Assembly: GCA_938023075.1 (NCBI GenBank)
Contig: CALHDG010000141.1
Span: forward strand, 1 to 41,219
DNA from: an uncultured Chitinophagales bacterium
Lineage (GTDB): Bacteria > Bacteroidota > Bacteroidia > Chitinophagales > JAHDHT01
Direction of reading: 5' to 3'
DNA length: 41,219 bases
Shown: positions 1 to 41,219 of the stretch, in pieces
How positions within the stretch are numbered: the first letter of the stretch is position 1
How the letters are laid out: each line of letters begins with the position of its first letter
Notes under the pieces: generated by a model
Seen by the model: only the letters and a program-made list of their open reading frames with translations
What the model was told of the DNA's origin: nothing
Databases searched by the model: none
Program-made: the position numbers and the translations under genes

Positions 1-405
1 AGAATAGAACCCAAAAAGAAGGGAGACTTGCCAAGATTTAATATGCCTTTTGAACTTGGAATTGATGTAGGTTGTAAAACATTTTTTAAAAAAGACAAAA
101 AGTACCTGGTGCTTGAAGCAGAACCATACAGGTATAAAGAAGTGCTTTCGGATATTTCAGGACAAGACATCAAATCGCACAATTCTGAGCCAATTCAAAT
201 AGTTAAATCAATTAGAGATTGGATAAAGGGCATAAAATCAAGGAAGAAAATTGAGAACTACCAGGTAATTTGGGATGCCTACAATGAATTTCATTACGAT
301 TTTGAAACAGAGCTTCGGAAAGAAAAAATGGATCCCGATAATATTTGGGAAATACCGTTTTCTGAATTAATTGACACGATGAAATCATGGATTAGAAACT
401 ATTAA
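1..405 (+). CDS. C-terminal part of an unknown protein (LPRFNMPFELG family), cut by window edge
   Basis: The reading frame is open from base 1, so the gene very probably starts outside the window; a TTG at 28 and ATG at 43 lie in frame, but neither looks like a true start because the coding pattern continues upstream of them. About 134 residues are visible, ending at a TAA at 403-405. The stretch LPRFNMPFELGIDVGC is a strongly patterned motif. From memory it occurs in a family of uncharacterised bacterial proteins of roughly 150-200 residues, in which a YSIHD-like segment precedes it; this recollection is unverified. The rest is charged and soluble, with no signal peptide or membrane segment. 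It sits next to a reverse transcriptase of the kind found in defence islands, but a defence role is only a guess from position. Confidence 0.7.
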   Translation, partial: RIEPKKKGDLPRFNMPFELGIDVGCKTFFKKDKKYLVLEAEPYRYKEVLSDISGQDIKSHNSEPIQIVKSIRDWIKGIKSRKKIENYQVIWDAYNEFHYDFETELRKEKMDPDNIWEIPFSELIDTMKSWIRNY

Positions 406-611
406 AATATTTACCCAACTTATCTGCTTATTAAATATGATTGTAATATGGCATAAAAACATTTGCAATCTCCTACAAATTTATTTGCCTTGGTGGTTTA
501 ATATGTTTAAGTCTTTTTAGGCTTTTGTTTTTGATCATAAAAACTATTACATTTTGTTTAAAAGACAGTCCGGTTATATGCTCAAATGCAAATGTTATTA
601 AGCCTGCACAA
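406..611. other. Intergenic region, no gene seen
   Basis: Non-coding, AT-rich spacer between the first gene and the terminator of the reverse transcriptase gene. A 70-codon open frame crossing into the terminator and the end of the RT gene has no protein-like composition and was not called. Confidence 0.5.
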
Positions 612-650
612 CAAAAAAAGCACAACCGCTACGCTCCCTTTTTGGTGCTT
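612..650 (-). terminator. Rho-independent terminator of the reverse transcriptase gene
   Basis: Read on the minus strand, AAGCAC (650-645) pairs with GTGCTT (623-618) around a GC-containing loop and is followed directly by a run of T (plus-strand A run 613-619). It lies about 30 bp past the RT stop codon, which fits the end of that transcript. Confidence 0.6.
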
Positions 651-679
651 CGCTGGTTATTCAGTTTCGGTAAAAAACA

Positions 680-2164
680 TTATTTTGAATTTGAAAACTC
701 ATACTTGCGTAAAGTCTTTTGTAATATTTTCCAATGATTTCTTAATTGCCGTTTAATTTCAGGAGCATTCATTTCATTGGCGGCTTTATAGGCGTAGGTT
801 AAATAATTTCCTCTGTATTTTCTTTCAAAGGTTTTTACAACTAACTTTCCGTTTTTATAAGTAGATTTCTTAGTTGGAATCATTCTCTTCTTTTCACCTT
901 TAAAACTAAACAAGCGATAGATTTTTCTTTTGAAAATTGGGGTTTCATCTAATAAATGTTTTTCCTTAATCTTTTCGGCTCGTCTATGTTTTCGTCTTAC
1001 AGCATCTTTCATTTTTCTATAAAATGAAGCTAAATTTTTGGACTTAATTAAAGTTTGATAGCCGTAGAATTCAAAACCTAAATAGTTAAACGGTACATTC
1101 TTAACTAATTCACCATTTTTAATTCCGTAAGATTGCAATTTGCCGTTATCCTTTTTAAAATGTATTTCTTCCGTTTTTTCCATTGCAATGTTTAGCTCAA
1201 TTTTGTCTATTTGTTGAGCAAAAAAATCTTTAACCTGCTGAATTTGATTTTCATCACAAACAATTATCATATCGTCAGAATATCTTCTATAATAAACATT
1301 TTTAAGCTGATTTATTATGGCTTCATCAAATGGTAACATATACATATTAGCTAACAAAGCACTAACCGGTAAGCCGTGCGGAATGCCAACCAAATTGTCA
1401 TTTAGCCTATATTGATTCTTGTAGATAGTTATACCAGAATCTAAAAAATCCTTTATATCATAAAAAAAACAGTTTTTATTTTGAAGTCTTAGTTTGGCTA
1501 ACTTTTTCTCATCAAATTGACCATTATATTTTCTCAAATCGGATAATCGTATGTATGAAAATTTTGTAATTGATTTAAATATATTATAATGGTCTTTTGG
1601 TAAAGATTTGCAACCTAAAATTTTAGCCCAAATTAATTTCAACTTTTTATGGTTCAAGCTTGGAAAAAAATTCTTGATGTCAAATGCTAAAACAACACAA
1701 TTTTCTCTTTTCTTTATTTCTTCAAACACATCATTGGCAAAATGAATATTATTTTTATTTCCTAAACCATTTTCTTTTTTAATGCGCCTGTAAGCCGTAA
1801 CTGCATTTGAAAGTTCCACATTTTGAGCAAGGTATTTTTCATATTGTGGTGAGATAAGAACTTTGGCATAATAGGAATAGATAAGTGCATCAATATGCGT
1901 TGGGTAGTGAATATCTCTCAGTTTTGTATTTGAAATAATTTTACCATCCTTTTCGGTTTTATGAGCACGAATAGAATTTCCGTTTAACTTACTTAACTTA
2001 TACCTTCTTTGCTTTAGTTGCTTAAAAATTAATGGAGTAAAAGAATGTTTAGCAATGTTAACAGGATTAGAAATATACTTTGTTAGGGAAGCTTTTAAAT
2101 AAGCAGGTGTTTTATTTGTTATATGTACATAACCTCTATTTTTAAACCAATCTATTTCGTTCAT
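680..2164 (-). CDS. Reverse transcriptase, Abi/UG (defence-type) group
   Basis: A 494-aa RNA-directed DNA polymerase. Visible motifs: FDIKNFF at residues 161-167 (first catalytic Asp 162, motif A), GIPHGLPVSALLANMYM at 260-276 (motif B), YSDD at 295-298 (motif C), then NYLGFEF and KSKNLASFYRKM in the thumb region. The basic C-terminal 100 residues resemble a nucleic-acid binding tail. There is no maturase domain, HNH domain or surrounding intron structure, so it is not a group II intron protein. The YRRYSDD and SFYRKM patterns fit the so-called unknown-group or Abi-like reverse transcriptases, several of which are phage-defence (DRT) enzymes. Which class cannot be decided by eye. Motif B has PHG where most RTs have PQG. 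The ATG at 2164 opens straight into typical sequence (WFKNRGYVH). The gene stands alone, divergent from a 211-aa gene, with a structured 370-bp region upstream. Confidence 0.9.
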   Translation of the reverse strand: MNEIDWFKNRGYVHITNKTPAYLKASLTKYISNPVNIAKHSFTPLIFKQLKQRRYKLSKLNGNSIRAHKTEKDGKIISNTKLRDIHYPTHIDALIYSYYAKVLISPQYEKYLAQNVELSNAVTAYRRIKKENGLGNKNNIHFANDVFEEIKKRENCVVLAFDIKNFFPSLNHKKLKLIWAKILGCKSLPKDHYNIFKSITKFSYIRLSDLRKYNGQFDEKKLAKLRLQNKNCFFYDIKDFLDSGITIYKNQYRLNDNLVGIPHGLPVSALLANMYMLPFDEAIINQLKNVYYRRYSDDMIIVCDENQIQQVKDFFAQQIDKIELNIAMEKTEEIHFKKDNGKLQSYGIKNGELVKNVPFNYLGFEFYGYQTLIKSKNLASFYRKMKDAVRRKHRRAEKIKEKHLLDETPIFKRKIYRLFSFKGEKKRMIPTKKSTYKNGKLVVKTFERKYRGNYLTYAYKAANEMNAPEIKRQLRNHWKILQKTLRKYEFSNSK

Positions 2165-2489
2165 AATAAAAAGTAAAAAAGCTCTCGCAAGGATTTATAG
2201 CGAAATAAAATGTAACATCTTTTATCAAGAATGAACCGTTAGCCGAGTTCTCGACTCCCTTTGAATCTTTACATTAATACGACAATATCATTAATACTTA
2301 TAATTCTAAATATCATGAAATTAATCATTATCTTTGCTGGACAAGCCAGTAGTCAATTGACTGCTGGCTTGCAATACAAGCCTCCTAATCCACATATTTT
2401 ATTTATCCCCAAAGGTCTGAATTAAGTGATACAGTAAAAACTGATACAACAGTTCAACAAATATTTTATTTCTATTAACTAAAGAACTT
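2165..2489 (-). ncRNA. Candidate structured RNA upstream of the reverse transcriptase
   Basis: The divergent spacer is unusually long and holds several inverted repeats. The main one is a 30-bp near-perfect palindrome at 2342-2371 (arms starting CAAGCCAGTAGTC, one G/T mismatch); smaller hairpins (CGAG-TT-CTCG, GAGT/ACTC) lie at about 2233-2253. Retrons and the DRT2 and DRT9 defence RTs use a non-coding RNA encoded next to the RT, on the same strand. This spacer is in the right place for such an RNA, but no conserved structure was recognised and no TAnnTTTG promoter was found for it. The call is an inference from position and palindromes only. Confidence 0.25.
2342..2371. repeat. 30-bp near-perfect palindrome
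   Basis: Two 15-base arms meet without a spacer; only one position is mismatched and it would form a G-U pair in RNA. There is no T-run on either side, so it does not look like a terminator. It is the strongest hairpin in the spacer between the RT gene and the 211-aa gene. Confidence 0.75.
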
Positions 2490-2505
2490 TTTTACATTTG
2501 TAAAA
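2490..2505 (+). promoter_or_regulatory. Promoter -7 box inside a perfect 16-bp palindrome
   Basis: TTTTACATTTGTAAAA is a perfect dyad (arms TTTTACA, TT centre). It contains TACATTTG (2493-2500), a full match to the Bacteroidota -7 box TAnnTTTG, 40 bp upstream of the ATG at 2540. A repressor bound here would block the promoter. The TACAnnTGTA core also resembles BlaI/MecI operators. Confidence 0.55.
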
Positions 2506-2539
2506 GTAATCATTTTCATTTTTACACATAAATTTTATT

Positions 2540-3175
2540 ATGCCTAAAGTTAATGCCTTCAATATTGGCGAGATAGTTACATTAAAATCACATCCTCTAC
2601 TTGAAAGTTACACTCCAAAAAATAACGAAAAACAATTTCCTCCACTTTTGTTGATTAAAGAAGCTCTTGTTGAGAATAAAAAGAAAAAATTATTTAGCGA
2701 TGAAATCCCAAAAGCAAAAATTGCAGATAATTTAAAATATATCTGTATTTATTTTAATGATAAAAAAAGCGAATTTGTTGAAGTTGCTTTGTACCATGCT
2801 TATTTATCAAATTATATGAATTTAAAGTTCAATAGAGAATTAGATGAAGATGGAAAAGAAACTAAAAGTGAAACAAATCTAATTGATGAGGTTAAAGGTT
2901 ATGAACCAGTAAAATATGAGTTTGGTGCACTTGCTCAATTAAAAACCTGTAAGTTGGAAAATAGAAATAAATATTGTAAAATTTTTTGTTCTCCGAATTT
3001 TATATTAACAGGTATTAAAAGAGAAATTTCAGATGGTTTGTTTTATTATGATGGGAAGCCTAAGAGAAAAGTTTCAGAGATATTTTATAAGGTAATGTGG
3101 TTTAATCATTACCAAAATAAGTTTAGCGAAAAATATTTGCCTAATGAGTTTTTTATTGAGCCTTTAGATTTATAG
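2540..3175 (+). CDS. Unknown soluble protein, 211 aa
   Basis: Not recognised. The protein starts MPKVNAFNIGEIVTLKSHP, a beta-rich opening like small SH3-like or KOW-like barrels that begin with GEIVTLK; that resemblance is weak. It is lysine- and glutamate-rich, has a charged linker at about residues 98-118, several aromatic residues in the C-terminal half, and no signal peptide or membrane helix. The ATG at 2540 is preceded by a TAnnTTTG promoter inside a palindrome, so it has its own and probably repressed promoter. It is divergent from the reverse transcriptase and followed by degraded toxin-antitoxin sequence, so it lies in an accessory patch. A partner role with the RT is possible but unsupported. 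Confidence 0.75.
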   Translation: MPKVNAFNIGEIVTLKSHPLLESYTPKNNEKQFPPLLLIKEALVENKKKKLFSDEIPKAKIADNLKYICIYFNDKKSEFVEVALYHAYLSNYMNLKFNRELDEDGKETKSETNLIDEVKGYEPVKYEFGALAQLKTCKLENRNKYCKIFCSPNFILTGIKREISDGLFYYDGKPKRKVSEIFYKVMWFNHYQNKFSEKYLPNEFFIEPLDL

Positions 3176-3217
3176 CAATGATTAAGAAGGTTTTTGAACT
3201 CTATGAAAGAGGGGATT

Positions 3218-3334
3218 CTAATATCTTTGTTTTACAGCAGTTCGAGTCCAAACAACTTTTAATAGTTCCATTGCTTATCTAATTCATCCAATTCTTTTTT
3301 TGTAATTAGATTACCCAATTGAATATCATGTTCA
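3218..3334 (-). pseudogene. Remnant of a toxin-antitoxin pair (ParE/RelE-like)
   Basis: On the minus strand, about 25 residues reading EHDIQLGNLITKKELDELDK and ending QWNY-stop (stop 3261-3259) look like the tail of an antitoxin. An ATG at 3271 overlaps this stop and opens MELLKVVWTRTAVKQRY, which resembles the start of ParE-type toxins (VVWT..A..Q), then hits TAG at 3220-3218. The overlap of a small antitoxin tail with a toxin start is the usual TA arrangement. Both genes are truncated, so this is debris. The family call is from a short stretch and is uncertain. Confidence 0.4.
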
Positions 3335-3340
3335 CTATAA

Positions 3341-3454
3341 CAATATGAAATTCATGTGCTTGATCAATATGGTTTTTGGGATAAAGTGTATTCTAGTAAC
3401 GCAAGTAAAGAGATTATATCCGTTTGCGAAAAAGTTGAAGTTGAACGATTTTGA
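3341..3454 (+). pseudogene. Short coding remnant of unknown origin
   Basis: The frame QYEIHVLDQYGFWDKVYSS continues to KVEVERF and a TGA at 3452-3454. It has protein-like composition but no start codon in a sensible place and a stop just upstream. Probably the end of a decayed gene; not recognised. Confidence 0.3.
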
Positions 3455-3527
3455 AATTAAAATTTACACGAGACATTATCCGTAATCCAAAACATATCTT
3501 TTACATTTACCTCCATAAAATCTTATA

Positions 3528-4823
3528 TTGAATAAAGAAATTCTGCGCCTTGCCATACCTAACATTGTTAGCAACATTTCCATTCCCTTACTTGGTGTGG
3601 TAGATACTTTTTTAATGGGCAAAATGGAATCGCCAGCATATATTGGAGCAGTTGCTATTGCGGGTATCGTTTTCAGTTTTATTTATTGGGGTTTTGGTTT
3701 TTTGCGCATGGGCACTACCGGTTTAACTGCTCAGGCTTTCGGTAGAAAGGATGACAATGAAATTTTTTATACCTTAGTTAGGGCGGTCGGGTTAGCCATC
3801 ATATCAGGCTTGTTGATAATCATTTGCCAAAAAACAATAGCGGTAGTCAGTTTTGAAATTATTAATGCCTCAGCGGAAATTAATGACATTGCTTTGCCGT
3901 ATTATTACATTCGTATTTGGGGAGCACCGGCTGCTATTGCAATTTATGCGTTAAATGGTTGGTTTTTTGGCATGCAAAATTCCACCTATCCGATGATCAT
4001 TACCATTTTTCTAAATCTACTAAACATTATTTTAAATTATATTTTTGTCTTTCATTTTGGTATGAAAGCCAATGGGGTAGCACTCGGCACTGTAATTGCC
4101 CAATATGGCAGCTTTATATTAGCAGTGTTTTTATTCTTTCAAAAATATAAACATTTTTGGAGACCAATCCAACAAAAAGCCCTGTTAAAAATAGATGAAC
4201 TAAAACGCTTCTTTACCGTCAATTTTGATATTTTTTTAAGAACCTTATGTCTCATTTTTGCTTTTGCCTTTTTTACATCTAAATCAGAAAATGAAGGAAT
4301 GGTGTTGCTGGCAGTTAATTCTATTTTATTACAATACATGAGCATCTTATCTTATGGAATAGATGGTTTTGCTTTTGCTGTTGAAAGTTTAACGGGTAAA
4401 TATTATGGAAAGCATGATCAACATCAGCTCAACACAAGTATACAATACGTATTTTATTGGGGTATGGGTTTTGCCGTAATTTATATGTTAGCGTTTTTTC
4501 TAATTAGAAATCAAATGGTCGATTTTTTTACAGATGATGAAGCCGTAATTGCTGCCTCTCTACCATTTGTTTGGTGGTTAATTGCGATGCCAATACCCAA
4601 TACCATAGCGTTTATTTGGGATGGCGTTTATATTGGACTGACGGCAACTAAAGCCATGCGCAATACCATGTTTATCGCCACTTTTTTGTTTTTCGTTCCT
4701 TGTTATTATTTGTTGCATCCCTATCTTGGCAATCATGCTTTATGGTTATGTATGGTCAGTTTTATGTTAGTTAGAGGGATAGGTTTAAGTATTTTAGCTC
4801 GAAAGGTAGTTCAAATAAAATAA
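3528..4823 (+). CDS. MATE family multidrug/Na+ efflux transporter
   Basis: A 431-aa integral membrane protein with about twelve hydrophobic helices. The opening MNKEILRLAIPNIVSNISIPLLGVVDTFLMG is the classic MATE N-terminus (first helix with P and the D of VDT), and the second half restarts with a similar pattern, as expected for the two MATE bundles. It is of the DinF/NorM type that exports cationic compounds in exchange for Na+ or H+. The start is TTG at 3528, since the conserved MNKEILRLA begins there and no ATG is available. Only 26 bp separate it from the converging gcvP gene. Confidence 0.92.
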   Translation: MNKEILRLAIPNIVSNISIPLLGVVDTFLMGKMESPAYIGAVAIAGIVFSFIYWGFGFLRMGTTGLTAQAFGRKDDNEIFYTLVRAVGLAIISGLLIIICQKTIAVVSFEIINASAEINDIALPYYYIRIWGAPAAIAIYALNGWFFGMQNSTYPMIITIFLNLLNIILNYIFVFHFGMKANGVALGTVIAQYGSFILAVFLFFQKYKHFWRPIQQKALLKIDELKRFFTVNFDIFLRTLCLIFAFAFFTSKSENEGMVLLAVNSILLQYMSILSYGIDGFAFAVESLTGKYYGKHDQHQLNTSIQYVFYWGMGFAVIYMLAFFLIRNQMVDFFTDDEAVIAASLPFVWWLIAMPIPNTIAFIWDGVYIGLTATKAMRNTMFIATFLFFVPCYYLLHPYLGNHALWLCMVSFMLVRGIGLSILARKVVQIK

Positions 4824-4849
4824 ATTTGATGTAGATTATGTTTTCTCTA

Positions 4850-7756
4850 TTATAAGTTAGCAGTTGCATAAGCCTCCACCGGTGGGCAAGTACAAACTAC
4901 ATTTTTATCACCGTAAGTATTATCAATTCTGGCAACACTTGCCCAAAATTTTGTAGCGGTCAACGTTTCAACAGGATAAGCCGCTTTTGTTCTGCTATAA
5001 GGTAAATCCCAATCATCTTGACTAAGCAAAGCCAGCGTATGAGGGGCATTGTTTAATACATTATGTTGTTGCTGTGCTACACCAGTAGCTACCTCCTCAA
5101 TTTCTTTTCTAATTTCAATCATGGCATCACAAAAGCGGTCAATTTCTTGCAAGTCTTCGCTTTCGGTTGGTTCAATCATAATAGTACCGGCTACGGGCCA
5201 GCTCATGGTTGGCGCATGAAAAGCATAATCAATTAATCGTTTAGCGACATCTTCCGCATCAATATCAATCGATTTAAAAGGACGTAAATCAATAATTAAC
5301 TCGTGCGCTACCATACCAAATTGCTTACCGGTAAATAAAATATCATAATGGTTTTCTAATCTTGATTTGATGTAGTTGGCACTCAAAATGGCAATTTCGG
5401 TGCTTCGCTTTAAACCTGTTGCACCCAATAATTTTATATAAGCATATGAAATTAGCAGAATGGAAGTACTGCCATAAGGCGCAGCACTTACGGCAGTGAT
5501 TGCCTGCTCACCTCCCGTTTCAACTATTTGATGATTTGGTAAAAAAGGTTTCAACTTTTCGTTTACACAAATTGGTCCCATTCCTGGTCCGCCGCCGCCA
5601 TGAGGAATCGCAAAGGTTTTATGTAAATTTAAATGAACCACATCGGCACCACAAATTGCCGGATTGGTTAAACCTACTTGCGCATTCATATTGGCACCAT
5701 CCATATAAACCAACCCGCCATGTTGATGAATAATTGCACAAATATGTTGAACCTTATCTTCAAAAACTCCGTGTGTTGAAGGATAGGTAATCATTAAACC
5801 TGCAAGATTTTCCTGATGCTCTTTTGCCTTATTTTCAAGATCATCAACATCAATATCTCCATAATCATTACAAGCAACTACCACAACTTGCATGCCTGCC
5901 ATCACAGCACTTGCGGGGTTGGTTCCGTGTGCCGAAGAAGGAATTAAAACAACTGTTCTATTAGTTTGTTGATGTGCTTTATGATATGCTCTGATGACCA
6001 TTAGTCCGGCATATTCTCCCTGAGCACCACTATTGGGCTGCAAAGAACAGGCTGCCATTCCGGTTATGTCACACAAATCTTTTGAAAGCTCCTCGATAAT
6101 TTGTTGATAACCTTTTGCTTGTTCAATGGGAGCAAAAGGATGAAGGTGAGCGAATTCTGACCAACTTAAAGGAATTAGTTGAACGGCAGCATTCAACTTC
6201 ATGGTGCAAGAGCCTAAAGGAATCATGCTGGTGGTGAGCGAAAGATCTTTATTTTCTAAGGATTTAATATAGCGCATCATTTGAGTTTCGGAGCGATGAC
6301 TATTAAAAACCGGATGTGTTAAATAGGCTGATTGACGTTTTAGAGCGTCAGGATAAGCAGGTTTAAATTCCTCAAAAACTCCATTAAAATTAGTAGGTTG
6401 AATACGTTGCTTATCTAAAGCCTCTGCAAATATTTTTTCAATATATTGTATGTGTTCGATGGAGGAACATTCATCTAAACTAATTTGTATACCTTGTTCT
6501 TCATACCAAAAATTAAATTTTTCTGTATCAGCAGTTTGTTTTATTTTTTGAATTTGATCATTACTTAACTCAGTTGTATCAATAAAAAGCGTATCAAAAA
6601 ATGATTTATGTTTAAGATTTAAGCCCAAGCCTGCTAATCTATCTTTTAATGCACTCGTGCGCATATGTATTTGTTGGGCAATAGCTTGCAAACCCTCGGC
6701 ACCATGATAAACGGCATACATAGAAGCCATAATAGCCAATAATGCTTGTGCTGTGCAAATGTTAGAAGTGGCTTTGCCTCGTCGAATATGTTGCTCACGG
6801 GTTTGCAAAGCCATTCGTAATGCCGGTTGCCCATATTGATCTTTAGATAGCCCGATCAATCTGCCAGGAACTCCTCTTAAAAAACTTTCTTTGGTTGCAA
6901 AATAGGCTGCGTGAGGACCTCCATAACCCATCGGAACGCCTAATCTTTGCGTACTACCCACTACCACATCTGCTCCCCACTCACCGGGTGCTTTCAATAA
7001 AGTTAGTGAAAGTATATCCGCTGCTACGGCTATAAAAATGTTTTTTTCAACAGCTTGATTGACTAAAGGTTCATAGTTAATTACCGCTCCTTCTTTATTC
7101 GGATATTGCAATAACATACCATAAATATCTTCATCATTTGGGAGTTCATTTTTATTGGCATCAAACTCTACTACTTTAATTTGTAAAGGTTCTGCTCTTG
7201 TTGTTAACACCGCTTTTGTCTGCGGAAATACATGCTTATCTACCAGAAAAGTGTGCTTCGGATTTTTTCTATTTTTTTTATACGATTGGTTAAAAAGCAT
7301 GATCATTGCTTCGGCAGCGGCGGTTGCTTCATCTAATAAAGAAGCATTGGCAATCGGTAAAGCTGTTAAATCAGCCACTAGGGTTTGAAAATTAAGTAGT
7401 GCCTCCAAACGACCTTGTGAAATTTCTGCTTGGTAGGGCGTGTATTGTGTATACCATCCTGGATTTTCAAAAATGTTTCGTTGTATAACTGCCGGCGTTA
7501 TACAGTTGTAATAGCCCATACCTATGCAAGAGGTGTATACCTTATTGTGCGCGGCTACTTCTTTAAGATGTTCTAAGAGTTGTGCTTCACTTAAAGGATC
7601 AGAAATAGGCAATTCCTTTTGTAAGCGAATATTATCTGGAATAGTTTGATTAATCAATTCGTTGACACTACTTACCCCAATTTGTGATAATAGGTGCTCT
7701 GTATCTTTTTTCTGAATACCAATATGTCGATATTCAAAATTGTATTTTGAATTCAA
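4850..7756 (-). CDS. gcvP: Glycine dehydrogenase (decarboxylating), P-protein of the glycine cleavage system
   Basis: PLP-dependent enzyme that decarboxylates glycine and passes the aminomethyl group to the lipoyl arm of H-protein. This is the long single-chain form with N- and C-terminal halves. Conserved stretches include GMGYYNCITPAVIQRN and NPGWYTQYTPYQAEISQGR near the N-terminus, and NLHKTFAIPHGGGGPGMGP with the PLP-binding lysine (about 5600-5640). The open frame runs up to 7876, but a TACTTTTG -7 box on the minus strand (7786-7779) lies inside that extension. I therefore place the start at the TTG at 7756, giving MNSKYNFEYRHIG and 968 residues, the usual GcvP length. GcvT and GcvH are not in the window. 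It is divergent from miaE. Confidence 0.93.
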   Translation of the reverse strand: MNSKYNFEYRHIGIQKKDTEHLLSQIGVSSVNELINQTIPDNIRLQKELPISDPLSEAQLLEHLKEVAAHNKVYTSCIGMGYYNCITPAVIQRNIFENPGWYTQYTPYQAEISQGRLEALLNFQTLVADLTALPIANASLLDEATAAAEAMIMLFNQSYKKNRKNPKHTFLVDKHVFPQTKAVLTTRAEPLQIKVVEFDANKNELPNDEDIYGMLLQYPNKEGAVINYEPLVNQAVEKNIFIAVAADILSLTLLKAPGEWGADVVVGSTQRLGVPMGYGGPHAAYFATKESFLRGVPGRLIGLSKDQYGQPALRMALQTREQHIRRGKATSNICTAQALLAIMASMYAVYHGAEGLQAIAQQIHMRTSALKDRLAGLGLNLKHKSFFDTLFIDTTELSNDQIQKIKQTADTEKFNFWYEEQGIQISLDECSSIEHIQYIEKIFAEALDKQRIQPTNFNGVFEEFKPAYPDALKRQSAYLTHPVFNSHRSETQMMRYIKSLENKDLSLTTSMIPLGSCTMKLNAAVQLIPLSWSEFAHLHPFAPIEQAKGYQQIIEELSKDLCDITGMAACSLQPNSGAQGEYAGLMVIRAYHKAHQQTNRTVVLIPSSAHGTNPASAVMAGMQVVVVACNDYGDIDVDDLENKAKEHQENLAGLMITYPSTHGVFEDKVQHICAIIHQHGGLVYMDGANMNAQVGLTNPAICGADVVHLNLHKTFAIPHGGGGPGMGPICVNEKLKPFLPNHQIVETGGEQAITAVSAAPYGSTSILLISYAYIKLLGATGLKRSTEIAILSANYIKSRLENHYDILFTGKQFGMVAHELIIDLRPFKSIDIDAEDVAKRLIDYAFHAPTMSWPVAGTIMIEPTESEDLQEIDRFCDAMIEIRKEIEEVATGVAQQQHNVLNNAPHTLALLSQDDWDLPYSRTKAAYPVETLTATKFWASVARIDNTYGDKNVVCTCPPVEAYATANL

Positions 7757-7778
7757 TTGATTTGCTTTAAATTTTTTA

Positions 7779-7786
7779 CAAAAGTA
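7779..7786 (-). promoter_or_regulatory. -7 promoter box for gcvP
   Basis: TACTTTTG on the minus strand matches the Bacteroidota TAnnTTTG consensus, 22 bp before the proposed TTG start of gcvP. It decides the start, because longer versions of the protein would begin upstream of the transcript. Confidence 0.55.
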
Positions 7787-7922
7787 AGGCATTCTAAGGT
7801 AGAAAAAAATGATGTTGTTTAATTGTTGACAATTTGGCCCATAGAATATAATACACCTTTCAGTATAATGAATCAATTTTCGTGATCCTGTTAAAAAAAC
7901 GGTTGTTCAATAAGAAATTTGT

Positions 7923-7930
7923 TAATTTTG
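7923..7930 (+). promoter_or_regulatory. -7 promoter box for miaE
   Basis: TAATTTTG matches TAnnTTTG and has a TTG about 20 bp upstream (7903-7905) as a -33 element. It lies 17 bp before the ATG at 7948 and excludes the longer open frame that begins at 7882. Confidence 0.6.
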
Positions 7931-7947
7931 ACCAAAAATTAATTACC

Positions 7948-8529
7948 ATGCTTGGCTTAAAATTACCAACTGATCCACGTTGGGCAGATATATCGACTTT
8001 GAGTTTAGAAGAGATCTTAACCGATCATGCTTATTGCGAACAAAAAGCAGCTTCCACCATCATTTCTATTATTCAGTTTCATAGTGAGCATTTAGATTTA
8101 GTGAATGAGTTGGCACCCATTGTTACCGAAGAGTGGGGGCATTTTAGAATGGTGTTGAACGAGATTAATCAGCGGGGTTATACATTTGGCATGCAGCGCA
8201 AAGATGAATATGTGCAAGCCTTGTTAAAATTTATTTTTAAAGGAGGTAGTAAAAATGACCGGTTGATTGAGCATTTGTTGATGTGTGCTTTAATTGAAGC
8301 CCGCAGTTGCGAGCGCTTTCGAACACTTTCTGAAAATTTAGCAGACGAGTATCTCCAACAATTCTATTATAAGTTTATGGTTTCCGAAGCCGGGCATTAT
8401 CGCTTGTTTTTAGATCTTGCCAAACAATATAAACCAGAAGCAGAAGTATTGAAACGATGGCAAGAATGGTTAGATTATGATAAGGAAATTTTGAGTGCCA
8501 TGAAACCGAGGGTTGACCGTTTGCATTAA
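7948..8529 (+). CDS. miaE: tRNA-(ms2io6A)-hydroxylase (MiaE-like)
   Basis: A 193-aa non-haem diiron monooxygenase of the ferritin-like fold. MiaE hydroxylates the isopentenyl group of ms2i6A37 in tRNAs reading U-starting codons. Visible metal-ligand pattern: E31 in DHAYCEQKAAS, EEWGHF with E62 and H65, then EARSCERF and SEAGHY near the C-terminus, i.e. the two E...ExxH sets expected. The open frame starts at 7882, but the promoter box at 7923-7930 and the match of MLGLKLPTDPRWADI to family N-termini place the start at ATG 7948. It is transcribed divergently from gcvP. Confidence 0.9.
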   Translation: MLGLKLPTDPRWADISTLSLEEILTDHAYCEQKAASTIISIIQFHSEHLDLVNELAPIVTEEWGHFRMVLNEINQRGYTFGMQRKDEYVQALLKFIFKGGSKNDRLIEHLLMCALIEARSCERFRTLSENLADEYLQQFYYKFMVSEAGHYRLFLDLAKQYKPEAEVLKRWQEWLDYDKEILSAMKPRVDRLH

Positions 8530-8644
8530 GTAATTCGAGCAACAATATTAAATAAACAAAGCTGCTTAAAATCATGCTACCATAATATCTCGTCTTTCTA
8601 ATACGTTAGAGTCACTTATTTTTTGAATCAAATCTTAAAATCCA

Positions 8645-9382
8645 ATGAAAAAAATCATTTTTCTTTTTTCAAGTATTATCGCTCTATCATCGTGTACCTC
8701 TTTAGAATCTATGAGGCAAACAGACTTTCATCAAACATATTTAGAAAAACAAAAATTTCAATCCGGTTTTACATTGGATCCACCAATTACGAAATCGCTT
8801 TTTAGTGACAAGGAATCCACTATTTCAGAAGAAAGTATTCAAAAAATATTAGATGGAACTTATGCTTTACCGAAAAATTTGAGGGTTTCTATTGTGAAAT
8901 TAGAAAGTAGCCAACAGTACGGCGGCTATTATTGGACCAACGAAGCCTACCTAAAATCGCAACAAGCCTATTTAGATAAGTTTAGCAAAGTTTTTGAAAC
9001 TTCGGAACGGGTGAAAAAGGTAGCTTCCATTCCAGCAATTTTATTGTCAAGTAACCCTACTTATACCAATATCAGAGAATCGGCAGTTAGAACGCAATCT
9101 GATATTGTCGTCATTTATTCTATTACCAGCGACATTTATTCAAAACACAAACTGTTTGCTAAAAACGACATTAAAGCCTTTGCCACTACACAGTTAATTG
9201 TGTTGGATGTTCGAACGGGTTTAATCCCTTTCTCAACAATTGTAACCAAAGATTTTCAATCTCAAAAACAAGAAGAAGAACTTAACGAAAACGAGACCAT
9301 TAATAGGGTTAAAAATAAAGCAGTGCTTTTAACCATTGAAGAGATTGGAGTGGCATTGAAGTCTTTTCTTGAAAATGAGTAG
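8645..9382 (+). CDS. Lipoprotein of unknown function
   Basis: A 245-aa protein with a lipoprotein signal peptide: MKKIIFLFSS, hydrophobic core, lipobox LSSC with Cys17. The mature part has a pattern of alternating strands and helices; the centre (QSDIVVIYSITSDIYS, then TTQLIVLDVRTGLIPFSTIV) resembles the CsgG/LpoB-like fold seen in many outer-membrane lipoproteins, where a strand VV.Y is followed by a second strand describing a regulated output. That is a structural impression, not a family match. It probably faces the periplasm from a membrane anchor. It stands alone between miaE and a convergent small membrane protein gene. Confidence 0.8.
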   Translation: MKKIIFLFSSIIALSSCTSLESMRQTDFHQTYLEKQKFQSGFTLDPPITKSLFSDKESTISEESIQKILDGTYALPKNLRVSIVKLESSQQYGGYYWTNEAYLKSQQAYLDKFSKVFETSERVKKVASIPAILLSSNPTYTNIRESAVRTQSDIVVIYSITSDIYSKHKLFAKNDIKAFATTQLIVLDVRTGLIPFSTIVTKDFQSQKQEEELNENETINRVKNKAVLLTIEEIGVALKSFLENE

Positions 9383-9691
9383 TATAGTTCATACTACATC
9401 ATCATTGTTTGCAATTTAAAGGACCCATAGTAAAATAAAGTGCCACATAAGCGAATGTTCTGATTTAACCAGAAATGGCAAATTTATAGTTGTAAGATAT
9501 TTCATTTCATTAGATATGACATAACTAACTGTCCTTTCGACCAAAGGGAGAAATCTTCTATCAAAAAGAGATAATGCTAAAAGATTGCCGAACTATCAGT
9601 TTTACTCTAATTGTGCTTTTTATTGAATTACAAATTAGAGCGATGGATGTATTCATTTTGCTCATTAGGGTCAAGAATTCTTGGGCTAAGC
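9383..9691. other. Convergent intergenic region with hairpins and a dispersed repeat
   Basis: No gene. A small hairpin TAGTAT-AGTTC-ATACTA begins at 9379, overlapping the lipoprotein stop. CTCTAATT (9605-9612) pairs with AATTAGAG (9633-9640). Either could end transcripts, but neither has a T-run. A dispersed repeat occupies 9530-9600. Confidence 0.5.
9530..9600 (+). repeat. Dispersed repeat, copy 1 (second copy at 22119-22190)
   Basis: About 70 bp containing GACCAAAGGGAGAAATCTTC and ending near AAGATTGCCGAACTATCA. A diverged copy lies at 22119-22190 in the same orientation, and its first part recurs at 21633-21652 (TTCTTTCGACCAAAGGACA). The CTTTCGACCAAAGG part is itself a small palindrome. 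Intergenic in all cases. Confidence 0.6.
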
Positions 9692-10015
9692 CTATTTTTT
9701 AAGCAGCTGCTTTAACTCACTTTCCGACGTATGAAAAGTTGGATAATGTTCATCGTTTTCAATAGCATTTTCTTCAATTTTTGATAATTCAGCATCTAAA
9801 AGATCAAAAGCAGATTCTCTTTGCAATTCATTATCATAAAGTTTTAAGGTCAAAATAATTATTGACATACTAATGATCAGAAAAGTGAAAAAAAACGCAT
9901 TTGAATAGCTATTGATTAATAAAAAATAGAGATTTAGTGAAAAACTTCCTAAACCGATAACTAACCATTCCGTTTTCCAAAATTTTCTGTTTATGTTATC
10001 TGTTAATCTACTCAC
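9692..10015 (-). CDS. Small membrane protein, two helices, unknown function
   Basis: About 107 residues with two adjacent transmembrane helices (LVIGLGSFSLNLYFLLI and FFFTFLIISMSIIILTL) followed by an acidic cytoplasmic-looking tail of some 45 residues. A TTG at 10036 would also open the frame, but it falls inside a TATATTTG -7 box (10041-10034, minus strand), so transcription would start after it. The GTG at 10015 (MSRLTDNINRKFWK) is therefore preferred. No family recognised. Divergent from the bat genes. Confidence 0.55.
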   Translation of the reverse strand: MSRLTDNINRKFWKTEWLVIGLGSFSLNLYFLLINSYSNAFFFTFLIISMSIIILTLKLYDNELQRESAFDLLDAELSKIEENAIENDEHYPTFHTSESELKQLLKK

Positions 10016-10033
10016 AATATTTTTACTTTCTAT

Positions 10034-10041
10034 CAAATATA
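10034..10041 (-). promoter_or_regulatory. -7 promoter box for the small membrane protein
   Basis: TATATTTG on the minus strand matches TAnnTTTG, about 19 bp before the GTG at 10015. No convincing -33 element. Confidence 0.4.
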
Positions 10042-10178
10042 GAATAATATTTTTAAAGTATGTTGAAGAAAATGTTTTCTGACAAAAATCCTTCTCAAAA
10101 TCTTCTTATTTTTATTTAAGAACTGCATTTATTGCAACAATGCATCCAATGTATTCACAAATTATAAAACAGAAGCTG

Positions 10179-10186
10179 TAAATTTG
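10179..10186 (+). promoter_or_regulatory. -7 promoter box for the bat genes
   Basis: TAAATTTG matches TAnnTTTG and lies 33 bp before the batC ATG, giving a leader of about 27 bases. No convincing -33 element. Confidence 0.45.
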
Positions 10187-10219
10187 CGTTTTGTTTGAAG
10201 AAAAAATTAGTTTCGTACC

Positions 10220-11197
10220 ATGTGGAAAATATTATATAAGGCGTGTAGCTTATTGATTATTGGATTGTTATGCGCTAATATGCAAATGCTGGCACAAGAT
10301 GATGTAAAATTATTAAGAGAGGGCAATAGCCAATATGTTGACAGAGAATTTGAAGAAGCAGAGCTATCTTATCGTAAATCGTTAGATGAAAATGCGGATA
10401 GGGAAGAATCGATCTATAATCTCGGCAATGCTTTATATCAGCAAGAACGTTATAAAGATGCCATTGTACGCTATGAAGAATCAATCAAAGATTTTGAAGA
10501 CGACGAAACGAGAGCGGATGCCTACCACAATTTGGGTAATAGTTTACTAAGTGAAGTCTTGAAAAAAATTGATAGCCAGCAACCGGTAGTTTCCGATTCT
10601 TTAAATGCTTCTATCAATGCTTTTAAAGAGGTGTTGAAAATCGATCCAAAAGATCAAGATGCGCGGTATAATTTAACCTATGCGCAGTTTATAAAAAGTA
10701 AATTGAAAAAACAGGAGAATGATTCGCAATGCAACAATCCGCAGCAAAGCGAAGATGGTGAGAAGCAAGAAAATAAAGATCAGGAAAAGAAGGAACAGGA
10801 GCAAAATAACGAGGAGCAAGAAAAAGAAGAACAAGAAAATAAGGAAGAAGAGGAAAAAGCAGAAAACGAAGAAGAACAAGAGGAAGAGCAAGATAAAGAA
10901 GGCGAGGAGGAAGAAGAACAAGAGCAGCCACAAGAAGAGGAAGAACAACAAGCTGAAAATGAAGAAGGCGAGGAAGAAGAGCAAGAGCAACCTCAACCTG
11001 AAGAAGGTGAAGAGGAGCAAGAAGAGCAACCTGCCCAAGATCAACAGATAGAACAAGCCGCCGAACCACAGGAATTAAGTGAAGAAGAAGCGGAACGATT
11101 GTTAGAGGCTTTACTCAATGAAGAAATGAAAGTGCAGGAAAAAATATTAAAAGCAAAAATGCCCAAACAACGCAAAAACATAGAAAAGGATTGGTAA
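10220..11197 (+). CDS. batC: BatC-like TPR protein with long acidic tail
   Basis: 325 residues. A signal peptide (residues 1-25, ending MLAQ) is followed by TPR repeats at about 30-155, with typical motifs such as EESIYNLGNALYQQERYKDA and DAYHNLGNSLL. Residues about 165-285 are almost entirely Glu, Gln, Lys and Asn, and a short helix LSEEEAERLLEALLNEEMK closes the protein with the basic end KAKMPKQRKNIEKDW. BatC homologues often have a low-complexity tail before this ending. The Bat (Bacteroides aerotolerance) proteins are membrane-associated and linked to oxygen tolerance or cell-envelope integrity. batD follows after five bases. The acidic stretch uses GAA, GAG and CAA almost only, and so leaves long open frames on other strands. 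Confidence 0.88.
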   Translation: MWKILYKACSLLIIGLLCANMQMLAQDDVKLLREGNSQYVDREFEEAELSYRKSLDENADREESIYNLGNALYQQERYKDAIVRYEESIKDFEDDETRADAYHNLGNSLLSEVLKKIDSQQPVVSDSLNASINAFKEVLKIDPKDQDARYNLTYAQFIKSKLKKQENDSQCNNPQQSEDGEKQENKDQEKKEQEQNNEEQEKEEQENKEEEEKAENEEEQEEEQDKEGEEEEEQEQPQEEEEQQAENEEGEEEEQEQPQPEEGEEEQEEQPAQDQQIEQAAEPQELSEEEAERLLEALLNEEMKVQEKILKAKMPKQRKNIEKDW

Positions 11198-11202
11198 ATT
11201 TT

Positions 11203-13002
11203 ATGCAGTATTTAAAATTTGGATTCATTTTTTTATGTTGTCTTGGTATCAATTTTTCAGTGCTTGGGCAAGGCAATTTTAAAGTGACTACCAACCGTAC
11301 CACTATGGATCTTTCAGAATATGTGGAAGTGAAATATACCATAGAGGGTGGAAATGAACGAAACTTTAATCCGGGGGATTTGTCGGCATTTGAAATTTCA
11401 GGGAAAAACGAAACTAGTCAAACGAATATTGTTAATACTAAAGTTTCGCAGTCTAAAATTTATACCTTTTATCTAAAACCTAAAAAAGAAGGCGTACTTA
11501 GAATTTCGGGAGCCTCGGTGATGATTGGTAAAAAACGACACAGAGCGAAAACTGTAAATATTACCGTTAGCAAAACCAAACAAACCGAACAAGCCGATTC
11601 GCTCGCACGCAAAAAACAAGGCAGCTTTAAAGATTTTGTTTACATTGATATTGTATTAGATAAAGATACAGTGTACAAAGGTGAGCAAGTGATTGCCCGC
11701 TATAATTTATATACTTTGTATCAAATCAGTAATTTTAATATTACTCAAAATCCGGCATTACCCGGTTTTTGGATCAGAAATTTGAACGACAATAATTATC
11801 CACAAAAAACCCAAGTAACTAATGGAAAACAATTTAGGGTCGTAGAGTTGAAAAGAGTAGCCATGTTTCCTCAAAAAAGTGGTAATTTAGAGTTGGATAA
11901 TATTGAAATAGAAGGTTATGTAAAAGTGAAACAAACCAATAGAAGAAGATCGAATGATCCTTTTGATATATTTGATGATCCGTTCTTTTCATCCCCTTTT
12001 AGCAGATATAAAACAGAGAAACGAAAAATAGCCTCCGATACCAAAACCTTAGTAGTAAAAGAATTGCCAGAACCCATACCGGATGGTTTTACGGGCGGGG
12101 TTGGAAAATTTACTGCAGGTGCCTCAGTGGAGAACAGCAACTTAAAAACTAATGAGTCGCTCTCCTTAAATTTTACAATAAATGGTGATGGTAATATAAA
12201 GTTATTAGATGGACCAATATTAGAATTGCCAGAAGGTTTTGAAGCCTACGATACCAAAGTGGAAGAAAATATTTACACCAACAGTGGTAAGGTAAGAGGT
12301 AGTAAAAAATTTGTATATCCTATTATACCGCGAGAGCCGGGCAAATATAAAATACCGGCTATTGATTGGTATTATTTTGATGTGGAACGGGGAAATTATA
12401 AAAATTATAAGTTAGGTCCTTATACCGTAAATGTTGAACCGGGCGATGATTATACCGATAACCAAAGTACTTTTGATGAAGGAGCCTATCAGCTAAAACC
12501 CATCAAAACCAATAAAGCGGAGCTTGCTAAACAACGGATGCGTGCTTTGGTGAGCTCGCCAATTAGTTGGGCTTTGGCAGGTTTCCCTATTCTATTACTA
12601 CCCCTAATTGGTTTCATAAAAAAACAACAAGAATTGAACAAGCCAACAGCGCAACAAATTCAATATAGTAAAGCTAAACAAGTAGCAATTGAACGGTTAT
12701 CGCAAGCAGAAGAACTCATGCATCATAAAGAAGATAAATTGTTTTATGATGAAGTGATACGATCGGTTTGGGGCTATCTGCAAAATAAGTTTGGTATTGA
12801 AAATTCGGAGTTAGACAAACCCATCATACAACAAACTTTAAGCACTGAAAACATTGAACAACAGACCATAACCGGTGTTAATGAAGTAATCAGTTTATGC
12901 GAAATTGCTCTTTTTGCCCCTTCCGCTGCTGGAGTAAGTAAAAAGGAAGTCTACGAAAAAGCCGTTAATTATATTTCACAAATTGAAGAACAATTGTCGT
13001 GA
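11203..13002 (+). CDS. batD: BatD, oxygen-tolerance family membrane protein
   Basis: About 599 residues. Start chosen at ATG 11203 (MQYLKFGFIFLCCLGINFSVLGQ, a signal peptide), five bases after the batC stop; a TTG at 11191 would add four residues. The mature part is a series of beta-sandwich repeats as in the BatD family: FKVTTNRTTMDLSEYVEVKYTI at the start, then YKGEQVIARYNLYT, then TNESLSLNFTINGDGNIKLL. One transmembrane helix follows at WALAGFPILLLPLIGFI, and a cytoplasmic helical tail of about 120 residues. A Phe/Asp-rich loop SNDPFDIFDDPFFSSPF lies in the middle. The stop overlaps the start of batE. Confidence 0.9.
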   Translation: MQYLKFGFIFLCCLGINFSVLGQGNFKVTTNRTTMDLSEYVEVKYTIEGGNERNFNPGDLSAFEISGKNETSQTNIVNTKVSQSKIYTFYLKPKKEGVLRISGASVMIGKKRHRAKTVNITVSKTKQTEQADSLARKKQGSFKDFVYIDIVLDKDTVYKGEQVIARYNLYTLYQISNFNITQNPALPGFWIRNLNDNNYPQKTQVTNGKQFRVVELKRVAMFPQKSGNLELDNIEIEGYVKVKQTNRRRSNDPFDIFDDPFFSSPFSRYKTEKRKIASDTKTLVVKELPEPIPDGFTGGVGKFTAGASVENSNLKTNESLSLNFTINGDGNIKLLDGPILELPEGFEAYDTKVEENIYTNSGKVRGSKKFVYPIIPREPGKYKIPAIDWYYFDVERGNYKNYKLGPYTVNVEPGDDYTDNQSTFDEGAYQLKPIKTNKAELAKQRMRALVSSPISWALAGFPILLLPLIGFIKKQQELNKPTAQQIQYSKAKQVAIERLSQAEELMHHKEDKLFYDEVIRSVWGYLQNKFGIENSELDKPIIQQTLSTENIEQQTITGVNEVISLCEIALFAPSAAGVSKKEVYEKAVNYISQIEEQLS

Positions 13003-13757
13003 AGAATATCGTGAAAAAAATCATTTTATTATATAGTTGTATTGTACTTAGTGTTTTATCTGTAGATGCTCAGTTTGAAAACGAGATGCAAGCAGCTAAT
13101 CAACTCTACAAACAAAATCAATTTGTTGAAGCCTATGATATTTATAATCGTTTAATTCGTGAAGGGCATTATAGTTTTCAGTTGTTTTTTAATTTGGCTT
13201 CAACTTATTATCAGTTAGATTCGGTTGCGCCCAGTATTTTTTACTTTGAAAAAGCGAAACAAATTAATAAAAGCGATGCTGATTTAGAACATAACCTTTC
13301 GCTAGCTTATGGCAGGCAACAAGACGATATTGATAAGTTTCCAGAGTTGTTTGTTGTGTCCTTTTTAAAAAAAATATCCGGTGTTTTTTCTTCCAATTTG
13401 TGGCTGATTATTAGCCTTGTTGCTCTTTGGGCGGCAGCTATTTTGTTTTATTTTAAGAATCAGAAAAAGGGTTTTTTATTTGAAAAGCAACGATGGCTTT
13501 GGTTGTTGGCTTTTGGCGTTTTTTCATTTCTTATGGCATATTTAAATAACTATTATAATTATAGTACAGATTATGCTATTGTGTATAAAGCGCAAACCGA
13601 TATTTACAAAAGTGCTAATATAGATTCTGAGAATGTCTTAACTGTTCACGAAGGCTTAAAACTAACGGTGTTAGATGAAGTTGATGATTGGATGAAAGTT
13701 AAAATGAGCGATAATACGGTGGGTTGGTTAAAAAAATCTGCGGTAAGAAAAATTTAA
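12999..13757 (+). CDS. batE: BatE-like TPR and SH3 membrane protein
   Basis: 252 residues, starting at a GTG that overlaps the batD TGA (GTGA), which suggests translational coupling; a second GTG at 13011 would give a slightly shorter signal peptide. Order: signal peptide ending VDAQ, TPR repeats (about 25-105), two transmembrane helices (LWLIISLVALWAAAILFYF and WLWLLAFGVFSFLMAYL), then a bacterial SH3 domain at about 190-252 (VLTVHEGLKLTVLDEVDDW and VGWLKKSAVRKI). This is the BatE layout. No batA, batB, moxR or DUF58 gene precedes the three bat genes here. Confidence 0.87.
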   Translation: MKNIVKKIILLYSCIVLSVLSVDAQFENEMQAANQLYKQNQFVEAYDIYNRLIREGHYSFQLFFNLASTYYQLDSVAPSIFYFEKAKQINKSDADLEHNLSLAYGRQQDDIDKFPELFVVSFLKKISGVFSSNLWLIISLVALWAAAILFYFKNQKKGFLFEKQRWLWLLAFGVFSFLMAYLNNYYNYSTDYAIVYKAQTDIYKSANIDSENVLTVHEGLKLTVLDEVDDWMKVKMSDNTVGWLKKSAVRKI

Positions 13758-13784
13758 ATTTTGAATTAAGTAATTTAAAATTAC

Positions 13785-13792
13785 TAATTTTG
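13785..13792 (+). promoter_or_regulatory. -7 promoter box for the MFS transporter
   Basis: TAATTTTG matches TAnnTTTG. Only seven bases separate it from the ATG at 13800, so the transcript would be leaderless or nearly so. Confidence 0.5.
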
Positions 13793-13799
13793 CCAAGCT

Positions 13800-15017
13800 A
13801 TGCAGCAACAAAGTCAAAGCCAGCCCAAAGCCTCTCTATGGGTTATTTTTTTAATTGCTTTTTTAGATTTATTTGGCTTTGGATTAATTATTCCAATTTT
13901 TGCTCCCTTATTTATTGATGAAACCCGTAGCGTTCTTGATGCTGCTACTTCCGAAAATACCCGTAACTTGTTATACGGCTTCATTCTCGGTGGCTTTTCA
14001 CTTTGCCAGTTTCTTGGGGCACCGGTAATGGGTTCTGTTTCTGATAAAATTGGCAGAAAAAAAGCCTTATTGTTTATGTTCATTGTAAACGGAATTGGAG
14101 CCTTGGCTTTTGCTGGAGCAATCATCATTCAAAATTTGTGGTTGTTGTTCTTTTCCCGGTTTTTCCCCGGTATTTTTGGTAGTTCATTAATGATTACTCA
14201 AACGATTTTGGCAGATGTAAGCACCCCAGAAACTAAGGCTAAAAATTTCGGAATAGTTGGCGTGGCTTTTGGATTAGGATTTATTTTTGGTCCGGTTGCA
14301 GGGGCTTTGCTGGGCGAAATTAGTTATGCCGTACCCTTTGCGGTAGCCGGCATCCTAACTTTTCTGAATGGTGTGATTATGTGGATTTTATTACCAGAAA
14401 CCTTAAAAACTAAAAGTACCGATCGTATTAATTTACTATCTAGCTTTGCCAATTTGAAAAAAGCCTTTACCTCTCCACAACTGAAAAAAATATTTATGGT
14501 CGTGTTTTTTTTAAATGCCGGCTTTGCCTTGTTTACTCAATTTTTTCAAGTCTATTTAATTAAAATTTTTAATTTTGACCAACGGGAAATTGGCTACATG
14601 TTTGCTTGGTTAGGTATTTGGATTGCCATTGCACAAGGTGGTATTTTACGCCCTTTGTCTAATCGATTTAAACCAGCCACTATTTTAAAATGGGTAATGC
14701 CTTTATTCGCTTTTTCGTATTTACTGGTGGCTTTACCCAAAGATCCGATTGTATTGGGTGTCTTTCTAATTACCATCGCTGTTTTTCAGGGCTTAACTTT
14801 TCCCAACACCCTTGCCATCATCTCCAATCTCGCCGATGAAGATATACAAGGAAGCACTATTGGCATTAACCAATCGGTTCAATCGTTTGCTTATGGTTTT
14901 CCGCCAATACTTGCTAGTTTTACTTTAAGTATTAATTTATATTTTCCAAATTGGTTTGGCTTTGGCTGTACTTTAGTGGCTTTTTATATTTTTTACAGGG
15001 CTTTTATTAAAACTTAG
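13800..15017 (+). CDS. MFS transporter, TetA-like drug antiporter group
   Basis: 405 residues with about twelve membrane helices. MFS motif A is seen after helix 2 as GSVSDKIGRKKAL, and helix 5 carries the antiporter motif-C-like GVAFGLGFIFGPVAGALLG, which points to proton-coupled export, as in TetA-type drug exporters. The start is ATG 13800, just after a -7 box. It stands as a single gene between batE and a split 5'-nucleotidase. The substrate cannot be told from sequence; the TetA label is by overall pattern. Confidence 0.9.
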   Translation: MQQQSQSQPKASLWVIFLIAFLDLFGFGLIIPIFAPLFIDETRSVLDAATSENTRNLLYGFILGGFSLCQFLGAPVMGSVSDKIGRKKALLFMFIVNGIGALAFAGAIIIQNLWLLFFSRFFPGIFGSSLMITQTILADVSTPETKAKNFGIVGVAFGLGFIFGPVAGALLGEISYAVPFAVAGILTFLNGVIMWILLPETLKTKSTDRINLLSSFANLKKAFTSPQLKKIFMVVFFLNAGFALFTQFFQVYLIKIFNFDQREIGYMFAWLGIWIAIAQGGILRPLSNRFKPATILKWVMPLFAFSYLLVALPKDPIVLGVFLITIAVFQGLTFPNTLAIISNLADEDIQGSTIGINQSVQSFAYGFPPILASFTLSINLYFPNWFGFGCTLVAFYIFYRAFIKT

Positions 15018-15169
15018 CGTTTTATTAGAATCTGGAATTGCCATTTTAATTTCCGCCATTTTGTTGACCTAAAATTTTAATACTTCAAAAGTAAATAGTA
15101 CATTTACTTAGCTATCGTATTGATAGATATTGGTCTTCACTTACAATAATTTATGATGATAACTTAAAT

Positions 15170-15895
15170 ATGAAAAACCTTCTTTATATAATAACCATAT
15201 TTCTTTTTGCCGCTTGTGGAGCCTCAACCAAAACACTTAAACCGGTAAGTCAGGCTTATGAAGTTACTGAAGATAAACAAGTGCTAGACTTAATAGCACC
15301 TTACAAGGCTCAATTTGAAGCTGAAATGAGCGAAGTGGTTGGCGTAACGGCTTATGAGTTATTAAAACAGAAACCGGAAGGTAAATTGAATAATTTTTTG
15401 GCAGATGCCGTGCTGCAAGCATGCCAAAACCTCAATAAAAACCCCATTGATTTTTGTGTATTGAATTATGGCGGTATCCGGCTACCGGCTTTACCGGAAG
15501 GAAATATTTCCAAAAGTATGATTTATGAGTTGTTGCCTTTTGATAATTATATGGTTGTTTTAAATATGACACCGGAAATGCTTCAACAACTTTTTGATCA
15601 TATTGTTGCGAAGGGTGCCGGCTGGCCCATTTCTAAACAGGTTCATTTTAAATTAGATTCAGTTAACCAACAAGCCTCAAACATAAAAATAAATAATGAA
15701 GATATCGGGTCGAAACAAAATTATCAAGTGCTAATGCCCGATTACATTGCCAATGGTGGGGATGATTGCCGTATGCTAAAAAGTATACCACAGCATAACC
15801 TAAATATATTAATTAGAGATGCGATGCTAAGCTATTTGAAAATAAATAAAGATACCATTGCTCCAAACTTAGAAAAGCGCATGTATTATGAATAG
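15170..15895 (+). CDS. Lipoprotein with 5'-nucleotidase C-terminal domain
   Basis: 241 residues. A lipoprotein signal ends FAAC (Cys16). The rest is the substrate-binding domain of 5'-nucleotidases (UshA/CD73 type): LNNFLADAVLQAC, then NYGGIRLPALPEGNISKSMIYELLPFDN, MTPEMLQQLFDHI and YIANGGDDCRMLK. The catalytic metallophosphatase domain is missing and is encoded by the next gene, whose start overlaps this gene's end. The two products probably act together at the envelope to remove phosphate from extracellular nucleotides. Only the substrate domain sits on the membrane anchor. Confidence 0.9.
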   Translation: MKNLLYIITIFLFAACGASTKTLKPVSQAYEVTEDKQVLDLIAPYKAQFEAEMSEVVGVTAYELLKQKPEGKLNNFLADAVLQACQNLNKNPIDFCVLNYGGIRLPALPEGNISKSMIYELLPFDNYMVVLNMTPEMLQQLFDHIVAKGAGWPISKQVHFKLDSVNQQASNIKINNEDIGSKQNYQVLMPDYIANGGDDCRMLKSIPQHNLNILIRDAMLSYLKINKDTIAPNLEKRMYYE

Positions 15896-16796
15896 AAGAT
15901 CATTTATATATAAATCGACTGCTATTGCAACTAGCGGAATGTTAGCTCCCATTCCAAAAATATGGGCAAAAAAAGCATATGATAAAATTACGATATTACA
16001 TACCAACGATGTACATAGCCGTATAGAGCCCTTTCCGGTGGGAGGACGTTTAGCCGGCAAAGGAGGTTATGCCAAAAGAGCAGCTATTATTAAATATATA
16101 AGAGCCCAAGAAAAAAATGTATTATTATTAGATGCTGGAGATTTAATACAAGGAACACCGTATTTCAATTTGTTTAATGGAGAGTTGGAAATTAAACTAA
16201 TGAATGCCATGCAATATGATGTGACCACTATAGGCAACCACGATTTTGATGCAGGTATGGATGGATTAGAGAATATGGTTGACTCAGCCAACTTCCCTTT
16301 TGTTTCCTGCAACTATAATTTTGATAATACTAACTTGAAGAATAAGATATCGAATTATAAAATAATAAAAAAAAGCAATATAAAGGTTGGCATTTTTGGT
16401 GTAGGAATTCAATTAGAAGGCTTAGTACCTGCTGAAAAATATACAGATACAACATATGTAACACCTTTAAATGTTGCAAGAGAAACAGCTTCTTTTTTAA
16501 AGAACGAAGCCAATTGTGATTTGGTAGTTTGTCTATCACATCTTGGCTATCAATACAAAGATAAAACCCCAAGCGACAAGCACTTAGCACAGGCTACCAA
16601 CAACATTGATTTAATTATTGGCGGACATACACATACCCTGCTTAATCAGCCAGAAATACTCAAGAACGTAGACGGAGCAAGGGTTTTGGTTAATCAAGTA
16701 GGGTGGGGAGGCACACACGTCGGAAGGGTAGATTTTTATTTTGAAAAAAAATCGAGAAAAATTAAAGTGGAACCCCATATTGTAATCTCCACTTAA
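15888..16796 (+). CDS. Metallophosphatase, catalytic half of a split 5'-nucleotidase, Tat-exported
   Basis: 302 residues. The N-terminus MNRRSFIYKSTAIATSG carries the twin-arginine motif RRSF, so export is probably by Tat in folded, metal-loaded form. Calcineurin-like phosphoesterase motifs in order: LHTNDVHSRIEP, DAGDLIQG, GNHDFDAG, SHLGYQ, GGHTHT; these supply the two-metal site. No C-terminal nucleotidase domain follows; it is encoded just upstream with an 8-bp overlap. This split organisation is common in Bacteroidota. Confidence 0.93.
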   Translation: MNRRSFIYKSTAIATSGMLAPIPKIWAKKAYDKITILHTNDVHSRIEPFPVGGRLAGKGGYAKRAAIIKYIRAQEKNVLLLDAGDLIQGTPYFNLFNGELEIKLMNAMQYDVTTIGNHDFDAGMDGLENMVDSANFPFVSCNYNFDNTNLKNKISNYKIIKKSNIKVGIFGVGIQLEGLVPAEKYTDTTYVTPLNVARETASFLKNEANCDLVVCLSHLGYQYKDKTPSDKHLAQATNNIDLIIGGHTHTLLNQPEILKNVDGARVLVNQVGWGGTHVGRVDFYFEKKSRKIKVEPHIVIST

Positions 16797-16891
16797 AAGT
16801 CAATAGCAAAATCGTTTTTTTATGAACTTTTTTTTAACCAACTTTGTATAACCGTTTGATTAATATCTGTAACCTGTAAATTGAAATACTG

Positions 16892-18316
16892 ATGCAAAAA
16901 TCTCCTGAAGAGGTATGGACGCGATGTCTGAAAATATTTAAGGATAATGTAAATCTACAAAGTTATAAAACATGGTTTGAACCAATTAAACCAATAAAGA
17001 TAGAAAATAATAATTTGACTATTCAGGTGCCCAGCCAGTTTTTTTACGAATGGTTAGAAGAACACTTCGTAACCTTGTTAAGAAAAACGATTAAAAGAGA
17101 GTTAGGTGAAAACGCTGGATTAGAGTATCAAATAATAGTGGATAATGGGAACGCCAGTAATCCGCAAACCATTAATTATCCTGCCTACAAAACGGGGGGT
17201 ACTTACAATAATGAAGTTAACGTTCCGCTAAAGTTTGGAACCATAAAAAATCCATTTGTTATACCAGGCATTAAAAAAGTTCATATAGATCCACAGCTTA
17301 ATCCTACCTATAATTTTGAATCGTTTGTTGAGGGTGAATGTAACAAATTAGCCCGTTCTGCCGGTACAGCTGTTGCCAATAATCCTGGCGGTACAGCTTT
17401 TAATCCCTTAGTATTATATGGTGGCGTTGGTTTGGGTAAAACTCACCTCTCGCAGGCTATCGGAAATATGATAAAAATTAAATATAGTAGTAAAACTGTT
17501 TTATATGTTGCCAGTGAAAAATTTGCCAGCCAGTTTTATGAAGCCGTACAAAAAAATTCAATTAATGATTTTGTACATTTTTATCAATTAATAGATGTTT
17601 TAATATTAGATGATATTCAGTTTTTTGCAAATAAAGAACGAACTCAAGATATCCTATTTAGCATCTTTAATCATTTACATCAATGTAAAAAACAATTGAT
17701 TCTAACTTCTGATCGTCCGCCGAAAGATTTAGAAGGCATAGAAGATCGTTTACTTTCGAGGTTTAAATGGGGTTTAGCAGCAGATTTACAAATACCTGAT
17801 TTTGAAACGCGCGTTGCCATTTTAGAAAAGAAACTGTATAGTGACGGTATAGAATTTCCACAAGATGTTGTTGAGTTTATTGCCTACAATATTAAAACCA
17901 ATGTAAGAGAATTAGAAGGTGCACTAATTAGTTTAGTTGCACAAGCTTCTTTAAATAAACGAGAAGTAGATTTAGATTTAGCTAAGAAAATTGTGAAGAA
18001 TTTTGTGAAGAATATTTCGCGAGAAATTTCAATAGACTTTATTCAAAATACCGTGTGTGATTATTTTGATGTGCCAGTTGAAATGTTAAAAGAGAAAACG
18101 CGTAAGCGGGCAATTGTACAAGCACGTCAATTGTCTATGTTTTTATCTAAAGGATTAACGAAAAATTCATTGAAAGTAATTGGCAAACATTTTGGCGGTA
18201 GAGACCATAGTACCGTAATCCATTCCTGTCAAGCCATACAAAACTTAATGGATACCGATGGTACTTTCAAAGAACAAGTAGCCGATATTCAAAAGAAAAT
18301 ACAGTTGAGTATATAA
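16892..18316 (+). CDS. dnaA: Chromosomal replication initiator DnaA
   Basis: 474 residues, normal length. Domain I (about 1-80, VWTRCLKIFKDNVNLQSYKTWFEP), a short linker, the AAA+ domain with Walker A GGVGLGKTH (177-185) and Walker B LILDDIQFF, and the C-terminal DNA-binding domain with the DnaA signature around GRDHSTVIHSCQAI. It binds DnaA boxes and opens the origin. No cluster of TTATCCACA boxes was found on either side, and dnaN is not adjacent, so the origin is not evidently here. It is followed by a dispersed repeat and the LamG/PNGase-like gene on the other strand. Confidence 0.97.
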   Translation: MQKSPEEVWTRCLKIFKDNVNLQSYKTWFEPIKPIKIENNNLTIQVPSQFFYEWLEEHFVTLLRKTIKRELGENAGLEYQIIVDNGNASNPQTINYPAYKTGGTYNNEVNVPLKFGTIKNPFVIPGIKKVHIDPQLNPTYNFESFVEGECNKLARSAGTAVANNPGGTAFNPLVLYGGVGLGKTHLSQAIGNMIKIKYSSKTVLYVASEKFASQFYEAVQKNSINDFVHFYQLIDVLILDDIQFFANKERTQDILFSIFNHLHQCKKQLILTSDRPPKDLEGIEDRLLSRFKWGLAADLQIPDFETRVAILEKKLYSDGIEFPQDVVEFIAYNIKTNVRELEGALISLVAQASLNKREVDLDLAKKIVKNFVKNISREISIDFIQNTVCDYFDVPVEMLKEKTRKRAIVQARQLSMFLSKGLTKNSLKVIGKHFGGRDHSTVIHSCQAIQNLMDTDGTFKEQVADIQKKIQLSI

Positions 18317-18835
18317 TAGTAGGTTTAAACAATTTATTTTTAAAAACATTTAAAAATGAAATAGCCTCTTTATTCCAATAAGGCAAATAAGATTTACTTA
18401 GCCTATCTGTTTTATTGATTCCCTTTTCAGGTTTAAAACTTCGCACTTCAGTGTGATAAATTCTATTTAAATTTTGGTAGCTTTTGTAATAAATCAAATA
18501 TATTTAAAACGTTATGCATCGATTTATTGCGCAGTTATTAATGCGCAATCTCTTCCGTTTCACTACACGAATTCGCAGCAAGACAATTTAACATAAAGTT
18601 TTCAGTGTAATTTCATTGTTGTCGTAACGACCACAAGTTGTTTACCTACAAACCCACCTACTTCGCGGTAGGTAGTTGATGGGTTAGATAGTTTTTCCAT
18701 GTATCGATAACCATTTTAACTTCAATATCAGAAGTATCAATAGCTTGAATAAGATGTACTTCAATTAATTGACACCTGACCAACAATGAGTTAAAAGCTT
18801 AACTGATCCGTATAAAATATTTCATCCTACATATT
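18317..18835. other. Convergent intergenic region between dnaA and the PNGase F-like gene
   Basis: No gene is supported. The main content is a dispersed repeat at 18542-18685. A 76-codon open frame on the minus strand at 18267-18497 overlaps the dnaA end and has no protein-like features. Confidence 0.5.
18542..18685 (+). repeat. Dispersed repeat family D, copy 1
   Basis: About 144 bp that align almost without gaps to 22202-22342. Shared blocks include GCGCAAT, TTCGCAGCAAGAC and TAAAGTTTTCAGT. The 3' end is a palindrome: CCTAC-TTCGCG-GTAGG inside an outer ACCCA...TGGGT pair. In copy 2 the same stem is formed by CCTACTTA...TAGTAGG. Intergenic in both places. Confidence 0.7.
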
Positions 18836-21349
18836 TTAATCAACAACCAACTTTTTCATTCCTTTACCTTCATTTGTGGTAATTGTTACCAGATAAACCC
18901 CTTTTGCTAAATGGTTTAAATTTAATGCTATGGGTTGTTTAGTATGGATGTTTTGATAAGAATTTCCCCAAACCATCTTACCTAAAGTATTAACCACTTC
19001 TATATGTATCTTTTGATAGGCTTCCTCAAAAGTTAACAACGTAATATCATTAGTAGGATTTGGATACAAATGAAATCCATTTAAAGTAAAAGCTTCTATA
19101 TTAATCATCTCATCTTGCCCTAAAGGTTGGTTGCCAAAAGAAATTAGACTGGAGGCAACAATTAAATGCGGATTAAAACCCGCCTTGCAATCACATTGGG
19201 GAGGTGTATTGCTTTCACAATCAGGATGATTCGGATGACATAAATCCACATAATCTTCAAAAAAGCGATAATTCAAATCAATGGAATTTTCATTAATGTA
19301 TTCCGTCATATCATAATCAAACCACGGAGCAATAGCACCAGGGCACCAACCTGCCCGGTCAAATTGCCATGTTCCATTTTGATTACTACAGTCATCCGGA
19401 TTTGGATTACAATTCAACCAATTATGCTGTTCAAAGGTAGCCTCATCATTAACTAAAATGTTATGTGTAGCCTCATAAAATTCAGCAGCGTTACCGCTAT
19501 TATTTCTTGTACCATCGCCGTGCCAGCCATGCCCGGTAGAAACTAATTTGAGCTTAGAGGCTTCAGTATGTTGTGGATGACTAACGGTTAACATTTCAAC
19601 GGGTTGCGGGTTGGCAAAATTGCCAAAGTCATAAGTGTCTTCCCACAATTTTTGTATTTGACTATATTTAAAACCGGGTTTGCCTGCTCGGTAATCCAAC
19701 GCTAAATTATATTCAAAACCATCTGCAAAAGTAACATAGGTAATTCGAAATGTTACCTTCCCTTGAAGGATAGACATGTAATCTGTTAAGTCAATAGTAG
19801 ACACACATTCAATACCATAAGGCGTTATATAACGGATGATCTCTACCCATTCCCCATCGTGTCCACGGGCTTCAATTTGGGCAACCCTGTCCCAAGGGTC
19901 ACAACCTCCTGGTGAGCATTTAATATCTAAGGTTGCCGTAATTTGATTGTAAGCTCCAAGGTAGCTTGGTAATTCAGTTTCCACTTCGCCAACTGAAACC
20001 GAACCATTTAAAACCATCTCTTTAATGGCTTCCGCTTTGGTATCTTCTGCCGTTTCAACAATAGTTATGGGCGTAAATTTTATCGCTTCGACTTCGTAAT
20101 TATTTTGAGCAACCATTATTAGCTCATATTCTCCGTAAGCCGGCGGCATCCACCAAGCGGTATAATAGCCATTGCCCCAATCTTTGGTTTCAATTACTTC
20201 ATTGCCTACCTGAAAATACAGTTGGCTTACATTAAATAATTCAGGAAAATCGATAGAAGCGATAGCCGCTAATTGAATAGGCGACAATTCTGGCACCGGC
20301 ACTTCACCTTCTAAGGGGTTTCTTAACTCGGCATTGGGTATATTTTTTTCTGGGTCAATTACTTGAAAAGTTTGGATTACATCAACCGCAGGGTCAAAAG
20401 TATCGTCACCGGCTTGTTGAGCAGCAACCACTACTTCACCAGTTTCGCCTGTTAGGCTAATCGTATTACCATTTATAGTTGCCGGACCAGATTGAATGGA
20501 AAAACCAACCGGTAAACCTGAAGAAGCCTCTGCGGAAATCTCAAACGGTTCACCCGAAATTAAAATATTAGGTATAGAGGGAAAAGTAATTGCCTGAAAA
20601 CCCAAATCTAATTCTCCAACAAAATTAGAGGTGCTACCCTGTAAACCAATATTACTCAATCTCGCATTTCTTGCTGGTCCGCCCACCTCACTAATAGCTT
20701 CTTTAATTGAACTATTGTCTTCGCCGGGCACTCCTTGATTAAATTTATAATATACCTCCAAGCCTTCTTCCTTTCCAGTCAACTCGTTTTCAATCATATC
20801 ATTTATCTCTTTTTCGGTTAAGGCTTTGCTCCATAAGGTCACCTCATCTACGCCTCCACCAAAGTAAAAATCGCAACACGAAATGACTGATTCTCCAATG
20901 GAAAAATCTACCGTTGGGTCATTAAATGTACCCGACGCGGTTATGGGTCTTCTTCCTTTTCCGTCAATAAACAATCGAATAGTATCACCGGTAAAAACAA
21001 AAGCCAAGTGTTGCCATTGCTCTGGCAGTATCACAAATTCTGGACTAACAAATTCATATAAAGTTCCGTTGGGTATCCACCGGCATTCAAGCTTGCCGTT
21101 AGCCAGTTGAATGATATAAAATTCATCTTCGCTGGCTCCTCTGAAATCTAGCATGCCTTGTCCATACCGCAGTTCATCTGTGTAAAACCAACCGGTCATA
21201 GTAAACCCTTCTGCCCCAACTAAATATTGCGAGGCATCAGGTAATACTACGCTATCATCTTTTCCATCTAAATGTAAATATTGGTTTGATTGTGCTAAAA
21301 CACCAAACGTAAAACTTAAACTTATAAAAATTGAAAATATCCTATTCAT
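18836..21349 (-). CDS. Secreted LamG + PNGase F-like protein with T9SS sorting domain
   Basis: 837 residues. A signal peptide (1-19, ending VLAQ) leads to a LamG/concanavalin-like domain at about 22-205 (FTMTGWFYTD, GVDEVTLWSKALTEKEI), then an Ig-like stretch (255-335). From about 440 to 750 the sequence matches the two-jelly-roll peptide-N-glycosidase F family: GGCDPWDR at 481-488 holds the likely catalytic Asp region, and STGHGWHGDGTRNNSGNAAEF in the second half supplies a conserved Glu. The last 75 residues are a type A T9SS sorting domain (LYPNPTNDITLL, then LAKGVYLVTITTNEGKGMKKLVV). PNGase F cleaves N-glycans from asparagine, so this may deglycosylate eukaryotic glycoproteins outside the cell. 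Whether all catalytic residues are kept needs an alignment. Many cysteines in pairs suggest disulfides. Confidence 0.88.
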   Translation of the reverse strand: MNRIFSIFISLSFTFGVLAQSNQYLHLDGKDDSVVLPDASQYLVGAEGFTMTGWFYTDELRYGQGMLDFRGASEDEFYIIQLANGKLECRWIPNGTLYEFVSPEFVILPEQWQHLAFVFTGDTIRLFIDGKGRRPITASGTFNDPTVDFSIGESVISCCDFYFGGGVDEVTLWSKALTEKEINDMIENELTGKEEGLEVYYKFNQGVPGEDNSSIKEAISEVGGPARNARLSNIGLQGSTSNFVGELDLGFQAITFPSIPNILISGEPFEISAEASSGLPVGFSIQSGPATINGNTISLTGETGEVVVAAQQAGDDTFDPAVDVIQTFQVIDPEKNIPNAELRNPLEGEVPVPELSPIQLAAIASIDFPELFNVSQLYFQVGNEVIETKDWGNGYYTAWWMPPAYGEYELIMVAQNNYEVEAIKFTPITIVETAEDTKAEAIKEMVLNGSVSVGEVETELPSYLGAYNQITATLDIKCSPGGCDPWDRVAQIEARGHDGEWVEIIRYITPYGIECVSTIDLTDYMSILQGKVTFRITYVTFADGFEYNLALDYRAGKPGFKYSQIQKLWEDTYDFGNFANPQPVEMLTVSHPQHTEASKLKLVSTGHGWHGDGTRNNSGNAAEFYEATHNILVNDEATFEQHNWLNCNPNPDDCSNQNGTWQFDRAGWCPGAIAPWFDYDMTEYINENSIDLNYRFFEDYVDLCHPNHPDCESNTPPQCDCKAGFNPHLIVASSLISFGNQPLGQDEMINIEAFTLNGFHLYPNPTNDITLLTFEEAYQKIHIEVVNTLGKMVWGNSYQNIHTKQPIALNLNHLAKGVYLVTITTNEGKGMKKLVVD

Positions 21350-21649
21350 ATCATCATTAAATTTTGTTTTTTTTGTAAGAATCGAAACAGTAGGTTTTCA
21401 ATCCATCAATCCTGCGATCCTAATAATAAAAACTTTGTTGCTACATTAAATATTTCACAAGATAATATATTCTAATTCATTTTAAAAATATTAGATTAAT
21501 GATGTAAACCATGTAATACACCAATTGTCTCTAACTAAAATTGTTGTGGAACAACTGAAAAAAATCCCTCAACGAAACTAAAGCGGAGGGGTCTTTGTTA
21601 TTGCTTTGTAATAGTTCTTCCACAAGCTCCCTGTTCTTTCGACCAAAGG

Positions 21650-21810
21650 ACAAGTTTATCTAAACCATAAAGTAGTTGACACTTTTTAATTTTTAATGTT
21701 TTTTTGAAGCGAAACTATTTGGCTTCATAATAACACCTGTTCCTTATTCCGCTCAAATGCCATTTGACTGCGCTGCAAAAGCCTCTCAAAAATGTCATAG
21801 CCGCTGTAAT
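21650..21810 (-). repeat. Dispersed structured element F, copy 2 (3' part)
   Basis: Read on the minus strand this matches the plus strand at about 35329-35487: AGCGG, a variable hairpin (ACATTTTTGA pairing with TCAAATG), TTGAGCGGAAT, then a long shared tail with AAAGTGTCAACTAC-like and ATAAACTTGT blocks. The 5' end of the element continues at 22029-22065 after a 221-bp interruption. Confidence 0.65.
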
Positions 21811-22031
21811 TTTATCTAAGTGTCTTTCGCAATATTGAATGTCCAATAATTATACATTAAAAACAATTCAACCTTCATTATTTGTTAATCGATATTCGTT
21901 ATTCATTAAATGGTCAACCAAAAAATGTCGAATATCGAACACCCAATTTTGAATGACGAATTTTTCCATTTGAAAAACAACACTTGGCTGTTAAACCACC
22001 CAATGCACTTTAGTATTGTTGGCTTGAAAAT
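21811..22031. repeat. Insertion inside element F, possibly flanked by an AAT duplication
   Basis: The uninterrupted copy at 35.3 kb shows CGCTGCAATCGGGG on its complement, whereas here CGCTGTAAT (ending 21810) and AATCGGGG (from 22029) are 218 bp apart. AAT occurs at both junctions. The inserted piece contains GATATTCG/CGAATATC-type sequences (21892-21937) related to the repeats at 39279-39310 and 39862-39890. Confidence 0.5.
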
Positions 22032-22065
22032 CGGGGCTAGTTTAAAAACTTCGGTGCTTCGTAGC
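22029..22065 (-). repeat. Element F, copy 2 (5' part)
   Basis: On the minus strand: CGAAGCACCGAAGTTTTT then AAACTAGCCCCGATT, the same 5' block as at 35301 and 39718. It completes the interrupted copy at 21650-21810. Confidence 0.65.
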
Positions 22066-22118
22066 AAGAAAAAAACAGTGACAATCCATAACAAGAAAGT
22101 AACTACCACTTTGATCAA

Positions 22119-22190
22119 CTTGTGGACCAAAGGGAGCAATCTTCAATCAAAAAGAATTTAAGCTAACAGATTGACGAATTATCAATTAAG
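22119..22190 (+). repeat. Dispersed repeat, copy 2 (first copy at 9530-9600)
   Basis: GACCAAAGGGAGCAATCTTC followed by ATCAAAAAGA and GATTGACGAATTATCA, matching 9530-9600 in order and orientation with about a quarter of the bases changed. Confidence 0.6.
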
Positions 22191-22201
22191 CAGTAAAATA
22201 C

Positions 22202-22342
22202 CGCGCAATTCGTTCTGATTCACTTTACAGATTCGCAGCAAGACGGTTTAGCCTAAAGTTTTCAGTTGGCATGCTTCGTTGCAATAACGTCGAGTCGTTT
22301 TCCTACCAACCTACTTATTATATAGTAGGTGACTGTTGGGTT
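22202..22342 (+). repeat. Dispersed repeat family D, copy 2
   Basis: Same blocks and order as 18542-18685 (GCGCAATTC, ATTCGCAGCAAGACG, CCTAAAGTTTTCAGT) and the same terminal palindrome, here CCAACCTACT...AGTAGGTGACTGTTGG. The inner loop differs, but the stem is kept. Confidence 0.7.
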
Positions 22343-22511
22343 TTGTACGAGTTAGCTCGACAGAAGTATTGATTTTACTGGTTAAGATCAGGATCTATAG
22401 GATTGATGTAAATTTTACAACTATTTTAGAATTGTTCCTGATATGATTTGTTTCCAATCTATTTCTCTTTAGTTTCTCCTTATTTACTTGCGCTATGGTG
22501 TTTGCTGGAAG

Positions 22512-22519
22512 TACTTTTG
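22512..22519 (+). promoter_or_regulatory. -7 promoter box for the 42-bp repeat gene
   Basis: TACTTTTG matches TAnnTTTG, 39 bp before the ATG at 22559. Confidence 0.5.
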
Positions 22520-22558
22520 CCACGAATAAAATATTAAACTAATAAAAAATAATTTAAA

Positions 22559-24220
22559 ATGGCAAGACAATTAACGGATACACATAGTATCCTCGATCAG
22601 GCGCAAGAATCATTAGCACAAGTAGAAGAGTTGTTAGAGACTATTCGCCAACACGAAACCGATGCAGTAGCAGCAAGAGATGCCGCAGAAACTGCACAAC
22701 AAGGTGCAGAGACGGCACAAGGCGAATCAGAAGCTGCAAAAGAAGCTTCCATTCAAGCACAAGGTGAATCAGAAGCTGCAAAAGAAGCCTCTATTCAGGC
22801 ACAAGGCGAATCAGAAGCTGCAAAAGAAGCTTCGATTCAAGCACAAGGTGAATCAGAAGCTGCAAAAGAAGCCTCTATTCAAGCTCAAGGTGAATCAGAA
22901 GCTGCAAAAGAAGCTTCTATTCAAGCACAAGTTGAATCAGAAGCTGCAAAAGAAGCCTCTATTCAAGCACAAGTTGAATCAGAAGCTGCAAAAGAAGCCT
23001 CTATTCAAGCGCAAGGCGAATCAGAAGCCGCAAAAGAAGCCTCTATTCAAGCGCAAGGCGAATCAGAAACTGCAAAAGAAGCTTCGATTCAAGCGCAAGG
23101 CGAATCAGAAGCCGCAAAAGAAGCCTCTATTCAAGCGCAAGGCGAATCAGAAGCTGCAAAAGAAGCCTCTATTCAAGCGCAAGGCGAATCAGAAGCTGCA
23201 AAAGAAGCCTCTATTCAAGCACAAGGCGAATCAGAAGCTGCGAAAGAAGCCTCTATTCAAGCACAAGGCGAATCAGAAGCCGCAAAAGAAGCCTCTATTC
23301 AAGCACAAGGCGAATCAGAAGCTGCAAAAGAAGCCTCTATTCAAGCACAAGGCGAATCAGAAGCTGCAAAAGAAGCCTCTATTCAAGCACAAGGCGAATC
23401 AGAAGCTGCGAAGGAAGCCTCTATTCAAGCACAAGGTGAATCAGAAGCTGCGAAGGAAGCCTCTATTCAAGCACAAGGTGAATCAGAAGCTGCAAAAGAA
23501 GCCTCTATTCAAGCACAAGGTGAATCAGAAACTGCGAAGGAAGCCTCTATTCAAGCACAAGGTGAATCAGAAGCTGCGAAAGAAGCCTCTATTCAAGCAC
23601 AAGGTGAATCAGAAGCTGCGAAAGAAGCCTCTATTCAAGCACAAGGCGAATCAGAAGCTGCAAAAGAAGCCTCTATTCAAGCACAAGGTGAATCAGAAGC
23701 TGCGAAGGAAGCCTCTATTCAAGCACAAGTTGAATCAGAAGCTGCGAAAGAAGCCTCTATTCAAGCACAAGGTGAATCAGAAGCTGCGCAGTCGGCTTCG
23801 GAAACTGCAAGAGATGCTTCTGAAGAGGCTAAGGATAGCATACAAGATGCTTTAGGAGAAGTGGAAAGTAGCTTAAGTGAAACGCAAGCCTTTGCCGAAG
23901 AAAAGCAAAACGAAATTGAAGACATTAAAACAAAGGCAGAAGATGCACAGGCTAAAGCTGAAGATGCACAAACCGCTTCGGAAGATGCACAGAACAATGC
24001 CGAGACTGCACAAACAAATGCGGAGGACGCAGAACGAAATGCGGATGCTGCAAAAACTAATGCAGAGACTGCTGAAAATGATGCGGTAACCGCTAAAACA
24101 AATGCTGAAGCTGCTGAACGGGATGCAGAACGATCTGCTCGAGAAGCTGAAGATTCTGCGAATAGCGCAACAAATGCTGAGAATGAAGCTTGGGCAAAAG
24201 CTTCTGCAGTAGGCGGATAA
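22559..24220 (+). CDS. Long coiled-coil protein built of 14-residue repeats
   Basis: 553 residues, no signal peptide or membrane helix. Residues 1-54 (MARQLTDTHSILDQAQESLA and on) form a helical head, then 25 consecutive 14-residue units of consensus GESEAAKEASIQAQ (residues 55-404), then about 150 residues of seven-residue AxxAxxN/D units (AEDAQ, TNAETAEN, TNAEAAERD). Two heptads per unit and the alanine spacing predict one long alpha-helical rod. Similar Ala-rich heptad arrays occur in phage tail-fibre shafts and structural proteins, but no adhesion or trimerisation domain follows, so a tail-fibre role is not shown. Own promoter box upstream and a strong terminator just after; single-gene unit. 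The neighbours (RNA ligase, LamG/PNGase) give no functional clue. Not a known family to me. Confidence 0.85.
   Translation: MARQLTDTHSILDQAQESLAQVEELLETIRQHETDAVAARDAAETAQQGAETAQGESEAAKEASIQAQGESEAAKEASIQAQGESEAAKEASIQAQGESEAAKEASIQAQGESEAAKEASIQAQVESEAAKEASIQAQVESEAAKEASIQAQGESEAAKEASIQAQGESETAKEASIQAQGESEAAKEASIQAQGESEAAKEASIQAQGESEAAKEASIQAQGESEAAKEASIQAQGESEAAKEASIQAQGESEAAKEASIQAQGESEAAKEASIQAQGESEAAKEASIQAQGESEAAKEASIQAQGESEAAKEASIQAQGESETAKEASIQAQGESEAAKEASIQAQGESEAAKEASIQAQGESEAAKEASIQAQGESEAAKEASIQAQVESEAAKEASIQAQGESEAAQSASETARDASEEAKDSIQDALGEVESSLSETQAFAEEKQNEIEDIKTKAEDAQAKAEDAQTASEDAQNNAETAQTNAEDAERNADAAKTNAETAENDAVTAKTNAEAAERDAERSAREAEDSANSATNAENEAWAKASAVGG
22721..23770 (+). repeat. 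25 tandem 42-bp repeats inside the coiled-coil gene
   Basis: From 22721 the unit GGCGAATCAGAAGCTGCAAA (first 20 bases) returns every 42 bp with no length change up to 23770; a partial 26th unit follows. Units differ only at a few silent sites (GGC/GGT, GCA/GCG, AAA/AAG) plus Gly-to-Val in four units and Ala-to-Thr in two. Units towards the 3' end share the GCGAAGGAAGCC variants, as expected for recent unequal exchange. Confidence 0.95.
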
Positions 24221-24244
24221 AAATATTTCATTCATCAATTATGT

Positions 24245-24280
24245 ACAAGGTCGTTTTCTTTAAGAAGGCGACCTTTTTTA
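24245..24280 (+). terminator. Rho-independent terminator after the coiled-coil gene
   Basis: AAGGTCG (24247-24253) pairs with CGACCTT (24269-24275), with TTCTT/AAGAA pairing inside, followed by six T. It lies 26 bp past the stop and only 10 bp from the end of the converging RNA ligase gene. Confidence 0.85.
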
Positions 24281-24285
24281 GTGTA

Positions 24286-25032
24286 CTACTTGATGTTCAA
24301 ATTTTGTGAAAAATATTTGATGTCTACATTCCAAATTGGTGGGGCATCTTTTACTAAATGTTTGCCGGCTTCAAAATTATGACGTACATATTTTGAAAGA
24401 AAATCTACTTTACCATTGCGTTCAACTCTATAAACTAAACCTTCTGGTTTTTCCTGCACACAATGAACAAATTTATTTTTATTGAAACTGAGTTGTAAAT
24501 TATGAAGCGCTTCTTCAATAGGACAGGCGCCAAAACCTTGGTATAAAATTCTTGGTTTGGCGATATGATAAGGCAACAACAATTTATGTAAATCAGTTTG
24601 TAAGTATCTTTCATTATTGGCTTTAAACCAATCGAGTGCAATAAAGGGCGGTAAGTTATTTGGGATATGATACTGTAAACTGTGTACTTGCAATAGCCAT
24701 TCACCTACTAAACGTTCTCCTTCGTTTAGCAAATGCTTGAAAAAGGTTTCATTGGCTATCACCCAATTGTTAAAATAGTGATGCATTACAAAGGGGCTGG
24801 TTTTTGCTTGGTAGCCTTTTCTTACTAAGGCATAAATCTTACCTTGCACCTTAGCTATGCCAACGTTGCTGCCATCGTATTTTTCGGTTACATAAATATA
24901 ATCGTGTTTGTCTCTGGTTTTTTTGGTTAGAATTCTTTCCTGTCCGGGGTTAATATGATGATCGCCCACCCCAAGTTTGCTTACAGAAAAATGCCCAATT
25001 GAACCATAGTTTTTTTTGTTTAGAGGTTTCAT
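24286..25032 (-). CDS. RNA ligase family protein (ATP-dependent, T4 Rnl2-like fold)
   Basis: 248 residues. Covalent nucleotidyltransferase motifs are visible in order: motif I EKYDGSN (50-56) with the AMP-accepting Lys51, motif III-like GEWLL (110-114), motif IV EGLVYR (197-202), and motif V FLSKYVR with Lys214. These are the residues that activate the enzyme with ATP and join RNA ends. The protein is short, with no C-terminal specificity domain, so the substrate is unclear; nick sealing or tRNA/RNA repair are the known roles of the family. No repair partner (kinase, phosphatase or RtcB) is adjacent. It is the last gene before the terminator shared with the coiled-coil gene. Confidence 0.88.
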   Translation of the reverse strand: MKPLNKKNYGSIGHFSVSKLGVGDHHINPGQERILTKKTRDKHDYIYVTEKYDGSNVGIAKVQGKIYALVRKGYQAKTSPFVMHHYFNNWVIANETFFKHLLNEGERLVGEWLLQVHSLQYHIPNNLPPFIALDWFKANNERYLQTDLHKLLLPYHIAKPRILYQGFGACPIEEALHNLQLSFNKNKFVHCVQEKPEGLVYRVERNGKVDFLSKYVRHNFEAGKHLVKDAPPIWNVDIKYFSQNLNIK

Positions 25033-25469
25033 TTACTATAGTATTTTAAAAAGGATAATTAGTTGATGCGAGTGACCTTTGAAGTTTAGCTCTGATTGTA
25101 GTGGTATCCTTTTGGTGGAACGAAGTAACTTGTCCTGAATTTGATTGACTATTTATTTTCGGGGTACCGAAACTGTTAATAACCTTCATGTATTTTATTC
25201 TCTTTTGCCTTTGCTACAAGAAGCGGAAGTAGAAGCGATGTTGGGGGATGTCGCCCTACCAGGAATATCCGTTAGTGCTTAAAAATATATATTGGGCAAA
25301 TTGAATGTATCCATTGTAGTTTGTCCTTTTTAATCTTAAACCCTGCAAATATATACATTTAAGCGGGACTACCCTATGTGAAAAGCTAATTCGTTTCGCT
25401 TCAAAAAAAATCACCTTATTGTGTTTCAATAATTTTTTTTGAAAAAAACTAAGTCATTAATAAAATAAA
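25033..25469. other. Intergenic region with a degraded copy of element F
   Basis: Bases 25085-25135 resemble the first half of element F (TTTAGCTCTGATTGTAGTGG then TATCCTTTTGGTGG). Its second half is not convincing; AAGCGGAAGTAGAAGCG at 25220-25236 may be a remnant. No gene is seen. Confidence 0.4.
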
Positions 25470-25518
25470 AACGTACTTTTACGTTATAAACCTGAAAATT
25501 AAGTTACATAACGTAAAA
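25470..25518 (+). promoter_or_regulatory. Operator-like inverted repeats upstream of blaI
   Basis: AACGTA-CTTT-TACGTT (25470-25485) is a perfect inverted repeat. TTAC-ATAAC-GTAA (25504-25516) is another. TTTTACGTT (25477-25485) and AACGTAAAA (25510-25518) also pair with each other. They lie directly before the ATG at 25527 and overlap a weak -7 box (TACTTTTA, 25474-25481). BlaI/MecI repressors bind dyads with TTAC...GTAA arms, so this is probably the autoregulatory site. Confidence 0.55.
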
Positions 25519-25526
25519 TATAGTTG

Positions 25527-25892
25527 ATGAATAGATTGACCAAAACAGAAGAAGAAATTATGCAAATTATTTGGCAGTTAGATAAATGCTTTGTAAAAGA
25601 CATTATTGAACAACTGCCTCAACCCAAACCACCTTATAATACTATATCATCTGTAGTTCGTATACTGGAGAAGAAAGGCTTTGTAGCACACACGGCATAT
25701 GGTAAAACACATCAATATTATCCAATCATTAAAAAAGAAAACTACTCTAATTTTGCTTTGAATCATCTTGTAAATGGCTATTTCGCCGGTTCATTCAAAA
25801 ATCTGGTTTCAAATTTTAGCCGTAAAAATAAATTAAGTACCGATGAAATTGAGGCTTTACAAAATCTTTTAAAAAATCAACAAAACCAGTAA
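25527..25892 (+). CDS. blaI: BlaI/MecI family transcriptional repressor
   Basis: 121 residues. The winged-helix opening LTKTEEEIMQIIWQLDKCFVKDI and the wing PPYNTISSVVRILEKKGFVAH are typical of BlaI/CopY repressors; the C-terminal helices mediate dimerisation. The regulator is normally cut by its partner M56 protease, whose gene follows three bases later. The start is ATG 25527; a TTG just before it would give MM. Inverted repeats upstream suggest autoregulation. No beta-lactamase gene is nearby; in Bacteroidota such pairs often control other targets, here perhaps the TonB-domain genes downstream. Confidence 0.92.
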   Translation: MNRLTKTEEEIMQIIWQLDKCFVKDIIEQLPQPKPPYNTISSVVRILEKKGFVAHTAYGKTHQYYPIIKKENYSNFALNHLVNGYFAGSFKNLVSNFSRKNKLSTDEIEALQNLLKNQQNQ

Positions 25893-25895
25893 GCT

Positions 25896-26417
25896 ATGGA
25901 TACTTTTTTAATTCATCTCGCCAAGTCGAGTGTAATTTTGCTGGCTGCCTATTTGGTTTATCTGCTCTTAGTTCGGTTCACCACTTTTCATTACTTAAAT
26001 AGAAGCTATTTAATTTTATCCTTGGGTATAAGTTTATTAGTGCCTTTTATTCACTTTCCTGTTGAAGAAACCCATTTGGTTTATGCCTATACTTTGCCAA
26101 CTATTGATATCGTAGAATTTTCAGAAAATCCTATTGAAGAACAAGGCTTTAATTATCAATATGGCTTATGGCTTTTATACGGTTTAATTTCAATAATTTT
26201 TGCTTTCAGATTGGCATACTATTTATACGGTTTAATGAGCTTGCTATATAAGCATTCTAAAAAACGAATGGGAAAATTTACACTGATTTATTCAAATAGT
26301 ATAAATAGTGCCTTTTCTTTTTTCAAATACATCGTATTACCAGAACATTTAAACCAACAAGATGAACAGTTATTATTGAACACGAAATGCAGCATGCTAA
26401 CCGGTGGCATAGCTTAG
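25896..26417 (+). CDS. M56 (BlaR1-like) sensor protease, N-terminal part, broken by a frameshift
   Basis: 173 residues: three predicted membrane helices (SSVILLAAYLVYLLLV, SYLILSLGISLLVPFI, YGLWLLYGLISIIFAF), then the soluble segment FTLIYSNSINSAFSFFKYIVLPEHLNQQDEQ that normally leads into the HExxH helix. After DEQ (about 26361-26369) the frame goes wrong and ends at a TAG at 26415. The missing part, with zinc motif HEMQH (26381-26395), lies in the -1 frame of the next entry. Loss of one base near 26370-26375 explains the break; no slippery heptamer of the X-XXY-YYZ type is visible there, so programmed shifting is unlikely. It could also be an assembly or sequencing error. Confidence 0.85.
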   Translation: MDTFLIHLAKSSVILLAAYLVYLLLVRFTTFHYLNRSYLILSLGISLLVPFIHFPVEETHLVYAYTLPTIDIVEFSENPIEEQGFNYQYGLWLLYGLISIIFAFRLAYYLYGLMSLLYKHSKKRMGKFTLIYSNSINSAFSFFKYIVLPEHLNQQDEQLLLNTKCSMLTGGIA

Positions 26418-27748
26418 ATATTCTGTTTGTTGAGTTAGTCAAAATTATTTTTTGGTTTCATCCGGTTATTTATTTATTGAAACACGAATTAATACAACAA
26501 CACGAATTTGAAATTGACCGGCTGTTAACAACACATAAAATTGATATAGAACAATACGGAAATTTATTAATACAACAGGCGCAGCAAATACCGGTTCAGT
26601 TGAGCTTTGCCAATAACTTTAATCATTCAATAATTAAAAATAGAATTCAAATGATGACCAAACAAAAAAGCAACAATATACAACTATTGCGCTATGCCAT
26701 GCTGATACCCTTACTAAGTATAGCAGCCGCATTAATGGCTTTTGAAAAACAACATTTACAACCTGCTTTACTTGATGTTTTGAAGGTTGATGTAATAAAC
26801 GAAGAGTCAACTGAAATTAAAACAGATCAAATTACAGAAGAAAAAATTACAGTTGCGCACAAAAGAGAAGAGCAAGTGATAAGAAAAACTGTGCAAGCTC
26901 AGCAAACTGTTCTTCATAAACCAGATAGCAATAAAACAAACTTGAAATCCAATAGCCCAACCTTCACAATTGTTGAAGAAATGCCGAAATTTCCCGGAGG
27001 TGATCTGGCTTTACTTGAACACTTTAGGTCGAATATGAATTATCCTACAGAAGCACAATCGAATGATATACAAGGTGTGGTAGTAATTGGTTTTACGGTA
27101 GAAAGAAATGGAAGCATTAGTGAACTAAGCATTATAAGAGATATAGGAGGTGGTTGTGGTGAAGAAGCCTTGCGTTTAGCCCGGTTAATGCCAATATGGT
27201 CGCCGGGTAAACAATATGGTAAAGCAGAAAGAGTGGCGTTTAAATTACCGGTTCGATTTAAATTAGATGACAATCAAACAAAAAAAGATAGCACAAAAAT
27301 ATTATATCCAATTGTTATAAATAACCAGAAAACGGATGCCGTTAAACAACTGAAAGAATCGAATGCCAAAGAGCTCAGTTGGGAAAAAGCAAATTCGCGT
27401 ATTCATACCATTGTAGAAGACATGCCAGAGTTTCCGGGCGGAGACATAGCTTTACTACAGTTTTTTGGCTCGAATATTATTTACCCGGATATAGCCAAAG
27501 AAAATGATATTCAAGGGGTGGTTGTTTTAGCCTTTATTGTGGAAAAAGATGGAAGCATAAGCAATTTGAAAATTGCAAGAGAAATAGGCGGTGGTTGTGG
27601 AGAAGAGGCATTGAGGATAGCCAAAAAAATGCCAACATGGACACCAGGAATGGAAGAGGGGAAACCTGTTCGGGTTGAATTTAAATTGCCAGTACGCTTT
27701 GCATTAAGTGGTGATGAGAATGAAGAAGAAGAGAACTCAACAGAATAA
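26387..27748 (+). CDS. M56 protease C-terminal part with two TonB C-terminal domains
   Basis: This frame is really the continuation of the previous gene: upstream of its nominal ATG it reads VIIEHEMQHANRWHSLD, and that ATG (26387) is the Met of the zinc-binding HEMQH. Then follow the M56 helix ELVKIIFWFHPVIYLLKHEL, a membrane helix YAMLIPLLSIAAALMAF and a linker. Two TonB C-terminal domains end it, at about 26965-27270 and 27409-27708, each with MPxFPGGDxALL, a YPxxA-type segment, GVVVxxFxVExxGSISxL, GGGCGEEALRxA and KLPVRF. M56-TonB fusions are known in Bacteroidota; two domains in tandem are less usual. If the frameshift is real, the sensor is inactive; if not, the full protein is about 617 residues and membrane-bound. 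Confidence 0.85.
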   Translation: MQHANRWHSLDILFVELVKIIFWFHPVIYLLKHELIQQHEFEIDRLLTTHKIDIEQYGNLLIQQAQQIPVQLSFANNFNHSIIKNRIQMMTKQKSNNIQLLRYAMLIPLLSIAAALMAFEKQHLQPALLDVLKVDVINEESTEIKTDQITEEKITVAHKREEQVIRKTVQAQQTVLHKPDSNKTNLKSNSPTFTIVEEMPKFPGGDLALLEHFRSNMNYPTEAQSNDIQGVVVIGFTVERNGSISELSIIRDIGGGCGEEALRLARLMPIWSPGKQYGKAERVAFKLPVRFKLDDNQTKKDSTKILYPIVINNQKTDAVKQLKESNAKELSWEKANSRIHTIVEDMPEFPGGDIALLQFFGSNIIYPDIAKENDIQGVVVLAFIVEKDGSISNLKIAREIGGGCGEEALRIAKKMPTWTPGMEEGKPVRVEFKLPVRFALSGDENEEEENSTE

Positions 27749-27785
27749 ATTTAATTAAATATCATATAAACATAAAAAATAAAAC

Positions 27786-28295
27786 ATGATTATCAAAACA
27801 AAAAGTAAGAAGATACAATTTCTATCTATAGCTATTTTATTCGGTCTGTGTGGCTTAATTTGTACCCTAATAGCATGTGAGAAAAACATTGTACAAACGA
27901 ATATGGATGTAGGCACTAAAAATGCAAAGGCTTTTCAAGTTGTAGAGAATGATCAAGTTTATTCTAATGTAGATGAAATGCCAACATTTGTAGGAGGAGA
28001 TGAAGCCCTGTTGCAGTATTTAGGTTCAAAAGTAAAATATACTGAAGAAGCTAAAAAAGCCAATATTGAGGGTTTAGTTGTTATTGAATTTATTGTAAAC
28101 CAAGATGGTGGTGTTAATAATGCGACCATACTAAAAGATATTGGCGGTGGACTTGGTTATGAAGCCTTAAGAATTGTACGCTTAATGCCTAATTGGATTC
28201 CCGGTAAAGAAAATGGACAATTAGTACGGGTAAATTACAAATTACCGGTACGGTTTAAATTGTCTAGTGAAGATACTAAATCATGTAACCAATGA
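27786..28295 (+). CDS. Lipoprotein with a TonB C-terminal domain
   Basis: 169 residues. A long signal sequence ends LIAC (Cys31), so it is probably lipid-anchored. The rest is one TonB-like domain: DEMPTFVGGDEALLQYLGSK, VKYTEEAKKANIEGLVVIEF, GGGLGYEALRIVRLMPNWIP and VNYKLPVRFKL. It closely resembles the two domains at the end of the preceding gene, 37 bp upstream, and looks like a third duplicate given its own secretion signal. In the motif GGGCGEEALR of the neighbours, Cys is replaced by Leu. Function is unknown; possible roles are binding TonB-dependent receptors or sensing. Confidence 0.88.
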   Translation: MIIKTKSKKIQFLSIAILFGLCGLICTLIACEKNIVQTNMDVGTKNAKAFQVVENDQVYSNVDEMPTFVGGDEALLQYLGSKVKYTEEAKKANIEGLVVIEFIVNQDGGVNNATILKDIGGGLGYEALRIVRLMPNWIPGKENGQLVRVNYKLPVRFKLSSEDTKSCNQ

Positions 28296-28304
28296 TATTT
28301 ACTA

Positions 28305-28463
28305 TAAGAACGATGAGAATATAAATTGATCAACTCTGATAAAGTCATTTTTTGATAGACGAGTTGAAAAACGTAGGCTTAGTGGGGCTAAGACGAGGCC
28401 TTCAAGGAAGTATATCGAAAAATGGCAAAGTCAGATGGTAAATTTATTTTTTTTTCGTTCCTA
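28305..28463 (+). repeat. MITE-like palindromic element, copy 1
   Basis: 159 bp that match 30194-30356. Its two ends are inverted copies of each other (AAGAACGATGAGAATATAAA against TAAATTTATTTTTTTTTCGT), as are the inner parts (TTTTTTGATAGACGAG against AGTATATCGAAAAATGG), so the whole piece can fold into one long hairpin. The middle holds AACGTAGGCTTAGTGGGGCT and AAGACGAGGC. No open reading frame. Confidence 0.75.
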
Positions 28464-28511
28464 AGGAATGCAGATAAAATAAATTGATCAATTTGTTTTG
28501 TAGCATTCCTT
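28463..28511. terminator. Miniature palindrome, likely two-way terminator
   Basis: AAGGAATGC (28463-28471) pairs with GCATTCCTT (28503-28511), and AAATTGATCAATTT inside is also a dyad. Its left arm closely resembles the left end of the 159-bp element next to it, so it looks like an internally deleted copy. It lies between two converging genes and could end both. Confidence 0.55.
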
Positions 28512-28545
28512 TAAAATTTATTTTAAAAGCTTTAGCGGCGACCAA

Positions 28546-29571
28546 CTAATTCAAAACCTGAAATTTTTTGCTGGCAAAACCTTTATTTGTTTTTACCGAT
28601 AACAAATAAACACCATTATTAAGATTTGGCAAATGTAAATTGTAGATAGATTCGAGTTGATTTACAGTTTGTTGAAAGACCTGCAAACCGGTTACATTGT
28701 AGATGACTACCTCAAATGGAGAAAAATTGTTTGAATGAAAGTTAAAATACAACTGATCTTTTACGGGAGATTGTAAAATATTTAAACCATTCAATACGTC
28801 AAATGAATTGTTGCTGCTCAAAAGAAAATCTTCATAAAGTAATTGTAACGAATCAATAGGTTCTGCACCCCTTGGCACGCCAGGTATATTAATAAACAAA
28901 GAGGGGAAATTAAATTCGTCATCGGCTTTAGCTACTTTCAAAAACGTTGAGGTTGAGGAGGTTCCCCGCTCAGTACATCTCGCATCGCCACCTGCATTTT
29001 TAGCACCATGCATCGCCGCCAATAATTTATCTGCTAAGGTTCCTTTTTGTTTAACAAACCGGTTCTTCATAGAGTCTAATACAGCTTTGTTGGTTAAATT
29101 ATTGCCAATTATCACATAATTATCTCCAGTTATTTCATTCTTTATATCAGATGCCATGTTACCGGTGTATGCTATTGGGTGGAATACGCCAGTAGATTCG
29201 ATTGTAATAATGCCGTATTGCCGGTAATTGATATCATAATTTTTAGCAGGACATTTGTCGTAGCTAAGCAAACTATCGAGCACTTCCTCAGCTTGTCGGT
29301 TTAAAATGATCTGACTTGCAGCATAATCTAAATTATGGTTAGGTTCAGTGCAAATCCAGGCTTGTGCAGTAGCTATCCCTTTACCGGGTACTATTTTATT
29401 AGTCACCTGAACGCCTCCAACCCCAGCAATTCCATCAGAACAAGTGGCTCCAGCGGCTCCAATTTCACCAGTAGACTGATCAATAGCAATAATTGAGAAG
29501 GTATCTTGGCTGTAAAGTGATAGAGCACAAAAGTAGTTAACGAGTAGTAGTAATACACTTAGTTTTTTCAT
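28546..29571 (-). CDS. Secreted DUF1028 protein with T9SS sorting domain
   Basis: 341 residues from ATG 29571 (MKKLSVLLLLVNYFCALSLY, signal peptide); an ATG at 29595 would add eight residues. The DUF1028 domain (about 23-240) begins DTFSIIAIDQSTGEIGAAGATCSDG and contains AQAWICTEPNHN, GIITIESTG and NNLTNKAVLDSM. This Ntn-hydrolase-like fold is of unknown activity. The last 75 residues are a T9SS type A sorting domain (INYN-type start NGLNILQSPVKDQLYF, end NNGVYLLSVKTNKGFASKKF), so the protein is exported and probably cell-surface attached. Several Cys residues suggest disulfides. It stands alone. Confidence 0.9.
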   Translation of the reverse strand: MKKLSVLLLLVNYFCALSLYSQDTFSIIAIDQSTGEIGAAGATCSDGIAGVGGVQVTNKIVPGKGIATAQAWICTEPNHNLDYAASQIILNRQAEEVLDSLLSYDKCPAKNYDINYRQYGIITIESTGVFHPIAYTGNMASDIKNEITGDNYVIIGNNLTNKAVLDSMKNRFVKQKGTLADKLLAAMHGAKNAGGDARCTERGTSSTSTFLKVAKADDEFNFPSLFINIPGVPRGAEPIDSLQLLYEDFLLSSNNSFDVLNGLNILQSPVKDQLYFNFHSNNFSPFEVVIYNVTGLQVFQQTVNQLESIYNLHLPNLNNGVYLLSVKTNKGFASKKFQVLN

Positions 29572-29659
29572 GTAACGATTAGCATTTAATTTCATGGTTA
29601 AGGGTATTTATTTAGTATAAAAAATAGTAATAATTTTAGGGATGGGATTAAACTCTGTG

Positions 29660-29667
29660 CAAAAATA
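29660..29667 (-). promoter_or_regulatory. -7 promoter box for the DUF1028 gene
   Basis: TATTTTTG on the minus strand matches TAnnTTTG, about 90 bp before the proposed ATG at 29571, which would give a long leader. Confidence 0.35.
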
Positions 29668-29950
29668 AATGTTATCTTACAAATTATATAATATAATTCA
29701 AAAAAAATCATACATCAAATAAATCAAATATATATATCATTGATTATCTTGATGTGTTGCGTGTATAAAGGTTTCCTGTCTAAGCCCGAACATTCACGGC
29801 ATACTGAGCCCTGTGCTGAATTTGATTCAATTGTAAACTACTATGTAAGAATTAATTAAAATGATACAAATATTAGTAATTGTTTTAGTTTTAACCAGTG
29901 ATAATTTTAAAAAGTCAACCAATTCGCTTATAAAAAACATTAACCTATAT

Positions 29951-30172
29951 TTCAATTACTTAAGTTTCGGTAGTATTATTCATTTCATAATAACTTGAAT
30001 ATAAATTATTTATGGAAATTGAAGTACTCCATAAGGTTAAGTAAACTTAATTCAACATATAAAGCATAAAATCATCCAAGTGAACCTGTTTACTCGTTGT
30101 AGTAAAGTTGCCTTGCATTTGTTGACACAATGGAACTGCAATTATTTTACTACCGAAACTTAAGTCAATTAA
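29951..30172. repeat. 222-bp element with 18-bp perfect inverted ends
   Basis: ACTTAAGTTTCGGTAGTA at 29958-29975 returns as its exact complement at 30148-30165. Similarity continues on both sides (AATT outside, TTATT-like inside). The 172-bp middle carries no clear gene. It looks like a small non-autonomous mobile element or its relic. Confidence 0.6.
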
Positions 30173-30193
30173 AGTTGAATTTGTTTCAATTAT

Positions 30194-30356
30194 AAGGAAT
30201 GATGAGAAAATAAATTTACCATCTATGATAAAGCAATTTTTTGATAGACGAGGCAAAAAACGCAGGCTTAGTAGGGAACCAAGACGAGGCTATTCATCGA
30301 AGTATATCGAAAAATTGCAAAGTCAGAATGTAAATTTATTTTTTTCTCATTCCTAA
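30194..30356 (+). repeat. MITE-like palindromic element, copy 2
   Basis: 163 bp matching 28305-28463. Ends TAAGGAATGATGAGAAAATA and TAAATTTATTTTTTTCTCAT are near-perfect inverted repeats of about 30 bp, and AAGCAATTTTTTGATAGACG pairs with ATATCGAAAAATTGCAAAG. This copy is the better preserved palindrome. Confidence 0.8.
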
Positions 30357-30504
30357 AGTCTTAAATGTGAAAGAATATTAAAATAACTAAAAAAGATGTT
30401 AATTGACTTTAAATTCAACGATGATAGATTTGAAGTAATTTTGGGTTGAATTAAATGTTGTATATTGGGGCTTTAAAAATAGGTGAACTATAATTAATTA
30501 AGAG

Positions 30505-30885
30505 ATGAAAAATATAATTAGCTTTTTCTTGGGCTTTCATATAATATTAACTGCTTTTTGTGTTTCTGCGCAAGAAAGTGAACAAAAACCAATTACTAAA
30601 CAAGAGATTTCTATAGAACAACCAAAATTAATGGGCTTAAATTTATCGAATGAACAGAAAGCACAGTTAGCTGAACTTAAAAAAACAATTACTTTAGATC
30701 GATCTGTTTTAAAACAAACGAGCGGAAACAATAAAGTAGCAGCAATAAAAATGGTAGAGGAATATCAACAAAAAATATTTGATGCTTTTAAAGAAATATT
30801 GACTGATGAACAGTTGGCGATATACGAAGAAAATATGGAGGCATTATACAATGAAAAAGAACTAAACTCTGATGAGAAAAAGTAG
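30505..30885 (+). CDS. Small exported Spy/LTxxQ-like protein
   Basis: 126 residues. A signal peptide (ending VSAQ at 23) is followed by a helical domain with LNLSNEQKAQLAELKK and LTDEQLAIYEENMEAL, the paired L-T-x-x-Q type segments of the Spy/CpxP family of periplasmic helical proteins. Those bind unfolded protein or sense envelope stress. The downstream gene encodes a longer protein with the same unit twice, 111 bp away, so the two may form an operon. The assignment rests on the short motif pattern and helix content. Confidence 0.75.
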   Translation: MKNIISFFLGFHIILTAFCVSAQESEQKPITKQEISIEQPKLMGLNLSNEQKAQLAELKKTITLDRSVLKQTSGNNKVAAIKMVEEYQQKIFDAFKEILTDEQLAIYEENMEALYNEKELNSDEKK

Positions 30886-30996
30886 TCTAATTGATACCGA
30901 TAGGTTAAATTATAAAAGACGAAATGTAAAGGTCTCCTTAGGCATTACCAATTCAAAATAAATATAATAATTTTTAATCTTAAATTATATAAAGTA

Positions 30997-31731
30997 ATGA
31001 AACATGTATTAAAGTCAGCAACATTAATAGCAATGTTGTTTGTTATGCTAACGGCTGATGCACAGCCACGTATGGGTGGTTTTACTGGTAATAGCAATTT
31101 TATGAATATTCATATGCTTACCAAACAGTTAGATTTAACTGCAGATCAGGTAACTGCGATTAAAGCCTTGTTAGAAGCGCAAAAAGAAGAAATAAAAGCG
31201 GTTAGAACAGCAGGCGGTGACCGCGATGCGCAATTAAAAGCTGTAAGAGAAATTAAAGATGCCACGGAAGCCAAAATTTTAGAATTGTTAACTCCAGAAC
31301 AATTAGTTAAGTATAATGAGTTGTTAGAAAAGCAAAAAGATAGAGGTCAACAAACTGCTCAGCCAATGGCTACCGGTGGTGGTTTGTTAGGTATGTTAGA
31401 TAGACAGTTAAATTTAAATGAAGAGCAAGAAGCAGCAATTGGAGCAATATTAGAAAATCAAAGAAATGAGATTAAAGCTTTGAGAAGAAGTGGCAATCTA
31501 AATGCTGATAGAGAGGCAATTATGGCAGAAGTAAACAGAATTCGCACGGAAACGGAAAATGCAATTAAGGCTGAACTAACACCAGAGCAATTAGTTACGT
31601 ATAATGAAATTTTAGAAAGAAGAAAGTTGAGAGGTGGTGGAAAAACTTTAAATCCAAATGATTTGGGTGGTAAAAAGATGAAAGGTCAATTGAGCCCATC
31701 TAAAAAAGGTACGCTTAAAAGTGTAGAATAA
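30997..31731 (+). CDS. Exported Spy/LTxxQ-like protein with a duplicated domain
   Basis: 244 residues. The signal peptide ends ADAQ (23). Two halves repeat the same plan: LTKQLDLTADQVTAIKALLE to LTPEQLVKYNELLEKQKDRG, and LDRQLNLNEEQEAAIGAILE to LTPEQLVTYNEILERRKLRG. Each half is one LTxxQ helical unit, so the gene arose by tandem duplication. The tail is basic (KKMKGQLSPSKKGTLKSVE). Probably a periplasmic chaperone-like or metal/stress-related protein; the role is not known. It follows a single-unit relative. Confidence 0.8.
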   Translation: MKHVLKSATLIAMLFVMLTADAQPRMGGFTGNSNFMNIHMLTKQLDLTADQVTAIKALLEAQKEEIKAVRTAGGDRDAQLKAVREIKDATEAKILELLTPEQLVKYNELLEKQKDRGQQTAQPMATGGGLLGMLDRQLNLNEEQEAAIGAILENQRNEIKALRRSGNLNADREAIMAEVNRIRTETENAIKAELTPEQLVTYNEILERRKLRGGGKTLNPNDLGGKKMKGQLSPSKKGTLKSVE

Positions 31732-31934
31732 AACTGTATTTTAATTTTTAAATATAAATTAATTTCTTATAAAAGGAATTCTGAGCATCTCGTGCTTTTG
31801 CTTTTCTAATGTATAACATCAATAGTTTGCAATCTAAAATATATTTTGTTGCCATTAGAGATGCTGCAGGTATCAATAATGAAAAATTGTTGATTAACAA
31901 GCGATAATTTTATTTTAGAAATAAATGAATTTTC
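31732..31934. other. Spacer before a terminator, no gene seen
   Basis: AT-rich sequence between the duplicated Spy-like gene and its terminator. Nothing else recognised. Confidence 0.4.
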
Positions 31935-31963
31935 AAAATCCCGCACTTTGCGGGATTTTTTTT
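31935..31963 (+). terminator. Strong rho-independent terminator
   Basis: AAAATCCCGC (31935-31944), loop ACTTT, GCGGGATTTT (31950-31959) and a continued T-run. It ends transcription before rarA and lies about 200 bp past the Spy-like gene. Confidence 0.9.
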
Positions 31964-32033
31964 GTTGGACTCACGCTACAACTTCTTATCTGAACAATCA
32001 GCAATAGCACAAGTTTTATGTGAAAAGAATGTG

Positions 32034-32041
32034 TAATTTTG
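32034..32041 (+). promoter_or_regulatory. -7 promoter box for rarA
   Basis: TAATTTTG matches TAnnTTTG, 10 bp before the ATG at 32052, so the leader would be very short. Confidence 0.5.
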
Positions 32042-32051
32042 AAACCTATTT

Positions 32052-33317
32052 ATGCAACAAAATAAACCATTAGCCGAAAGAATGCGCCCCCAACAATTAG
32101 ATGATTTTGTAGGGCAACAGCACTTGGTAGCAGAAGGTAGAGTACTGCAACAAGCATTGGAAACCGGTAACATTCCATCCATTATTTTTTGGGGACCACC
32201 AGGGGTTGGCAAAACAACCTTAGCTCAAATTATTGCCAAAAGTTTAAGCTTGCAGTTTTTTCAATTAAGTGCCATTAGCAGTGGTGTTAAAGAAGTAAGA
32301 GCTGTAATTGATACGGCTAAAAAATTAGGTAAGGCTTTGTTGTTTATTGATGAGATTCACCGCTTTAACAAAGCACAACAAGATTCGTTATTAGGAGCTG
32401 TTGAAGCAGGCACGATTACCTTAATTGGCGCGACAACTGAAAATCCTTCTTTTGAAGTGATTTCCGCTTTACTTTCCAGATGCCAGGTTTATGTTTTAGA
32501 ACCTTTAAGTGAAAAAGATTTGTTACACCTGTTGAAGCAAGCCATTCAACATGATCATTTTTTAAAAGATAAAACCATTCGTTTAAAAGAAACCGAAGCT
32601 TTGCTGCGCTTATCTGGAGGTGATGCCCGCAAACTGCTTAATATTTTTGAATTGGTGGTACAAGCAGCAAAGTCTAATAAAGTTGAAATTACCAATAATT
32701 GGGTATTGCAATTAGCGCAACAGAAAATGGCAATTTATGACAAAACCGGTGAACAGCATTATGATATGATTTCAGCCTTTATTAAATCGATGCGGGGCAG
32801 CGACCCTAATGCAGCGGTTTATTATTTAGCCCGCATGATAGAAGGTGGCGAAGACCCTAAATTTATAGCAAGGCGAATGCTTATTTTGGCATCGGAAGAT
32901 ATAGGAAATGCCAACCCCAATGCTTTGGTTTTAGCCAACAGTTGTTTTGAAGCCATTCATAAAATCGGCTATCCCGAAGCAGCAATTATTTTGTCGCAAA
33001 CGGTGGTGTATTTAGCCAGTTCAGCTAAAAGTAATGCCACTTATATGGCTTTAAAAAAGGCGATGTCGTTAATTGAAAAAACCGGAGATCTGTCCATTCC
33101 CTTACCGTTACGAAACGCCCCAACCAACCTAATGAAAGATTTAGACTACGGAAAAAACTATGCCTACGCCCACGATCATGAAAACAACTTTATCAATATA
33201 GAATTTCTGCCAGACTCCATTAAAGGCACTACTTTATATGAACCAGGCAACAATCCAAAAGAAGATCAAACCCGCCATCATTTAAGAAAATTATGGAAAG
33301 AGAAGTATGGATATTGA
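32052..33317 (+). CDS. rarA: Replication-associated recombination protein A (RarA/MgsA AAA ATPase)
   Basis: 421 residues, full length. Starts with [19 protein letters not shown], Walker [10 protein letters not shown] (about 49-57), Walker [17 protein letters not shown], sensor region [19 protein letters not shown], and the C-terminal helical domain with [22 protein letters not shown], typical of RarA/WRNIP1. It acts at stalled replication forks with SSB and recombination proteins. Single gene with its own promoter box. The downstream 540 bp carries gene debris. Confidence 0.95.
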
Positions 33318-33504
33318 AATCTATGGATAATTTTAAGTATTTAAAATCCACAAGCTGGTACAAGTTTTCCGCAAGATCACTTGTGCCATACCAATAAAAC
33401 AAGTTTTCAACTTGTTAAAAAAATCATTTAAAATACACAGGCTTCTAATAACAAACTTAGAAACCTGTTTTTAAAAAACACAGAAAATTTTGTATATTTA
33501 AAGT
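33318..33504. other. Spacer with a hairpin, no gene
   Basis: AACAAGTT-TTC-AACTTGTT (33398-33416) is a perfect 8-bp hairpin but is followed by A rather than T on the plus strand. Other short dyads with ACAAG/CTTGT lie just upstream. No gene is seen. Confidence 0.45.
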
Positions 33505-33759
33505 ATGCATTACACCAAAACACAAAAAAATAAACACGGCGAAGTAACCAAGCATGATTACAAAGAAGGGCAACACATAACCAGTAAACTCCTAGGCAGC
33601 TACAACAACAATACCTATAGTTAGCCAAGCAATCCAGCTATTTATTATTTCCACCCCGACCATTTGGGCAGCACCAGCCGCTTAACAGATGGCAGTGGCA
33701 CTATAACCCAACAAGTGGAATATATACCCTTTGGTGAAATTTTAGCAGAAATCTTATGA
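33505..33759 (+). pseudogene. Fragment of an RHS-repeat protein
   Basis: In frame from ATG 33505: MHYTKTQKNKHGEVTKHDYK, a TAG at 33622-33624, then PAIYYFHPDHLGSTSRLTDG and QQVEYIPFGE to a TGA at 33757. YYxHPDHLGSTSxLTDxxG....YxPFGE is the conserved core of RHS/YD-repeat toxins just before the variable tip. Only about 84 codons remain, with an internal stop, so this is a relic. Confidence 0.75.
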
Positions 33760-33845
33760 ACAAACTCAATAGCGATATTACAGTTTATTCTAAATTAAGA
33801 GAAGGCGCTATCTTTACATTATTTTTACCGAGTTATTTTAATTAA
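33756..33845 (+). pseudogene. Fragment of a histidine kinase C-terminus
   Basis: The 29 codons end SDITVYSKLREGAIFTLFLP plus SYFN-stop. The pattern I.V.S..GEGT.FT..LP is the final strand of histidine-kinase ATPase domains. It overlaps the end of the RHS fragment by four bases, and nothing of the rest of a kinase precedes it. Confidence 0.6.
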
Positions 33846-33859
33846 CTGATGGGTATAAC

Positions 33860-35002
33860 TCATCCCCTAATCCACTCTAAATAATTATCATTATGAATTA
33901 CGGTAAACTCACTTTTCGTATAGGCATTTTTCCAGGCAACAGGTTCTTTTACTTTTCTTTTCGGATTCCATTTCAGTTCATAAGCATATAAAATACCACC
34001 TCTGTCTTCTATCCAATCAATCTCTTGTTGGTCGTAAGTTCGCCAAAAATAATTATACACCAACATGCGGCTATATTTTTGGTGTTTTATCCGTTCGCTA
34101 ATGATGTAGTTTTCCCACAGAGGTCCTACATCATTTCGCAAGTCTAAGGCATTCATATTGCCTATTAAAATATTTCTTATGCCGTTATCAAAAAAATACC
34201 ATTTTTTGCCTTTGGCTATTTCTTTTCTTAAATTACGGCTAAACCCATTCAGCGAATGAAGGATGTAAACCTTCTTTAATAAATCCAGATATTTTTCAAC
34301 CGTATTTTTACTCATAGATAATTGTTGGCCAATTTCATTATAGGATACTTCTCCACCAACCTGAAAAGCAATTAGCCGTAACAAGCTCAATATCTTATCA
34401 GCATTTTTAATATTTTCAAACTCTAAAATATCTTTTAATAAATAAGCATTTACTAAATCTTGAAGATAATCCCGTTTATCTTCCTCATCTTTTATGTGTA
34501 ATAATTCAGGGTAATTTCCATAAACTAAACGATGCTTCAAGTTGGTGACTTTCTCAATATCATTTTCTACCTGATCATATTCTACTTCTGATAAAGCCAA
34601 TAGATTAAAATCTTTTTTTCTTCCGGTAAGTGGTTCGCCGGTATATTGGTTAATATCAAAAGCTGATGAACCGGTAACCAGTATTTTAAGTCCATCTATT
34701 TCATCAACCATCAGTTTTAATATAGCACCAACTTCGGGTATTTTCTGAGCTTCATCAATCAGCAATACTTTTTTGGTGCCTAACAAATTTACATAGTTTT
34801 GTTTACTACGGTAAGCCAATTGCTTCCGGGTGTCAAAGTCTTCTCCATTTAACAGTAAATAGGGTTCGTTTATTTGTGCTATCAATTGTTTGAGCAGCAT
34901 GGTTTTGCCTACGCGCCTTGGTCCTAATAAAACCAATACTTTATTGGCTTGCATCCCTTTTATAATGTGTTTTTCTACTAATCTTTTTATAAACTTACTC
35001 AT
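33860..35002 (-). CDS. AAA ATPase with DUF4143 (AAA_14 family)
   Basis: 380 residues. Walker A GPRRVGKT (27-34) and Walker B VLLIDEAQ (79-86) form the AAA_14 ATPase, followed by TGSSAFDI (sensor). The middle contains a winged-helix-like unit (SYNEIGQQLSMSKNTVEKYL at about 219-240). The C-terminal DUF4143 part resembles a PD-(D/E)xK nuclease fold, with QEIDWIEDRGGILYAYELKW giving the E/D...ExK-like residues. The family is widespread in prokaryotes and of unknown function. The start codon lies five bases from an array of palindromic repeats that contains its promoter box, which suggests tight autoregulation. It is flanked by RHS debris on one side and a structured intergenic element on the other. 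Confidence 0.9.
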   Translation of the reverse strand: MSKFIKRLVEKHIIKGMQANKVLVLLGPRRVGKTMLLKQLIAQINEPYLLLNGEDFDTRKQLAYRSKQNYVNLLGTKKVLLIDEAQKIPEVGAILKLMVDEIDGLKILVTGSSAFDINQYTGEPLTGRKKDFNLLALSEVEYDQVENDIEKVTNLKHRLVYGNYPELLHIKDEEDKRDYLQDLVNAYLLKDILEFENIKNADKILSLLRLIAFQVGGEVSYNEIGQQLSMSKNTVEKYLDLLKKVYILHSLNGFSRNLRKEIAKGKKWYFFDNGIRNILIGNMNALDLRNDVGPLWENYIISERIKHQKYSRMLVYNYFWRTYDQQEIDWIEDRGGILYAYELKWNPKRKVKEPVAWKNAYTKSEFTVIHNDNYLEWIRG

Positions 35003-35006
35003 TGTA

Positions 35007-35162
35007 TTGACTAAATTTAGCTAAATTCTGTCAACAAATGTACTACATTTAGCTAAATATAGTCATCATATAAACTGTTTTTACCTAAATTTAGTCATCA
35101 AAAACTCTAAATTTAGCTAAATATGGTCAATCAATTGACTAAATTTAGCTAAATTCTGTCAA
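35007..35162 (-). promoter_or_regulatory. Array of five palindromic repeats upstream of the AAA/DUF4143 gene
   Basis: Core ATTTAGCTAAAT is a perfect 12-bp palindrome, usually with TGAC or GTCA arms outside. Copies: 35007-35034, 35045-35065, 35083-35097 (shorter, CCTAAATTTAGTCA), 35105-35130, 35135-35162. The first and last are identical over 28 bp. Spacing is irregular. A minus-strand -7 box TACATTTG (35042-35035) sits between copies 1 and 2, so binding to the array would control the ATPase gene. Such repeats directly before the start codon are an autoregulatory arrangement, with the protein itself as a candidate binder. Confidence 0.75.
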
Positions 35163-35300
35163 TTGGATTCTAATCCATCATAAAATTCGCTTTTTTATCT
35201 ATAAAGGCTGAAATCCAGAATTACCTAAAACCACCAGGACATGTTTATCAAAGTGGTTGACATTTTCCTGTTTTCAACTACCGCCGTTTTTTATTTTTCT

Positions 35301-35487
35301 ACGAAGAACCGAAGTTTTTAAACTAGCCCCGATTGCAGCGGTTATGCCTTTTTGCCGCATTGGCTTTTTGTAGCGTTGGCAAGGCATTTGAGCGGAAAGC
35401 GGGAGGGGTGTTGTTATAAAGCTAAGAGGTTTTGCTTCAAAAAAATCAATGCAAAAGTGTCAACCATTTTGTTGTTTGGATAAACTT
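35301..35487 (+). repeat. Dispersed structured element F, copy 1 (most complete)
   Basis: ACGAAGAACCGAAG, AAACTAGCCCCGATTGCAGC, a hairpin (ATGCC...GGCAT with TGCC/GGCA inside, 35344-35388), then TTGAGCGGAAAGCGGGAGG. CCCCG near the start can pair with CGGGAGGGG-type sequence at the end, closing the structure. The tail (35411-35487) is shared only with the 21.65-kb copy. It lies between the ATPase and TetR promoters. Confidence 0.75.
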
Positions 35488-35502
35488 GTCACCCAATCAA
35501 TC

Positions 35503-35552
35503 AAAAAAACTTAGGAAACTTTAAGAATAATAATAGTTTCCCAAGTTTTTTT
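35503..35552 (+). promoter_or_regulatory. TetR operator: 18-bp inverted repeat
   Basis: Left arm AAAAAAACTTAGGAAACT (35503-35520) and right arm AGTTTCCCAAGTTTTTTT (35535-35552) are inverted repeats with one mismatch and a 14-bp spacer. The right arm ends five bases before the -7 box at 35557, so it covers the -33 region. This is the expected autoregulatory site of the downstream TetR-type repressor. Confidence 0.75.
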
Positions 35553-35556
35553 ACCT

Positions 35557-35564
35557 TACCTTTG
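35557..35564 (+). promoter_or_regulatory. -7 promoter box of the efflux operon
   Basis: TACCTTTG matches TAnnTTTG, 12 bp before the ATG at 35577. It excludes the TTG at 35562 as a start, since that codon overlaps the box. Confidence 0.6.
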
Positions 35565-35576
35565 CCGTATCTTAAA

Positions 35577-36179
35577 ATGAAGAACAAGATTTTAGAAGCG
35601 TCGAGTAAATTGTTTTTACAGTACGGCATTAAAAGTGTGAGTATGGCAGACATTGCCCGGGAGTTAGGCATGTCAAAAAAAACAGTGTATACGCATTTCG
35701 AAAACAAAGAAGATATTGTACACGAGGGCATGTCTATTCATTTGTTAGAAGAAGAACAATTTGTAAGAGACATTATTAAAGAGTATCCTAATCCGATAGA
35801 CCAATTTTTGAACATACAAAAACACGTAAGCGAATATTTACGAACACTTAATCCCTCAACTATATACGATTTGTCAAAATACTATAAAAAAACCTGGGAT
35901 TTATTTGAAGCACACAAACATCAATTTTTATACAAAAGCATCATAAAAAATTTAGAAGATGGCGTAAAAGCCAAACTTTATCGCAACGATTTTGAAGTAG
36001 ATATTGTTGCCAGAATTTATGTAGGTGGAGTAGATGCCATATTCAACAACACCGTTTTTCCTATCGGCAAATATCCATTTTATAAAGTGCATTATCAATA
36101 TGTAATGTACCACCTAAATGCCATTGTTAGCGACAAAGGCAAAAAATATTTAACCAAAAAAAGAGCTGAACAATCATAA
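35577..36179 (+). CDS. TetR family transcriptional regulator of the efflux operon
   Basis: 200 residues from ATG 35577 (MKNKILEASSKLFLQYGIKS). The helix-turn-helix VSMADIARELGMSKKTVYTHFENKEDI lies at about 21-46. The C-terminal part is helical and probably binds the inducer. Position and the inverted repeat in its own promoter suggest it represses the whole operon: the TolC-like gene starts two bases after its stop, followed by HlyD-like and RND genes. Confidence 0.9.
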   Translation: MKNKILEASSKLFLQYGIKSVSMADIARELGMSKKTVYTHFENKEDIVHEGMSIHLLEEEQFVRDIIKEYPNPIDQFLNIQKHVSEYLRTLNPSTIYDLSKYYKKTWDLFEAHKHQFLYKSIIKNLEDGVKAKLYRNDFEVDIVARIYVGGVDAIFNNTVFPIGKYPFYKVHYQYVMYHLNAIVSDKGKKYLTKKRAEQS

Positions 36180-36180
36180 T

Positions 36181-37626
36181 ATGAAACAAGGGATTATTTT
36201 TTTATTAGTCAGTTTTAGCACGCTTTTCGTATTTGCTCAAGAGGCAGATAGCAATACATCAGCAGAAGAAAAGGTACTGTATTTGAGTTTGAAAGATGCC
36301 AAAGCCTATGGCATGGAAAACCATCCAAGTGTTCGCTCTTCTATGGTAGATGTTCAGTTAGCCAACGAGCGAATTAATGAAATTAAATCAATTGGCTATC
36401 CACAAATTAATGCGAAGATAGATTTGCTGTATTACCCCAAATTGCCCGTTACTATTTTGCCGGGTACGTTTAATCCGCAACAAGAAATTGTTTTTGTTGA
36501 AGCCAGAAATATGTCAGACCAAGTGGTTCAAAAAGGAATACCTGTTCCTGTTTTAGACAATAACGGAATGCCCATTCCCGGACCAGACAGCGAAGTTACT
36601 TTTGGAACCAAACATAATTTATCGGCAGGAATTTCTTTAACCCAAATAGCCTTCGATGCTTCTTATTTGGTAGGCTTAAAATTAGCCAAAGTTTATTCAA
36701 AACTATCCGACCAGCAAGCCAGAAAAACAGCCTTAGACACCCAATATGACATTGAGCAAACCTATCTTTCTGCCTTAATTGCTGCCGAAAATATTGTACT
36801 GTTAGAAAAAAACATGCCTACCTTAGAACGTATTTTGTTTGAAACTACCCAACTATACGAAAACGGTTTTGCCGAAGAAATTGAAACCGACCGCATTCAA
36901 TTATCTAAATCAAATATTGAAACACAAATACGCAATTTAACTGAACAAGAACGTTTAGCGAAAGAATTACTACGTTTTCAAATGGGCTATCCTACCCAAG
37001 AAAAAATTGTATTAACAGACAGCATTGAAGTTTTTATGGATTTTAATATTGAATATTTAGATTCGCTATACTTCACCAATAAGCGCATCGAATTTGATAT
37101 TTTAGATACCCAAAAAATATTAAACGAATTGCAAATAGAACGAACCAAATCGCTGTTTTATCCTAACTTGATTGGCTTTGCCGATTATAATTGGACATCG
37201 CAACGCGACAAATTTTTTAAGTTTAAAGATTCGTGGTTCGATACTTTTGTATTGGGCTTAAGTTTAAATATTCCTGTTTTTGATGGACGAATGAAACGCT
37301 CGCAAATGGAAACCAGCCGCTTAAATGTAAAGAAATTAGACATTGCTCGCGAGTTGACGCAACAAGGTTTCGACATAGAAATGAAATCGGCAATTACCAA
37401 TTACCAAACCGCCCTCGAAGAAAAAATCAATCAAGAAAAAAACTTAGCCTTAGCCGAAAAAATTTACAATACCAGCTTAATAAAATACCGCGAAGGATTA
37501 GGGTCGAGTTTAGAAGTCAACAATTCAGAAAGTACTTTTTTGCAAACCCAAGCCAGTTACATTAACAGTTTATACAGTTTGGTTTTGGCAAAGGCAGAGC
37601 TAAATAAAGCTTACGGTAACTACTAA
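36181..37626 (+). CDS. TolC family outer-membrane efflux protein
   Basis: 481 residues. The signal peptide MKQGIIFLLVSFSTLFVFAQ is followed by an OEP/TolC domain pair. LSLKDAKAYGMENHPSVRSS is the typical first helix, and the repeat ends with NNSESTFLQTQASYINSLYSLVLAKAELNKAYGNY. It forms the outer-membrane channel of a tripartite pump. It starts one base after the tetR stop, and the HlyD-like gene follows 41 bp on. Confidence 0.92.
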   Translation: MKQGIIFLLVSFSTLFVFAQEADSNTSAEEKVLYLSLKDAKAYGMENHPSVRSSMVDVQLANERINEIKSIGYPQINAKIDLLYYPKLPVTILPGTFNPQQEIVFVEARNMSDQVVQKGIPVPVLDNNGMPIPGPDSEVTFGTKHNLSAGISLTQIAFDASYLVGLKLAKVYSKLSDQQARKTALDTQYDIEQTYLSALIAAENIVLLEKNMPTLERILFETTQLYENGFAEEIETDRIQLSKSNIETQIRNLTEQERLAKELLRFQMGYPTQEKIVLTDSIEVFMDFNIEYLDSLYFTNKRIEFDILDTQKILNELQIERTKSLFYPNLIGFADYNWTSQRDKFFKFKDSWFDTFVLGLSLNIPVFDGRMKRSQMETSRLNVKKLDIARELTQQGFDIEMKSAITNYQTALEEKINQEKNLALAEKIYNTSLIKYREGLGSSLEVNNSESTFLQTQASYINSLYSLVLAKAELNKAYGNY

Positions 37627-37667
37627 AAATATAATCATTCAAAAACTTTAGCATAAGAAATAATACA

Positions 37668-38906
37668 ATGAAAAATATATACAAAATTAGTGTTGTTGGA
37701 TTTATCTGCTGGATGTTCGTTGCCTGTGGAGGAGAAAAAAAGGTAGCCTTGTTAGATAAACCTTTTAGCGAGGTAGTAAATATGAATTCTACTGATTTGG
37801 CAGAAGCAATGGAAGGCTTAACCGTTGAGGAAAAGAAGAAACTCATTCTCGATTTTAAAAGCAGCTTAAAGCCGACAGAACTTAAAATTAAACAAATTGA
37901 AAAATCGGTAAAAGAAGTAGACCCCACTTATACCGGTAAAAAAGAAAAGAAAGCCAAGTTAGTTACCTTCACCAATGTTGAAGTAAAAGATATTGAAACC
38001 TTTACCGAAGTACCCGGTGCAGTACAAACCAAAGATAACAGCGATGCCAAAGTAATTGCCGAAACTACCGGACGAATTACCAACTTAGGTTTAAAAGAAG
38101 ACCGCTATTTAAAAAAGGGCGACTTTGTAATGTCCATTGATGATGAAACGGTTAAAAGAGGCATAGAAGAACAGAAAACCCAATTGGCATTAGCCAAAAC
38201 CTTGTTGGAAAAAAGAGAGCGTTTATGGGCTCAAAAAATAGGCACCGAAATTGAATTGATTCAAGCCCGCACCAATGTGGAAGCCATTGAAAAAAGCATG
38301 GCAACTGCACAAAGTAGTTTAGATAAGTTTACCCAAAACGCTACCGTTTCAGGTATTATAGAAAATGTATATGTAAACGAAGGCGAAATGGTAATGGCAG
38401 GCACGCCCGTTGCCGAAGTAATGAATTTAGGTACCGTAACCGTTGAAGCCGAATTAACTGAAGCCTATTTAAGCAAAGTGAAAAGAGGCGATGTGGTAAG
38501 GATAGAATTTCCTTCTTTAGAGATGGAACGACAGGCAAAAATTACGGATATTGGTTCGAGGTTAGATGCAGGCAGCCGCTCTTTTACCATTGAAATGGAT
38601 ATAAGCAACAAAGGCTATTTATTAAAACCCAACATTTTAGCGATGGTGAATTTACGGGAGAACTTTGTTAAAGATGCCATAGTAGTACCCACCCAATTAG
38701 TACAAGAAGATTTTGATGGACAATATGTATATGTTGCCGAACAAGTAGATGGCAAAAGTGTGGCAAAAAAAGTCACTATTGAAACCGGCGAGGTAATCAA
38801 CAACGAAACGATCGTAAGCAGCGGTTTGTCCGGCGGCGAAATTTTAATTGAGAAAGGCTACCGTGATATTGCTGACGGGCAACCCGTGGAAGCGAGTGCG
38901 AAGTAG
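37668..38906 (+). CDS. Efflux RND periplasmic adaptor (HlyD/AcrA-like lipoprotein)
   Basis: 412 residues. Lipobox MFVAC with Cys20. After an acidic N-terminal stretch unusual for the family (residues 30-100, rich in Glu and Lys), the adaptor core begins: FTEVPGAVQTKDN, KVIAETTGRITNLGLKEDRYLKKGD (barrel-sandwich), a coiled-coil hairpin (about 160-220), NATVSGIIENVYVNEGEMVMAGTPVAEV and VEAELTEAYLSKVKRGD. It connects the inner-membrane pump to the TolC-like channel. The stop lies about 1 kb before the RND gene, because small repeats and one extra gene intervene. Confidence 0.92.
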   Translation: MKNIYKISVVGFICWMFVACGGEKKVALLDKPFSEVVNMNSTDLAEAMEGLTVEEKKKLILDFKSSLKPTELKIKQIEKSVKEVDPTYTGKKEKKAKLVTFTNVEVKDIETFTEVPGAVQTKDNSDAKVIAETTGRITNLGLKEDRYLKKGDFVMSIDDETVKRGIEEQKTQLALAKTLLEKRERLWAQKIGTEIELIQARTNVEAIEKSMATAQSSLDKFTQNATVSGIIENVYVNEGEMVMAGTPVAEVMNLGTVTVEAELTEAYLSKVKRGDVVRIEFPSLEMERQAKITDIGSRLDAGSRSFTIEMDISNKGYLLKPNILAMVNLRENFVKDAIVVPTQLVQEDFDGQYVYVAEQVDGKSVAKKVTIETGEVINNETIVSSGLSGGEILIEKGYRDIADGQPVEASAK

Positions 38907-38911
38907 AGGTT

Positions 38912-39050
38912 GAGATGTTAGATGCGAGAAGACAGAACCGAGATGTCAGACGCGAGATGCTAGATGACAGATATAAGAACTGAGATAACAGAGGCGAGAT
39001 GTTAGAACAAAGAAGCGAGATGACAGAACCAAGACAGCAAAACCAAGAAT
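38912..39050 (+). repeat. Degenerate tandem repeat, 14-bp period
   Basis: About nine or ten diverged units of GAGATGTTAGATGC / GAGATGTCAGACGC / GAGATGACAGAACC type run directly from the end of the adaptor gene, with one or two insertions. The frame is not kept for coding. Confidence 0.7.
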
Positions 39051-39076
39051 CAACAAAATTATTAAACACCCCGTCA

Positions 39077-39120
39077 TGCTGAAAAATTTATGGAGCTTGC
39101 GGAATAAATTTGTTCAGTAT
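39077..39120. repeat. Palindromic repeat element with TGCTGAA...TTCAGTA stem
   Basis: TGCTGAAAAATTTAT pairs with ATAAATTTGTTCAGTA around GGAGCTTGCGG. It resembles the family of intergenic palindromes at 39182 and 39580 in plan but not in sequence. A likely REP-like element. Confidence 0.5.
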
Positions 39121-39181
39121 CCCCTTTAATTTTGGGAGCGAAGGTTTTAGATAAAATAGATAATGATTAGAAGGTTCATTA

Positions 39182-39274
39182 AACCTCAGTTGAAGGCAGA
39201 GGGAGATTCTGGATATTTTGTTTCGCTTCGCTACACAAAATTCCAGAATGACGAGTTTTTTGTTGGGAGTGTTT
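39182..39274 (+). repeat. REP-like element, copy 1
   Basis: About 93 bp repeated nearly identically at 39580-39670 in the same direction. Contains GAGATTCTGGATATTTTGT and ACACAAAATTCCAGAAT, which pair as a hairpin. Confidence 0.8.
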
Positions 39275-39278
39275 TAAA

Positions 39279-39310
39279 GATAAAATGAAAAACGAATATT
39301 GATTAACGAA
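39279..39310 (+). repeat. Short dispersed repeat, copy 1
   Basis: AACGAATATTGATTAACGAA then TGATGAATATTGAT at 39291-39323; the same sequence returns at about 39867-39893 and, less exactly, in 21892-21960. It supplies the nominal start of the small gene that follows. Confidence 0.5.
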
Positions 39311-39339
39311 TGATGAATATTGATTTAAAAAACGAAGTG

Positions 39340-39591
39340 ATGCTAAATATAGATGAAATAAAAAATTTATATCCTGACGAATGGGTACTAATAGGAAATC
39401 CTGAAATGGATGGAAAGCAATTAGATGTAATTGCTGGAATACCTATTTTCCATAGTAAAGATAAGAAAGAGGTTTGTTATATCGGTAGAAATAAAACTGC
39501 AGAGTTTGAGAAAATTGCCTTGATTTTTACTGGGAAACCAAATCCAACAAGAAAAATGACGGGTATTTTTAATCAATTGAACCTCGGTTGA
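39340..39591 (+). CDS. Small unknown protein, about 83 aa, between repeat copies
   Basis: MLNIDEIKNLYPDEWVLIGN then PEMDGKQLDVIAGIPIFHSK and VCYIGRNKTAEFEKIALIFTG. The pattern IxxxYPDEWVLIGNP...GIxxxHSKDKKEVxYxGR is one I have seen in uncharacterised proteins of Bacteroidota and cyanobacteria, which supports a real gene; its role is unknown. An ATG at 39310 would add ten residues, but those lie in a dispersed repeat, so ATG 39340 is preferred. The last three residues and the stop come from the REP-like copy that begins at 39580, so the natural C-terminus may have been replaced. It interrupts an efflux operon. Confidence 0.7.
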   Translation: MLNIDEIKNLYPDEWVLIGNPEMDGKQLDVIAGIPIFHSKDKKEVCYIGRNKTAEFEKIALIFTGKPNPTRKMTGIFNQLNLG

Positions 39592-39670
39592 AGGCAGAGG
39601 AGATTCTGGACATTTTGTTTCGCTTTGCTACACAAAATTCCAGAATGACGGGTTTTTGTCGGGAGTATTT
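39580..39670 (+). repeat. REP-like element, copy 2
   Basis: Nearly identical to 39182-39274 (ACCTCGGTTGAAGGCAGAG, hairpin ATTCTGGACATTTTGT with ACACAAAATTCCAGAAT). It forms the 3' end of the small gene and, with copy 1, brackets it. Confidence 0.8.
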
Positions 39671-39715
39671 TACTCCCCATCAAAGTCTCTCGAAGAGGAC
39701 GCTGATGACTGAAAC

Positions 39716-39809
39716 AACGAAGCACCGAAGCTGGTAAACTAGCCCCGATTGCAGCGGTATCCTTTTTATGGAGCAGAGCGGAATAAAAAGATTTAGCGGA
39801 AAGCGGGAC
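39716..39809 (+). repeat. Dispersed structured element F, copy 3
   Basis: ACGAAGCACCGAAG and AAACTAGCCCCGATTGCAGC, a hairpin in which CTTTTTAT (39772-area, upstream arm) pairs perfectly with ATAAAAAG, then TTTAGCGGAAAGCGGGACC. The flanks match the 35.3-kb copy, while the stem sequence is different yet still complementary. Confidence 0.75.
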
Positions 39810-39915
39810 CTAAAGTTGGATTGAAAAAACTTGTTCCGCTTCTAATAAAAAAGAGAAAGGGAATACCGAATATTGATTAACGAATGATGATTTTTGAGTT
39901 ATATTAAAAAAGAAA

Positions 39916-41219
39916 ATGGCAGAGAATACAAACAATAAGATTCCGGAAGGGCAGCCGGGAAGCGGTACACAAAAGGTGAAACGGTTTTTTGGCTTAACCA
40001 ATGCGGCACTGGCTAACCGGACGAGTGTGATTATTTTGATGTTCATTATTTTGGGGATTGGCGTGTCGAGTTACATTACGATGCCAAAAGAAAACTACCC
40101 CGAAATTAGTATTCCGCAAATTTATGTGGGCGTGCCATACCCGGGTAACTCGCCTTTAGATATGGAAAATTTGGTGACGCGGTATATTGAGCAGGAAATT
40201 AATACCATCACTGGCGTAGATGAAATTACCTCAACTTCTATTCAGGATTTTGCTTCCATTGTTGCCACTTTTGATTTTAATGTGGATGTGGAAGAGGCGC
40301 TGTTAGACGTGAAAGATGCGGTTGACCGGGCAAAAACCGACTTACCAAATGACTTACCGGCTGAACCCAATGTGTTTAAAATGGATTTCTCGCAGTTGCC
40401 GGTTATTAATGTGAATTTGTCGGGCAAAGTGCCGCAAGATGACCTGAAAGAATACGCTGAATATTTACAGGAAGAAATAGAAAAGCTACCGGAAATTTCG
40501 GGCGTGGATTTAAGGGGCGTTCAGGAAAAAGAGATTAGCATTAATGTAGATTATAAAAAAATGGAAGCCCTGGAAATTGGTTTCAACGATATTGAACAGG
40601 CAATTGCCGGCGAAAATATTTCGATGTCGGGCGGTAATGTAGTGAGCGGAGAGTATACACGCAGTATTAGAATTTTAGGCGAGTTTGAAACGGTTGGTCA
40701 GTTAAAAGATGTAATTATTAAACGCGATGCAGGCGACATTGTGTATTTAAGAGATGTGGCTTCGGTTGATTTTGGGTACGAATCGGCAACGAGTTATGCA
40801 AGGGCAAATCAATTGCCTATTTTAACTTTGGATATTAAAAAACGCTCGGGCAGAAACTTGCTGGATGCCGCCGATAAAATAAAATTGTTGGTTGCCGAAG
40901 CTAAAGAAAACCGCTTTCCGAAAGCAGTTGAGGTAAGCGTAACCAACGATACCTCTAAAATGACCCGAAGCATGTTAGCCAACCTCAACAACAGTATTAT
41001 TTCGGGGGTAATTTTGGTGGTGCTGGTGTTGCTGTTCTTTTTGGGTTTGCGCAATGCTTTGTTTGTGGGTATTGCCATTCCATTGAGTATGTTGATGGGT
41101 ATTGGCTTGCTCAATATTAATGGCGTGGCTTTAAATATTATGGTGCTCTTTTCGTTGGTGTTGGCTTTGGGTATGTTGGTTGATAATGGCATTGTGGTAG
41201 TAGAAAATATTTACCGGCT
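39916..41219 (+). CDS. RND efflux transporter (AcrB-like), 5' part, cut by window edge
   Basis: 434 codons are visible and the frame is open at the right edge; full proteins are about 1,050 residues. After a variable N-terminus the first helix is RTSVIILMFIILGIGVSSYI, then the family signature MPKENYPEISIPQIYVGVPYPGNSPLDMENLV, the periplasmic porter domains, and helices 2-4 from LANLNNSIISGVILVVLVLLFF. The helix 4 motif GMLVDNGIVVVENIYR carries D-N where AcrB has D-D; one Asp is kept. With the TolC-like and HlyD-like genes it completes a tripartite pump. The ATG 39916 is the only sensible start. It is separated from the adaptor gene by about 1 kb of repeats and a small gene, so it may need its own promoter. 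Confidence 0.92.
   Translation, partial: MAENTNNKIPEGQPGSGTQKVKRFFGLTNAALANRTSVIILMFIILGIGVSSYITMPKENYPEISIPQIYVGVPYPGNSPLDMENLVTRYIEQEINTITGVDEITSTSIQDFASIVATFDFNVDVEEALLDVKDAVDRAKTDLPNDLPAEPNVFKMDFSQLPVINVNLSGKVPQDDLKEYAEYLQEEIEKLPEISGVDLRGVQEKEISINVDYKKMEALEIGFNDIEQAIAGENISMSGGNVVSGEYTRSIRILGEFETVGQLKDVIIKRDAGDIVYLRDVASVDFGYESATSYARANQLPILTLDIKKRSGRNLLDAADKIKLLVAEAKENRFPKAVEVSVTNDTSKMTRSMLANLNNSIISGVILVVLVLLFFLGLRNALFVGIAIPLSMLMGIGLLNINGVALNIMVLFSLVLALGMLVDNGIVVVENIYR

What the first reader, a model, noticed from the sequence alone, without database searches (positions are those of the whole stretch)
612..2489. Defence-type reverse transcriptase with a hairpin-rich spacer that may encode its RNA partner
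Seen: a stand-alone 494-aa RT with YSDD, a terminator right after it, and a 325-bp upstream spacer holding a 30-bp near-perfect palindrome and smaller hairpins. Known: retrons and DRT2/DRT9-type systems pair an RT with a non-coding RNA from the same strand. Inference: the spacer may encode such an RNA. Motif B has PHG instead of PQG, which could mark a distinct subgroup.
Basis: partly seen in the sequence, partly recalled or inferred. Interest (0 to 1): 0.7.

Follow-up and report, generated by a model that had tools for sequence, protein, structure and literature searches.

The report
Anti-phage system that builds hidden gene
This is a divergent member of the DRT2 family of anti-phage reverse transcriptases: the 'empty' DNA in front of the enzyme encodes a folded RNA whose centre, when copied over and over, would assemble a hidden endless protein gene, and its relatives always carry a second, unstudied partner gene.

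Summary
The RT (680-2164, minus) is real, intact and single-copy. It belongs to the DRT2/UG2 family, but to a divergent Bacteroidota clade. The RNA also carries a DRT2-type hidden gene. A fixed rule sets the template: it starts 7 nt after one conserved stem and ends 13 nt before another. Templates of 105-207 nt result, and 22 of 24 are multiples of three with exactly one antisense frame that never meets a stop when concatenated. Seven of 8 loci fetched after the rule was set obey it. The template is flanked mostly by GUA/GUA instead of the ACA/ACA of Klebsiella DRT2. The repeat junction tends to recreate a Bacteroidota-type promoter (TTG ... TAnnTTTR), although the window's own junction promoter is weak. 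The 30-bp palindrome is this template's version of a conserved hairpin. The divergent gene at 2540-3175 (PADLOC 'RTasYodC', a tandem YodC-like protein) lies next to all 26 RTs of this clade in the tree and none of 24 others. Motif B PHG is private to this window. Verdict: new variant of a known kind; all of it is sequence evidence.

The parts
680..2164 (-). Drt2-type reverse transcriptase, 494 aa, YSDD
2170..2496 (-). ncRNA (approximate ends, inferred from promoter box and terminal stem)
   Evidence: homologous in 24 loci with covariation
2501..2508 (-). likely promoter -7 box of the ncRNA, TACTTTTA (TAnnTTTR)
   Evidence: TAnnTTTR at matching position in 22 of 24 loci; coordinates
2479..2493 (-). 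terminal stem P1, 5' strand (pairs with 2173-2188)
   Evidence: covariation; coordinates
2173..2188 (-). terminal stem P1, 3' strand
   Evidence: covariation; coordinates
2463..2472 (-). helix P1b 5' strand (pairs with 2202-2211, 10 of 10)
   Evidence: I9; within-locus pairing beats swapped loci
2202..2211 (-). helix P1b 3' strand
2447..2457 (-). helix P2 5' strand (pairs with 2229-2238), closes the template-bearing part
   Evidence: covariation; coordinates
2229..2238 (-). helix P2 3' strand
   Evidence: covariation; coordinates
2385..2426 (-). stem-loop P3, template-proximal 5' stem; template starts 7 nt after it
   Evidence: covariation; spacing constant in 16 of 16 loci
2273..2377 (-). predicted reverse-transcription template, 105 nt; GUA-1 at 2375-2377
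   Evidence: fixed-edge rule; coordinates
2270..2272 (-). GUA-2, predicted re-annealing triplet after the template
2342..2371 (.). 30-bp palindrome = conserved hairpin in the 5' part of the template
   Evidence: hairpin in 23 of 24 templates
2273..2377 (+). neo repeat unit, frame from 2273: INTTISLILIILNIMKLIIIFAGQASSQLTAGLQY; in-frame ATG at 2315-2317; open across repeat junctions
2241..2256 (-). scaffold hairpin P4 (AGUCGAGAACUCGGCU); template ends 13 nt before the conserved GGGAGTCG
   Evidence: covariation
2216..2231 (-). scaffold hairpin P5 (approximate)
   Evidence: covariation in the 16-locus alignment
2540..3175 (+). YodC-like partner protein (PADLOC RTasYodC), 211 aa, two similar halves

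Best explanation
A divergent DRT2 anti-phage system. The RT binds the upstream ncRNA and reverse-transcribes its 105-nt central template again and again, jumping from GUA-1 at the template's 5' end back to GUA-2 just past its 3' end. After second-strand synthesis the tandem DNA would carry a promoter across each repeat junction and one endless open reading frame on the strand opposite the ncRNA (neo). Its repetitive, hydrophobic product would arrest the infected cell. The YodC-like protein is a third component that never seems to be missing in this clade; my guess is that it controls Neo or helps the RT sense infection. Shown by sequence: RT family, structured RNA, template edges, stop-free frame, clade-wide junction promoter signal, strict YodC linkage. 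Inferred: template jumping, expression, toxicity, phage trigger, any role of YodC.
For: Drt2 is by far the best family. Covarying ncRNA: 38 pairs, 94% formed, 113 compensatory cells against a shuffle maximum of 52; helix P1b. Template edges at constant distance from P3 and P4; 15 of 16 lengths divisible by 3, each with exactly one open antisense frame; 7 of 8 later loci agree. Junction promoter elements enriched: TTG in 16 of 24 (shuffle mean 2.6), TAnnTTTR in 8 of 24 (mean 0.4). An ACA-bounded control drt2 gives a 105-nt repeat with one open frame. YodC in 26 of 26 clade members, 0 of 24 others.
Against: No experiment. L003 (172 nt) and L076 (182 nt) break the frame. For the short window template alone an open frame is not rare (21% of shuffles). 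The window's junction promoter is weak. Edge triplets are not identical in some loci (GAA/GTA, GCA/GTA). Neo sequences evolve fast. NCBIfam Drt2 score is under its cut-off (361.6 against 390). The loci share ancestry and are not independent.
Confidence: 0.8

Rival explanations
1. The RT copies this ncRNA into repetitive DNA that acts as DNA, as in DRT9 (homopolymer) or DRT10 (short non-coding repeats); the open frame is incidental.
For: Other class 2 DRTs act through non-coding cDNA (PMC12483538, PMC12632851). Neo amino-acid sequence is poorly conserved.
Against: Eight distinct template lengths, all multiples of 3, each with one open antisense frame where shuffles give 0.003-0.04 (0.21 for the window); promoter elements at the junction; every open repeat has an in-frame Met; Drt9 and UG17 family scores are far lower.
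Confidence: 0.1
2. The spacer is a cis-acting leader or attenuator that regulates RT expression, not an RT partner or template.
For: It lies directly upstream on the same strand; the structure is closed by a terminal stem next to the RT start.
Against: The unconserved centre keeps reading frame and fixed edges; the architecture (stem, template, 3' scaffold) is that of the DRT2 ncRNA (PMC12039810, PMC11100668).
Confidence: 0.05
3. The clade works as described, but the window's own copy is decaying: its template has shrunk and it no longer makes a working neo.
For: Close relatives have 171-207 nt. The window junction lacks TAnnTTTR. Private PHG in motif B. Decay exists in the clade: L004 lost the ncRNA, L003 is out of frame.
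Against: RT and YodC are intact; all RNA helices, both GUA triplets and the frame are kept. The Psychrobacter drt2 repeat is also 105 nt.
Confidence: 0.15

Closest known systems
DRT2 (UG2) of Klebsiella pneumoniae: RT + ncRNA + neo (PMC11100668, PMC12039810)
   Same: RT family; ncRNA upstream on the same strand; central template between a 5' stem and a 3' scaffold; repeat length divisible by 3; one stop-free antisense frame; promoter elements across the repeat junction.
   Different: GUA instead of ACA jump triplets; repeats 105-207 nt (published close homologues 111-129); Bacteroidota-type instead of sigma70-type junction promoter; unrelated Neo sequences; an extra YodC-like gene in every member of the clade.
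PADLOC RTasYodC (RT-associated YodC-like protein)
   Same: The divergent gene matches this model at 216 bits.
   Different: The model only records the association. Here the association is tied to one monophyletic DRT2 clade and the protein is shown to consist of two similar halves.
DRT9 / DRT10 (UG28 / UG17)
   Same: RT plus ncRNA, repetitive cDNA.
   Different: They make homopolymer or short non-coding repeats; Drt9 scores 55.5 and UG17 81.5 bits here against 441.6 for Drt2.

Membership tests
DRT2 | RT of the UG2/Drt2 family | tested here: met
   Best family in PADLOC (441.6 bits) and NCBIfam (361.6, curated cut-off 390 not reached), best solved-structure match: a divergent member
DRT2 | structured ncRNA directly upstream, same strand | tested here: met
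   24 loci, covariation
DRT2 | template length divisible by 3 with one stop-free antisense frame over repeat junctions | tested here: met
   window 105 nt; 22 of 24 loci
DRT2 | ACA-1/ACA-2 triplets at the template edges | tested here: not met
   GUA/GUA in the window and most of the clade: same geometry, different triplet
DRT2 | promoter assembled across the repeat junction | tested here: inconclusive
   clade: strong enrichment of Bacteroidota-type elements; window itself: weak
DRT2 | 3' pseudoknot of the ncRNA bound to the RT thumb | not tested
   only nested helices were counted
DRT2 | concatemeric cDNA, Neo toxicity, phage defence | not testable with these tools
   needs experiment
Retron | retron-type RT | tested here: not met
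   best retron-model scores 36-39 bits in PADLOC and 56 bits against a cut-off of 235 in NCBIfam
Group II intron | maturase RT within an intron RNA | tested here: not met
   TIGR04416 75 bits against a cut-off of 300; no intron RNA in the Rfam scan
DRT9 | Drt9-type RT | tested here: not met
   55.5 bits against 441.6 for Drt2

The most novel reading that the evidence does not exclude
A three-component DRT2 clade whose RNA-templated toxin gene uses a different template-jump triplet (GUA) and a host-adapted junction promoter, and in which a dedicated tandem YodC-like protein controls or antagonises Neo. Jump triplet, repeat length and junction promoter would then be clade-specific, exchangeable parts of one gene-assembly machine.
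Probability: 0.45. Interest if true: 0.75.

Novelty: new variant of a known kind. Interest (0 to 1): 0.6.

Why it matters
The DRT2 preprint reports that Neo was hard to annotate outside the Klebsiella-like group and leaves open whether other clades work differently (PMC11100668). Here a simple fixed rule recovers neo in a divergent clade from sequence alone, with an out-of-sample check. It suggests that the jump triplet and the junction promoter change with lineage while the logic stays. It also points to an unstudied protein that accompanies every member of this clade and could regulate Neo.

Tried and rejected
Motif B PHG as a subgroup mark: rejected, only the window has it. Retron, group II intron and DRT9 readings: rejected by family scores. 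Viral contigs held no relative; phages only about 30% identical ones. AlphaFold of the YodC-like protein with 4 sequences was poor (pLDDT 54) and its PDB matches (tandem Tudor or SH3-like) are not significant. For DRT2 clades without YodC I looked for template edges by alignment: a UACC/UACC pair keeps four relatives in frame, but too many column pairs pass for this to be evidence. Mestre et al. 2022, which I presume to be the source of RTasYodC, is not held, and no paper found names YodC with these RTs.

Full report
Observation. The ORF at 680-2164 (minus) is a 494-aa reverse transcriptase with YSDD and PHG in motif B. The spacer holds the stated palindrome (2342-2371) and folds better than shuffles (z = -2.5). 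The terminator is not supported. PHG is private to this copy; its relatives have PQG.

Family. PADLOC's best hit is Drt2 (441.6 bits; the best non-Drt2 model is UG17 at 81.5). NCBIfam Drt2 gives 361.6 bits, under its cut-off of 390. A profile of five relatives finds the solved Drt2 chains first (E 3e-67). So this is a divergent DRT2. The search of the window's own genome finds one copy.

Partner gene. The divergent ORF 2540-3175 (plus) is PADLOC RTasYodC (216 bits); it and its relatives match Pfam DUF2158/YodC weakly. Its two halves match each other (hhalign 96%, E 4e-9). In a maximum-likelihood tree of 50 RTs, the window included, the YodC label needs one change only: all 26 members of one branch (support 100/99) have the gene and none of the other 24 does (the script's 'without' list names the window only because its YodC was scored under the identical locus L001). 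In most loci the gene is divergent; in five (L005, L053-L056) it lies upstream on the same strand. I did not establish its function.

Structured RNA. The spacers of the window and 15 RT relatives align with the same elements; eight loci fetched later make 24. Without the template, the 24-sequence alignment has 38 consensus pairs, 94% formed; 21 pairs show compensatory change, 113 cells against a shuffle maximum of 52; every slid version falls to 46% paired or less; alifold energy is -20.5 against -0.2 +/- 0.5 for column shuffles. These shuffles do not keep the relatedness of the sequences; the slid versions do. A further helix, P1b, is misaligned by MAFFT but pairs better within loci than between swapped loci (mean 17.8 against 13.4, maximum 16.0 of 1000 swaps). 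A TAnnTTTR box lies at a near-constant distance before the terminal stem in 22 of 24 loci, which sets the likely 5' end near window 2496.

Hidden gene. In Klebsiella DRT2 the template is bounded by two ACA triplets, its length is a multiple of 3, and its antisense concatemer has one endless frame (PMC12039810, PMC11100668). Here I first placed the edges by eye on a GTA motif, then found that they sit at constant distances: the template begins exactly 7 nt after the 3' strand of stem P3 and ends exactly 13 nt before the conserved scaffold GGGAGTCG (hairpin P4), in all 16 first loci. The edge triplets are GTA/GTA in most. Fifteen of 16 lengths (105 to 207 nt) are multiples of 3 and each of the 15 has exactly one antisense frame without stops; dinucleotide shuffles of the same length have an open frame with probability 0.003-0.04 (0.21 for the short window template). 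The rule was then applied by script to eight loci not used in setting it: 7 of 8 pass. The loci share ancestry, so these are not 24 independent tests; but eight distinct lengths are all multiples of 3. The exceptions are L003 (172 nt, Tenacibaculum finnmarkense; its sister L004 has lost the RNA altogether) and L076 (182 nt).

Junction. At the repeat junction TTG occurs at -26..-21 in 16 of 24 loci (shuffles mean 2.6, max 8) and TAnnTTTR next to the junction in 8 of 24 (mean 0.4, max 3); rotating the circle at random gives the same contrast. From general knowledge, TTG plus TAnnTTTG is the Bacteroidota promoter form; for Klebsiella a sigma70 form is reported. The window's own junction is poor: TTG at -21 and -9, best -7 match TATCATTA.

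Palindrome. Its role in copying is unknown.

Neo. The 22 peptides have 35-69 aa per repeat, are hydrophobic, and each has an in-frame Met. AT-rich DNA may explain part of the hydrophobicity; I ran no control for that. Between close pairs they change quickly, so selection is visible on frame and length rather than on sequence.

Control. Searching ACA pairs before a classical drt2 (Psychrobacter plasmid, L077) gives one in-frame pair, 105 nt, with one open antisense frame.

Novelty. DRT2, neo and the YodC association are known. In the papers held I found no description of GUA jump triplets, Bacteroidota-type junction promoters or neo in this clade; the 2024 preprint says Neo annotation was difficult in divergent clades. 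Its supplementary figures could not be read, so priority is not certain.

Noticed in passing
L004, about 4940-5000: Tenacibaculum dicentrarchi homologue has an intact RT but has lost the whole ncRNA and the start of the YodC-like gene: a deletion that removes both presumed partners at once.
   Followed up: partly
L075: Homologue whose RT is matched in two pieces in different places of the reading (5 TGA, 1 TAG, 6 TAA in the read-through frame), probably frameshifted, while the ncRNA and neo frame are intact.
   Followed up: no
L058, L059, L061, L063 upstream of the RT: Bacteroidota Drt2 relatives without YodC have a repeated UACC that brackets 144-156-nt templates open in antisense in all four: possibly another jump triplet. 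Many other column pairs also pass, so this is only a lead.
   Followed up: partly
window 680-3175 and tree: The window's genome lies in another order than the Flavobacteriales-type genomes that hold most of this clade, yet its RT nests among theirs; this suggests horizontal transfer.
   Followed up: no
window 39737-39814 (+): Flavo-1 RNA (RF01705, 63.4 bits), a Bacteroidota small RNA of unknown function.
   Followed up: no
templates of 24 loci, first 75 nt: A long hairpin is kept at the 5' part of the template with quite different sequences in each locus, although the RT must copy through it and it is also coding. Why is unexplained.
   Followed up: partly
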